From contig JAMPXO010000029.1 of NCBI GenBank assembly GCA_023701125.1, positions 1 to 46,700 of the forward strand: a stretch of 46,700 nucleotides of DNA, given 5' to 3'. The DNA comes from Vicinamibacteria bacterium. Lineage in GTDB: Bacteria > Acidobacteriota > Vicinamibacteria > Fen-336. Position 1 is the stretch's first letter, and each line of letters starts with the position of its first letter. Shown here one piece after another: positions 1 through 46,700 of the stretch. The notes under the pieces are model-generated. The model was given only the letters and a program-made list of their open reading frames with translations, did no database searches and was not told where the DNA came from. The translations under genes and the position numbers were made by a program.

Positions 1-752
1 ACCAGGTCCTTGCCCGTCCCCTTCTCGCCCAGCAGCAGCAGCGGGTCCGGGTCCGGCGCCTCCGCGGCCGGGATGTGGACCTCGTGCAGCTCGCGGCGCA
101 GGGCCTGGACGTGCGCGGAGTCGCCGATCAGCTCGGGGGCGTTCTCCGGCCGCTCGGCCGGGTCGATCAGGGCCTCGATCTCGCGCACGCGGAGCTGCTC
201 CTCGAAGCGGCTGGCGAAGGCCTGGCCCAGCACCGCCGCGTAGCCCTCCAGCCAGACGAGGTCGTCCTGCGAGTAGGCGCTGTCGTTGACGAAGCGCGCC
301 GTCTGGAAATAGAGCACGGCGATCACGGCGTCGCGGACCACGTCGAGGACCGGGGCGCAGACCACCGAGTAGTCGAGCCCCAGCAGTGCGGGAGTCTCGC
401 CCTCGGGGTTCGCGCGCAGCAGCGGGTTCTCGAGCAGCCGCGGTCGCCGGGAGTCGATCACGGCCCGGATCACCGACGAGCTGACCCCGGGCACCGACTG
501 GCCGCGCTCGCAGGCCTGGACCTGGGCCTCGCCCAGCCCGAGCGTGCAAGCGCTCCGCAGCCGCACATCGTCGCTTTCGCCGCGGGAGACCAGCAGCAGC
601 AGCGCCTTCTCGGCGCCGAAGCCCGCGGCGGCGTGCTCGAACGAGCGGGCCAGTGCGTCCTTCTCGTCACCGCCCGCGCGCAGCACGCGCAGCACCTCGT
701 TCATCGCCGCGAACAGGCGCGAGTACGCGCGAGCGGGCGGGGGGGCGCTCAC
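1..752 (-). CDS. Sigma-54-dependent transcriptional activator, GAF + AAA+ (partial)
   Basis: The gene runs off the left edge, so only about 250 N-terminal residues are visible. Residues about 20-185 look like a GAF sensor domain (conserved hydrophobic strands, then [17 protein letters not shown], a helical linker). The start of a sigma-54 interaction AAA+ domain follows ([18 protein letters not shown]), with a Walker A variant [10 protein letters not shown] at the window edge. The family's usual form is GESGTGKE. Such proteins (NtrC family) remodel sigma-54 RNA polymerase at -24/-12 promoters; the GAF domain senses a ligand or partner. I chose the GTG at 752 because the alignable part begins just after it; the frame stays open further upstream, and no strong ribosome site is visible. 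It is divergent from the exported operon at 1087, which has a sigma-54 promoter, so that operon is the likely target. The C-terminal HTH is outside the window. Confidence 0.82.
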
Positions 753-981
753 CGGGGGCTTGCCTCGGGCGGAGTCGAGTCGGCGAAGGGTTCCAAGTGG
801 ATCAGATCGGACGTTATCACGGCCCCGTCGAGGGCCTTCCCGAAACCGGGATGGGCGCCGGCGAGGCACGTCCCGGAGCCGGGATCCGGGCCTGTCGAGA
901 GCCCAGGCGAGGGATGTGGCCGTCACGCCTTCCTGCTGCAGATCAACGTGTTGCGGGGAGATGCCTGCGTGACGCCAGGCC
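753..981. other. Intergenic region between divergent genes
   Basis: No coding region is supported here on either strand. It separates the sigma-54 activator (minus) from the exported operon (plus) and would be the natural place for upstream activator sites. A CCCGG/CCGGG-rich inverted-repeat cluster lies near 880-900, but no clear operator can be assigned. Confidence 0.4.
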
Positions 982-996
982 TGGCCACCTTCTTGC
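982..996 (+). promoter_or_regulatory. Candidate sigma-54 (-24/-12) promoter
   Basis: TGGCCACCTTCTTGC matches the TGGC-N7-TTGC layout, with the invariant GG and GC separated by exactly 10 bases. It lies about 90 bases upstream of the lipoprotein start at 1087, giving a predicted transcript start near 1008. A sigma-54 activator is encoded divergently next to it, which supports the call. It was found by eye, so chance matches in GC-rich DNA remain possible. Confidence 0.6.
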
Positions 997-1086
997 TCAG
1001 GGAGGCTCCATTCGACCAGTGCTCTCTCAACCGGGCCCGCGGCGCGACACCGTCGGGCCGCGCTACTGAATACAGGAGCTGCGAGT

Positions 1087-2193
1087 TTGCGGATTCACAG
1101 AGCTGTTGCTTCCGGCCTGGTGGCTCTTGCCATCGTGGCGTGCGGTGCTGGCCGGGAGTCGATTCCTTCGAGTCCGTCCGTCGTCGCCGGCGCCGAGACG
1201 GCTGCGTCGCCTGCCACCGCCGGCGGCGTGGCGGCTCAGAACGCCTGGCCGATCATGGTCCTGAAGACGGACCCGGTCGCCGACGACAGCACGCTGCCCC
1301 ATCCGACGATCTCGGGGTCGGCGCCGCTGACGGTGACCTTCAACCTCTGTCGAAGCAGCGATCCCGATCAGAACCCGATCGACCCGGCGGCCGGGGACAC
1401 GCTGAACTGGCAGTTCCACTTCGGCGACAGCGGAAAGCCGGTCTTCGACGACGAGGGCCGGTTCAATGCCGACGTGGCGCGAGTGTGCCGGACCGAGCAC
1501 ACGTACGAGGAGGGCACCTACGTCGCCGCGATCAGCGTGACCGACAAGAACCTCCACGACCAGGCCGCGGACGTCGCGAGCCTGGCCCGCGTGACGCAGT
1601 ACCTGACGATCCGGTCCGTTGCGCCAGCGCCCACGCCGACTCCGACCCCGACCTGTACCCCGACGACCAGCTTCGTCGGCAATCTCGACGGGACCTCCGC
1701 GGCCAGCGCGTTCGAGATCGGGACGGTGACCCTGCTGCCCACCCAGGGTTGGGTGAACGTGAGCGGCTCCGCCCGCATCTTCGACGGTGCGGGCGGAAAC
1801 GGCGCCCTGATCGGGACCGGCCCCTACACGAACTACGCGGTCCTCCACGACACCGGAGTCGCGATCCAGGCCTCGACGAGCTACGCCCTCCATTTCGACC
1901 TGGGCTATCTCGCGGGACTCCTCGGCGGCAACTCCAGCTACCTCGCCCAGTTGGGCACCGTGACTGGCGGCATCTTTACGGCCCTCGCCGCGGACGCCGG
2001 AAGCGTGGCGCACGCGGGGAACCTGAGCGGCGGCATCGTCTCCGGCACGTCGAACCTGACGTTCGTGACGGGCAGCAGCGTGTCCGGCCACAACCTCGCC
2101 GTGCGCTGGGAACAGACCGCCAGTCTCGGCACCGGTTCCGACTTCTTCGGCTTCGACAACGTCACGCTCGCCGCCACGCGATGTACGCCGTAG
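1087..2193 (+). CDS. PKD-domain lipoprotein
   Basis: 368 aa, starting at TTG with AGGAG at 1074-1078. The N-terminus is a lipoprotein signal peptide: a positive start, a hydrophobic stretch, then IVAC with the lipidated Cys at residue 19. Residues about 60-175 look like a PKD-type beta-sandwich ([19 protein letters not shown] ... [16 protein letters not shown]), a fold common in surface proteins. [10 protein letters not shown] linker (about 180-190) leads to a second domain (about 195-368) of beta-rich repeats ending in [19 protein letters not shown]. That part resembles an exported jelly-roll-like domain but I cannot name its family. It is the first gene of an operon with the collagen-like protein 47 bases downstream and is probably under the sigma-54 promoter. 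Likely a surface-anchored adhesion or matrix protein. Confidence 0.8.
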
Positions 2194-2240
2194 TGGCCGC
2201 ACGTCCCGCACCCATTCGATCGCAAAGAAGGAGGTCGTTG

Positions 2241-4658
2241 ATGACGCGTTTCGCAGTCCACGCTCTCACGGTCGGCTTGTTGCTGGCGGGGGCCAGCGGT
2301 GCCGAGGCCGGTGAGGAGCGCGGCGGGACCAGGTCGGCTGCGAGCCAGAGTGACGTTTCCGCGAGCCTGCAACTCACGGTGGTGAAGGCCACCCCGGACC
2401 CGGTGGCCGAGACGTTGGCCATCGAAGGAAGCGCCTTCGGCAGCGAACCGGGCCGCGTCACCCTGAACGGCAGACCGTTGACGCTCCTGTACTGGTCGGA
2501 TGTGCACATCCTCGTGCAGGTCCCGCCGGAGTTGATCGCGGCCCCGGGCAGCTACCTGCTGACCGTCGCTCGCTCCGGCCCCGGACAAGGGAAGGCCGAA
2601 GGCGCGGACCCGAAGCGGGAGGGTTCGTTCATCGCGACCATCGGCGCAGTCGGGCCACAGGGCGAGCCGGGCGAGCGGGGGCTGGAAGGCGAGCCAGGGC
2701 CCCGCGGGGAGCCCGGCCCCCAGGGGAACCCGGGACCGCGCGGTGAGACCGGAGCGGCGGGGGCACCGGGGCCTGTCGGGGCTGTCGGACCGCAGGGGGC
2801 CCGTGGTGAAAACGGGCCCCAGGGACCCACTGGTCCGATCGGCCCGCAGGGCTCCGTCGGTCTCCAGGGGCCGCCAGGTCCGCAAGGGCCTGCGGGTGCG
2901 TCGGCCGTGGGGACCTGCCAGGCGGGACAGGTCCTGCTCGGCGACAACACCTGCAGGGACCTCGAGGCGCCCGCGGGCATCTTCGTGAAAGAAGGCGCGT
3001 CGAATGGCGGGAGGCTGCGCCTCAGCGCGGACGTCGCCGGCCCGGACTCCGACGCGGTTGGCGTCGCGTTCCCGTTCCAGCCGGACCACCACGTGCTGGT
3101 GGTCGAGAACCAGCGCGGGACCGACTCCGCCTCCGACACCACCCGCCACAACACGGCCGGCGTGGCCGTCATCCTCAACAGCCACAGCCCCGACACGTTC
3201 CCGGGCCCGGCCAACCGGATCAACACCAACGACAACTACATGACTTTCTTCGAACGGGACGAGGACGGGACGGACAAGATCGTGGGGCGGATCGAGGGCG
3301 TCTCGCCGTTCGACATCACCAACGTGCTGGCGGGCCTGGCCTCGATCGGGATCCAGGCGAACCCGGCCGATCTCTTCAAGCTGGAGATCGAGCTCAACCC
3401 CGTGGAGGAGTGGCTGACGGTGGACTGGCCGACGCTGTCGGGCGGATCGACGGGATCGCTCACGCACCCGGGCTTCGTCGCCCCTTCGCTCACCGGAGGG
3501 TCGTTCACCCACGGAGGCGCGGCCCCGTACTTCAGCGTCGGCACGCTGCCCTCGGCCAGCTTCAACCCGGGCAGCCTGCCCTCGATCAACTGGCCCGGCC
3601 TCGACTTCGCGAACTGGAGTTTCAATCCCGGCTCGCTGCCGTCGATGGCGTTCTCGCCAGGCACGGCGCCGGCTCTCGACTGGGGCTACCTGGACGACCC
3701 GGCGCTCGGCTTCAGCCTGACGTTTCCCGCGCTGAGCCTCGGTTCGCTGGGGCAGCAGGGCCTGGGGCTGCAGTACACGCCACCGACTTTCCCCACGCTC
3801 ACGGCCGGCGCCATCACGCAGGGGCAGTCCCCCTTCAAGAAGTTCGCGCTCACGGTGGACGAGGCGGAGCTCGATCAGCTCAAGGACCGCTTCAGCGGGC
3901 ACTTCGGCCGCCTGGCGGGTCTGGCCATGCAGGCCAAGAACGACCCCGTCGGCTTCGGGATCAAGTACGCCAAGACCACGTTCTCGGCCGGCGTCACCTA
4001 CGAGTCGGGTTCCGGCGACTACGCCGAGTGGCTGGAGCGCCTCGATCCGGAGGAGGAACTGGCCGTTGCCGACGTCGTCGGCGTCCACGCGGGCAGGATC
4101 TCGAAGAAGACCGACGGCGCCAGCCAGGTGATGGTGGTCTCGCTCAAGCCGATCGTGCTCGGCAACATGCCGGACGAAGGGCGGAAGCATCTCTACGAGA
4201 AGGTGGCGTTCCTCGGCCAGACGCTGGTCCGGATCCGTGGCCGCTTCGCCAAGGGCGACCTGATCCTGCCCAGCGGCGCCAACGACGGCACCGCGATCGC
4301 CGTCTCGCCGGAGCAGATGACCCCGGGCCAGTGGGGCCACGTGTTGGGCGTGTCCTGGGACGAGGGCGGCCGGCTGTTCGGCGGCGGCGTCAGCCTCGCG
4401 AACGTCGCCGTCGGACTCAGCGCGTCGCCGATGGCCGGGGTGATGCGGGCCGAACTCGAGCGCTCCGAGGCCCGGATGCAGGCGCTGCAGGCCCGCAACG
4501 AGGCCCTCGCGGCCGAGCTCGCGTCGGTCCGTCAGCGGCTGGCCGGAGTGGAAGCGATCGACCAGCAACTGGCGAGTCTGGCTGCGGCCGTCGAGGAGTT
4601 GCGGGCCGAGCGCGTGGCGGCGACGCAGGGCTCGCGAATCGCCCTCGTCCGCGACTGA
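2241..4658 (+). CDS. Collagen-like surface fibre protein with peptidase-G2-like C-terminal domain
   Basis: 805 aa, start ATG 2241 behind a strong AAGAAGGAGGT. The order is: Sec signal peptide (residues 1-23, ending ASGAEA); an IPT/TIG-like domain (about 40-125, [18 protein letters not shown]); 29 uninterrupted Gly-X-Y triplets at residues 135-221 (nt 2643-2903), rich in GPQ, GEP and GPR; and a beta-rich region (about 240-390). Next is a low-complexity stretch (about 400-535) with repeats such as FNPGSLPS, and a domain (about 575-740) with [27 protein letters not shown] and [18 protein letters not shown]. The last resembles the phage tail-fibre peptidase G2/intramolecular chaperone domain. A C-terminal coiled coil (about 745-795) is rich in Ala, Glu and Arg. 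Such a layout fits a trimeric fibre whose folding is nucleated at the C-terminus. The frame is open far upstream of 2241, but that extension overlaps the lipoprotein gene and is not real. Confidence 0.85.
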
Positions 4659-4684
4659 AGCGTGCACGGAGCATGGAGGTGGTG

Positions 4685-5185
4685 ATGCGTAGGTTGCGAA
4701 TCATGTCGAACGTGCTGCTGGCCGTGGTGCTGCTCTCGGGCGCGCTGTCCGCGCGGGCCGAGGACTGGGTTTCGTACGACGCGGGCAAGTTCGGCTTCTC
4801 CATGCTGATCCCCGCGGGCACCCGGCTCGTCGAGAAGGACTGGGGCGAGGGCTGGGCCGAACTCTGGGGCGATCACGAGGGCGTCAAGGTCTATGCCCTC
4901 GCCAAGCTGGGCGAGCAGGCGACCGCGGCTGAGATCGAGAAGGTCGGCGTCAAGGTCACCGCGATCCCGACCGAAGCGTGGAAGGAGATCGACTCCGGCC
5001 ACAATGCCAACGGCTGGAACTGGTACAAGACCGTGAAGGCCCAGAAGGGCGACAGGGTCGTCTTCGGCGGGTACGGCACGGGCAGGCGCGGCAGCTACCT
5101 CGTCGTCTTGATGACGACGAAGTCCGACTTCGCGGCCTACGAGGCGGAGTACAAGGAGTGGTACGAGAGCGTGAAGTTGCGCTGA
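4685..5185 (+). CDS. Small secreted protein of unknown function
   Basis: 166 aa. I chose ATG 4685 over ATG 4673 because GGAGGTGGTG lies just before it and the signal peptide then begins normally (MRRLRIMSNVLLAVVLL, cleavage after ARAE). The mature part is a compact alpha/beta protein: SYDAGKFGFSMLIPAGT, then WGDHEGVKVYALAKL, then GNWYKT-like and GSYLVVLMTTKSDFAAYE stretches. The FGFSMLIPAG and final YLVVLMTTKSDF pattern is typical of small exported proteins that describe how a peak value is clipped or stress is met, but I do not recognise a named family. It is the third gene of the exported operon, 26 bases after the collagen-like gene, so it may assist export, assembly or anchoring of the fibre. 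That role is only inferred from position. Confidence 0.72.
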   Translation: MRRLRIMSNVLLAVVLLSGALSARAEDWVSYDAGKFGFSMLIPAGTRLVEKDWGEGWAELWGDHEGVKVYALAKLGEQATAAEIEKVGVKVTAIPTEAWKEIDSGHNANGWNWYKTVKAQKGDRVVFGGYGTGRRGSYLVVLMTTKSDFAAYEAEYKEWYESVKLR

Positions 5186-5199
5186 GTTGCGGGCGAACT

Positions 5200-5485
5200 C
5201 GGGCGCCGCGGGGCCGCAAGGCGCGCGGGCGCGGCGGCCGAGCGCGGAGGTGAGCGTGGCCCGGCGGGAGTGGCGCCCGGCGCGGCCGTAGGTCCAGACG
5301 AGGTCGGCCGAGGCGCTCGGCCGCAGCCGCGTCAGGCTCGCCGTCGCGCAGCCGCCAGGCCCAGTTGCCCCCCGCGCGGCCCGGTCGCGCCAAACACGCA
5401 GGTGGCCGTGGCGAACGAGTAGCGGCGACTGCCGTCGACCAGCCGTTCGTCTTTCCTGGACCCTCGTTCACGCCCTTGCGCGCGT
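5200..5485 (-). pseudogene. Possible decayed coding remnant in a 440-bp gap
   Basis: The 440 bases between 5185 and 5626 hold no intact gene. On the minus strand a stretch near 5480-5345 reads as plausible protein with GC-rich third codon positions (RLVDGSRRYSFATATCVFGA) before a stop. Another stretch near 5320-5210 reads plausibly in a different frame (ADLVWTYGRAGRHSRRATL). This could be a frameshifted gene remnant, or simply chance in GC-rich DNA. No family is recognised. Confidence 0.22.
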
Positions 5486-5625
5486 GACATCCGGGAAGTT
5501 GGGCTCAGCCCCGGCTCGCCCGCAAATCAGCTCGCATGCATGGCCTCCGAGGCCGCGCCAAGCGTCTTCCTTCACACGCAGCTCGTGGCCCGGGGCGGCC
5601 GCGGCTGACGGAAGGAAGGCGCGCC

Positions 5626-6252
5626 ATGCGCAACCTGCTGATCGTCGCCGTCGCCGCGCTCGTGAACGCGTCCGCCGCAGCGGAGCCCGTGTTGGCCCCG
5701 CAGCGCCGCTTGACGGTGGTCTTCGTGGACGTCGAGCGCGCGCTGTCGCCGCTCGCCGCTTCGAGCCTGCGCGACGAGGCCGTGCGCAGCCTGCGGGGAG
5801 CCGGGGTCGAGCTCGAGTGGCTGCGCGCCGAGGCCCGCGAAATCTTCGACGGGACCACCTACAAGTTGTTGTTGGTGCGCCGGGCGCCGGGCGGATTGCG
5901 GCTGCGCTGCGCGATGGGGTCGGTGATCAGCGGGCCGGATGCGCCGCGGGCGGCGTGGCTGTACCTCGATTCGGTGTTGACGACGCTGCGGCTGCCCGCC
6001 GACCTGGAGCGGCTGGGGCTGGCGCAGGCCCGCGACCTCGGCCTGGCCCTCGGCAAGGTCGCAGCCCACGAGCTGGTCCATGCCGTGGCGCCCGAGCTGC
6101 CGCACGCGCGGGCAGGATTGATGGCCGCGCAGATGGGCCGCACGATGCTGACGTCGACGGCGCTGCCGATCGACGCCGCGACGCTGGCGGCGTTGAGGCC
6201 GCTGGCGCCGACAGCCGCGGCCCTGGTGGCCGCCCCGTCCGCCGCGTACTAG
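5626..6252 (+). CDS. Putative exported zinc metalloprotease-like protein (HExxH)
   Basis: 208 aa, start ATG 5626 after GGAAGGAAGG. It has a short signal peptide (MRNLLIVAVAALVNASAAAE). The middle is an alpha/beta domain; the key feature is AAHELVHAVAPELPHARAGLM at about residues 145-165. It provides HExxH plus a third His eight residues on and a following GLM. This HExxHxxxPxxxHxxxGLM layout resembles a metzincin zinc site, where HExxHxxGxxH is usual and a Met-turn follows. The spacing is two residues longer than the classical motif, so zinc binding is likely but proteolysis is unproven. Its stop codon overlaps that of the convergent outer-membrane gene through a shared CTAG at 6249-6252. Confidence 0.72.
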   Translation: MRNLLIVAVAALVNASAAAEPVLAPQRRLTVVFVDVERALSPLAASSLRDEAVRSLRGAGVELEWLRAEAREIFDGTTYKLLLVRRAPGGLRLRCAMGSVISGPDAPRAAWLYLDSVLTTLRLPADLERLGLAQARDLGLALGKVAAHELVHAVAPELPHARAGLMAAQMGRTMLTSTALPIDAATLAALRPLAPTAAALVAAPSAAY

Positions 6253-8783
6253 AACGCGAAGCCGGAGTTGACCGAGATCTTGGTCTCCTCCTCGCCCCAG
6301 CCCATCGAGACGGAGAAGGTGGCGAAGTGGCGCAGCAGGCTGACGAAGAGACCGACGCCCTGGCCCGTGTGCCACTTCTTCGAGTCTTCGTCTTCGTACC
6401 AGACGCGGCCGGTGTCCACGAAGCCGAACACGCCCCACTGCATCGGCAGCAGCAGGGTGAAGCGGACGACCGGCACCCGCACCTCCGCGTTGGCGAACAG
6501 CGAGGCGTCGCCGGCGTAGCGGCGGGAGTGATAACCGCGCACCGTCGTGCGCGGCGAGTCGCCGCCGAGCACCTCGAGGCCCGTGCCGCCGAGGTAGGCC
6601 GCGGCGGTCAGCGGGTAGTCGCCGAAGGTCTGGCGTCCGCCGACGCGGCCGGCGAACGTGAACGGGCCCGCGGTGGCGTAGCCGCTGGCTTCGCCTTCGG
6701 CGAACCCGTAGGCAGTCTCGACATCGAGAATCGCGGGATACGCGGCGCCGCGCAGGGCGAGCACGGCGCCGCGGGTCGGGTAGGTGACCCGGTCGCGGCC
6801 GTCGAAGCGCCAGCCCGCGTGTACGCCCGCGGCCGCGAAGGAGCCCGCCCCGTAGGGCGGAAGGGCGCCCGCCAGTGCGGCCTCGTCGAGCGTGGTGTCG
6901 GAGTACTCGAAGACCGGACCGACCGAGAAGGCCGAGCGCGCGCCCGTGGCGAAGGAGATCGTGGGCGACAGCATCAGCTCGTCAGAGCTGGTCTTGTAGA
7001 CGTCGTCGTCCTCGATCGCCTGCTCGGTCTCGTTGCCGTAGCCGTAGGAGCGCACCTTGTCGACGCCGGACACCCTGGCGTCGAGGCGGAACAGCGTGTC
7101 GGTGCCCTCCTTGCGGCGCTCGGCCCGGTACTCGACGCGCGGCGCGTCCGAGCCGAAGGACCAGCCGGCGCGGGCGACGTGATGCGTGCCCCACGGGTCC
7201 TTGCGGAAGTCGAACGTGCGGGTGTCGAAGCCGTAGCCGAGGAACACGCCGAGGTCGCCGCCGTACGACAGCCACGGCGCCGAGGTCGTGCGCCGGCCCC
7301 AGTCCCGGGGCGGAATCCACGGCGCGGCCTTGGGCCCGGGCGGCACGGTGTAGGGGCGGGTGATGTGGCGCGTGCCAGGGCCCGCCACGACCGTGGCTGC
7401 GCCGTCGTCGTAGAAGCGGGTGCCACCACCCGCGGCGTCGTCGAGCCGATCGTGGCCAAGGCCGCCGATCACGCGGAGGTGGATCGGACCGCGGCCTTCG
7501 ACCACGAACGCGTCGTCGCCCGCGAGCAGGTAGACGCGGACCTCCTCCGTCTCCCGCGGGTCGAAGCGGCGGCTGACGAACGGCGTCGCCGCGCCCTCGG
7601 CCCCGGCCTCGACCGTGAGCGAGCCGTCCGCGGCGAAGCGGGCGACGGCGCGCTCGGCGCGGTCGGTCAGGTACACGTCCACCCGCTTGGCGAGGAAGGC
7701 GTGGTACTCGCGGGCCGCCTGGGCGAGACCGTCGCGGCGCGCGCGCAGCGCGGCCTCGAGTCGCGCGCCGTCGACCGCCTGCCACTCCTCCGGCAACTGC
7801 GCCACGGCCGCCGTCACCACCTCGTCGGTCAGCGCTGCGGCGAGGTCGTGGGCCTCGGCCTCGAACTGCTCGCGGGTGAAGCCGGCGAGCAGCCGGCGGT
7901 CCTGGTCGCGCGAGTTGAACGTGATGCCGAGCGGTGAAGGGAAGTCCGGGCCATACGCCTGCGGCCGCGGGTCGGTGCGCCGCGCCATGTCGAGCAGCGC
8001 GCCCTCGTAGCGGGAGAAGGCCTGGTCGCGGTCCTCGGGGATCGGCTGGAAGTGCTCGCGGCCTTCGAGCCGCGCCCAGCGCCACTGCTTGCGGTGGCGG
8101 TCCCAGTCGCCCATCGTCAGGTCGAGCAGCCGCGCGCGCAGCCACGCCCGCGGGTCGGGCCGGCCGTCGCCCGCCTGCAGCCGCTTCGCCATCTCGAAGT
8201 GGTCGATCACCTCGAGCGAGCCGCCGAAACCGGTGGTGGGGTAGACGGCGAAGGTGCCGACGGCCCCCGCGAAGTCGGCGCGGAACTCGCCGAGCACGGG
8301 CGAGTCCGGCAGCACGACCAGCCGCCACTGCGGCACCAGCAGGCCCGCAGCGCGGCCGAGCGCACCCGCCACCAACTCGCTGCCCGGGTGCTGGGCGCCC
8401 ATCTGGTCGCGCAGCAGGTCTTCGACCGGCGTCCCGCGCAGGTCCTCGAACTCGCCGCCCAGCAGCGTGGAGGGATCCTTCTCGAGGCCGCGGAACGTGT
8501 AGGAGAGGCCGTCGGCGCCCTTCAGCGCCAGGCCCTTGGTCTGCTGGCCGCCGACGCGGCGGACCGGGGTCAGGCCGCCGGCCTCGCGGCCGAGGTCGAG
8601 CACCTCCACCCGCACCGGCGTCGCCCACAGAACGCGATAGTCGTCGCCCAGGAAGTAGCGGCGGAAGCTGCCCGCCTGGTACTCGGTTGAGGCGACGACC
8701 TCGCGGCTGGCGGGCTCGTCGGCCCGGGCCGCCGGCGCGAGCGCAATCAACGCGGACGACAGCAGGGCGAGCGTCCTGTCCAT
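6249..8783 (-). CDS. Kinase-like domain fused to an Omp85/surface-antigen-type outer-membrane barrel
   Basis: 844 aa from ATG 8783 (GGAGGT upstream). It has a signal peptide (LALLSSALIALAPAARA). Residues about 45-400 hold VGGQQTKGLALKG ... YTFRGLEKD, then MGDWDRHRKQWRWAR (GDWDRH at 225-230) and PIPEDRDQAFSRYEG (249-261). These recall the catalytic-loop DRH and the metal-binding Asp of secreted Fam20C/HipA-type kinases. Residues about 530-844 are alternating beta strands of a surface-antigen (Omp85-like) barrel: YRAERRKEGTDTLFRL, FEYSDTTLDEAALAG, TVRGYHSRRYAGDASLFANAE and FGFVDTGRVWYEDED. The chain ends in Phe (SVNSGFAF), the usual barrel-assembly signal. The DRH segment is known to me from related Bacteroidetes outer-membrane proteins, but I know of no proven activity. 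The gene stands alone on its strand, 112 bases downstream of the ferredoxin gene. Confidence 0.78.
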   Translation of the reverse strand: MDRTLALLSSALIALAPAARADEPASREVVASTEYQAGSFRRYFLGDDYRVLWATPVRVEVLDLGREAGGLTPVRRVGGQQTKGLALKGADGLSYTFRGLEKDPSTLLGGEFEDLRGTPVEDLLRDQMGAQHPGSELVAGALGRAAGLLVPQWRLVVLPDSPVLGEFRADFAGAVGTFAVYPTTGFGGSLEVIDHFEMAKRLQAGDGRPDPRAWLRARLLDLTMGDWDRHRKQWRWARLEGREHFQPIPEDRDQAFSRYEGALLDMARRTDPRPQAYGPDFPSPLGITFNSRDQDRRLLAGFTREQFEAEAHDLAAALTDEVVTAAVAQLPEEWQAVDGARLEAALRARRDGLAQAAREYHAFLAKRVDVYLTDRAERAVARFAADGSLTVEAGAEGAATPFVSRRFDPRETEEVRVYLLAGDDAFVVEGRGPIHLRVIGGLGHDRLDDAAGGGTRFYDDGAATVVAGPGTRHITRPYTVPPGPKAAPWIPPRDWGRRTTSAPWLSYGGDLGVFLGYGFDTRTFDFRKDPWGTHHVARAGWSFGSDAPRVEYRAERRKEGTDTLFRLDARVSGVDKVRSYGYGNETEQAIEDDDVYKTSSDELMLSPTISFATGARSAFSVGPVFEYSDTTLDEAALAGALPPYGAGSFAAAGVHAGWRFDGRDRVTYPTRGAVLALRGAAYPAILDVETAYGFAEGEASGYATAGPFTFAGRVGGRQTFGDYPLTAAAYLGGTGLEVLGGDSPRTTVRGYHSRRYAGDASLFANAEVRVPVVRFTLLLPMQWGVFGFVDTGRVWYEDEDSKKWHTGQGVGLFVSLLRHFATFSVSMGWGEEETKISVNSGFAF

Positions 8784-8895
8784 AGCCTGGCCTGACCTCC
8801 AGGGTGGCGCTTCGTGGGGGCGAACTCGACGCGGCAATCTAGCAGGTATGGGTCGGGAGGCTCGCGTCGGCGGCGCAGCCCCGCGGCGACCGCCG

Positions 8896-9999
8896 CTACC
8901 GCGGGTGGCCGTAGCGCGGGTCGTTCAGCTCCTGCACGCGGGAGACGTACTCCTCGTCGCTGACGTTGGTGCGCCACACGCCCGCGACCTTCGCCGCCAC
9001 CATCGTGCCGCCGAACAGCACCAGCAGCACCACTGCGAACGCCGCCGGGCGCAGCGCCCGGCGCCAGGGCGCGGGCGTCTCCACCCGCAGCGCGCGTGGC
9101 ACCGGACACGCCGCCACGCACGAGATGCAGCCGACGCACTCGTCGGAGCTCACGCGGGTCAGCTTCGCCACCGGCAGGTGGGAGGGGCACGCCTTGGTGC
9201 ACAGGTCACAGTCGATGCAGGACGCCGCGTCGCGGGTGACCTTGAGCGGCGAGAGCAGCGACAGGAAGCCGAGCAGCGCACCGTAGGGACACAGGTAGCG
9301 GCACCAGAAGTACGGGATGGCGATCGACAGCACGACCAGGCCGAAGATCACCTTCGCCGCGAACGGCGAGAGCTGCTCGAAGAAGTAGAGCATCTTGACG
9401 TCGGCGACGCGGTTGTAGGGCGAGTCGAGGAACATCGCGACGTCGGCGCCGGACATCCGCCAGAAGATCGCTGAGGCGAAGAACAGCAGCAGCAGGTACT
9501 TGAGGCTGCGCATCGGCAGGTCGAGTCCGCGCGGCAGCGCCAGCTTGCGACCGAAGGCGCGGCGCGACAGACCGGCCAGCCACTCGGAGGCGGTGCCGAC
9601 CGGGCACACCCACGAGCAGAACGCGCGCTTCATCAGCAGCCCGGTGGCCGCGACGGCGAGGAAGATCATGAAGCCCGCGGGACGCACGGGGCTGATCGCG
9701 CCGGTCTCCCACAGGTGGCGCAGGCTGAGCAGCGCGGACAGCGGCAGGAACGCCTCGACGCCTCCCGGCCGATCGATGGTGACCACGCCCGTCTCGACCT
9801 GGCGCACCCACCGCATGAATTGCGCACCGACGGCGATCGTGATCAATAGCCAGAACCACTGGCTGGCCCAGCGCAATCCCGTCACGAAGCGGCGCCGTTG
9901 CTTCAGGGCGGCCGCTTTCAGCGGCACGGCGAGGTCCTCGTCCGCGCCGGTCGCCCGCGCCCAGAGGCTGCGTGTGAATCGAAGCACCTGTTCACTCAT
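8896..9999 (-). CDS. NapH/CcoG-type membrane protein with two 4Fe-4S clusters
   Basis: 367 aa from ATG 9999; an in-frame ATG at 10014 is an alternative, and neither has a clear ribosome site. It has about five membrane helices: WLLITIAVGAQFMRW, FMIFLAVAATGLLM, YLLLLFFASAIFW, VIFGLVVLSIAIPYF and a C-terminal FAVVLLVLFGGTMVAA. Two CxxxCP loops (CSWVCPVG near residue 128 and CRYLCPYG near 245) are the hallmark of the NapH/CcoG family. They are followed by two ferredoxin motifs, CIDCDLCTKACP and CVGCISCVAACP. Proteins of this type pass electrons across or at the membrane, often from quinol to a periplasmic reductase, or help metal-centre assembly. No reductase partner is adjacent, so the role is open. 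Confidence 0.85.
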   Translation of the reverse strand: MSEQVLRFTRSLWARATGADEDLAVPLKAAALKQRRRFVTGLRWASQWFWLLITIAVGAQFMRWVRQVETGVVTIDRPGGVEAFLPLSALLSLRHLWETGAISPVRPAGFMIFLAVAATGLLMKRAFCSWVCPVGTASEWLAGLSRRAFGRKLALPRGLDLPMRSLKYLLLLFFASAIFWRMSGADVAMFLDSPYNRVADVKMLYFFEQLSPFAAKVIFGLVVLSIAIPYFWCRYLCPYGALLGFLSLLSPLKVTRDAASCIDCDLCTKACPSHLPVAKLTRVSSDECVGCISCVAACPVPRALRVETPAPWRRALRPAAFAVVLLVLFGGTMVAAKVAGVWRTNVSDEEYVSRVQELNDPRYGHPR

Positions 10000-10102
10000 G
10001 GTGTCCCGGGACATTGCGAGCCGCATGCCACCGATTGTTGTGGATGCGACAACGGCCGGCGGTGAGTGCGTCGCCCCTGGGGAAAGGCGAGACTTGGGCG
10101 CC

Positions 10103-12394
10103 ATGTCGAGGCTCTCTCCGCGTCGGCTGCTCGGCGTCGCCGCCGCGCTGGCCGCGGTCGCTGCGCTCGCCGTTCTCGTCGCGGGGCTGCTCGAGCGCGG
10201 TTCGCGGGCCGGATTGCGACTCACCGTGACGGACGCCGCGGGCGCGGTCGTGCTGGAGCGCGGGTGGCCCGACGCCGACCTGCGCGCGCTCGCGCCGCTG
10301 TTGCCGGAGCAGCGCCCGCTGCGGGCGCAACTCGTCGGGCTGTGGCACGCGGCGGAGCCGGCCCGGGTGCGGCTCTCGCTGCGCGCGGAGTCGGCGGCGC
10401 GCCTGGCGCTCGACGGCCGCGTCGTGTTGGAGCGCGAGGCGGATGCGAAAGCCGCCGGCCGCGAGGTCGAAGTGGACCTGCCCGGCGGCCCGCGCGCGCT
10501 GGAGCTGCACGCCGAGTTCGATGCCGCGGCGACCGCCGTGCGCCTGCGCGTCGCCCGCGGCGGCGAGGACTGGCGCGGGCTCGATCCCTTCGACCTCTAT
10601 CCCGAGGCGGTCGACATGATGGGCGCGGGGCGGCGTGGCGCGGCGCGCTGGCTGCGACGGGGCAGCGCCGTCGGCCTGGCCGTCGCGGCCGGCCTGGTCC
10701 TGCTGGCGGCGCTGCGCGCGCGCCGCGTGGACGGCGTGTGGCCTGGCTGGGCCGTGACGCGGGCGCTGCCGCTGGCGCTCTTCGTGCTGGCGGCGCTGCT
10801 GCGCCTGCAGGCGATGGTGGGCCGCCAGTGGCACGCGGACGCGCCGGCGTGGGCCCGCGAGGCGGCCGCTGCCGTTGGCGCGGCCCTGCCAGATGTGGCC
10901 GCCTTCGCCCCTGAGCCGCGGCCGTGGATCGGCGATCCGTACTCCTACCTGCTCGCCGCGCGCGAGCCCGAGCGCGGGTTCTACAGCGGCCACGTGCGCG
11001 AGCCGCTGTTCGTGTTCCTCGTGCGCCTGATGCTGTGGATCTGCGGCGGCCAGGACGCCGCGGTGCAGCTCGCTTCGCTGCTGGCCTCGGCGCTGATTCC
11101 CGTCGCCCTGCTGTTCCTCGGCCGCGTGCTGGGGTCGACCACCGCGGGCGCCCTCGCGGGCCTGCTCTTCGCGCTCGAGCGGCAGGCCATCGCGCTGTCG
11201 GTCGAAGGCTGGCGCGACGACCTCTTCACGCTGCTGGCGGTGGTGTTCGCGACCGCGGTCTTCCACGCCTGGCCCGGCGTGGGCCCGCGGCGCGGCGTCG
11301 GCCTCGGGTTCGTGGGCGGGCTGGCCGCGCTGACCCGCATCACGTCGTTGTCGTTCGTGGCGCCGGCGCTGCTTCTGCTCGCGCTGCGCCGGGAGACGCG
11401 GCGTGCGGCCGGCGTGGCGGCGGCGACGTGCGCGCTGCTGGTCGCGCCCTACCTGTTCAATTGCTGGCGTACGCTGGGCGACCCGCTGGTCTCGATCAAC
11501 TCGCACACCGGTTACTACCGCGGCGCCGTCGGGCTCGAGGGTTCGACGTCGGTGGGCCGCTATCTGGCCACGGCGCGGCCGCCGTGGGAGGCGCTCGACG
11601 TCGCGCTGTACGGCCTGATCGTCAACCCCTTCGAGCGCCAGTGGGGCGGCTTCGACTGGCTGCCGGTCGACCCGGGACCCGCGCTGGCGGGGCTCGCGGC
11701 GCTCGGCGCGCTGGCGCTGCTCGTGACCCCACGCGGCCGCGCGCTGATCGGGCTCGCGCTGTGCGCGGTGGCGCCCTTCGCGTTCACCTGGGACCTGCCC
11801 GGCGGCGGCGAGTGGCGCTTCACGCTCGTGGCCTACCCGTTCCTGCTGATCGCGGCGAGCCTCGCGCTCGTGCAGGGGGTCGCGTTGGTGAGAGGTGGAC
11901 GCGCGGCGATCCCCCCGGACTGGACGCCGCATCGGGCGCTGGGTGTCGCAGCCTCTGTGCTGGCGCTCGCGAGCGTGCTGCTGACGTTGCCGGCACTGCG
12001 CGCCAGCGAGGCCACGCGCCGCGCGCGGTTGCTGACGGTCCCCAGCGGCCCACGCGACCTTTCCTTCACGCTGGGTCGCGGCTGGCGATGGCCGCGCGCG
12101 CAGGGTGCCCTCCGCGTCCGCGACTGCGCAGGCGAGTGCTCGCTGCGGATTCCGCGAGCCGACCGTGCCCAGGTGCTGCGGCTGCGCGTGGGCCCGGCCG
12201 GCGCAGCGGAGGTGCTGATCGAGGCGCAACTCGATGGCGTCGCGCTCGGGGGCACCGTGCTGAAGCCCGATCCCGAACGCATGGGCGACTGGGAGCTGGA
12301 ACTGCCGCCGGCGCCCGCGCCGGGCTGGGCGACGCTGGAGTTGAAGGCGCAGGCCCCGATCGTGCTGTGGTACTGGTCGCTGCGGCCTGGCTAG
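10103..12394 (+). CDS. GT39-like polytopic membrane glycosyltransferase-type protein
   Basis: 763 aa from ATG 10103. It has an N-terminal membrane helix (LLGVAAALAAVAALAVLVAGLL) and an exported beta-sandwich (about 35-165, LRLTVTDAAGAVVLERG ...). About ten further helices follow (about 190-640), with ALLRLQAMVGRQWHADA, IGDPYSYLLAAREPERGFYSGHVREPLF, a DDLF segment after GWR, and a WDLPGGGEWRFTLVAYPF loop. A C-terminal exported beta domain (about 660-763) completes it. The helix pattern and the early acidic loop (IGDPYSY) fit dolichol- or undecaprenyl-phosphate-sugar dependent glycosyltransferases of the GT-C class (GT39/PMT type), but the donor and acceptor are unknown. Its stop overlaps that of the PduT gene through a shared CTAG. 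Confidence 0.72.
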   Translation: MSRLSPRRLLGVAAALAAVAALAVLVAGLLERGSRAGLRLTVTDAAGAVVLERGWPDADLRALAPLLPEQRPLRAQLVGLWHAAEPARVRLSLRAESAARLALDGRVVLEREADAKAAGREVEVDLPGGPRALELHAEFDAAATAVRLRVARGGEDWRGLDPFDLYPEAVDMMGAGRRGAARWLRRGSAVGLAVAAGLVLLAALRARRVDGVWPGWAVTRALPLALFVLAALLRLQAMVGRQWHADAPAWAREAAAAVGAALPDVAAFAPEPRPWIGDPYSYLLAAREPERGFYSGHVREPLFVFLVRLMLWICGGQDAAVQLASLLASALIPVALLFLGRVLGSTTAGALAGLLFALERQAIALSVEGWRDDLFTLLAVVFATAVFHAWPGVGPRRGVGLGFVGGLAALTRITSLSFVAPALLLLALRRETRRAAGVAAATCALLVAPYLFNCWRTLGDPLVSINSHTGYYRGAVGLEGSTSVGRYLATARPPWEALDVALYGLIVNPFERQWGGFDWLPVDPGPALAGLAALGALALLVTPRGRALIGLALCAVAPFAFTWDLPGGGEWRFTLVAYPFLLIAASLALVQGVALVRGGRAAIPPDWTPHRALGVAASVLALASVLLTLPALRASEATRRARLLTVPSGPRDLSFTLGRGWRWPRAQGALRVRDCAGECSLRIPRADRAQVLRLRVGPAGAAEVLIEAQLDGVALGGTVLKPDPERMGDWELELPPAPAPGWATLELKAQAPIVLWYWSLRPG

Positions 12395-12939
12395 ACCATC
12401 TCCCGGTAGAGCTCTGGCGACGGGCGTGGGATCACGACCGCGTTGACCAGCAGGCCGCGCTTGGCGATCACCGCGCGGCCCGCGGCGACCGCCGCCTGGA
12501 CCGCCGAGACGTCGCCGGTGACCGTGCAGAAGGCCTTGCCGCCCATCGCCATCGCCAGCCGCACCTCGAGCAGGCGCACCGCGGCGGCCTTGACCGCGGT
12601 GTCGGCGGCCTCGATCAGGGTCGCGACGTTGAACGACTCGAGGATGCCGAGCGCGCCTTCGAGCGGCGGCACCTCGCTGCGGCTGATCGCGCGGAACACG
12701 TCGGGGTGGATGTTGGGGATCACGAACTGGTCGATCAGGCTGCCCTGCGCGACCTCGGCGCCCGCGGCCACCGCGGCCTCGACCGCGGCCACGTCGCCGC
12801 CGATCAGCACCATGTACTTGCCCGAGCAGATGCTGCGCGCGAGCAGCAGCTCGATCGACGCGGCCTTGATCATCGCGTCGCCGGCCTCGAAGCCGGTGGC
12901 GATGGAGGTGACTTCGATCAGGCCGATGCTGTCTTTCAT
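12391..12939 (-). CDS. pduT: PduT-like tandem-BMC shell protein with Fe-S Cys
   Basis: 182 aa with two BMC domains, residues about 3-85 (SIGLIEVTSIATGFEAGDAM) and about 95-182 (GALGILESFNVATLIEAAD). The first carries ARSICSGKYMVLIGGD with Cys at residue 38, the position that binds the 4Fe-4S cluster at the pore of the trimeric PduT shell protein. PduT is thought to move electrons across a microcompartment shell. It overlaps pduS by ATGA (12936-12939), implying coupled translation, and ends at a CTAG shared with the convergent membrane protein. No other shell protein or microcompartment enzyme is present in this window, so its partners are either elsewhere in the genome or missing. Confidence 0.88.
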   Translation of the reverse strand: MKDSIGLIEVTSIATGFEAGDAMIKAASIELLLARSICSGKYMVLIGGDVAAVEAAVAAGAEVAQGSLIDQFVIPNIHPDVFRAISRSEVPPLEGALGILESFNVATLIEAADTAVKAAAVRLLEVRLAMAMGGKAFCTVTGDVSAVQAAVAAGRAVIAKRGLLVNAVVIPRPSPELYREMV

Positions 12940-14249
12940 GCCCTCACCAACACGATGACGTCGGTCACCGACTCGATCCTGCCCGCGACCGGCGCGTGCA
13001 GCAGCGCCCCCAGGGCGCCTGCGGGCGGCTCGCCCAGCAGTTCGCCCGCCTTGACCTTCTGGCCGGCCTTCACGGCGGGGACCACCGCGACGCCCGCCGA
13101 CTGCTTCAGCGGCAGCACCAGGCGGCTCGGCTCCTGTGGCAGCGGGCGCAACGGCGCCGGCTTGTCCCAGGCCGTGATGCCCAGCTTGCTGACCAGCCGC
13201 TCGATCGGCACGTGGCGCCCGTCGTGGAACGGGTGTGGCTTGGTCGGCGCCGGCCCCGTCCACTTGAAGCCGGTGGCCTTCAACTCCACCTTGGCGTCGT
13301 CGCAGGCCTCTTTCGGGTACAGGTCCTCGGGGCAGGCGTACAGGGTGCACAGCCCGCACGAGCAGCACAGCGACGCCCACGGGTTCCACTGCGCGGTGCC
13401 CTGCGACGTGAAGCCGAGGCCGCGCATCACCTGGTGCGGCTCGACCGCGTAGCCGAGCAGGAAGCGTGGGCAGAACTCGGTGCAGTAGCGGCACTGGTCG
13501 CATGCGGAGCGGCCGATCCGGGCCTGGGCTTCCTTCGGCCGCAGCTTGCGCTCGATCGTCTTGTGCTCGCGCGGCAGCACGATCGCACCGGCGTCGGTCT
13601 TGGTGATCGGCACGTCCAGCGACTCGCTCGTACGGCCCATCATCATGCCGCCGATCTGTAGCACCGGGTCGGCGCAGGTCGGGCCGCCGGCGGCTTCGAT
13701 CAACGCGCGGTAGGTGATGCCGAGCGGGACCTCGAAGGTCGAGGGCTGCGCGACGGCGCCCGCGATCGTCACCATCTTGCGCGTCACCGCGTGGCCCTTG
13801 GCGGCGGCCGCGACCTGGGCCAGCGTCTCGACGTTGCTGACGACGGCGCCCACCTGCAGCGGGATCCCCTGCGGCGGGATCAGCTTGCCGGTCACTTCGA
13901 ACACGAGGTCGTACTCGTCGCCGGCGGGGTAGTAGTCGCCGAGCAGGTGCACGCGCACGCGCGAGCCCTGGCAGGCCGCCTGCGCAGCCGCCACGACGGC
14001 CTTCTTCTTCTCCTTCACGCCGAGCACGCCCTCGCGCGCGCCCACCGCGTCCATCACCAGCTCCATCCCGCGCACGACGTCCTGCGCGTGGTGCTCGAGC
14101 ACGGCGGCGTCCTTGTGCAGCAGCGGCTCGCACTCGGCGCCGTTGCCGATCACGATCTCCGCTTTCGCGCCGAACTTGACGTGGGCGGGGAAGCCGCCGC
14201 CGCCGGCGCCGACGACGCCCGCCTTGCGTACGTGCTCGATCAGGGACAT
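12936..14249 (-). CDS. pduS: PduS-like (RnfC-related) NADH/flavin Fe-S oxidoreductase
   Basis: 437 aa, close to the usual PduS length of about 450. Residues 14-26 are the glycine-rich GAGGGGFPAHVKF that opens the RnfC/Nqo1-like flavin-NADH domain. An SLBB-like segment lies at about 158-210. Two 4Fe-4S motifs are clear: CDQCRYCTEFCP at 250-261 and CCSCGLCTLYACP at 295-307. A C-terminal barrel-sandwich (lipoyl-like) domain spans about 370-437. PduS reduces the corrin cofactor in propanediol microcompartments, and its partner PduT is encoded directly downstream. The start has no obvious ribosome site; it lies 12 bases after the preceding membrane-protein gene, so translation may depend on that gene. 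The upstream membrane and propeller genes suggest a role beyond a classical Pdu compartment. Confidence 0.88.
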   Translation of the reverse strand: MSLIEHVRKAGVVGAGGGGFPAHVKFGAKAEIVIGNGAECEPLLHKDAAVLEHHAQDVVRGMELVMDAVGAREGVLGVKEKKKAVVAAAQAACQGSRVRVHLLGDYYPAGDEYDLVFEVTGKLIPPQGIPLQVGAVVSNVETLAQVAAAAKGHAVTRKMVTIAGAVAQPSTFEVPLGITYRALIEAAGGPTCADPVLQIGGMMMGRTSESLDVPITKTDAGAIVLPREHKTIERKLRPKEAQARIGRSACDQCRYCTEFCPRFLLGYAVEPHQVMRGLGFTSQGTAQWNPWASLCCSCGLCTLYACPEDLYPKEACDDAKVELKATGFKWTGPAPTKPHPFHDGRHVPIERLVSKLGITAWDKPAPLRPLPQEPSRLVLPLKQSAGVAVVPAVKAGQKVKAGELLGEPPAGALGALLHAPVAGRIESVTDVIVLVRA

Positions 14250-14261
14250 GGAGTGAGTACT

Positions 14262-15425
14262 TTACAACCCCAGTTGCTCGCGGAGTGAGGGATTCTCCGG
14301 GCGCAGGCGCCAGATCCACGCGTCGAGCGCGTAGTGGGTCGCCTGCGGCAGCGCCAGCAGCGGCACCAGCAGCGACAGCGCCTCGCCGCCGGGGAACAGG
14401 TCGGGACCGGGAAACAGCATCGGGTTGTCGTGCCAGACGAGGCGGTCCCAGAACCACTCCTCCGCGAACGCGACCGCCACCAGCGGCGCCATGTACAGCA
14501 GCACGCGCCCGGGGCGGAACAACGCCGCGACGGCGGGGGTTTGGGGGCGCAGGAGCTCCGTTTGCGACGTAGCCCCCAAAGGACCGGCGGCGGGTTCATC
14601 CCGGCGCCGGAACCCGACGATCTCGGCCGCGAAGCGGCGACGGCCCCAGTGGTGGACGTAGGCGAGGTACGGGATGCCGTGGATGAAGACGTTGGTGGCG
14701 GTGAACGCGTAGTCCGAGTCGAAGAAGGCGATGCCGCCGTGCCAGCAGGCCCAGGTCGTCGCCCAGACCAGCAGCTTGCCGGCCGAGGGCCGCAGGCCTC
14801 GCGCGGCGCGCCAGATCTGACGCGCGACGAACGCGGCGGCGATCGCCAGGTTGGGGACCCACAGGGCGTCGGCCACCCCGCGCGGCAGGCCGGGAAAGAA
14901 ATCGCCTTGCAGGAACCACGCGAACGAGCGCGGCAGGTGGGCATGCCAGTAGAGCAACGGCCACAGCGTCGCCGTGTAGATCGCGGTCGCGTCGAGCCAG
15001 CCGTCGAGTTCGGTCAGGCCCGTCTCGCGGCGCCGATACAGGTTGACCCAGCCGTACTGCTGGCGCACGAAGTGCCAGACCGCGAGGTAGGCGAGGGCGC
15101 GCCAGAAAACGCCGGGACCCGCGCTGTGGAGCAGCACGCCGAGCACCCAGGCGGCGAGCGGGATGCCGAGGTAGAGCCCGGGCCGCCGGCCGCGCTCCGC
15201 GGGATCGAGGTACACGCGATACGCGGTCGACCACACGTGGGCGACGTCGACGAACACGACGCCCGCGAAGAACAGCCACGGCGGCGCGTCGCCCGCGAGC
15301 GCGCCGGTGGCCTGGCCGAGCGCAAGCAACCCGAGCGCCAGCGCCGCGGAGCCGCCGAAGGTGAAGAGGTCCCAGCGCGCGGAGACGAGCCACGGACTGG
15401 CGGCCGCCTCCGCGTGCCCGGTCAC
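14262..15425 (-). CDS. Polytopic membrane protein carrying an in-frame repeat insertion
   Basis: 387 aa from GTG 15425, three bases after the propeller gene. About eight or nine helices are visible, for example WLFFAGVVFVDVAHVWSTAYRVYLD, PLAAWVLGVLL, LAYLAVWHFVRQQYGWVNLY and NVFIHGIPYLAYVHHWG. Histidines within helices (DVAHVWS, WHFVRQQYGW, YVHHWG, QATHYALDAWIW) could bind heme or metal, but I recognise no named family. Residues about 275-300 (RRRDEPAAGPLGATSQTELL) derive from a dispersed repeat element (copy at 14535-14614) that sits in the loop between two helices and keeps the frame. The gene belongs to an operon propeller - membrane protein - pduS - pduT (gaps 3, 12, -4), so it may be the membrane partner of the PduS electron path. 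That is an inference from position. Confidence 0.7.
   Translation of the reverse strand: MTGHAEAAASPWLVSARWDLFTFGGSAALALGLLALGQATGALAGDAPPWLFFAGVVFVDVAHVWSTAYRVYLDPAERGRRPGLYLGIPLAAWVLGVLLHSAGPGVFWRALAYLAVWHFVRQQYGWVNLYRRRETGLTELDGWLDATAIYTATLWPLLYWHAHLPRSFAWFLQGDFFPGLPRGVADALWVPNLAIAAAFVARQIWRAARGLRPSAGKLLVWATTWACWHGGIAFFDSDYAFTATNVFIHGIPYLAYVHHWGRRRFAAEIVGFRRRDEPAAGPLGATSQTELLRPQTPAVAALFRPGRVLLYMAPLVAVAFAEEWFWDRLVWHDNPMLFPGPDLFPGGEALSLLVPLLALPQATHYALDAWIWRLRPENPSLREQLGL
14535..14614 (-). repeat. In-frame palindromic repeat element, copy A
   Basis: Same family as the copies at 25112, 39004 and 39087. It begins with a G-rich run, has GGAG(C/T)TCCGTTTGCGACGTAG, and ends with a hairpin: an 11-base arm at 14584-14594, loop TTCAT, arm at 14600-14610, one mismatch. 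It lies within the membrane-protein gene and is read in the GATSQTELLRPQTP frame. Confidence 0.8.
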
Positions 15426-15428
15426 GAG

Positions 15429-16712
15429 CTACTTCTCCGCGATGCGATAGAGGTGCTTCGCGCCGCGCAGGAACAGGTCGCCCTCGGCGATCGCGGGGGA
15501 GGCGTCGAAGCCGTCGTCGAGGCGATTGAGTGCCAGCACTTCGAACGCGGCGCCGGCCTTGAGGACAGCGGTGGCGCCGTCGCGGCCGGCGACGTAGACC
15601 CGGCCGTCGGCCGCCACGGGCGAGGCGTAGACGTTGGGCACGCCCTCGAGGCGCTGGGTGAAGCTCGCCGTCCCGGTCGCCGCGTCGAGGCGGGTCAGGA
15701 TCCCGGAGTTGGACTTCAGGAAATAGAGCCCGCCCTGGTAGAGCAGCGGCGAGGGCACGTAGGGCGTGTCCTGGTCGTAGCTCCAGGCGATCGTGGGCGG
15801 GCCCGTGATCGCGCCCTTCGCGGCCGAGAGCTGGATCGCGCGCAGCGCGTTGCCGCGGAAGCCGCTCATCACGTACAGCCAGTCGCCCGCGGACACCGGC
15901 GTGGGGATCACGTTGGCGGTCAGTCCAGGCGCTTCCCAGACGAGAGCGCCGGTGTCGAGCGCGTAGGCGACCACCTTGTGCGTGCCGGGGACCACGACCT
16001 GGGCCTTGCCGCCGACCGTGACCACCAGCGGCGTCACCCACGACGTCGGCTCGTCGCGCCGCTGGCGCCACTTCTCCTGGCCCGTGGCCGCGTCGAAGGC
16101 GGCCACGAAATCGTCGCCCTCGTGGTCCCAGTTGACGACCAGCGTGCCGGCGTGGAGCGCGGGCGAGGCGCCTTCGCCGAACGCCATGCGCGTGCGCATC
16201 TGGCCCAGTTGCTTCTCCCACAGCACCTTGCCAGTGAGGTCGAGGGCGTAGAGCCCGCGCGAGCCGAAGAACGCGTACACGCGCTGGCCGTCGGTCAACG
16301 CCGAGCCGCCGGCGAAGCTGCCGTCCTTGTGGGTGCCCTCGTGCGGCGTCTCGCGGCGCACGACCTGGCTCCAGCGCGTCGCCCCGTCCTTGCGCGCGAG
16401 CGACAACACCGTGAACTCCAGCTCCGCCCCCGCGGGCACGGCCGAGGTCAGGTACAGCGCGTCGCCCCACACGATCGGGGTGCTCTTGCCGCTGCCGGGC
16501 AGTGCGACCTTGAAGCGGACGTTCCGCGTCTCGCTCCACGTCGTCGGCGGCTTGGCCCCGGGCGCCTCGCCCGTGAACACGGGCCCGCGCCATTGCGGCC
16601 AGAAGCCGGGCCCGGCGGCCTTCACGTCGGCGCCCGACCCGAGCGCGATCGCGGCCAACGCCCCGGCCGCGAGCAGACCCCCGCTCACCGGCAACACTCG
16701 TCCCCTGACCAT
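15429..16712 (-). CDS. Exported PQQ-type beta-propeller protein
   Basis: 427 aa from ATG 16712, chosen because GGAGGGGAC lies just upstream; longer starts lack this. The N-terminus is a signal peptide (VSGGLLAAGALAAIALGSGADVKAA). The rest is an outer-membrane-assembly or quinoprotein-like propeller: WPQWRGPVFTGEAPGAKPP is the usual opening strand. Repeats such as LYALDLTGKVLWEKQLG, AAFDAATGQEKWRQRRDEP, VVAYALDTGALVWEAPGL and LTRLDAATGTASFTQRLEG follow. I see no clear cofactor-binding residues that would make it an active quinoprotein dehydrogenase, so it may be a structural or binding propeller. It is the first gene of the operon that ends in pduS-pduT, and is divergent from 16766 with only 53 bases between. 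Confidence 0.8.
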   Translation of the reverse strand: MVRGRVLPVSGGLLAAGALAAIALGSGADVKAAGPGFWPQWRGPVFTGEAPGAKPPTTWSETRNVRFKVALPGSGKSTPIVWGDALYLTSAVPAGAELEFTVLSLARKDGATRWSQVVRRETPHEGTHKDGSFAGGSALTDGQRVYAFFGSRGLYALDLTGKVLWEKQLGQMRTRMAFGEGASPALHAGTLVVNWDHEGDDFVAAFDAATGQEKWRQRRDEPTSWVTPLVVTVGGKAQVVVPGTHKVVAYALDTGALVWEAPGLTANVIPTPVSAGDWLYVMSGFRGNALRAIQLSAAKGAITGPPTIAWSYDQDTPYVPSPLLYQGGLYFLKSNSGILTRLDAATGTASFTQRLEGVPNVYASPVAADGRVYVAGRDGATAVLKAGAAFEVLALNRLDDGFDASPAIAEGDLFLRGAKHLYRIAEK

Positions 16713-16765
16713 GTCCCCTCCGACCCGCTCCCGCGGCAAGCGTACCAGCACCACGACGCCTCGCT

Positions 16766-17152
16766 ATGATGGCGACCATGGCGGTGAAGAAGGACGGCAA
16801 GCCGGAGGATCGGATGATCTCGGGCAAGCTGCGCGGCAAGGCCGCGCGGGGCGGGGCGGCGCACGCCGTAGTCCGCGTCGACGGGACCGAGTACGCGTGG
16901 AAGCGCCGCCACGGCGGGATCGGCGAAGGGCGCTCCGTCCAGATCGAGTCGTTCTCGGTGTCGCTGTCGCCCGAGCGCACCCGCGAGCTGGTGCTCGACG
17001 TCACCCGGGCCGTGCCCGCCGACTGGAGCCCGCCCAACGACAAGGTGATCGCGCAGATGCTCGAGCAGGGCATCCGCTCGGCGCTGGAGGCGGGCTGGAA
17101 CCCGGAGTCGCGCGGCCGCGCCTTTCGCCACGAGTTCGCGTTCGGCGACTGA
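16766..17152 (+). CDS. Small protein of unknown function
   Basis: About 124-128 aa; three in-frame ATGs lie at 16766, 16769 and 16778. No ribosome site precedes them. TATGAT at 16765-16770 looks like a -10 box, so a leaderless start at 16778 (MAVKKDGKPEDRM) is possible. The protein is basic at the start (SGKLRGKAARGG), with a beta-rich middle (AHAVVRVDGTEYAWKRRHGGIGEGRSVQIESFSVSLSPERTRELVLDVT, given here only as a description of the strand pattern) and a helical end (VIAQMLEQGIRSALEAGW). No signal peptide or membrane helix. I do not recognise the family. It is monocistronic, in divergent orientation to the propeller operon. Confidence 0.6.
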   Translation: MMATMAVKKDGKPEDRMISGKLRGKAARGGAAHAVVRVDGTEYAWKRRHGGIGEGRSVQIESFSVSLSPERTRELVLDVTRAVPADWSPPNDKVIAQMLEQGIRSALEAGWNPESRGRAFRHEFAFGD

Positions 17153-17175
17153 TCACGGCCGTCACCGGCGAGCCC

Positions 17176-17403
17176 TCAGCGAAAGATCCACGAGGCCGCG
17201 CCGGCCAGCGCCAGCAGCGCGAGCACCAGCGCGACCGCCGCCGCCACCGCCGCCAGCAACTGGGCGACGGCGCCCAGCGCGGACCACGGCGGCGGCGCGC
17301 TCTCGTCCTCGGAGGCGAGCCAGCGCGCTTCCTCGGGATCGGCCGTCGTCGGCTCGTCGGTCGTCGGCTCTTCCGCCGGTTCGTCCGGCACTTCGTGCGT
17401 CAT
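17176..17403 (-). CDS. Small acidic membrane-anchored protein
   Basis: 75 aa, start ATG 17403, five bases after the oxidoreductase stop. The first 40 residues are acidic and Pro/Thr-rich (EVPDEPAEEPTTDEPTTADP). A single long hydrophobic segment (AVAQLLAAVAAAVALVLALLALAG) precedes a short basic tail (ASWIFR), the pattern of a tail-anchored membrane protein. No family is recognised. It is the last gene of the minus-strand run that starts at 26022, and its position suggests it is made with the amine oxidoreductase. Composition-rich short ORFs can be spurious in GC-rich DNA, but the tight spacing and the sensible topology support a real gene. Confidence 0.55.
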   Translation of the reverse strand: MTHEVPDEPAEEPTTDEPTTADPEEARWLASEDESAPPPWSALGAVAQLLAAVAAAVALVLALLALAGAASWIFR

Positions 17404-17408
17404 CGTCG

Positions 17409-19034
17409 TCAGTCGAGCCAGGATCTGAAGGTCGCGCGGCGGGCGCGCAGGATCGCTTCGGCCGCGCGCAGGCCGTGGTCCTGGGCTTCTTCGAACAGGG
17501 CCATGCCCGACAGATCCGTGTGGGCGAAGTGGACGCGGCCCAGCGGGCGGGCCGAGTCCGCGAGCGCCTGGCCCCACAGGAAGCCCGGGTGCGGGCGCAC
17601 CATCGCGTGGCCCCAGAGGTAGACGTCGACGCGCTCGAGCAGCGCCTCGAGGCCCGGGTGGGCGCGGCGCAGATCCTCGACGATCCTCGCGACCCAGGTC
17701 TCCCAGTTCGTCGCCAGCATTTCCTCCCGCGCGCGGCGCGGGTCGTCGTCGCACAGCGGGAGGTAATAGGTGAACACCGTCGCGCCGTGGTCGCGGCCCG
17801 CCTGATGGGTGGCGACGACGTAGCCGAGCGACGGGCTGCCGTAGAGCACGTTGTCCCAGGCCAGGGGATAGCCGTGGCCGCGCGGGCGATCGGAGAGCGT
17901 CAGGTTGGCGACCATCCACGGCGCGTACACCGTCTCCTTCAGGAACGCCGGCGGCTGCGCCCGCCACGGCGACAGCACCCGCGCCGCGAGGAAGCGCGGC
18001 AGCGCGCAGACCACGTGCTCGGCGCGGGTCAGCACCGTCTCGCCGCGGGCCGCGTCGAGCCAGGTGACGTCGACCACGCCGTCGCGCGGCGTCACGTCGA
18101 GCACCAGCGCGCGGGTGCGCAGGCGCGGACCGGCCAGCGCCGCCAGGTGGGACACCAGGCGGCCGTTGCCCTCGGGCCAGGTCAGCACGTCGGCCGACTC
18201 CGACTCGGCCGTCGCCAGGCGCGCCGCGTAGTAGTGGATGCCGGCCCAGGCGGAGGTCTGCTCGAGCGTGGTGCCGAAGTCGTCGCGAGTGCCGTACTCG
18301 GCGAACCAGCGCAGTCGCTCGCCCGTCAGCCCCTCGCGCTCCAGCCAGGCGGCGAACGACAGCCGATCCAGCTCCGCCCACTCGCGGTCGGGCGAAGAAC
18401 GGCGGCGCGGCAGGTCGAACGCGCGGCGCCCGCGCGCGTCGCGGCGGCCCGCGAACTCCCGCATCCGCGCCTCGAAGCGGCCGAGCGCCGCCGCATCCTC
18501 GCGGGCGATGCCGGCCCGCGGCAGCAGCCCCTCGTACCACTCACCGCGGAAGAACACGCGCTCCTCGGGCTCGCGCACGAGGACGTCCTCCGCGTACAGC
18601 GGCGCGCTCGCGGCGTCGCGGCCCGTCACCGCGCCCACTTCTTCGAGCAGCGCGATCAGCGGCCGGTTGTGCGGCGGCGGGACCGGCACGTAGTGCGCCG
18701 CCCACGGATAAGGGCTGACCGGGCCCGTGCCCGAGCGCGCCGTGCCGCCCGCGCCGTCCTCCAGCTCCAGCACCGTGAAGTCGCTCGTTCCCGCGCGCTC
18801 GAAGGCCCAGGCTGCGGAGAGTCCCGCGATGCCGGCGCCGAGGATGGCGACCGGGATCTCCTCGCGCCGCGCCGGGGCCGGCATCGGCGCGGCGTCGCGC
18901 AGGCGATGGCCGAGGGCGTGGGCGCCGCCCACGATGCTGCCGGCGACGCGGCGGCCCGAGGGCACGCGCCCGCCGCACGAGGCCGCCGTGAAGCCGGCGG
19001 CCAGCGCCTTCAGCAGGCCGCGGCGGGAGGGAAT
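17409..19034 (-). CDS. Tat-type FAD-dependent amine oxidoreductase, probable ATT start
   Basis: 541 aa if started at ATT 19034. The frame contains a twin-arginine signal and lipobox, (M)PSRRGLLKALAAGFTAASCGG, that only an upstream start can include. Between the previous gene's TAG (19044-19046, same frame) and this signal there is no ATG, GTG or TTG, so ATT is the best start. The next usual start is GTG 18965, which would remove the signal. A Rossmann motif for FAD follows (VAILGAGIAGLSAAWAFERAG), with GGTARSG, YVPVPPPHNRPL and a C-terminal FAHTDLSGMALFEEAQDHGLRAAEAIL that closes the FAD site. This is the amine-oxidase/phytoene-desaturase superfamily. Because it lies downstream of SpeD/SpeE genes it may oxidise a polyamine or a polyamine-modified product; this is inference. 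Confidence 0.78.
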   Translation of the reverse strand: MPSRRGLLKALAAGFTAASCGGRVPSGRRVAGSIVGGAHALGHRLRDAAPMPAPARREEIPVAILGAGIAGLSAAWAFERAGTSDFTVLELEDGAGGTARSGTGPVSPYPWAAHYVPVPPPHNRPLIALLEEVGAVTGRDAASAPLYAEDVLVREPEERVFFRGEWYEGLLPRAGIAREDAAALGRFEARMREFAGRRDARGRRAFDLPRRRSSPDREWAELDRLSFAAWLEREGLTGERLRWFAEYGTRDDFGTTLEQTSAWAGIHYYAARLATAESESADVLTWPEGNGRLVSHLAALAGPRLRTRALVLDVTPRDGVVDVTWLDAARGETVLTRAEHVVCALPRFLAARVLSPWRAQPPAFLKETVYAPWMVANLTLSDRPRGHGYPLAWDNVLYGSPSLGYVVATHQAGRDHGATVFTYYLPLCDDDPRRAREEMLATNWETWVARIVEDLRRAHPGLEALLERVDVYLWGHAMVRPHPGFLWGQALADSARPLGRVHFAHTDLSGMALFEEAQDHGLRAAEAILRARRATFRSWLD

Positions 19035-19043
19035 GGCGCGCCC

Positions 19044-20012
19044 CTACTGCGAGGGGGCCGCGGCGGGCGCGATCGGCAGCATCCGCAGGTGGCCTGCGGC
19101 GCCGCCCGCGTAGATCGTCCCGTCCGCCCCGACCACGAGCGAGCGCACCGAGTCGGGCTGCGGCTCGAACGCCGTCACCGCCTTGCGCTCCTCGAGCGAC
19201 CACACGCGCACGATGCGGTCGTCGCCACCGGTCACCACCAGCCGGCCGTCGGCCGTGATCGCCAGCGCGTTCACGACGTCCGTGTGGCCGCGCAGCGACG
19301 CCAGCGGCTTGCCCATCGGCAGCGACCACAACTTGACGGTGCGGTCGGCGGACACGGAGACGAGGATCGTCGCGTCGGGCGTCATCGCCAGGGCGTGGAC
19401 GTCGCCCGCGTGGCCCTTGAGCGTGGCCAGCGGTTCTCCGCCGGGCAGCCGCCACAGCCGCACCGTGCGGTCGTCGGAGCCGCTGGCGAGCAGCGTGCCG
19501 TCCGTGGAGATGGCCAGCGTGTTGACGTCGGCCTCGTGGCCCTCGAGGGCGCGCACGAGCTTGCCGTCGAGCGACCACAGGCGGATCGCGTGATCGGCCG
19601 TCGAGCCGCAGGAGGCGAGCAGCTTGCCGTCGGGAGTGGGAGCCAGCGCCTGGACCGGCCCGGGGTGGGCCTGGAACGAGTTGAGCGGGGCGCCGGCCGG
19701 CAGCGCGAAGCGGCGCACGACACCGTCGGCGCCGCCGCTGACCAGCGACCCGCCCCAGAACGCTGCGGCCGTGGCGCGGTCGGGGTGACGCAGGGCGGTC
19801 ACCGGCTGCAGGCTCGGCAGCAGCCACAGCTTGACGGCCGTGTCGAGCGAAGCCGACGCCATCAGCCGCCCGTCGGGCGCGATCGTCAGCGCGTGGATCG
19901 TGCCCGCGTGGGCGCGCACGACGGGCGGCGGCGCCTGCGCACCGTTGCTGGCGGCGAACAGGCAGGACACGGCAGCAGCGTGCCAGGCGCGGCGCAACGG
20001 CCGGTGCTTCAT
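19044..20012 (-). CDS. Secreted WD40-repeat beta-propeller
   Basis: 322 aa from ATG 20012 behind GGGGAGGACG. It has a signal peptide (AWHAAAVSCLFAASNGAQA). Seven WD40-like blades follow, with regular HxxxVxxLAxxxDGxxLASxSxDxTVxLW patterns: HAGTIHALTIAPDGRLMAS, GHEADVNTLAISTDGTLLAS, GHAGDVHALAMTPDATILVS and GHTDVVNALAITADGRLVV. Seven blades suit a complete ring, so the protein is probably a scaffold or ligand-binding propeller outside the cytoplasm. It ends at TAG 19044, in the same frame as and 9 bases before the start of the amine oxidoreductase. It follows the speE gene after an 82-base gap, where I see no terminator. Confidence 0.85.
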   Translation of the reverse strand: MKHRPLRRAWHAAAVSCLFAASNGAQAPPPVVRAHAGTIHALTIAPDGRLMASASLDTAVKLWLLPSLQPVTALRHPDRATAAAFWGGSLVSGGADGVVRRFALPAGAPLNSFQAHPGPVQALAPTPDGKLLASCGSTADHAIRLWSLDGKLVRALEGHEADVNTLAISTDGTLLASGSDDRTVRLWRLPGGEPLATLKGHAGDVHALAMTPDATILVSVSADRTVKLWSLPMGKPLASLRGHTDVVNALAITADGRLVVTGGDDRIVRVWSLEERKAVTAFEPQPDSVRSLVVGADGTIYAGGAAGHLRMLPIAPAAAPSQ

Positions 20013-20094
20013 GCGGTCGTCCTCCCCACGAGATTGCCTCGCCGATTGTGGCCACGAACGGCGCGCGGACTCAACGCCGAAGTGCGCGCGGCCT

Positions 20095-21606
20095 TCAGTT
20101 CCAGCGCCGCCATTCGTCCTCGTAGTAGCGGACCAGGACCTGGTTGTTCAGCTTGTTGACCTCGGCCGGCAGCGGCCCCATGTCGGGGCCGAGCACGAAC
20201 AGCGCGCGCAGCGACGGACCGTCCAGCGAGCGCAGCGCCGGCAGCGCGGGCTCGGCCGGCGGCTCGAAGGGCGAGACGCCGCCCAGCGCGAAGCCCCACT
20301 CGCCGAACGAGGGCACCAGCGCGTGATAGGGCCGGACGAAGAACCCCGCCGCTTCCATCGTGCGGTTGATGCACCAGAAGCTGCGCCGCGCCAGCAGCGG
20401 CGACGTGCTCTGCACCGACGCCAGGCCGGTGGCCGGGTCCAGCCGGCGCCGCAGCAGCGAGTAGAAGTGACTCGTGTACAGCTTGCCGAGCGAGTGGTTG
20501 TGGGGGTCGGGGAAGTCGACGAAGGCGAGGTCGAAGAGCGAACGCTCGCGCGGAAGCTGCAGCCAGATCAGCGCGTCTTCGTTGACCACGCGCAGCCGTG
20601 GGTCGGACATCGCGCCGGCGTTCAGCTCGCGCAGCATCACGTTGTCCTTCGCCAGCCGCGTCATCTCCGGGTCGAGGTCGACCATCACGACCTCGCGCAC
20701 CGAGGCGTGCTTCAGCACCTCGCGCGCCGCCAGGCCGTCGCCGCCGCCGAGGATCAGCACCCGCGCCGCGTCAGGGCGGACCGCGAACGCCGGGTGGACC
20801 AGCGCCTCGTGGTAGCGGTACTCGTCGGCCGAGCTGAACTGGAGCTGGCCGTTGAGGAAGAGCTGGAAGTGGTGGCCGGTGCGCGTCATCACGATCCGCT
20901 GGTAGCGGGTCGACTTGGTGAACACCACCGGGTCGGCGTACAGCCCTTCTTCGGCCATTTCGGTCAGCCGGTCGGAGTAGGCGAACGCGGTGGCCAGCAC
21001 CGCGCAGGCGACGGCGCCCTGCGCGCGCAGCAGCCCGGGCGCGCCGAGCAGCGGCCGGAACAGCCAGGTGGACCACAGGCCGACGCCGGCGTTGATCAGG
21101 CCGAGCAGCACGCTGGTGCGGACGAGGCCCAGCTCGGGCACCAGCACCAGCGGGAAGAGCAGCGAGGCGAACAGCGCGCCGAGGTAGTCGAAGGCCAGCA
21201 CCCGCGCGACCAGGTCCTTGAACTCGACGACGTCCTTCAGCAGCCGCAGCACGAGCGGGATCTCGAGCCCGACCAGGGTGCCGATCACGAGCACCAGGCT
21301 GTAGAGCACGAGGCGGAACAGGTCGGGCGCCGCGCCGAAGGCGAGGAACAGCGCCGGCGCCGACAGGCCGCCGATCACGGCCACCGCGAACTCGATCTGG
21401 ACGAAGCGGGAAGCGATCCCGCGCTGCAGATACCCCGACAGCCACGAGCCGATGCCCATCGCGGAGAGGTAGGCGCCGATCACCGTCGAGAACTGGGTGA
21501 CCGAGTCACCCAGCACGTAGCTCGCGAGGGTGCCGGCCACGAGTTCGTAGACGAGCCCGCAGGTGGCGATCGCGAGGACGGTCAGGTAGACGGCGGGGGA
21601 GCGCAA
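20095..21606 (-). CDS. speE: Membrane-anchored spermidine synthase (polyamine aminopropyltransferase)
   Basis: 503 aa from TTG 21606; no ATG exists between the preceding stop and the first helix. Residues 1-215 form about six or seven membrane helices (YLTVLAIATCGLVYELVAGTLASYVLG, then FVQIEFAVAVIGGLSAPALF and so on). Residues about 230-490 form the soluble SpeE domain: YQRIVMTRTGHHFQLFLNGQLQFS, then GGGDGLAAREVLKH for S-adenosyl binding, VMVDLDPEM with the ribose-binding acid, and LAFVDFPDPHN with the catalytic Asp. It transfers aminopropyl groups from decarboxylated AdoMet to a polyamine. SpeD, which makes that donor, is encoded five genes upstream in the same run. Confidence 0.88.
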   Translation of the reverse strand: MRSPAVYLTVLAIATCGLVYELVAGTLASYVLGDSVTQFSTVIGAYLSAMGIGSWLSGYLQRGIASRFVQIEFAVAVIGGLSAPALFLAFGAAPDLFRLVLYSLVLVIGTLVGLEIPLVLRLLKDVVEFKDLVARVLAFDYLGALFASLLFPLVLVPELGLVRTSVLLGLINAGVGLWSTWLFRPLLGAPGLLRAQGAVACAVLATAFAYSDRLTEMAEEGLYADPVVFTKSTRYQRIVMTRTGHHFQLFLNGQLQFSSADEYRYHEALVHPAFAVRPDAARVLILGGGDGLAAREVLKHASVREVVMVDLDPEMTRLAKDNVMLRELNAGAMSDPRLRVVNEDALIWLQLPRERSLFDLAFVDFPDPHNHSLGKLYTSHFYSLLRRRLDPATGLASVQSTSPLLARRSFWCINRTMEAAGFFVRPYHALVPSFGEWGFALGGVSPFEPPAEPALPALRSLDGPSLRALFVLGPDMGPLPAEVNKLNNQVLVRYYEDEWRRWN

Positions 21607-21648
21607 GGGGAGGGCCGGGCCCGGGGCCGGGCGCGAGATGAGGTCGCG

Positions 21649-21873
21649 CTAGCCGCGGATCGCGGAGGAGATGATGAACGACAGGCCGAGGATGAACGCG
21701 GCCAGGATCACCGCGAAGGCCGTGTTGTGGTCCTCCTCGATCTCCTTCTTCGCCGAGAACGGCAGGATCCTGACGATCGCCCAGAAGGACGTGCCCAGGA
21801 TCACGCACCCGAGCAACGAGTAGACGATCGAGTCCACGATCGGCCGGGCGTGGCTGGCGATCCACTCTTCCAT
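21649..21873 (-). CDS. DUF350-like small membrane protein
   Basis: 74 aa. I chose ATG 21873 (GGAGG six bases upstream; GTG 21876 is an alternative). Its start overlaps the previous gene's stop as TGATG. Two hydrophobic helices are visible (IVDSIVYSLLGCVILGTSFWAIV and AFAVILAAFILGLSFIISSAI), separated by a charged loop SAKKEIEEDHNT. Known DUF350 proteins usually have about 130 residues and two such hairpins; this is half-length, a single hairpin, so it likely works as a dimer or oligomer. DUF350 genes are known to cluster with DUF4178 and spermidine synthase genes in bacterial membrane-stress systems, which is exactly the context here. Confidence 0.78.
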   Translation of the reverse strand: MEEWIASHARPIVDSIVYSLLGCVILGTSFWAIVRILPFSAKKEIEEDHNTAFAVILAAFILGLSFIISSAIRG

Positions 21874-22040
21874 CACTTGCCTCCTCTCCAGTAGGTGAAC
21901 GAGCGATAACCGCCCGGCGCCTGGCGGATGTTCTGCGGGATGCGGTCCTTCTCGGCGGCGAACAGCTCCCAGCCCCGCCAGCCGGCGGTGCCGTAACCCC
22001 CGAGCACCAGCAGCGCGAACAGCGCGTAGCGTTTCTTCAT
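21873..22040 (-). CDS. 55-aa membrane protein
   Basis: Starts at ATG 22040, overlapping the DUF4178 gene's stop (ATGA), and ends in TGATG with the DUF350 gene. One N-terminal helix (ALFALLVLGGYGTAGWRGWELF) is followed by a basic, aromatic tail (PGGYRSFTYWRGGK). I recognise the GGYRSFTYW ending as typical of tiny proteins found beside DUF350/DUF4178 genes, but it has no assigned function. Although short, it is well supported by the overlaps at both ends. Confidence 0.7.
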   Translation of the reverse strand: MKKRYALFALLVLGGYGTAGWRGWELFAAEKDRIPQNIRQAPGGYRSFTYWRGGK

Positions 22041-23998
22041 TCGTCGTCCTCGTCGTCGTCGCCCGAGTCGGCGTGGTCGCTCTCCGACCAGCGCAGCGTC
22101 TCGTGGCCCGTGCGCGACATCAGCAGCAGCAGCGGCCGCAGCATCAGCGCCAGGAACGCGAGCAGCAAGTGGTAGAAGCGGGGCGAGCCGCGCACGATCT
22201 CCACCGTCGCCGCGGCGACGGGCGGGTTCGGCCCGTCCCACGACGGGGCCAGCCGCAGCGTGTAGCGGCCTGCCGGCACCGAGCCCAGGTGGGCCGCGCC
22301 GCTCTGCGAGCCCTCGTTCCACGCGCCGTCGCTGTCGGTGCCGTGGTAGTACGCGTTCTCGATCCCGAACGCCTGCACGTCGCCCGTCTCCTCGTCGATC
22401 AGGGCGGAGTCGAAGAAGACCCAGGCGTTGCTGACGGGCGCGTTGATCTCGACCTTGAGGTTGCCGCTGCCCTTGACGTCGAACGGGCCGATGAAGACGG
22501 CGCTGTCCGGGTCCTCGGCGACCAGGCTGCCGGCGGCCGGCCGCGCCCGCAGCGTGATCTTCTCGGTCAGCACCGTCGAGCTGCGGAAGGCGAAGAACAG
22601 CCACAGCACCAGCAACACGCCGGCCGCCAGCATGAACGTGGAGAACACGGTCGGCGCGTCCTGGGCGTGCTTCCAGGGCTGGACCGGCCCCACGCCCTGC
22701 GGCAGCGGCAACGCCAGCTCGGGCTGTCCGAACGCCGCGCGGACCGCGTCCGGCTCGATGTGCACGCCGAGGCTCCAGGTGACTTCCTTGCCGTCCTTCT
22801 CGCGCGACAACATGCGCGGCGGCGCGATCCAGTCGTCCGCGCGCACCTCGTCGCCCTGCGCCACCGCCCAGTAGAACTCGCCGAGCACGTGGTCGACCTT
22901 CGCGTCGCCGCCCTGGAAGTGCTTGAAGCCGTCGCCCTTCAGGTAGGCCATGCCGCCGGCCAGGATCGAGCTGCCCTCGGCCTGCACGTCGCCGCCCGAC
23001 AGCGGCGTCACGTACACCCAGTGGCCCTTGCTCTCGACCAGCCAGCGGAAGCCGCGGCCCTCGCCGTAGAGCAGCAGCTCCTGCCACGGGTAGCGGGTGC
23101 CGTCGACCGTGACGCTGCGGATCATGGCGCCGATCACGGTCCACTCGTGGCCCTCGAACGTGCCCTTGCTGCCGAGCGCGACGTGCGGCTGGAACGGCGG
23201 CTTCTGCAGCTTCTTGAGGATCTGCAGGTCGTTGTTGGGGTCGAGCAGCGAGCCGCACCACGGGCAGGCGATGCGCTGCGTCTCCGCGCCGCCGCGCAGC
23301 TCGAGCGGGCCGCCGCACTGCGGGCAGGCCAGCGCCTTGCCCGCGGCCTTCGCGCGGCGCTCCTCGCGGTCGGGCAGGCCGCGGAAGCCGAGTTCGTCGA
23401 ACTGCACCTCGCGCCCGACGTAGAGCGCCTCGGCTTCCTCGCCCTGGCCGTAGTCGAGGGTGGCGAAGGCGCCGCCGGGCCCGACCAGGTCGGCGAAGTG
23501 CAGCTCGGCACCGATCGGGGCCGAGAACGGCAGCTCGCCCGCGGCCGCGGCGAAACGCGCGGCGCGCACCTCGGAAACGCGGAACACCCCGGCGGGCCCG
23601 AGGTCGACGACCTGGTCGGGCGCGATCGCCGAGAACGAGGGCACCGGCGGCAGCGCGGCCGCGGCCATGTAGTGGTAGCGGCCCTGGGCCTCGGACAGCC
23701 ACGCCCACGACTCGCCCGGAAACGCCATCAGCCACTCGTCCCAGGTGCCGGCGCCGTGGTCGAGCTGGAGACGTCCGACCAGCTCGAAGGCGGGCGCGCC
23801 CTCGTAGCCGCCGCGCACGCCGAGGGCGAGCAGCGAGGGCGTGGGGATCAGGCCGGCGACCTTGCCGTAGTCGGCGAGGTCGGCGCCCGCGCGCGCCACG
23901 GCCGAGCCGCAGTGGTCGCAGACCTTGAGCAGCGAGGTGCCGAGCGCGAAGACCACCGGCGCGCCGCAGGACGGGCAGCGTCCCTCGTAGCCGCTCAT
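22037..23998 (-). CDS. DUF4178-like double zinc-ribbon membrane protein
   Basis: 653 aa from ATG 23998. Two zinc ribbons are visible: C8/C11 with C27/C30 (CPSC ... CDHC) and C225/C228 with C245/C248 (CPQC ... CPWC). Each precedes a DUF4178-type beta-rich domain: residues about 50-200 (FELVGRLQLDHGAGTWDEW) and about 270-425 (EGHEWTVIGAMIRSVTVDGTRYPWQELLLYG). A membrane helix at about 452-472 (FSTFMLAAGVLLVLWLFFAF), a probable exported beta domain and a second helix near 615-635 follow. The C-terminus is acidic (DSGDDDEDDE). DUF4178 proteins with zinc ribbons are known partners of DUF350 and polyamine enzymes in membrane-stress gene clusters. It overlaps the 55-aa gene downstream by four bases and follows speD after four bases. 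Confidence 0.83.
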   Translation of the reverse strand: MSGYEGRCPSCGAPVVFALGTSLLKVCDHCGSAVARAGADLADYGKVAGLIPTPSLLALGVRGGYEGAPAFELVGRLQLDHGAGTWDEWLMAFPGESWAWLSEAQGRYHYMAAAALPPVPSFSAIAPDQVVDLGPAGVFRVSEVRAARFAAAAGELPFSAPIGAELHFADLVGPGGAFATLDYGQGEEAEALYVGREVQFDELGFRGLPDREERRAKAAGKALACPQCGGPLELRGGAETQRIACPWCGSLLDPNNDLQILKKLQKPPFQPHVALGSKGTFEGHEWTVIGAMIRSVTVDGTRYPWQELLLYGEGRGFRWLVESKGHWVYVTPLSGGDVQAEGSSILAGGMAYLKGDGFKHFQGGDAKVDHVLGEFYWAVAQGDEVRADDWIAPPRMLSREKDGKEVTWSLGVHIEPDAVRAAFGQPELALPLPQGVGPVQPWKHAQDAPTVFSTFMLAAGVLLVLWLFFAFRSSTVLTEKITLRARPAAGSLVAEDPDSAVFIGPFDVKGSGNLKVEINAPVSNAWVFFDSALIDEETGDVQAFGIENAYYHGTDSDGAWNEGSQSGAAHLGSVPAGRYTLRLAPSWDGPNPPVAAATVEIVRGSPRFYHLLLAFLALMLRPLLLLMSRTGHETLRWSESDHADSGDDDEDDE

Positions 23999-24002
23999 CG
24001 CC

Positions 24003-24353
24003 CTAGCGCTCCCCGCGCTCCACGAGCCGGACGCGCACCTGCTGGGCGCCCATCGCCGCCGTCAGCCGGTCGGCCCACGGCCACTCCTTCAGCTCGCGGC
24101 ACGAGTACAGGTTGAAGGCGGCGAACGAGCGCTCGGGGAAGGTGTGGCAGGCGAGGTGCGACTCGGTCAGCAGCACCAGGCCGGTGATGCCGGCTTCGCC
24201 GGGGAAGACGTGCCACAGCGGCTCGCCTGCGGTCTTCAGCCCCAGCTCGCGGATCACCCGCGCGAAGAAGTTCTGCAGCTCGGGCAGCGAGCGCAGCGAG
24301 GCCGGGTCGCAGCCGTGGGCGTCGACGATCCACTCCGTGCCGAGGCTGACCAT
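24003..24353 (-). CDS. speD: S-adenosylmethionine decarboxylase proenzyme
   Basis: 116 aa, the size of small bacterial (class 1B) SpeD proteins. The self-processing site is clear: LLTESHLACHTFPE, where the Ser of ESH becomes the pyruvoyl group and the following His helps catalysis. The downstream FNLYSCRE supplies the conserved Cys. The product, decarboxylated AdoMet, is the aminopropyl donor for SpeE. The start ATG 24353 overlaps the ubiX stop as TGATG, and the stop is four bases before the DUF4178 gene. Confidence 0.92.
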   Translation of the reverse strand: MVSLGTEWIVDAHGCDPASLRSLPELQNFFARVIRELGLKTAGEPLWHVFPGEAGITGLVLLTESHLACHTFPERSFAAFNLYSCRELKEWPWADRLTAAMGAQQVRVRLVERGER

Positions 24354-24937
24354 CAGATCCGGGTACCCGCCCGGCCGGACCACTCGGGCACGATCGACTG
24401 CTCGAGGCCGAGCCGGTCGAGGACGCGAGCGACGGTGTGGTCCACGAGCTCGAGCACGGTCTGGGGGCGGTTGTAGAAGGCGGGCATGGGCGGCAAGAGG
24501 ATAGCGCCCATCTCGGCGAGTGCGAGCAACTGCTTCAGGTGGCCGACGTGGAGCGGGGTCTCCCGGAACATCACGATCAGCGGCCGGCCCTCCTTCAGCG
24601 TGACGTCGCCCGCGCGGGCGATCAGGTTGTCGGAGTGGCAGGACGCCAGCGCCGACATCGTCTTCACGCTGCACGGGGCGACCACCATGCCGAGGGTCCG
24701 GAACGAGCCGGAGGCGACCGACGCGCCGATGTCGCGGTTGTCGTGGACGACGTCGGCGAGCGCCTCGACCTGTTGTGGCGTGTAGTCGGTCTCTTCGACC
24801 AGGGTGCGCTTCGCCGGCGTCGACAGCACGAGGTGGACCTCGAGATCGCCGCGCGCGCGCAGTTGCTCGAGCAGGCGCACGCCGTAGATCGCGCCGGTCG
24901 AGCCCGACATGCCGACGACGACCCGGCGCCGGCTCAT
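24353..24937 (-). CDS. ubiX: UbiX-family flavin prenyltransferase
   Basis: 194 aa. Hallmarks: GMSGSTGAIYGVRLLEQL near the N-terminus (FMN binding), STPAKRTLVEE, APCSVKTMSALASCHSDNLIARA, KEGRPLIVMFRETPLH, and PPMPAFYNRP near the end. UbiX prenylates FMN to give the cofactor of UbiD-type decarboxylases. No UbiD gene is in the window. ATG 24937 overlaps the previous gene's stop (ATGA). Its placement between a flavin split-barrel gene and speD, with overlaps at both ends, is notable because flavin chemistry and polyamine enzymes are otherwise unrelated. Confidence 0.92.
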   Translation of the reverse strand: MSRRRVVVGMSGSTGAIYGVRLLEQLRARGDLEVHLVLSTPAKRTLVEETDYTPQQVEALADVVHDNRDIGASVASGSFRTLGMVVAPCSVKTMSALASCHSDNLIARAGDVTLKEGRPLIVMFRETPLHVGHLKQLLALAEMGAILLPPMPAFYNRPQTVLELVDHTVARVLDRLGLEQSIVPEWSGRAGTRI

Positions 24938-25494
24938 TCCTGCCTCGCCAGCGCCCGCCGCGCGGCCGCGGCCCGCTCCGCGTAGGCCGCCTGGTTCTCG
25001 ACCGCGAAGCGCAGGCCGGCCTGGAGGAAGGCCCCCATTTCGCCGGAGTGCGGCTCGTCGGCCAGCACGTCGATCACCTCGGCCTCGAAGCAGGCGAAAC
25101 CGGAGCCCGGCGGGGGGGCGGGGGCAGAGGAGCGTCCGTTCGCGACGGAGCCCCCGAGGGCCCGAGCGTCCGGCTCCGCCGGGCGCGAGCCGCCCGAAAA
25201 CGCGTCGCGCACCCGCAGCTTCACGTAATGCACGCCCTCGGGCTCCACCAGCGCCAGCGAGGCGACGCCCGGTTCGCGCAGGTTGGCAGCCGTGCGGCTG
25301 TTGGGCTGCACGGCCAGCCGCAGCGCCCGCGGGTGCAGCGCCAGCACCTCGGCGTCGGCGAGCAGCGCCGGGTGGGGCAGGCCCGCGGCGTCGACCGTCA
25401 CGATCACCACCACGCGGCCGGGCGGCGGTGTGGTGTCGGGCGAGAAGCGCGTGAGCAGCACCTCCGGGAGGACGGAGCCGAGCGAGCGGGCCAT
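24934..25494 (-). CDS. PNPOx-like flavin split-barrel protein with in-frame repeat insertion
   Basis: 186 aa from ATG 25494, nine bases after the ECF sigma gene. The beta-rich core (GRVVVIVTVDAAGLPHPALL, LRLAVQPNSRTAANLREPG, ASLALVEPEGVHYVKLRV, ACFEAEVIDVLAD) fits the pyridoxamine-phosphate-oxidase type split-barrel that binds FMN or a related flavin. Between VRDAF and FACFEAEV sits an insertion of about 35 residues (ALGGSVANGRSSAPAPPPG) that matches a dispersed repeat element (25112-25190). Joining the flanks gives the strand pattern expected of the family. The reaction is unknown. Downstream it overlaps ubiX by four bases. Confidence 0.72.
   Translation of the reverse strand: MARSLGSVLPEVLLTRFSPDTTPPPGRVVVIVTVDAAGLPHPALLADAEVLALHPRALRLAVQPNSRTAANLREPGVASLALVEPEGVHYVKLRVRDAFSGGSRPAEPDARALGGSVANGRSSAPAPPPGSGFACFEAEVIDVLADEPHSGEMGAFLQAGLRFAVENQAAYAERAAAARRALARQE
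25112..25190 (-). repeat. In-frame palindromic repeat element, copy C
   Basis: Shares GAGGAGCGTCCGTT, GCGACG and AGCCCCC with copies A, B1 and B2, then a hairpin CGTCCGGC (25167-25174), loop TCC, GCCGGGCG (25178-25185). It is more diverged. It is read in a different frame (GGSVANGRSSAPAPP) from copies A and B. Confidence 0.68.
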
Positions 25495-25503
25495 CGCGCG
25501 AGT

Positions 25504-26022
25504 TTACGCGCGCGGCGGGCCGAGTGCTTCGCGCAGCCGCAGCAGCGCCGTGCGCATCCGGGTCTTGATGGTGCCCAGCGGAAGGCCCGTGCGCTCCGCG
25601 ATCTCGACCTGGGTCAGGCCCTCGTAGTAGGCGAGCTCCAGCGCCCGGCGTTGGGGTGGCGGCAGCGCCTGCAGGGCATCGCGCACGGCGATCGCCTCCG
25701 CGGTGCGCGGCATCTCGACCCCGACCGGGATCGCGTCCTCGGGCGCCTCGCGGCGGGCGGCCCGGCGGCGCAGGCGGTCGAGCGAGCGGGAGCGGGCGAT
25801 CACGGCCAGCCAGCTGGTGACGCTGCCGCGGGCCGGGTCGTAGCGGCCGGCCTGGCGCCAGGCCTGGAGGAAGACCTCCTGCAACACCTCCTCCGCCTCG
25901 GCGCGATCGCGCAGGATGCGCAGGCAGAGGGCGTTCACGAGCGAGGCGTGCTGGTCGTAGAGATCCGCCAGCGCGGCCCGGTCGCCCGCCTCGATCCGGC
26001 GCAGCAGGTCGGGGGGAAGCAT
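25504..26022 (-). CDS. ECF-type RNA polymerase sigma factor
   Basis: 172 aa. I chose ATG 26022 (MLPPDLLRRIEAGDRAAL), the usual ECF opening; GTG 26076 is longer and less typical. Region 2 spans about 15-85 (LYDQHASLVNALCLRILRDRAEAEEVLQEVFLQAW ... SWLAVIARSRSLDRLRR), and region 4 about 115-165 (QRRALELAYYEGLTQVEIAERTGLPLGTIKTRM). The pattern is SigK-like. No anti-sigma gene is adjacent, though a ChrR-type cupin occurs at 32396. It is the first gene of a long run, nine bases before the split-barrel gene, so it probably controls the polyamine/DUF350 genes or is controlled with them. Confidence 0.87.
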   Translation of the reverse strand: MLPPDLLRRIEAGDRAALADLYDQHASLVNALCLRILRDRAEAEEVLQEVFLQAWRQAGRYDPARGSVTSWLAVIARSRSLDRLRRRAARREAPEDAIPVGVEMPRTAEAIAVRDALQALPPPQRRALELAYYEGLTQVEIAERTGLPLGTIKTRMRTALLRLREALGPPRA

Positions 26023-26081
26023 CCGCGGCGGGCATCGTAACCCGCAATCCGCGGCGGCCGTCGGCCGCGTAACCACCCGAC
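26023..26081. promoter_or_regulatory. Divergent promoter region with a repeated CGTAACC
   Basis: The 59 bases between the ECF sigma gene (minus) and the outer-membrane gene (plus) contain CGTAACC twice in direct orientation, at 26036-26042 and 26068-26074. GTAACC-like sequences resemble some ECF -35 elements, so autoregulation is possible, but the spacing to a start is short for the plus-strand gene and no -10 is evident. Confidence 0.3.
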
Positions 26082-26894
26082 GTGAAGCCCTGCCTGCTGC
26101 TCAGCCTCTGCCTGCTGCTGCCCCCCGCCGCCCGCGCCCAGGCCCCCGCGTCCGCACCGCCGCCGCCCGGCGCTGGCGGCCCGAATACCAGCGTCCAGGA
26201 GCTGTTGCCCGAGATCGGCAAGATCGGCGCCGAGGTCGGCCTCTTCGGCGGCCTCTCCCGGAACCCCTTCGAGATCGGCGACGGCGCCGACTTCGGCGGA
26301 TTCATCGCGCTGCCGCTGGTCCGCGTCGGCAACGGCAAGCTCTCGTACGAGATCCAGGTCGCGCTGGCGATGGCGACGTCGGAGCCGTTCACGGTCACCG
26401 ACTCGGTCGCCTTCGTCGCCAACCTGGCCGCCGGGGTCTCGCCCGCCGATGCCCTGGCCGGCCCGCCGCGGGCGCCGTTCCCGGTCGTGCGCACCGTGCG
26501 CACGCGGTCGCGGCTGCTGCACCTGTCGCCGTTCGGCCTGCGCTACACGTACATGGGCTCGGAGCGGCTGCGCCCCTACCTCGGTGCGGGCGGCGACATC
26601 CTGGTCACGATCACGAGCCAGGACCCGGTGGCGGACGAGTCGCTGATCTTCACCGGCACGGCGCCGTTCGACGCGCCGCTGATCGGCGGCCTGATCGCGC
26701 AGGCGCCGGAACTCGCCGCCAGGGGCACGCCGAGCGGGCAGGGCGACATCGCGATCGGCGGCCACGCGATGGCAGGGGTCGAGATCCGGCTGTCGAAGAC
26801 GGCATCGTTCAACCTCGAGTACCGCTTCACGATCGGCGAAGGGAAGAACGCGACGCTGCACACGGCCACCGCCGGCCTGGGGCTGCACTTCTGA
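26082..26894 (+). CDS. Outer-membrane beta-barrel protein
   Basis: 270 aa from GTG 26082. A signal peptide (CLLLSLCLLLPPAARAQA) is followed by a Pro-rich linker. Amphipathic strands come next: AEVGLFGGLSRNPFEIGDGADFGGFIALPLVRVG, LSPFGLRYTYMGSERLRPYLGAGGDILVTI and FNLEYRFTIGEG. The chain ends in GLGLHF, with a C-terminal Phe as expected of outer-membrane barrels. The size and YLGAGG motif suggest an OmpW/OmpA-barrel-like small pore with eight to ten strands; no ligand is evident. It shares TGATG with the next gene, so it is the first of a three-gene operon with two ferritin-like exported proteins. Confidence 0.74.
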   Translation: MKPCLLLSLCLLLPPAARAQAPASAPPPPGAGGPNTSVQELLPEIGKIGAEVGLFGGLSRNPFEIGDGADFGGFIALPLVRVGNGKLSYEIQVALAMATSEPFTVTDSVAFVANLAAGVSPADALAGPPRAPFPVVRTVRTRSRLLHLSPFGLRYTYMGSERLRPYLGAGGDILVTITSQDPVADESLIFTGTAPFDAPLIGGLIAQAPELAARGTPSGQGDIAIGGHAMAGVEIRLSKTASFNLEYRFTIGEGKNATLHTATAGLGLHF

Positions 26895-27370
26895 TGAAGG
26901 TGCTCTCGCGCCGCGCGGCCCTGCGCCTCGCCGCGGCGGGGCCGGCGCTCGCGATCGCAGGCCCGGCGGTCGGAGAGGAGTACGCGAGCGCCGCGGAGGT
27001 GTTCGCGGCGATCGACACGCGCGAGGCCGAGGTCGCAGCCCGGCTGCGCGTCCTCGCTCGCGCCGTCCCGGCGGCCACGGCGCTGGCGGAGAGCGTGCTG
27101 CGCGACCACGAGCGGTTCCGCGCCGAGCGCGCGAAGCTGCGCCGCCGGCTGCGGCTCGAGCCCGCCCCCGCAGCCTTCCCCGCGCCGGCCGGCGTCGACG
27201 CGGACCTGCAGGCCCTGCGCGAGGCGCTCGACCGCCTCGTCTACACCCACGCCGAGGGCCTGCCCGCGGTCCGCGACCCGCACTCGGTACACCAGCTCGC
27301 GACCCACATGGTGGAGCACGCGCGGCACCTCACGGTCGTCGACCTGTGGCTGGAGCGGGAGCGTGGCTGA
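26894..27370 (+). CDS. Exported helical (ferritin-like) protein
   Basis: 158 aa; ATG 26894 overlaps the previous stop as TGATG. The N-terminus SRRAALRLAAAGPALAIAGPA has a twin-arginine character. The rest is four helices rich in Arg and Ala with acidic/His pairs that could bind metal (EVFAAIDTREAEV, ESVLRDHERFRAE, HMVEHARHLTVVDLWLE). It resembles one half of ferritin-like pairs but lacks a full diiron motif, so metal binding is uncertain. The stop overlaps the next gene by eight bases, so the two are co-translated. Confidence 0.62.
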   Translation: MKVLSRRAALRLAAAGPALAIAGPAVGEEYASAAEVFAAIDTREAEVAARLRVLARAVPAATALAESVLRDHERFRAERAKLRRRLRLEPAPAAFPAPAGVDADLQALREALDRLVYTHAEGLPAVRDPHSVHQLATHMVEHARHLTVVDLWLERERG

Positions 27371-27875
27371 GTCCCGCCGCGACGCGCTGTTCCGGGTCGC
27401 GGGCCTCGCGGGCCTCGCGCTGCCGGTGGTGGACCTGCTCGGCGGCGCCGGTGCCCGGGCGTCGGAGCGGCTCGACCTCGAGATCCTCGGCGCGGCGCTG
27501 GCGCTCGAGCACCACGCGATCGCGATCTACGAGCACGGCCTCGAGCGCGGGCTGTTCCCGTCCGGCCTGCGTGACTACGCGGTCGAGTTCCGCGGCGACC
27601 ACCTCGGCCACCGCGACACCCAGGTCGCGCTGATGGAAGAGCGCGGCGGCCGCGCGCCGGCGCCGCAGCGCACGTACCACCTCGAGGGGCTCACGTCGGC
27701 GGAGCGCCTGCTGAAGGAGGCGCTCACCATCGAGCGGGTGGCCCAGGACGCCTACCTGCGCCTGATCGGCAACATCCGCACGAGCGACTACCAGCTCGCG
27801 GCGGCCTTCATCCTGGTCGACGAGGTCCGCCACGCGACGGTCTGGAAGCGGGCCACGGGCGCCCGCATCTACTAG
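27363..27875 (+). CDS. Exported ferritin-like protein (DUF4439-like)
   Basis: 170 aa from GTG 27363, overlapping the previous gene. The signal region SRRDALFRVAGLAGLALPV has a double Arg. Helices carry likely diiron ligands: LALEHHAIAIYEHGL, FRGDHLGHRDTQVALM, EALTIERVAQDAYL and DEVRHATVW, close to the ExxH pairs of ferritin-like domains. This family probably handles iron or oxidants outside the cytoplasm. It ends in CTAG shared with the SRPBCC gene. Confidence 0.76.
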   Translation: MAESRRDALFRVAGLAGLALPVVDLLGGAGARASERLDLEILGAALALEHHAIAIYEHGLERGLFPSGLRDYAVEFRGDHLGHRDTQVALMEERGGRAPAPQRTYHLEGLTSAERLLKEALTIERVAQDAYLRLIGNIRTSDYQLAAAFILVDEVRHATVWKRATGARIY

Positions 27876-28336
27876 CGCGTCTCCGCGGGTTCGACGAACG
27901 CCGCGAGCCGGCCCAGCGTCTGGCGGCCGCCTTCGGCCGCGTGGAAGACGTCGACCGCCATCCGGTAGGCCTCGTCGTCGGCGAGCACCGCGCGCATGGT
28001 CAGCCGCGTGTGGCCACCTTCGTCGACGAAGGTGACGGTGTTGCGGAAGACGGGCGTCGTCAGGTGGTCGTAGACGAGCCGCTCGGGGGCCGCGACCTCG
28101 ACGTAGACGTTGTGGTTCTTGTAGTCGGTTCCGTCCGGCCCGTGCATGTCGAAGCGCCAGGTGCCTCCCGGCCGCACGTCCATCTCGTAGATGGTCAGGC
28201 TGAAGCCGTCGGGGCCGAACCAGCGGCCGATGTGCTCGCGGTCGGTCCAGGCCGCGAACACCAGTTCGCGCGGCGCGCGGATCAGGCGCTCGGTGACGAT
28301 CGTGCGCTGGGCTTCGGGGGTCGGGGCACTGATCAT
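27872..28336 (-). CDS. SRPBCC/AHSA1-family protein
   Basis: 154 aa from ATG 28336; a longer start would overlap the ArsR gene deeply. The fold is recognisable: IVTERLIRAPRELVFAAWTDREHIGRWFGPDGF, then MDVRPGGTWRFDMHGPDG, and VTFVDEGGHTRLTMRAVL, the START-like AHSA1 pattern. Such proteins bind hydrophobic ligands. ATG overlaps the ArsR stop by four bases (ATGA), so the two are translated together: ArsR-SRPBCC pairs are common and the regulator probably answers the same signal. Confidence 0.88.
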   Translation of the reverse strand: MISAPTPEAQRTIVTERLIRAPRELVFAAWTDREHIGRWFGPDGFSLTIYEMDVRPGGTWRFDMHGPDGTDYKNHNVYVEVAAPERLVYDHLTTPVFRNTVTFVDEGGHTRLTMRAVLADDEAYRMAVDVFHAAEGGRQTLGRLAAFVEPAETR

Positions 28337-28677
28337 TTTCGGGCTCTCTTTTCTTTTTCCTGGAGCTGCTGGAGGTAGTCCTCCAGGCGGTCGAGCCGCA
28401 GCTCCCACAGCTCCCGGTACTTCTCCAGCCAGTCGGCCACCTCGCGCAGGGGCCTGGGGTTGAGGCGGCAGGGCCGGAACTGCGCCTGGCGGGTCTGGGT
28501 CACGAGCCCCGCCCGCTGCAGCACCTTGAGGTGCTTGGTGACGGCGGGTGCGCTGATGTCGAACGGCCGGGCGAGCTCGGCGACGGAGGTCTCGCCCAGC
28601 GCCAACCGCGCCAGGATCGCCCGGCGGGTGGGATCGGCGAGTGCAGCCAGCGTGTTGCTCAGAGCATCAGCCGCCAT
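28333..28677 (-). CDS. ArsR-family transcriptional regulator
   Basis: 114 aa. Winged-helix core: LAALADPTRRAILARLALGETSVAELARPFDISAPAVTKHLKVLQRAGLV, then a C-terminal helix (WLEKYRELWELRLDRLEDYLQQL). No metal-binding cysteines are present near the helix, so the ligand is probably not a heavy metal. It regulates itself and the SRPBCC gene; a candidate operator lies just upstream (28680-28715). Coupled to the SRPBCC gene by an ATGA overlap. Confidence 0.92.
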   Translation of the reverse strand: MAADALSNTLAALADPTRRAILARLALGETSVAELARPFDISAPAVTKHLKVLQRAGLVTQTRQAQFRPCRLNPRPLREVADWLEKYRELWELRLDRLEDYLQQLQEKEKRARK

Positions 28678-28679
28678 GA

Positions 28680-28715
28680 ATTACACCCATGAGTTAATTA
28701 ACCTGACGGTAAAGT
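28680..28715. promoter_or_regulatory. AT-rich ArsR operator/promoter candidate
   Basis: A sharp AT-rich island in GC-rich surroundings contains the perfect palindrome GTTAATTAAC at 28693-28702, a typical ArsR-family half-site arrangement. It lies within 20-30 bases of the arsR start, so binding would block its promoter. Confidence 0.55.
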
Positions 28716-28756
28716 AAGAAGCCGGGCCTCCGGTGTCAAGGACTTTTCCCGCTGGG

Positions 28757-28762
28757 TACACT
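28757..28762 (+). promoter_or_regulatory. Candidate -10 box (TACACT)
   Basis: TACACT lies 10 bases before ATG 28773, the spacing of a leaderless or near-leaderless transcript. No clear -35 box is seen. It resembles the TAGAAT/TACAAT boxes before other genes in the window. Confidence 0.35.
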
Positions 28763-28772
28763 CTGCGTCCCT

Positions 28773-29783
28773 ATGAGCTTCGCGCCCCTCGACATCGCCC
28801 ATCCCTACCTGCTCTTCCTCGGCGACGCGCCCGACGCGCTGGCGGCCAAGACCGCGCGCGGCGTCGCCCAGTTCCGGCCCGAGTGGTGCCTGGGCCAGTG
28901 GCGTCTGCCCGACTGCAAGGCCGACCTCGGGCTGCCCGAGCTGGACGCGGCGGCAGCGGCGGCGCTGGGCGCGAGGACGATGATCGTGGGCGTCGCCAAC
29001 GCCGGGGGCCTGCTGCCCGAGCACTGGCAGGGCGCGCTGATCGAAGCCCTCGAAAGCGGGATGGACCTGGCCAGCGGCCTGCACGCGAAGCTGACCGACC
29101 TGCCCGCGGTGGCCGCGGCCGCGCAGCGGTTGGGCCGCCAGCTCCACGACGTGCGCCACCCGCGCCAGGACTACCCGGTGGGCAAGGGCCGGCTGCGCAG
29201 CGGCAAGCGGCTGCTCACGGTCGGCACCGACTGCTCGGTGGGCAAGATGTACACCTCGCTGGCGCTCGAGAAGGAGCTGCGCGCGCGCGGCGTCAAGGCC
29301 GACTTCCGGGCGACCGGGCAGACGGGGATCCTGATCGCCGGCTGCGGCGTGTCGGTCGACGCGGTGGTCGCCGACTTCATGTCCGGGGCGATCGAGGCCA
29401 TCACGCCCGACAACGAGCCCGACCACTGGGACCTGATCGAAGGCCAGGGCTCGCTGTTCCACGCGTCGTACGCGGGCGTCAGCCTGGCGCTGCTGCACGG
29501 CTCGGCGCCCGACGCGCTGGTGCTGTGCCACGAGCCGAAACGCCGCCACATGCGCGGCCTGCCGCACTACTCGCTGCCGGGTCTGAAGGAGTGCGCCGAG
29601 GCGAACCTCGCGGCCGCCCGCCTCACCAACCGCAACGTGCGCCTCGTCGGCGCGTCCCTCAACACCAGCAACCTCGAGCCGGCGGAGCGCCTCGCGGCGC
29701 TCGCGGAAGCGGAGGGCGAGCTGGGCGTGCCCGCCGTCGACCCGCTGGTCACGGGCGCAGCGCGGATCGTGGACGAGCTCTGA
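28773..29783 (+). CDS. dgcN: DUF1611/DgcN-family P-loop enzyme
   Basis: 336 aa from ATG 28773. The N-terminal part (PYLLFLGDAPDALAAKTARGVAQFRPEWCLGQ) and the P-loop VGTDCSVGKMYTSLALEKEL at about 150 mark the DUF1611 family, with RATGQTGILIAGCGVSVDAVVADF and EGQGSLFHASYAG further on. Members were recently assigned as DgcN, which acts with DgcA in D-glutamate breakdown by N-acetylation of D-glutamate, a peptidoglycan component. No dgcA-type epimerase gene is in the window. The downstream transporter genes are on the other strand. The family is confident; the substrate is inferred. Confidence 0.82.
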   Translation: MSFAPLDIAHPYLLFLGDAPDALAAKTARGVAQFRPEWCLGQWRLPDCKADLGLPELDAAAAAALGARTMIVGVANAGGLLPEHWQGALIEALESGMDLASGLHAKLTDLPAVAAAAQRLGRQLHDVRHPRQDYPVGKGRLRSGKRLLTVGTDCSVGKMYTSLALEKELRARGVKADFRATGQTGILIAGCGVSVDAVVADFMSGAIEAITPDNEPDHWDLIEGQGSLFHASYAGVSLALLHGSAPDALVLCHEPKRRHMRGLPHYSLPGLKECAEANLAAARLTNRNVRLVGASLNTSNLEPAERLAALAEAEGELGVPAVDPLVTGAARIVDEL

Positions 29784-29793
29784 TCGGCTGGGG

Positions 29794-30581
29794 CTACCGC
29801 TCCTCTGGAAGCGAACTTTCGTGCCAGTGGCGGAGCAGGAAGCGGGAGAGCGCCTGCAGCGCCGCGTAGATCGCGATGCCGGTCAGCGAGAGCAGCAGCA
29901 GCGCCGCGAACATCTTCGGGATCTGCAGCCGGTAGCCCGCTTCCAGCAGGCGGAACGCGAGGCCCGTCTCCGCGCCGCCGGTGCCGGCCACGAATTCCGC
30001 CACCACGGCACCGATCAGCGCCAGGCCGCCGCTGATGCGCAGGCCCGCCAGGAAGTGGGGCAGCGCGGCCGGCAGCCGCAGGCGCCGCAGCGTCTGCCAG
30101 CGCGACGCGCCGTAGAGCGCGAACAGGTCGACCAGGTTGCGGTCGGCGCTGGCCAGGCCCAGCGCCGTGTTCGAGACGATCGGGAAGAACGCGACCAGCC
30201 ACGCGCAGACGAGCAGGGCGCTGGCCGGGTCGTTCACCCAGATGATGATCAGCGGTGCGATCGACACGATCGGCGTCACCTGCAGCGCCACCGCGTAGGG
30301 GAACAGGCTGCGTTCGATCCAGCGCGACCAGGTGAGGGCGATCGCCAGCGCGACGCCCGACACCGTCGCCAGCGCCAGCGCCAGCAGCGTGATCTTCAGC
30401 GTGAAGGCGAGCGAGCCCAGCAAGCTGGGCCCGTCGTCGCGCAGCGCCTTCAAGACCAGCAGCGGCCCGGGCAGCACGTAGGGCGGGATCGCCTGGACGC
30501 GGACCAGCGCCTCCCACGCGCCGAGGAAGACGACGCCCACCAGCAGTGGCGACAGGCGCAAGGCGACGGCGCGCGCGCGGC

Positions 30582-30585
<4 letters not shown>
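29794..30585 (-). CDS. ABC transporter permease (SsuC/ThiX-like)
   Basis: 263 aa, about six membrane helices. The ABC-coupling loop is LYGASRWQTLRRLRLPAALPHFLAGLRI, the EAA-type motif for contact with the ATPase. It overlaps the ATPase gene by ATGA (30582-30585), completing a substrate-binding protein - ATPase - permease operon (SBP first). A substrate of the NMT1/ThiY class fits the SBP, i.e. a pyrimidine or similar nitrogenous compound. Ends 11 bases after the convergent dgcN stop. Confidence 0.88.
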
Positions 30586-31325
<740 letters not shown>

Positions 31326-31327
31326 GG

Positions 31328-32317
31328 CTACTTCTGCGGCGTCAGCCCGAGTTTGCGGTTCACGAAGCGCAGCGTGAACGCCTGCTTCCAGTCGAGGTCC
31401 GTCGGGTACAGGCCCTGGCCCGCCATCAGCTCGAAGAACTCCTCCCACCGCGTCTCGGTCATCGCGCCGACGCCGAGCGCCTTCGCGTCGCCGGAGTCGA
31501 CGATGCCGTGGGCCTTCAGCTTGTCGCGCCCGTAGGTCAGCAGCTCGTCGGTCATGTCCGGGTTGTCGCGCTTGATCAGCGCGTTGGCCGGCCCGGGGTC
31601 GCCGTTCAGGTAGGAGACCCAGCCGAGGATGCTGGCGTCGACGAAGGCCTGCACGACCTCCGGCTTCTCGTCCGCCAGCTTGCGCGACGTCTGCAGCACG
31701 GCGGCGTAGCTCGTGTAGCCGCGGTCGGCGAGCAGGTGCACGACCGGCGTCGCGCCCGCCTTCTGCACGGTCAGTGGCTCGCTGGTCAGGTAGCCCTGTT
31801 GCACGGCCTGCTTGTCGGCGAGGAACGGCGCGGGGTTGAAGGTGTAGGGCCGGATCTGGGCGTCGGCATAGCCGAAGCGGGCCTTGAGGAACAACCACGA
31901 GCCGATCCGGGTGTCGCTGCCGATCATGATCGGCTTGCCCTTCAGCGCCTCCAGCGAGTCGTTGCCCTGACCTGCGTGGGCGATCAGCACCTGCGGGTCC
32001 TTCTGGAACAGCGCCGCGACCGCGACCATCGGGATCGACTCGCGCACGAAGTTCAGCGGGATGAAGCTGTTCGACGCCATGTTCACGTCCAGCTTGCCGG
32101 CCGCCAGCAACTGCGCGTGGTTCACCTGCGGCCCGCCCTGGCGGATCGTGACCTCGAGCCCGCGCTGCGCGTACAGCCCGGTCGCCAGCGCCTGGTAGAA
32201 GCCGCCGTGCTCGGCCTGGGCCTTCCAGTCGGTGCCGAACGAGAGCTTGACCGGGGCCTGGGCCAGGGCCGGGAGGGAGAGGGCGAGCAGGGCAGCCGCG
32301 TGAAGAAGGGGCTTCAT
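31328..32317 (-). CDS. NMT1/ThiY-like ABC substrate-binding protein
   Basis: 329 aa with signal peptide (MKPLLHAAALLALSLPALAQA). FGTDWKAQAEHGGFYQALATGLYAQRGLEVTIRQGG is the opening of the NMT1/THI5-like family, which includes ThiY (pyrimidine precursor of thiamine) and sulfonate binders. MASNSFIPLNF, ALKGKPIMIGSDT and TRWEEFFELMAGQG also fit. Which compound is bound cannot be told from sequence; no TPP or FMN riboswitch is seen upstream, which argues against simple vitamin control. First gene of the transporter operon, divergent from the cupin gene. Confidence 0.87.
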   Translation of the reverse strand: MKPLLHAAALLALSLPALAQAPVKLSFGTDWKAQAEHGGFYQALATGLYAQRGLEVTIRQGGPQVNHAQLLAAGKLDVNMASNSFIPLNFVRESIPMVAVAALFQKDPQVLIAHAGQGNDSLEALKGKPIMIGSDTRIGSWLFLKARFGYADAQIRPYTFNPAPFLADKQAVQQGYLTSEPLTVQKAGATPVVHLLADRGYTSYAAVLQTSRKLADEKPEVVQAFVDASILGWVSYLNGDPGPANALIKRDNPDMTDELLTYGRDKLKAHGIVDSGDAKALGVGAMTETRWEEFFELMAGQGLYPTDLDWKQAFTLRFVNRKLGLTPQK

Positions 32318-32395
32318 GCGGCTAGTCTAGACGCAGTTTCCGCGGCAATCCGCGGGCCCGCCGCCGGGCGTACTGACGGCGAACCGGAGGAATCG

Positions 32396-32824
32396 TTGAG
32401 GGGGCACTGGCGGGGAATCGAGCACGCGCTGGCGCTGGGACTGCCTCCCGCGCTGCCTCTCGCTGCGTCGCGCGAGCGTCTGCTGCGGCTCGCGCAGGCC
32501 CCGCGCTCGGTCGCCCTGCTGCCGCGGGCGGGCTGGAGCGAGTGGGCGCCGGGCCTCGACGCCCTCGTGGTCTCGGAGGAACCCGACGCGGGCGTGCGCT
32601 CGGTGCTCGTGCGCGGCCGCCCGGGCGTGATCGTGCCGCGCCACCGCCACCTCGGCGACGAGGACATCCTGGTCCTCGCGGGGGAGTTGCGCGACGGTCG
32701 CGCGGTGTACGGCCCCGGCGAGCTCTGCCACAGCGCGACGGGCTCGGTCCACTCGGAAGAAGTCGTGGGCGACGCGGAGTGCGTCTGCTTCGTCGTCTAC
32801 TACGGCGGCCACGAGCCGGCCTAG
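32396..32824 (+). CDS. ChrR-type cupin protein without the zinc-binding domain
   Basis: 142 aa from TTG 32396 after CGGAGGA. The N-terminal segment (LPLAASRERLLRLAQAP) matches the linker of ChrR-like anti-sigma proteins. The cupin core reads VSEEPDAGVRSVLVRGRPGVIVPRHRHLGDEDILVLAGEL, with a metal site from RHRH, a Glu, and a later His (SVHSEEV). ChrR normally has an N-terminal zinc-binding anti-sigma domain with H and CxxC; that part is absent here. So it is probably a metal-dependent sensor or enzyme cupin, possibly linked to the ECF sigma factor. Its stop overlaps the SGNH gene through CTAG. Confidence 0.74.
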   Translation: MRGHWRGIEHALALGLPPALPLAASRERLLRLAQAPRSVALLPRAGWSEWAPGLDALVVSEEPDAGVRSVLVRGRPGVIVPRHRHLGDEDILVLAGELRDGRAVYGPGELCHSATGSVHSEEVVGDAECVCFVVYYGGHEPA

Positions 32825-33582
32825 AACGGCAACTTCACCGGCTCGGTGGCGAGGTACGGCTTCAGGCTCTGGTACCAGAGGGCGTAACCGTCTCCGTTGA
32901 GGTGGATGCCGTCGGGGGTCAGCTCCGGACGCAGTTGGCCGGCGCCGTCGGTGAGGTGGGCCAGGTCGATGAAGACGAAGCCTTCCGTCGTCGCCTGTCC
33001 GGCCAGGAAACGATTCAGTGCCCCCACCTGCTCGTTGAACTCCGCGCTGGCGGTCAGCCGGCCCAGGCGGTCGACCGTCGGCAGCACGCTCTGCACGTGG
33101 ACCTGCGTCTCCGGAGTGTGCTGGCGGAGCATGCGGATGATCCGCAGGTGGTTGGCCTGCAGCTCCGCGATCGGGACCTGCGCGAGGATGTCGTTGATGC
33201 CGATCATGACGAACACCTGCCGCGGGCGGCAGGTGACCACGCTGGCCAGGCGCATGAAGACGCCCGAGGAATAGTCCCCGGAAATCCCCATGTTGACGAC
33301 CCTGGCAGGGCCGGGCCAGTGCGGGCGGAAGAAGGCGGTCAGGCTGTCGCCGATCAGCACTGCGGCGGTGCCGGGCAGGCACTCGGCGGCCTGCTCGAAG
33401 CGCAGCCGGTGCCAGCGCTCCTTCTCGAAGTAGCGGGCGAGCAGGGCCTGTCGGCGCGCGTTGACGAAGGCCTGGTAGGAGGTCTGGCCCTCCAGGCAGA
33501 AGAGCAGGACGACGAACACGAGCAGCGCTCTCCACACGCGGTGCTTCAGGCCGCCCCACATGCGCGCCAAGATACCGATCAC
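32821..33582 (-). CDS. Membrane-anchored SGNH/GDSL hydrolase
   Basis: 253 aa. I chose GTG 33582, which overlaps the P450 stop as GTGA; ATG 33561 is an alternative. One N-terminal helix (VWRALLVFVVLLFCLEG) serves as anchor. SGNH blocks are present: AAVLIGDSLTAFFRPHWP (catalytic Ser in GDSL), VNMGISGDYSS (Gly block), VFVMIGINDI (Asn block: GIND) and LTPDGIHLNGDGY (Asp-x-x-His). It would remove acyl or sugar groups from an exported substrate. Coupled to the P450 gene, so the two may act on the same lipid. Confidence 0.83.
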   Translation of the reverse strand: MIGILARMWGGLKHRVWRALLVFVVLLFCLEGQTSYQAFVNARRQALLARYFEKERWHRLRFEQAAECLPGTAAVLIGDSLTAFFRPHWPGPARVVNMGISGDYSSGVFMRLASVVTCRPRQVFVMIGINDILAQVPIAELQANHLRIIRMLRQHTPETQVHVQSVLPTVDRLGRLTASAEFNEQVGALNRFLAGQATTEGFVFIDLAHLTDGAGQLRPELTPDGIHLNGDGYALWYQSLKPYLATEPVKLPF

Positions 33583-34928
33583 ACGTGGGCGAAGTCGAGC
33601 GGCAGCCCGTCGCTCGGGAACTGGATCGGCACCTGGCAGCTCGGAGCGGTCCAGCCCGGGATCGTTTTCCAGTGCAGGGCGGTCAGCAGGTGGTGGGCCA
33701 CCAGCTTGACCTGGATTTCCGCGAAGAACATGCCGAGGCAGACGTGGACGCCGCCGCCGAACGGGATCCAGGAAAACGGCACGCGCCGGTCCTCCGCCCG
33801 CGCTTCCGAGAAGCGATCCGGATCGAAGGCCTCGGGGTTCGTCCACAGCTCCGGCATGCGGTGGGTGAATGCGGTCGAGATGCCGACGTTGACGCCCGCG
33901 GGAATGCGCCAGCCCGCGAACTCCACCGGCTCCAGCGTGCGGCGAGGGACCAGCACCAAGGGCGGGTGCAGGCGCAGCGTCTCCTTGATCGCCTGGCCGA
34001 GCAGCGGCAGCTCGCGCAGGCGCTCGAGGCTGATGGCGCCGCCGCGCGCGAAGGCCCGGCTCTCCTCGCGCAGCCGCTCCTGCCACGCCGGGGCCAGCGC
34101 CAGCTCGCGCAGCAGCGACGACAGCGTGCTGGTCGTGGTGTCGTGGGCCGCCATCAGGAAGAAGACCATGTGGTCCACGATCTCGGCGTCCTGCAGGCGC
34201 TCGCCGTCATCGGAGACGGCGCTGCACAGCCGGCCCAGCAGGTCGGTGCCGGGGGAGTCGCGGCGCGTCTGCACGAGGTCGGCGAAGAAGGCCGCCAGCT
34301 CGCGGCGCGAGGCGAGGCCGCGGGCGTACGCGAAGCCGGGCACGGCGCGCCGCAGCAGCGCGGTCGAGGCGCGGACCACCGCAGCGAAGTGGGCGTTCAG
34401 GGCCGCGATCTCGTCCTGCAGGGTGAGGCCGCAGAAGACGCGGGCCGCGAGATCGAGCAGGAACGCCTTCAGCCGCGGGTGGGTGGCGACCCGGCCCGTG
34501 GGCCACGCCTGCGCCAGCGCGGCGACCCGCGGCCGCATCGGCTCCAGGTAGCCGGCCAGGGCGTCGCGCTGGAAGGCCGTCTGCAGGATGCGGCGGTGGT
34601 GGCGGTGGTCGTCGGCGTCGCGCAGCATCAGCCCGCGCGGGAACAGCTTGCCGAGCGACCAGTCCCAGCCGAGGCGACTCGACAGCGAGCCGGCGGCGTC
34701 GGCGAGCAGGAAGCGGTTGGCCTCCGGCCCCAGCAGCGCCACGGTCTCCATGCCGATCACGCGGTTCTTGTAGACGGGGCCGAACTCCGCGTGCTGGCGG
34801 CGGGTGAGGCCGAGGTAGTCGCGGTAGAAAGCGAGCGTCTGCCCCAGGTACGGCGGGCCGAGCCGGCCCGGCACGCGCGCGAAGAAGGCGGCGATGGCGG
34901 CGGGGTCGGGCTCGGGCAGGGCGGCCAC
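33579..34928 (-). CDS. Cytochrome P450
   Basis: 449 aa from GTG 34928. I-helix AAHDTTTSTLSSLL, ExxR in AIKETLRLHPPLVLVPRRT, and the heme loop FGGGVHVCLGMFF with the axial Cys are all present. The length and the RR-rich PERF-like segment (PEAFDPDRFSE) fit a bacterial class I or CYP120/CYP51-like P450. Redox partners are not adjacent; the membrane ferredoxin at 8896 is unlikely to serve. Co-translated with the SGNH hydrolase. Confidence 0.92.
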   Translation of the reverse strand: MAALPEPDPAAIAAFFARVPGRLGPPYLGQTLAFYRDYLGLTRRQHAEFGPVYKNRVIGMETVALLGPEANRFLLADAAGSLSSRLGWDWSLGKLFPRGLMLRDADDHRHHRRILQTAFQRDALAGYLEPMRPRVAALAQAWPTGRVATHPRLKAFLLDLAARVFCGLTLQDEIAALNAHFAAVVRASTALLRRAVPGFAYARGLASRRELAAFFADLVQTRRDSPGTDLLGRLCSAVSDDGERLQDAEIVDHMVFFLMAAHDTTTSTLSSLLRELALAPAWQERLREESRAFARGGAISLERLRELPLLGQAIKETLRLHPPLVLVPRRTLEPVEFAGWRIPAGVNVGISTAFTHRMPELWTNPEAFDPDRFSEARAEDRRVPFSWIPFGGGVHVCLGMFFAEIQVKLVAHHLLTALHWKTIPGWTAPSCQVPIQFPSDGLPLDFAHV

Positions 34929-34959
34929 GGGCGTGGATCATAGCGGGCCGCGCGAAGGC

Positions 34960-34965
34960 TAGAAT
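34960..34965 (+). promoter_or_regulatory. Candidate -10 box (TAGAAT)
   Basis: TAGAAT followed by CCCGG, 24 bases before ATG 34990; part of a recurrent pattern (compare 35692 and 40932). No -35 is recognised, and an inverted repeat CCCGG/CCGGG follows. Confidence 0.45.
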
Positions 34966-34989
34966 CCCGGCTTCCCTCCGGGAACCCCG

Positions 34990-35694
34990 ATGACCACCTA
35001 TCGCATCAAAGTCCGCGTCACGCAGGAGGAGCACCCGCGCACGCAGGTGCTCGAGTTCGATCACGCGCCGCTGGCGATCGGGGCGCTGCCGCGCAACGAC
35101 ATCGTCCTCGACGACGAGCGGGTCAGCGGCGATCACGCGATCGTCACCGTCTCGCGGCGAGCGCTGCTGCTGGAGGACATCAGCCGCAACGGCACGTTCG
35201 TCGGTGGCAAGAAGGTGCAGAGCCTCAAGCTGCGCGCGGGCGAGGAGGTCGTGATCAAGCCGTACCGGCTGGCCTTCGAGCTGGAGCTGCTGGCCGTCGA
35301 CCGCTCGACCCTGACCGAGAAGCCGCCGGCGGGCCCGCGGGTCGACGCGATGCTGACGGTGATCGACGGGCCCACCGACGTGCTGCGCAAGGCCTTCACG
35401 GTGACCGGCGAGCGGATGCGGATCGGCCGAGCGCCCGACGCCGATGCCCCGATCCCGGAGCCCACGCTGTCTCGGCTCCACGCCGAGGTCGTGCGGGTGG
35501 CGCCCGGCCGCTTCGTCGTGCGCGACCTGAAGAGCGCCAACGGCACCTTCGTCAACGGCGAGAAGACCCGCTTCTCGCCGCTGCGAGCGGGCGACCGGGT
35601 GACGCTCGGCGATCGCGTCACGCTGGCCTTCTCGCTGGAGGCGTCGCCCGCGCCACCCGCCGAACCGGCCGTCCCCGCCAAGCCGTCCGCGTAG
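34990..35694 (+). CDS. Double-FHA-domain protein
   Basis: 234 aa, start ATG 34990. FHA 1 (about 28-95) shows LAIGALPRNDIVLDDERVSGDHAIV ... DISRNGTFVGGKKV. FHA 2 (about 140-215) shows MRIGRAPDADAPIPEPTLSRLHAEVV ... DLKSANGTFVNGEKT. Both have the Arg, Ser and Asn-Gly positions that hold phosphothreonine. A Pro-rich tail follows. No signal or membrane helix. It may read phosphorylation by the kinase at 43252 or by others. Its stop codon is the TAG of the downstream TAGAAT box. Confidence 0.88.
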   Translation: MTTYRIKVRVTQEEHPRTQVLEFDHAPLAIGALPRNDIVLDDERVSGDHAIVTVSRRALLLEDISRNGTFVGGKKVQSLKLRAGEEVVIKPYRLAFELELLAVDRSTLTEKPPAGPRVDAMLTVIDGPTDVLRKAFTVTGERMRIGRAPDADAPIPEPTLSRLHAEVVRVAPGRFVVRDLKSANGTFVNGEKTRFSPLRAGDRVTLGDRVTLAFSLEASPAPPAEPAVPAKPSA

Positions 35695-35697
35695 AAT
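35692..35697 (+). promoter_or_regulatory. -10 box overlapping the FHA stop codon
   Basis: TAGAAT starts with the TAG stop of the FHA gene and lies 26 bases before ATG 35724, whose ribosome site is GGGGAGGT. Thus kbl can be transcribed on its own even though the genes adjoin. Confidence 0.45.
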
Positions 35698-35723
35698 CCC
35701 CCCCAGAGACAGGGGAGGTCGAC

Positions 35724-36932
35724 ATGGACGCGCGCTTCGGGGAGTTCCTCAAGGCCGAGCTGGCCCAGATCCGCGAGCAGGGGCTCTACAAGGAGGAGTG
35801 GCCGATCCTCGGCCACCAGGGCGCGTCGATCCGGGTCGAGGGCCGCGCCGAGCCGGTGCTCAACTTCTGCGCGAACAACTACCTCGGCCTCTCGGGTCAC
35901 CCCGAGCTGCTGACCGCGGCCCACGAGACGCTGACGGCCCACGGCTACGGGATGTCGAGCGTGCGCTTCATCTGCGGCACCCAGGACATCCACCGCCTTC
36001 TGGAGAAGAAGGTCGCGGCCTTCCTCGGCTTCGACGACGCGATCCTCTACGCCGCCTGCTTCGACGCCAATGGCGGTGTGTTCGAGCCGCTGCTGGGCGC
36101 GGACGACGCGATCCTGACAGACAAGCTGAACCACGCCTCGATCATCGACGGCGTGCGGCTGTGCAAGGCGAAGCGCTTCCTGTACGAGCACATGGACCTG
36201 GCCGACCTGGAAGCCAAGCTGAAGGAAGCGCAGTCGTGCCGCTTCCGGATGATCGTCACCGACGGCGTGTTCTCGATGGACGGCGACATCGCTCCCCTGA
36301 AGGCGATCGCCGACCTCGCCGACCGCTACCAGGCGCTGCTGCTGGTCGACGACTCGCACGCGACCGGCTTCATGGGCAAGACCGGCCGCGGCACGCCCGA
36401 GCACTGTGGCGTGCAGGGCCGCGTCGACCTGGTGACGACCACGTTCGGCAAGGCGCTGGGCGGCGCGTCGGGCGGCTGTGTCGCGGGCTCGGCCGAGATC
36501 GTCGGCCTGCTGCGCCAGCGCAGCCGGCCGTACCTGTTCTCGAACACCGTGCCGCCGGTCGTCGTCGGCGCGACGCTGCGGGCGCTGGAGCTGCTGACGG
36601 CGTCGACCGAGTTGCGCGACCGGCTGGAGGCGAGCACGAAGCGCTTCCGCGAGGCGATGACCGCTGCGGGCTTCGAGATCCGCCCCGGCGTGCACCCGAT
36701 CGTGCCGATCATGTTCTCGCGCTTCGCGCCGGAGGACGCGCCGCTGGCCCAGCGCTTCGCCCGCGCCCTGCTCGACGAGGGCATCTACGTGAAGGGCTTC
36801 TTCTTCCCGGTGGTGCCCAGGGGACTGTCGCGGATCCGCGTCCAGATCTCGGCCGGCCACACCACGGAGCAGGTCGACAAGGCCGTCGCGGCCTTCACGA
36901 AGGTCGGCAAGCAGTTGGGCGTTCTGAAGTAG
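35724..36932 (+). CDS. kbl: 2-amino-3-ketobutyrate CoA ligase (glycine C-acetyltransferase)
   Basis: 402 aa, the usual length. PLP-enzyme blocks: NFCANNYLGLSGHPEL, GYGMSSVRFICGTQDIHRLLEKKVAAFLGF, DSHATGFMGKTGRG and TTTFGKALGGASGG, whose Lys binds PLP. The end (FPVVPRGLSRIRVQISAGHT) is typical of Kbl. It splits 2-amino-3-ketobutyrate with CoA to glycine and acetyl-CoA, after threonine dehydrogenase. No tdh gene is adjacent. Confidence 0.93.
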   Translation: MDARFGEFLKAELAQIREQGLYKEEWPILGHQGASIRVEGRAEPVLNFCANNYLGLSGHPELLTAAHETLTAHGYGMSSVRFICGTQDIHRLLEKKVAAFLGFDDAILYAACFDANGGVFEPLLGADDAILTDKLNHASIIDGVRLCKAKRFLYEHMDLADLEAKLKEAQSCRFRMIVTDGVFSMDGDIAPLKAIADLADRYQALLLVDDSHATGFMGKTGRGTPEHCGVQGRVDLVTTTFGKALGGASGGCVAGSAEIVGLLRQRSRPYLFSNTVPPVVVGATLRALELLTASTELRDRLEASTKRFREAMTAAGFEIRPGVHPIVPIMFSRFAPEDAPLAQRFARALLDEGIYVKGFFFPVVPRGLSRIRVQISAGHTTEQVDKAVAAFTKVGKQLGVLK

Positions 36933-36942
36933 TCGGCGCCCG

Positions 36943-38073
36943 CTACAGCCTCTCCAGCAGATCCGCGGTCAGCGCCACCCGTTCCGGCAGCGACGGCAGC
37001 AGCACGTGCTCGTGGACCGCGTGGGCGCCGTCGCCGTCGGGCCCCAGGCCGTCGAGCGTCGGCAGGCCCAGCGCCGACGCGAACGAGGCCTCGCTGGCGC
37101 CGCCGGTGACGACTTCCGACAGCGGCAGGCCCAGCTCGTCCGCCGCGGCCTTCGCTTCCGCGTAGACCGAGAGCGTGCGCTCGTTGCGCTCCAGCGGCGG
37201 GTAGCTCATGCCGCCCTCGACCTCGAGCCGGACGCCCTTGACGTGCGGCTGCAGACCGCGCACGGCGGCCTCGACGCGACGGCCCTCGTCGAGCGTCGGG
37301 TAGCGGAAGTCCATCTCCAGCTCGGCGAGCGCCGGGACCACGTTGGTGCGGGTGCCGCCGCGGATCACGCCGACGTTGACGCTGGTGCCGCGCGCCGCGT
37401 CCGTCAGCGGCTGCACGGCCAGCGCCTGGTGGGCCAGCTCGACGATCGCGTTGGCGCCCAGCGCGAGGTCCGCGCCCGCGTGGGAGGAGATGCCGTGCGC
37501 CCGCACCAGGAACTGGCCCGAGCCCTTGCGGCCGGTCTTGACCGCGCCGCCCGGGAACGCGGGCTCGAAGTCGAGGCACGCGGAGCAGCCGCGCATCTCG
37601 TCCTCCATCGCCTTGCGGTACGGCGTGTTGTCGACCTCCTCGAGCGGCGTGAAGTAGACCGTGACCGGCGGCAGCGCCCCGCGCTCCGCGAGCGCGCGCA
37701 GCGCGAACAGCACGACCACCAGCCCGCCCTTCATGTCGTAGCTGCCCGGTGCCGTCATCCGGTCGCCGTCGATCCGCACCGGGCGCGCGGCCAGCGTGCC
37801 CTTCGGCCACACGGTGTCGAGATGTCCGAGCAGCATCACCGGCTTCGCGTCGCCGTGGCCGGCGCGATTCTTCGCGCGCAGCACCGGGCCCGCGCCGGCC
37901 ACCGCGACCAGCTCGCTGGCGAGGCCCAGCGCGTCGAACTGCGGGGCGAGGAAGCGGGCGGCGGCCTCGACCCCGGCGGGGTCCGTCGACGGCGACTCGA
38001 TCTCGCACAGCGCCTTCAGGCACTGCGACATGTCGTGGGCGCGGGCGCGCTCCTTCTGCAGCAGCTCGTTCAT
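36943..38073 (-). CDS. M20-family peptidase (glutamate carboxypeptidase-like)
   Basis: 376 aa from ATG 38073. Zinc and catalytic segments: LLGHLDTVWPKGT, GSYDMKGGLVVVLFAL, TPLEEVDNTP (the Glu-Glu pair, though the usual preceding Asp is Leu), GISSHAGAD and the final HAVHEHV. This is the carboxypeptidase G2 group of M20, which removes C-terminal glutamate or similar amino acids. TAGAAT lies on its strand at 38088-38083, sharing TAG with the upstream gene's stop, as at 35692. Separated from kbl by ten bases, convergent. Confidence 0.9.
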   Translation of the reverse strand: MNELLQKERARAHDMSQCLKALCEIESPSTDPAGVEAAARFLAPQFDALGLASELVAVAGAGPVLRAKNRAGHGDAKPVMLLGHLDTVWPKGTLAARPVRIDGDRMTAPGSYDMKGGLVVVLFALRALAERGALPPVTVYFTPLEEVDNTPYRKAMEDEMRGCSACLDFEPAFPGGAVKTGRKGSGQFLVRAHGISSHAGADLALGANAIVELAHQALAVQPLTDAARGTSVNVGVIRGGTRTNVVPALAELEMDFRYPTLDEGRRVEAAVRGLQPHVKGVRLEVEGGMSYPPLERNERTLSVYAEAKAAADELGLPLSEVVTGGASEASFASALGLPTLDGLGPDGDGAHAVHEHVLLPSLPERVALTADLLERL

Positions 38074-38085
38074 GGCCCGCGCATT

Positions 38086-39549
38086 CTAGGTCCTGGGGAC
38101 GGGGCCCACGGGAGACGGGTCAGGACCGCTCGAGGCCGCGAGGCGGAGCGTGCGCAGGCCGGCGACGCCGGCCACCGCGACGAGCATCCCGAGCGGCACG
38201 GCGATCGCGGCCAGCGGGGTGCCCGTGCGCGCCGCGGCCAGCCACCACACGAGCGGGAGGTACGTGCCGTCGCCCGCCGGGAAGTAGTGGGCCTCGCTGG
38301 CCCAGAAGCCGAGCATCCCCCACGCCAGCGCGGCGACCAGCAGCAGCAGGGCGGCGACGAGGCCGGGCCGCAGGCGCTCCCAGCCGAACGCGAGTGCCGG
38401 CAACGCCGCCAGCCACACGACCGCCAGCCGCCGCCCGGGCTCCTGGCCGGTCGGCTGCGAGAGCACCGCGAAAAGGCCGACGTGCAGGACGAGCAGCAAC
38501 GCGGGCAGCGCCAGCGCGCGCCGCCTGGCGCCGACACCGCAGGCCACCAGCGGCAGCAGCACGATCGGCGCGAGGCGGATGCTCTCCGTGAGGTAGTAGA
38601 CCGCGGCGCCCACCGGGTCGCGGCCGAGGTACTGGCGGCCGCCCGCCGCGCCGCCATAGCCGCCGGCCAGTGCCTGCCCGTGGCTGGCCGCGTTCCAGGC
38701 CAGGAGCGCAGCGAAAGAGACGACCAGCGCGGGTAGCGCGTTTCGCGGCGCGAACCAGCGGTCCGCCGAGCCCTCGACGAGGCTCGCGCAGGCGAGCGCC
38801 GCGGCGAGCACCACGCCGGTCGGGTGCACCCACGGCAGCGCCGCGCAGGCGAGTGCCAGGCCGAGCTTGTTGCGGCGCTCGTGGGCGAACAGGCCGGCCG
38901 CGAAAGCGGCGCCCAGCACGGGCTCGGAACCCGCGTGGCGAGCGACCTGCCAGACGGGCCAGGCCGTCCCGACGAGCGCGATGGCGGCGGCGACGCCCGC
39001 GACGGGGGTTTGGGGGCGGAGGAGTTCCGTTTGCGACGTAGCCCCCATGGGACCGGCGCCGGGTTCACCCCGGCGTCGGAACCGACGGGGGCTTGGGGGC
39101 GGAGGAGCGTCCGTTTGCGACGTAGCCCCCATGGGACCGGCACCCGGCTTCGCCGGGTGTCGGAACCCGACTGTGCCCCCACGCAGGAGCGCGACGCGGG
39201 CGAGCAGGGCCAGCGCCAGCAGCACCCAGGCATGGCCGGCCGCTGCCGCCAGCGGGCCGAAGTCGGTGGGCAGGGCGAGGCCGAGCGCGGCATCCGCGGC
39301 CACGAACGGGAGGTAGGCGACCGCGGTCCCGGGGTACAGCCGCGAGCGCGACTCGTGGTCCGTGCGCACCGGCCAGTAAGGCAGCTCCGGGATCGACTCG
39401 CCCGGCCCGCCGAGCACGACGGTGCCCCGGGTCAACAACCGTCGCGCCTGCGTCAACTGTTCGGCGTGATCGCTCGCCACCCAGGTGCCCGCGGTCGTGG
39501 CGGCGTGCAGGGCCGCGACCAGGAGCAGGGGAGCCCACGGCAGGCGCAT
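38086..39549 (-). CDS. Polytopic membrane protein carrying two tandem repeat copies
   Basis: 487 aa from ATG 39549 (GTG 39582 is alternative). The first helix (LPWAPLLLVAALHAATTAGTWVASDH) and SRSRLYPGTAVAYLPFV suggest a GT-C-like or Wzy-like membrane enzyme; about nine helices follow. Residues about 120-180 consist of two tandem repeat-derived units (GAGPMGATSQTDA ... GAGPMGATSQTELLRPQTP), placed between helices. Without them the helix spacing would be normal. The reaction is unknown; nothing nearby clarifies it. Located upstream of the M20 gene by 12 bases. Confidence 0.68.
   Translation of the reverse strand: MRLPWAPLLLVAALHAATTAGTWVASDHAEQLTQARRLLTRGTVVLGGPGESIPELPYWPVRTDHESRSRLYPGTAVAYLPFVAADAALGLALPTDFGPLAAAAGHAWVLLALALLARVALLRGGTVGFRHPAKPGAGPMGATSQTDAPPPPSPRRFRRRGEPGAGPMGATSQTELLRPQTPVAGVAAAIALVGTAWPVWQVARHAGSEPVLGAAFAAGLFAHERRNKLGLALACAALPWVHPTGVVLAAALACASLVEGSADRWFAPRNALPALVVSFAALLAWNAASHGQALAGGYGGAAGGRQYLGRDPVGAAVYYLTESIRLAPIVLLPLVACGVGARRRALALPALLLVLHVGLFAVLSQPTGQEPGRRLAVVWLAALPALAFGWERLRPGLVAALLLLVAALAWGMLGFWASEAHYFPAGDGTYLPLVWWLAAARTGTPLAAIAVPLGMLVAVAGVAGLRTLRLAASSGPDPSPVGPVPRT
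39004..39083 (-). repeat. In-frame palindromic repeat element, copy B1
   Basis: Tandem with B2; units are 84 bases apart (28 codons). Hairpin arms 39053-39063 and 39069-39079, loop TTCAC, one G:T-type mismatch. Read in the same frame as copy A. Confidence 0.82.
39087..39168 (-). repeat. In-frame palindromic repeat element, copy B2
   Basis: Hairpin arms 39137-39148 and 39152-39163, loop TTC, 12 bases with one mismatch. Arm sequence differs from B1 (CACCCGG versus CGCCGGG) but base pairing is preserved, the mark of a selected hairpin. Confidence 0.83.
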
Positions 39550-39595
39550 GTCGGTGATTGTCGACGTTTTTTGACTGGGCACGGGGAATCGGGCA

Positions 39596-39616
39596 GAAAG
39601 GAGCGACGATCTCCTT
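39596..39616 (+). promoter_or_regulatory. Hairpin that could hide the ribosome site
   Basis: AAAGGAG (39596-39602) can pair with CTCCTT (39611-39616) across a seven-base loop, just before ATG 39621. If formed in RNA it would hide the only ribosome site upstream of the barrel gene. Confidence 0.35.
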
Positions 39617-39620
39617 CGTC

Positions 39621-40907
39621 ATGAGCTGCCTCGACATGCCGCTTCGATCCGCTCGTCACCGCTGGCTGGGCCCCGTGCTGGCGCTCGTCGCCACTTGTGG
39701 TGCACCGGCGCCGGCCGCCGCGGGCGAACTCCGCCTCGAGGCCGTGCTCGTCGGGCGCCTCGGCTCGGTCGAGGCGGGGCGCTCGTGGCTGGAGGGCGGT
39801 TTCGGTCGGCTCGCCGAGAGCGGGACCCCGGGCGGCGAGGCCGAGGTCTTCGGCCGCGGCCAGGCCCATCTCGGGTTGGACTGGCGCCCGTCCGAGATCT
39901 TCCGCGTCCACGTGCACGGGCTGGCGCGCGCCCAGCCCGACGCCGTGCGCACGGCGGACGCCGGCCTCGTCGAGGCCTTCGCGGCGTGGACGCCGCAGCC
40001 CTCGCCGGCGGTCACGCTGCGCTTCAAGGGCGGCCTGTTCTTCCCCCAGACCTCGCGCGAGAACGTCGACCCGCTGTGGCAGTCGCGCTACACGCTCACG
40101 TACTCGGCGCTCAACTCCTGGATCGGCGAGGAGGTGCGGCTCGTGGGCGTCGAGGCCGGCTTCGCCCTGCACGACGTCGCCGGCGGCGAGCTGGAGATGG
40201 CGGCGGCGGTGTTCGGCGGCAACGACTCCGCGGGCGCGCTGCTCTCGTGGCGGGGCTGGGCTGTCGGCGACCACCTCGTGGGCGCGGGCGAGACGCTGCC
40301 GCTGCCGCCGCTGCGCACGCTGGCCGGCGGTGGGGCGTTCGCGGCCCAGCGCGACGGCGGCACCCAGCCGGTCGAAGAGCTCGACGACCAGCCCGGCTAC
40401 CTCGTGCGAGCGCGCTGGGACCGGCCGGGCGCGCTGCTGCTGCAGGGATCGTTCCACGACAACCGCGGCGACCGCGGGCTCCACCGCGGCCAGTACGCGT
40501 GGCGCACGTACTGGTGGCAGGCGGGGCTGGAGCTGCGGCTGGGCCCGCAGGTGCGGCTGATCGCGGAGGGCGCCACGGGAGAGACGGGGATGGGGCTCCG
40601 CTCGGGCCCCCACGTCGACGTCGACTACCGCACGGCCTACGCGCTCGCCACCTGGGGCAGCGAGCGCTTCCGCCTCTCGGCCCGCTACGACGTGTTCGAG
40701 AGCGAGGACCGCGACGGCGTCGAGGAGCCAGGCGACGAGAGCGGCCACGGCTGGACGCTGGCTGCGCTCTGGAGCCCGTGGCCGCACGCCCGCGTCGGCC
40801 TCGAGTGGCTCGACGTCGACGGCGATCGCCCGGCCGCCGCCGACTCGGGTTACGCCCCGGAGGCGGGCGGCCGCAAGCTGACCCTGGAGCTGAGGTTGTC
40901 TTTCTAA
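39621..40907 (+). CDS. Outer-membrane beta-barrel porin-like protein
   Basis: 428 aa from ATG 39621 (or 39636). Signal peptide GPVLALVATCGAPAPAAAGE; then many alternating strands (LRFKGGLFFPQTSRENVDPLW, FALHDVAGGELEMAAAVFGG, YLVRARWDRPGALLLQGSF, FRLSARYDVFESEDRDG) ending LTLELRLSF, C-terminal Phe. No binding family is recognised beyond a phosphate-selective-porin-like look (SRYTLTYSALNSW). Monocistronic; followed by the OmpP1 gene with its own promoter. Confidence 0.76.
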   Translation: MSCLDMPLRSARHRWLGPVLALVATCGAPAPAAAGELRLEAVLVGRLGSVEAGRSWLEGGFGRLAESGTPGGEAEVFGRGQAHLGLDWRPSEIFRVHVHGLARAQPDAVRTADAGLVEAFAAWTPQPSPAVTLRFKGGLFFPQTSRENVDPLWQSRYTLTYSALNSWIGEEVRLVGVEAGFALHDVAGGELEMAAAVFGGNDSAGALLSWRGWAVGDHLVGAGETLPLPPLRTLAGGGAFAAQRDGGTQPVEELDDQPGYLVRARWDRPGALLLQGSFHDNRGDRGLHRGQYAWRTYWWQAGLELRLGPQVRLIAEGATGETGMGLRSGPHVDVDYRTAYALATWGSERFRLSARYDVFESEDRDGVEEPGDESGHGWTLAALWSPWPHARVGLEWLDVDGDRPAAADSGYAPEAGGRKLTLELRLSF

Positions 40908-40931
40908 GGGGCCGTCGGCCGGGCCGAGGCG

Positions 40932-40937
40932 TACAAT
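40932..40937 (+). promoter_or_regulatory. Candidate -10 box (TACAAT)
   Basis: TACAATCCC, 27 bases before GTG 40965. AAGGAGG at 40953-40959 is the ribosome site. Same layout as 34960 and 35692. Confidence 0.45.
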
Positions 40938-40964
40938 CCCGCCAGATCTACCAAGGAGGGCCAC

Positions 40965-42299
40965 GTGCTTCGTTCCAGGGGCATGTTGATCGGCGGCGTC
41001 CTCGCCGGCGTCTTCGCCTCGAATGCTCTCGCGCAGAGCGATCAGGAGATCAACGCCAGCGTCAAGTTCAACTACGCACCGCCCGGCGCCCGCAGCATGG
41101 CGATGGGAGGCGCGTTCCTCGGTCTCGCGGACGATGCCACCGCGGCATACGCCAACCCGGCCGGGCTGACGGCACTCACCCGACCCGAGCTCTCGTTCGA
41201 GGGCCGGATGTCGAACTTCAAGAGCGTGTTCACCGATCGCGGGTCGGAGCCGCCGCGGACGCCCTCGGGCCAGGGGATCGACAACATCGCCGGTCTCGAG
41301 GACGGCAACCTGGAGGACTCGGTCGGCAGCCCGGCCTTCGCCAGCTTCGTCTACCCGAAGGGCAGGATCGCGATCGCGCTGTACCGCCACGAGCTCGTCA
41401 ACTACGTCGCGAGGGTCGAGAGCTTCGGGCCCTACTCGGTGCGCAACACGCGCTTCTTCCCGGCGATCGGCGAACTCGAACTCGGGCTCACGACCTACGG
41501 GTTCGCCTTCGCGTTCAAGGCCTCGGACCAGCTCTCGATCGGTGCCGGCGCCTCGCTGGTCCAACTCGACCTGTCGTCGCTGACCGACCGGCACGCCATC
41601 GGCAATCCGTCCGCGACGGCTGTCGGGGGCTTCTACGGTCCGCCCGACACGGCCGCATCGAACGTGATCAACACCCAGACCCAGGCGGGCGATGGCGACG
41701 CCTGGGCCTTCAACGTCGGCATCCTGTTCAAGCCCAACGACAAGGTGCAGGTCGGCGCCGTCTACCGGCAGGGCGCCGACTTCGAGGGCGACGTCGCGCT
41801 CGCCAACCGGCCCGGGCCGCAGACCTCGTTCACCCCGATCGAGGCGACCAGCGGCTTCAAGGTGCCGGACGCCTTCGGCGGCGGCCTCGTCGTCCGGCCC
41901 AACGACCGGCTGACGCTGGCGGCCGACGTGATGCAGGTGCTCAACTCGCAGCGGCTCGACTACTTCGAGACCGTCTTCGGCTCGGACATCTTCGTCGAGG
42001 ACTACGCGGTCGACGACGGCACCGAGGTGCACGTCGGCCTCGAGTACGTCTTCGCGGGCATGAGCCGGCCGGTCGCCCTGCGCGCCGGCGCCTGGCTCGA
42101 GCCCGACAGCCGCATTCGCTACATCGGCGACCCGAACCAGAGCGGCAGCGATTCCGTGCAGTTCCGCGCTGGAGAGGACGAGTGGCACGTCGCGTTCGGC
42201 CTGGGCTGGGTGCTCAGCCCGAAGTTCCAGATCGATGCGGCCGGTGACATCGCCGACCGCACCAAGGTCGGAACCGTGTCGGCGGTGGTGCGCTTCTAG
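40965..42299 (+). CDS. OmpP1/FadL-family outer-membrane transporter
   Basis: 444 aa from GTG 40965. Signal peptide (MLIGGVLAGVFASNALAQ), then the family opening: NYAPPGARSMAMGGAFLGLADDATAAYANPAGLTAL. Strands IALYRHELVNYVARV, SIGAGASLVQLDLSSL, FNVGILFKPNDKVQVGAVYR and VHVGLEYVFAG continue. The chain ends in VSAVVRF with C-terminal Phe. FadL-type barrels take up long-chain fatty acids or other hydrophobic compounds, perhaps linked to the P450/SGNH genes. A bidirectional terminator follows. Confidence 0.87.
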   Translation: MLRSRGMLIGGVLAGVFASNALAQSDQEINASVKFNYAPPGARSMAMGGAFLGLADDATAAYANPAGLTALTRPELSFEGRMSNFKSVFTDRGSEPPRTPSGQGIDNIAGLEDGNLEDSVGSPAFASFVYPKGRIAIALYRHELVNYVARVESFGPYSVRNTRFFPAIGELELGLTTYGFAFAFKASDQLSIGAGASLVQLDLSSLTDRHAIGNPSATAVGGFYGPPDTAASNVINTQTQAGDGDAWAFNVGILFKPNDKVQVGAVYRQGADFEGDVALANRPGPQTSFTPIEATSGFKVPDAFGGGLVVRPNDRLTLAADVMQVLNSQRLDYFETVFGSDIFVEDYAVDDGTEVHVGLEYVFAGMSRPVALRAGAWLEPDSRIRYIGDPNQSGSDSVQFRAGEDEWHVAFGLGWVLSPKFQIDAAGDIADRTKVGTVSAVVRF

Positions 42300-42308
42300 C
42301 TCCCGGTA

Positions 42309-42337
42309 CGCGGTCCCGGCCGCTGGCCGGGACCGCG
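42309..42337. terminator. Bidirectional hairpin terminator
   Basis: Perfect 13-base stem CGCGGTCCCGGCC / GGCCGGGACCGCG with a three-base loop, ten bases after the OmpP1 stop and just before the convergent gene's stop. No T-run follows. Confidence 0.65.
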
Positions 42338-42341
42338 GCGT

Positions 42342-43238
42342 TCAGGGCCGCGTCGATTCGAAGAAGCGGACGAAGCGCGGCGAGAACGCGCGTGTGTCGG
42401 GCGTGAGCGTCGGCGCCAGCGTCCGGCAGCGGCGGACGTCCTCGCCGGCCTGCTGGAGCAGCGACTCGGGCTGGCCGCCCAGCGCGTGCAGCGAGAAGCG
42501 TGCGCTGGCCCGCAGCAAGTGGGCCTGCGCTCGCGACTGCGCGGTCCAGCCGGGATCGGGCTCGAGGTCCACGATCGCCTCGCGGTGACGCCCCGCGAAG
42601 TGGGCCCGCGCGCCTGCGAGCAGCCGCGGCTCGGGAGCACGACGCACGGGCGTCAGCGCGGGGGGCCGGGTGGCTGCCGCCGCGGCGGTGGCGGCGGGCG
42701 TCGCCGCGGGCGCCGTGGGCCGCGGCGTCGGAGCCGGCGTGGCCGGTGTCGCCGTGGCCCTGGGCAGCGCGGTCGCGCTGGGCATCGGCGTCGGCCGCGG
42801 TGGCACGGCGGCCGCGACCGTCGTCGGCGGGGTCGCGGGGGTGGCGGTCGAGGCCAGTTGCTCGCGGCACTGGTCGCGCAACTGCTCGAGCGTCCGCGCC
42901 TCCTTGGTCTTCGCCACCGCGCCCTGCGCTTCCGACTGCTTCCACGAGGAGAGCGCGCTGCTGCAGTCGCCGCGGTTGAAGGCGGCCAGACCGAGGTAGA
43001 AGTGGGGCAGGTACGGAGCGAACCGCATCCCGTACAACTTGACCTGGCCGCCCTCCCTCGGGTTCTCGTCGAGCGCCTGCTGCATGAACCGCGTGACCTC
43101 GGCCCAGCGCTTCTCTTCCACGGCCGTCATGCCGCGGCGGAAGGCGTCGGCGTAATCCGCGCGCGCGGCTGCGGCCGGTCCGAGACCGACCACCAGCGCC
43201 AGCGCGAGGATCACCCTGGCCCGCGAGGGGCGGGACAC
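42342..43238 (-). CDS. Secreted TPR-like protein with Pro/Ala/Thr linker
   Basis: 298 aa from GTG 43238; TTG 43271 would overlap the kinase gene. Signal peptide RVILALALVVGLGPAAAARA. A TPR-like helical part (DAFRRGMTAVEEKRWAEVTRFMQQALDENP ... HFYLGLAAFNRGDCSSALSSWKQSE) precedes a long low-complexity linker (PTPMPSATALPRATATPATP) and a second helical part. The GA/PT-rich linker suggests a flexible spacer. It lies 13 bases after the kinase gene, so it is likely cotranscribed with it, and may be a partner or substrate outside the cytoplasm. Confidence 0.74.
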   Translation of the reverse strand: MSRPSRARVILALALVVGLGPAAAARADYADAFRRGMTAVEEKRWAEVTRFMQQALDENPREGGQVKLYGMRFAPYLPHFYLGLAAFNRGDCSSALSSWKQSEAQGAVAKTKEARTLEQLRDQCREQLASTATPATPPTTVAAAVPPRPTPMPSATALPRATATPATPAPTPRPTAPAATPAATAAAAATRPPALTPVRRAPEPRLLAGARAHFAGRHREAIVDLEPDPGWTAQSRAQAHLLRASARFSLHALGGQPESLLQQAGEDVRRCRTLAPTLTPDTRAFSPRFVRFFESTRP

Positions 43239-43251
43239 GGCGCGCCCGTCG

Positions 43252-45198
43252 CTAGTAGCCGGTGCGAGCAAGGTAGTCCTCGGCGTCGATCGGTTCGAAG
43301 GTGAAGGCGACCAGCGCGCGGCCGTCGGCCGTGACGGTCGCGCTCAACGTGCGGCTGCCCGCGGCCGACCGCACCTTCACGCTGTAGCGGCCTGTCGGCA
43401 CCTGGAGCGTCAACGGCGTCTGGCGCTGCTCGGGCAGCGAGGCCGGTTGGCCATTCCCGTCGAGCACGGCCTCCACCTCGCCCCACGGCTGGGCGTCGAT
43501 CGCCAGCAGGCCCGTGGCGCGCGGCCGGGTCACGACGACCGCGTCCGCTTCCGGCGTCGGCGTCGCCGTCGGCGCGGGCGGCTCGGGGGCGACGGTCGTC
43601 GTCGGCACGGGCCCGGCGGGAGGCGCCGTCCGCAGGTTCCAGCCGACGGCGACGATCACGGCCATCAGCACCAGTGCCGCCGCGGCCAGTGCGACGGTGA
43701 TCAGGTGTCGGCCCGACGTGGAGGCCGGCCGCGGCGACGCGGCGTGGGGCGGCGCGACGAGCGGTGGCGGCGCCGGCGGCGCGGACCGCTCGAGCTCGCG
43801 CTCCCGCGCGCGCCGGGCTGTCTCCAGAGCGGCGCGCACCTCGCCATCCTGCGGCGCGAGCCGGGCGGCCTGCTCGAGCGATGCGACCGCCTGATCGGCG
43901 TGGCCGCTGGCCACCAGTCCCCGCGCCTGGACCAGCGCTTCGCGGGCCTGCGCGGCGCGCCGCTGCTCCTGGAGCCCGGCCAGCCGGCTGCGGGCGGCGA
44001 GCAGCGGCGGCTGCGGGCCGAGTCGTTCGATCGCCTGCGCCAGCAGCTCCGACGAGCGATCCAGTTCGCCCGCGGCCATCAGCGCCTGGACCTGGACCGT
44101 GATGTCGTGGGTGGCGTCGGGCCGCGGCGCCGGGGTCGGCGAGGGGACGCTCGGCCGGGGCGCCGGGGTCCCGGTCGTCACGGGCGCGCGCGGCGGCGGA
44201 GCGAGCGGTGGTGGTGGCGGCGGTGGCGGCGGCACCGGTGGCAGCGACGGTCGCGCCGGCGAGACGGCGGCCGGTGCGCGCTCCACCCGGGTCAGCGCCG
44301 CCTGCATCGCCTGGGCCACCGCAGCCGCCGACGGGAAACGCTCGTCGGGCCGCTTGGCCAGCAGCTTGCCGAGGACGGGCAGCATCGCGGGCGGGATGCC
44401 CGCCGCCCCGGGGCCCTCCAGCGGTGGCGGGTCGCTGATGTGCATCAGGATCACGGCGATCGGCGTGTCGGCGCGGAACGGGGTGTGGCCCGTGAACACC
44501 TCGTACAGCACGACGCCCAGCGAGTAGAGGTCGCTGCGGAAGTCGATCTTCTGGCCCCGGCCCTGCTCCGGGCTCATGTAGTCCGGCGTGCCGATCACCT
44601 GCCCGGTCGCCGTCGCGGAGGTCTGCGCCTCCATGTCCTTGGCGATCCCGAAGTCCATGACCCGGATCACGCCGTTGCTGTCGAGCATCAGGTTGGACGT
44701 CTTCAGGTCGCGGTGGATGATCCCCGCCTCGTGGATCGCGTGCAGGCCCTCGGCGATCTGCAGGCCGATGCCGATCGCCTCGCGGGCCGGCAGGCCGGGC
44801 CCGCCGCGCACGACGTGCTTGAGGTCGGTGCCCTCGACCAGCTCCATCGTGATGTAGCGCAGCCCGACCTGGTCGGTGTAGTCGTAGATCCGGCACACGT
44901 TGCGGTGCTGGACGCGCCGGGCCAGCTTGATCTCGGTCTTGAACCGGCGGGCGACGTCGTCGTCGACGTCGGGGCGCAGGACCTTGATCGCGATCTCTTC
45001 CTGCAGCACGCGGTCGAAGGCGCGGAACACCGTGCCCATCCCGCCCTGGCCCATCCGCTCGCGGATGTCGTAGCGCCCGGCGAGCACCGAGCCGAGATGC
45101 AGTTGCACGGACTCCATCACGTAGCCGCACGAGAAACAGGATCTCGTGCCCTCCGCGAAGGCCGCCCCGCAGGCGGGACAGTTGGAGTGCGTGGCCAT
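43252..45198 (-). CDS. Zinc-ribbon Ser/Thr protein kinase with PEGA domain
   Basis: 648 aa from ATG 45198. Zinc ribbon CPAC ... CFSC at 7-24, then a kinase domain at about 40-300: MGQGGMGTVFRAFD, IAIKVL (Lys), HRDLKTSNLML, MDFGIAK and GTPDYMSPEQ. A Pro-rich stretch (poly-Pro near 315-330), helical repeats (about 355-460), a membrane helix (about 485-510, LITVALAAAALVLMAVIVAVGW) and a C-terminal PEGA domain follow (GLLAIDAQPWGEVEAVLDGNG ... TGRYSVKVR). The layout is a membrane receptor kinase with an outside PEGA sensor. FHA protein at 34990 could read its products. Confidence 0.93.
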   Translation of the reverse strand: MATHSNCPACGAAFAEGTRSCFSCGYVMESVQLHLGSVLAGRYDIRERMGQGGMGTVFRAFDRVLQEEIAIKVLRPDVDDDVARRFKTEIKLARRVQHRNVCRIYDYTDQVGLRYITMELVEGTDLKHVVRGGPGLPAREAIGIGLQIAEGLHAIHEAGIIHRDLKTSNLMLDSNGVIRVMDFGIAKDMEAQTSATATGQVIGTPDYMSPEQGRGQKIDFRSDLYSLGVVLYEVFTGHTPFRADTPIAVILMHISDPPPLEGPGAAGIPPAMLPVLGKLLAKRPDERFPSAAAVAQAMQAALTRVERAPAAVSPARPSLPPVPPPPPPPPPLAPPPRAPVTTGTPAPRPSVPSPTPAPRPDATHDITVQVQALMAAGELDRSSELLAQAIERLGPQPPLLAARSRLAGLQEQRRAAQAREALVQARGLVASGHADQAVASLEQAARLAPQDGEVRAALETARRARERELERSAPPAPPPLVAPPHAASPRPASTSGRHLITVALAAAALVLMAVIVAVGWNLRTAPPAGPVPTTTVAPEPPAPTATPTPEADAVVVTRPRATGLLAIDAQPWGEVEAVLDGNGQPASLPEQRQTPLTLQVPTGRYSVKVRSAAGSRTLSATVTADGRALVAFTFEPIDAEDYLARTGY

Positions 45199-45240
45199 GT
45201 TCCGCGAAGCATAGCCCCCGGCACGCGCGGCCGCCCGCGA

Positions 45241-46700
45241 TCAGGCCGGGCGACCCTCCTTCTGGCGCTCGAAGTCGATCTGGGCAGCGACCCTGGCGAT
45301 GCGGTCGGCGAACACCACGCCGAGGTCGTCCTTGCGGCTGATCGTGATCAGCCGCCGCACGGCCTCGGTCTCGTTCTTCGCGATCTCGATCTGCTCCGGC
45401 TTCAGGCCGTGCTTGACCAGCGCCTCCCGCAGGTGTCCCGCCACCTCGCCCGGGGCGCGCCCGCGCAGGTCCTCGTCGTCGCGCAGGATCACGTGGTCGA
45501 AGTGCGGCGCCGCCGCCGCGGCCATCGCCACGTAGTCCTCGTCGCGGCGGTCGCCCGGGGCGTTCAGCACGCACGTCACGCGCGCGCCCGGCTTGCGCAG
45601 CGAGGCCAGGAACGGGCCGACGAAGTTCATGCCGTGGGCGTTGTGGCAGTAGTCGATCATCAGCCTGAAGTCGCGGAACTCGTAGATGTTGGCGCGGCCC
45701 GGGGCCTGGAACGGGGTGGGGTGGAAGGTGGTCAGGCCGCCGCGGATGTCGTCGAGCTCGATGCCCGCGCAGAACGCCGCCAGCGCTGCGGCCAGCGCGT
45801 TCGCGATGTTGTGGCGGGCCTTGCCGTCGAACGTGACGGGCACCTGCCGGGCGTGGACCAGCGGGATGCGCAGCGTGGAGCGGTACAGGCACAGCGTGTC
45901 GTGGCGATCCATCACCGCGCCCATGCCGCCGGCGGCGACGTGGGCGCGGAACAGCTCGTTCTGCGGGTCGAGCGAGAAGAGAGCCACCCTGGCCTTGGTG
46001 CGCCCGGCCATGTACGAGCAGAAGCGGTCCTCCGCGTTGAGCACCGCGTGGCCCTCGGGGAAGACGCGCTCGATCACCAGCGCCTTGGCCTTGGCGAGGT
46101 CGTCGAGGGTGTCCATGTCGCGCAGGCCGAGGTGGTCCTCGGCGATGTTGGTGACGACGCCGACGTTGGCCCAGTCGTAGCCGAGGCCGAAGCGCAGCAG
46201 CCCGCCGCGCGCGGTCTCCAGCGCGGCGAAGGTGACGGTCGGGTCGCGCAGGATCGCCTGCGCCGACGACGGCCCCGTGCAGTCGCCCTTGAGGATCGTC
46301 TCCGAGTTCACGTAGACGCCCTCGGTCGTGGTCAGCCCGACGGTGTGCCCCGCGTAGCGCGCGACGTGGGCCAGCAGCCGGGTGGTCGTGGTCTTGCCGT
46401 TGGTGCCGGTGACCGACACGATCGGGATGCGGGTGGGCGTGCCCGGCGGGAACAGCATCTCGACCACCGCGCCGGCGACGTCGCGCGGCGTGCCCTCCGC
46501 CGGGTGGGTGTGCATCCGGAAGCCGGGTGCCGCGTTGACCTCGACGATGCCGCCGCCGACCTCGGCGAGCGGGCTCTCGACGGTCGGCGACACGACGTCG
46601 ATGCCGATGATGTCGAGGCCGACGATCTTCGAGATCCGCTCCATCAGGTGGATGTTGGAGGGGTGCACGCTGTCGGTGACGTCGCGCGACACGCCGCCCG
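45241..46700 (-). CDS. cphA: Cyanophycin synthetase, C-terminal part (partial)
   Basis: Runs off the right edge; about 486 residues visible, lacking the N-terminal and most of the ATP-grasp domain. The end of the ATP-grasp (GGVSRDVTDSVHPSN ... GIDVVSP ... IVEVNAAPGFRMHTHPAEG) leads to the Mur-ligase domain with the P-loop SVTGTNGKTTTTRLLAH, then ALETARGGLLRFGLGYD, TNIAEDHLGL and MIDYCHNAHG. CphA joins Asp and Arg into the storage polymer cyanophycin. No cyanophycinase gene is in the window. Its stop is 42 bases before the kinase start. Confidence 0.93.
   Translation of the reverse strand, partial: GGVSRDVTDSVHPSNIHLMERISKIVGLDIIGIDVVSPTVESPLAEVGGGIVEVNAAPGFRMHTHPAEGTPRDVAGAVVEMLFPPGTPTRIPIVSVTGTNGKTTTTRLLAHVARYAGHTVGLTTTEGVYVNSETILKGDCTGPSSAQAILRDPTVTFAALETARGGLLRFGLGYDWANVGVVTNIAEDHLGLRDMDTLDDLAKAKALVIERVFPEGHAVLNAEDRFCSYMAGRTKARVALFSLDPQNELFRAHVAAGGMGAVMDRHDTLCLYRSTLRIPLVHARQVPVTFDGKARHNIANALAAALAAFCAGIELDDIRGGLTTFHPTPFQAPGRANIYEFRDFRLMIDYCHNAHGMNFVGPFLASLRKPGARVTCVLNAPGDRRDEDYVAMAAAAAPHFDHVILRDDEDLRGRAPGEVAGHLREALVKHGLKPEQIEIAKNETEAVRRLITISRKDDLGVVFADRIARVAAQIDFERQKEGRPA

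Follow-up and report, generated by a model that had tools for sequence, protein, structure and literature searches.

A PduS-PduT gene pair as a probable satellite of an ACI-like microcompartment in a Vicinamibacteria genome

Genes of the PduS-PduT locus

The stretch of DNA analysed here (the window) is the whole of contig C158, 46,700 bases in length, from a draft Vicinamibacteria genome of 5.4 Mb in 254 contigs that is about 95% complete. Four closely spaced genes on the minus strand are transcribed in the order propeller, membrane protein, PduS, PduT. The features of this region are listed below.

8896-10014, minus strand: NapH/NosR-like membrane polyferredoxin
10103-12394, plus strand: PMT_2-type membrane glycosyltransferase, on the strand opposite to pduT
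12391-12939, minus strand: pduT-like BMC-T shell protein of 182 amino acids (two PF00936 domains, PDB relatives, alignment, genome scan)
12936-14249, minus strand: pduS-like NADH/FMN/2x[4Fe-4S] oxidoreductase of 437 amino acids (Pfam, cysteine-motif alignment, RnfC/NuoF structural relatives)
14250-14261, minus strand: 12-base junction between the membrane-protein gene and pduS, with TA(A/G)AGTA just 5' of the pduS ATG
14262-15425, minus strand: helical membrane protein (MEM), no known family match
15429 to about 16697-16754, minus strand: BamB/PQQ_2-like beta-propeller (PROP) with a possible signal peptide, starting at 16697 or 16754

The propeller and membrane-protein genes are separated by 3 bases, the membrane-protein gene and pduS by 12 bases, and the pduS stop and pduT start share four bases (ATGA). 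Two BMC domains were found in PduT by Pfam search (PF00936, E 1.7e-47), and the closest solved structures in the PDB were trimers of the PduT type, 3nwg (2e-54), 3pac and 3n79. The NCBIfam eut_PduT model matched over its full length with 126 bits, a score that does not reach the 250-bit cut-off of the curated equivalog. The pore cysteine Cys38 is kept in the alignment within the motif RSIC38SGKY. By sequence, the protein is a tandem-BMC, PduT-like shell protein in which the Cys38 ligand for a putative pore [4Fe-4S] cluster is present.

The PduS product contains, in order, Complex1_51K, SLBB, Fer4_17 and RnfC_N domains (Pfam), the identical four-domain set published for PduS (PMC6325248), and its structural relatives are RnfC and NuoF. 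Both tetra-cysteine 4Fe-4S motifs, CDQCRYCTEFCP and CCSCGLCTLYACP, are kept and are invariant in the six aligned homologues. The glycine-rich flavin-domain motif GAGGGGFP is also kept; the NADH oxidation, FMN binding and corrin reduction that define PduS are putative for this protein. The best PduS matches were from the MAGs Acidobacteria bacterium ACD2 (94%) and Vicinamibacteria bacterium SSF20 (87%). A sequence-only reading of the window had described a PduS-PduT pair with Cys38 and both 4Fe-4S motifs, in an operon with a propeller and a membrane gene and with no other shell or B12 enzyme gene in the window. The Pfam searches and alignments bore out this description, and a profile scan found no further BMC-domain or BMC-P gene on contig C158. 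No RNA families or tRNAs were found within the window.

The predicted structure of the membrane protein had a pLDDT of 53, too low for a fold search. Its gene carries a copy (14507-14621) of a GC-rich dispersed repeat of about 88 bases that also occurs at 39000-39171 and 25108-25186. The copy is in frame and accounts for about 26 extra residues absent from the orthologues in G002 (a sister genome of the same genus) and G007, and in this is akin to the in-frame palindromic elements of Rickettsia. Dozens of copies of the repeat occur in G000, G001 and G002, and other relatives gave no matches.

Shell genes elsewhere in the genome

A scan of the genome revealed exactly three BMC domains, namely the two in PduT, which is the sole BMC-T gene, and one in a BMC-H gene on contig C55; PduS occurs in one full-length copy. 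On C55 a class II aldolase gene is followed by the BMC-H gene, and three BMC-P genes come directly after. A microcompartment-type aldehyde dehydrogenase (AldDH) stands alone on contig C148. Its orthologues directly adjoin BMC-H genes in many relatives, and it has the C-terminal tail common to the orthologues examined (xFVxExDVxxAxxxxxxxxxxxxxxxTPxAR). These features resemble the ACI type, the acidobacterial microcompartment in which AldDH is consistently found on a satellite (Sutter et al. 2021, PMC8217296): a BMC-P triplet, at least one BMC-H, a class II aldolase, a satellite AldDH and an acidobacterial host. Two ACI features are absent. About 20 kb of C55, in which a subset of the genes was scanned, showed no hydroxyacid dehydrogenase, and the class II aldolase of the window genus (g1) was judged by eye to lack the C-terminal helical extension (EP) carried by G005 and G007. 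Because of these two absences the compartment is called ACI-like here rather than ACI. It differs from its ACI relatives also in having a Cys38 PduT with PduS, not a cysteine-free BMC-T.

Signature enzymes of other compartment types were searched for as well. The glycyl-radical enzyme that marks GRM compartments was not found in the genome, in searches whose controls gave matches. As for PDU compartments, PduL was not found, and the diol dehydratase large subunit had no match in the genome, in a search whose control likewise matched nowhere. No B12 or radical enzyme was recognised in the C55 shell locus; the genome-wide search for B12 enzymes covered the diol dehydratase large subunit.

A satellite BMC locus is one with too few shell genes of its own in a genome whose main shell locus lies elsewhere (PMC4207490, PMC8217296), and the PduS-PduT pair, with the shell locus on C55, has this arrangement. 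Since the genome has no BMC-T gene besides PduT, the pair is very probably a satellite of the genome's own compartment. The sequence-only reading had suggested a search of the genome for other shell genes, and that search uncovered the BMC-H and three BMC-P genes of C55. Its notion of a new role for an orphan pair is not supported in view of these shell genes, and the pair is regarded as a microcompartment electron-transfer module in a genome where neither a B12 nor a glycyl-radical enzyme was recognised. The outcome that was to have overturned that reading, a full Pdu locus elsewhere with this pair as a simple duplicate, was found in part: a shell locus does exist elsewhere, but it is ACI-like and not Pdu, and the pair is single copy. 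With PduS and BMC-T each in one copy and no PduL, duplication of a Pdu locus was rejected. The original observation was thus sound and has a more ordinary explanation, a known electron-transfer pair placed as a satellite locus, in an unusual host compartment.

Other genes associated with the compartment were also observed. The shell locus on C55 ends with a gene (L007:15149-15502) for a small protein that is conserved in G001, G002, G005 and G007. Its N-terminus resembles an encapsulation peptide, its tail has a conserved C-x7-C-x5-C pattern with histidines close by, and the protein is possibly a metal-binding cargo. The genes immediately past the shell locus (L007:15700-18107) encode a tetrahaem-like cytochrome, an NrfD membrane subunit and a multi-cluster ferredoxin whose start is twin-arginine-like; they are absent from this position in G001 and G002. 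The C-terminal tail of the satellite AldDH (L167:8080-9693) resembles, by eye, an extension at the N-terminus of the G006 and G008 class II aldolases (L037:10787-11857 and L039:3861-5087). Both tail and extension end in TPxARD, and perhaps they represent a common targeting domain.

The pair and its neighbours in other genomes

In three genomes of the same family (G006, G008 and G013), the PduS-PduT pair adjoins a complete compartment locus that includes acetate kinase, PduL, a BMC-H triplet, BMC-P, AldDH and aldolase, and at four further loci (L059, L076, L087 and L095) it lies beside or near compartment genes. The wider comparison covered the best 80 PduS loci from GTDB genomes, in which PduT follows PduS in nearly all callable cases and other shell genes are present in many. 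The PduS and PduT proteins nearest to those of the window outside the Acidobacteria, at about 60-73%, come from verrucomicrobial satellites (L060-L072) and the locus-linked Opitutaceae L059. In most Verrucomicrobia the pair stands alone, a two-gene satellite as in the window. Of such genomes tested, all but G065 have BMC-H elsewhere and no second BMC-T; in G065 (2.7 Mb of sequence), PduT was present and no other shell gene matched. The verrucomicrobial genomes mostly have three BMC-H genes elsewhere (probably of PVM type, assigned from host phylum), whereas in the window genome BMC-H is single and the main locus differs. Domains, tandem gene order and cluster ligands are identical to those of Pdu and GRM PduS-PduT, and GRM microcompartments likewise have no B12 enzyme (PMC6325248, PMC2982820, PMC4207490). 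Unlike those pairs, the window pair is detached from its shell locus, and the only shell is ACI-like, with neither a radical nor a B12 signature enzyme recognised.

Cys38 was present in all PduS-adjacent PduTs of the fetched loci (73/73). A class-wide survey of 193 genomes yielded ten BMC-T genes with Cys38, and PduS adjoins all nine that could be assessed, the tenth (G016) lying 46 bases from a contig end. Conversely, none of the 11 BMC-Ts without the cysteine has PduS within 1.5 kb on each side, the flanks of two (L186 and L188) being short; their pores are IVPRGK- or GTISRGR-like. The association between Cys38 and PduS had a Fisher p of 6e-6, with genes treated as independent despite their relatedness. 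This strict linkage offers a simple sequence rule with which to predict cluster-bearing BMC-T tiles. Five genomes of the window family with ACI-like genes (G004, G005, G010, G011 and G012) have a BMC-T that lacks the cysteine and has no PduS beside it. In G001, a genus-mate whose genome is only about 85% complete, no BMC-T was detected. A weak BMC match on contig C37 of G007 was dropped, as the frame gave no convincing protein.

The sequence-only reading had placed all four genes in one operon and proposed electron transfer between the membrane or periplasm and a shell-like body. Tight same-strand spacing in the window genome favours such a functional operon, and in G002 the propeller-membrane pair still lies within about 5.5 kb of PduS; there, however, a Ser/Thr kinase gene and a GGDEF gene, both unrelated, separate the membrane protein from PduS. 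G014, which belongs to another family of the same order, has PduS-PduT without the propeller and membrane genes. A scan found no copy of the membrane protein in G014 or in G016, where the contig begins just before PduT. In G007 the membrane protein closes a cluster made up of SpeD, DUF4178, DUF350, SpeE and FAD-protein genes, and no PduT was detected. A cluster of the same genes precedes the membrane protein in the window too, and on this gene context the membrane protein is assigned to that upstream cluster, not to PduS-PduT. Conservation of the propeller next to PduS-PduT does not extend beyond the genus, and the propeller-membrane pair did not occur beside PduS in any of about 75 other neighbourhoods drawn from the best 80 loci. 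Pfam and NCBIfam searches found no redox motif in either protein. On this comparative gene context a functional operon joining a shell-bound PduS-PduT to membrane or periplasm was rejected as most improbable. The operon holds as spacing in the window genome only, and the genes for the propeller and membrane protein are probably neighbours unrelated to the pair. The earlier proposal survives in that the pair is seen as a microcompartment module for electron transfer; a link to the membrane or periplasm is not supported, the extra genes not being conserved neighbours. The TA(A/G)AGTA sequence before the pduS ATG is common to G000, G002 and G014 despite different upstream genes, and could be a promoter of PduS-PduT itself and the boundary of the module.

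Two further neighbours were noted. The cluster of SpeE-like aminopropyltransferase, DUF350, DUF4178 and S-adenosylmethionine decarboxylase genes occupies 20095-24383 of the window and is also present in G002 and G007. The NapH-like polyferredoxin is a candidate electron acceptor. Its gene lies directly downstream of pduT in G002, with no PMT_2 glycosyltransferase between, and is not conserved beside PduT outside that genome.

Origin and proposed function of the pair

In a quick tree built from 79 PduS proteins, those of the window, G002 and G014 formed one group, sister to Akkermansiaceae (98), inside a 17-row clade (100) whose other members are Verrucomicrobia, an unplaced MAG and a Polyangiaceae MAG. 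The PduS proteins of G006, G008 and G013 clustered with other Acidobacteria. Between the window genome and G014, identity is 87-88% for PduS and PduT, against 59% for AldDH and 56-70% for the BMC-Ps; the value for BMC-H, 83%, is less discriminating. Because the window PduS nests within a verrucomicrobial clade, the pair was probably gained horizontally from a relative of Verrucomicrobia or a verrucomicrobial-type compartment. The simplest account, and a fairly likely one, is that the acquired pair replaced the family's cysteine-free BMC-T; a possible alternative is that the pair is ancestral and was then lost in relatives. Contamination of the assembly was judged unlikely, as the pair also occurs in G002, with mostly the same genes around it.

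In Pdu compartments the NADH:FMN chemistry of PduS, its binding to PduT and the PduT pore cluster have been published (reviewed in PMC6325248; also PMC2982820), and a role in export was proposed earlier for B12-free compartments (PMC4207490, PMC8667426). By analogy, the PduT trimer would form a shell tile holding a [4Fe-4S] cluster by three Cys38 residues in its central pore, with PduS docked on the lumenal face. The FMN of PduS would oxidise lumenal NADH that the enclosed aldehyde dehydrogenase would produce, and single electrons would pass through the two [4Fe-4S] clusters of PduS to the PduT cluster and on to a cytosolic acceptor, so that NAD+ would be regenerated inside the C55-encoded shell. 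We lean towards this role as an electron exit from the compartment, with which the potential of +99 mV published for the PduT cluster (PMC6325248) is compatible, though short of proof. As PduL was not found, CoA recycling is unaccounted for in the proposed compartment.

The opposite direction of flow deserves consideration, since the canonical task of PduS is to reduce cobalamin for diol dehydratase and a role in the activation of glycyl-radical enzymes has been proposed (PMC6325248). Import of electrons to the lumen, or support of a radical or cobalamin enzyme there, nevertheless appears unlikely, given a genome without a detectable glycyl-radical enzyme and a shell locus without B12 or radical enzymes among those searched for; the missing diol dehydratase match weighs little, its control having failed. 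The horizontal placement of PduS, together with the BMC-T-free result for the incomplete genus-mate genome G001, might instead point to a decaying or neutral acquisition outside the ACI-like shell. This we consider very unlikely, as both genes are intact and 87-94% conserved over two families with all cluster ligands kept, and as the genome has no BMC-T other than PduT. The preferred reading taken as a whole, in which PduS-PduT is a horizontally gained satellite of an ACI-like metabolosome that serves as its electron exit, with the propeller and membrane genes as neighbours only, is considered likely.

More tentatively, a compartment type with a cysteine-free BMC-T may have been retrofitted by means of one horizontally moved cassette, an electron-conducting tile plus an NADH oxidase, and the gene order PduS-PduT-NapH of G002 may couple the exit to the membrane polyferredoxin and respiration. 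This pair bears on what PduS and PduT do in compartments that lack B12 chemistry. Within the acidobacterial order, ACI-like compartments with the pair and those with a cysteine-free BMC-T and no PduS provide a natural comparison for the idea of an electron exit.
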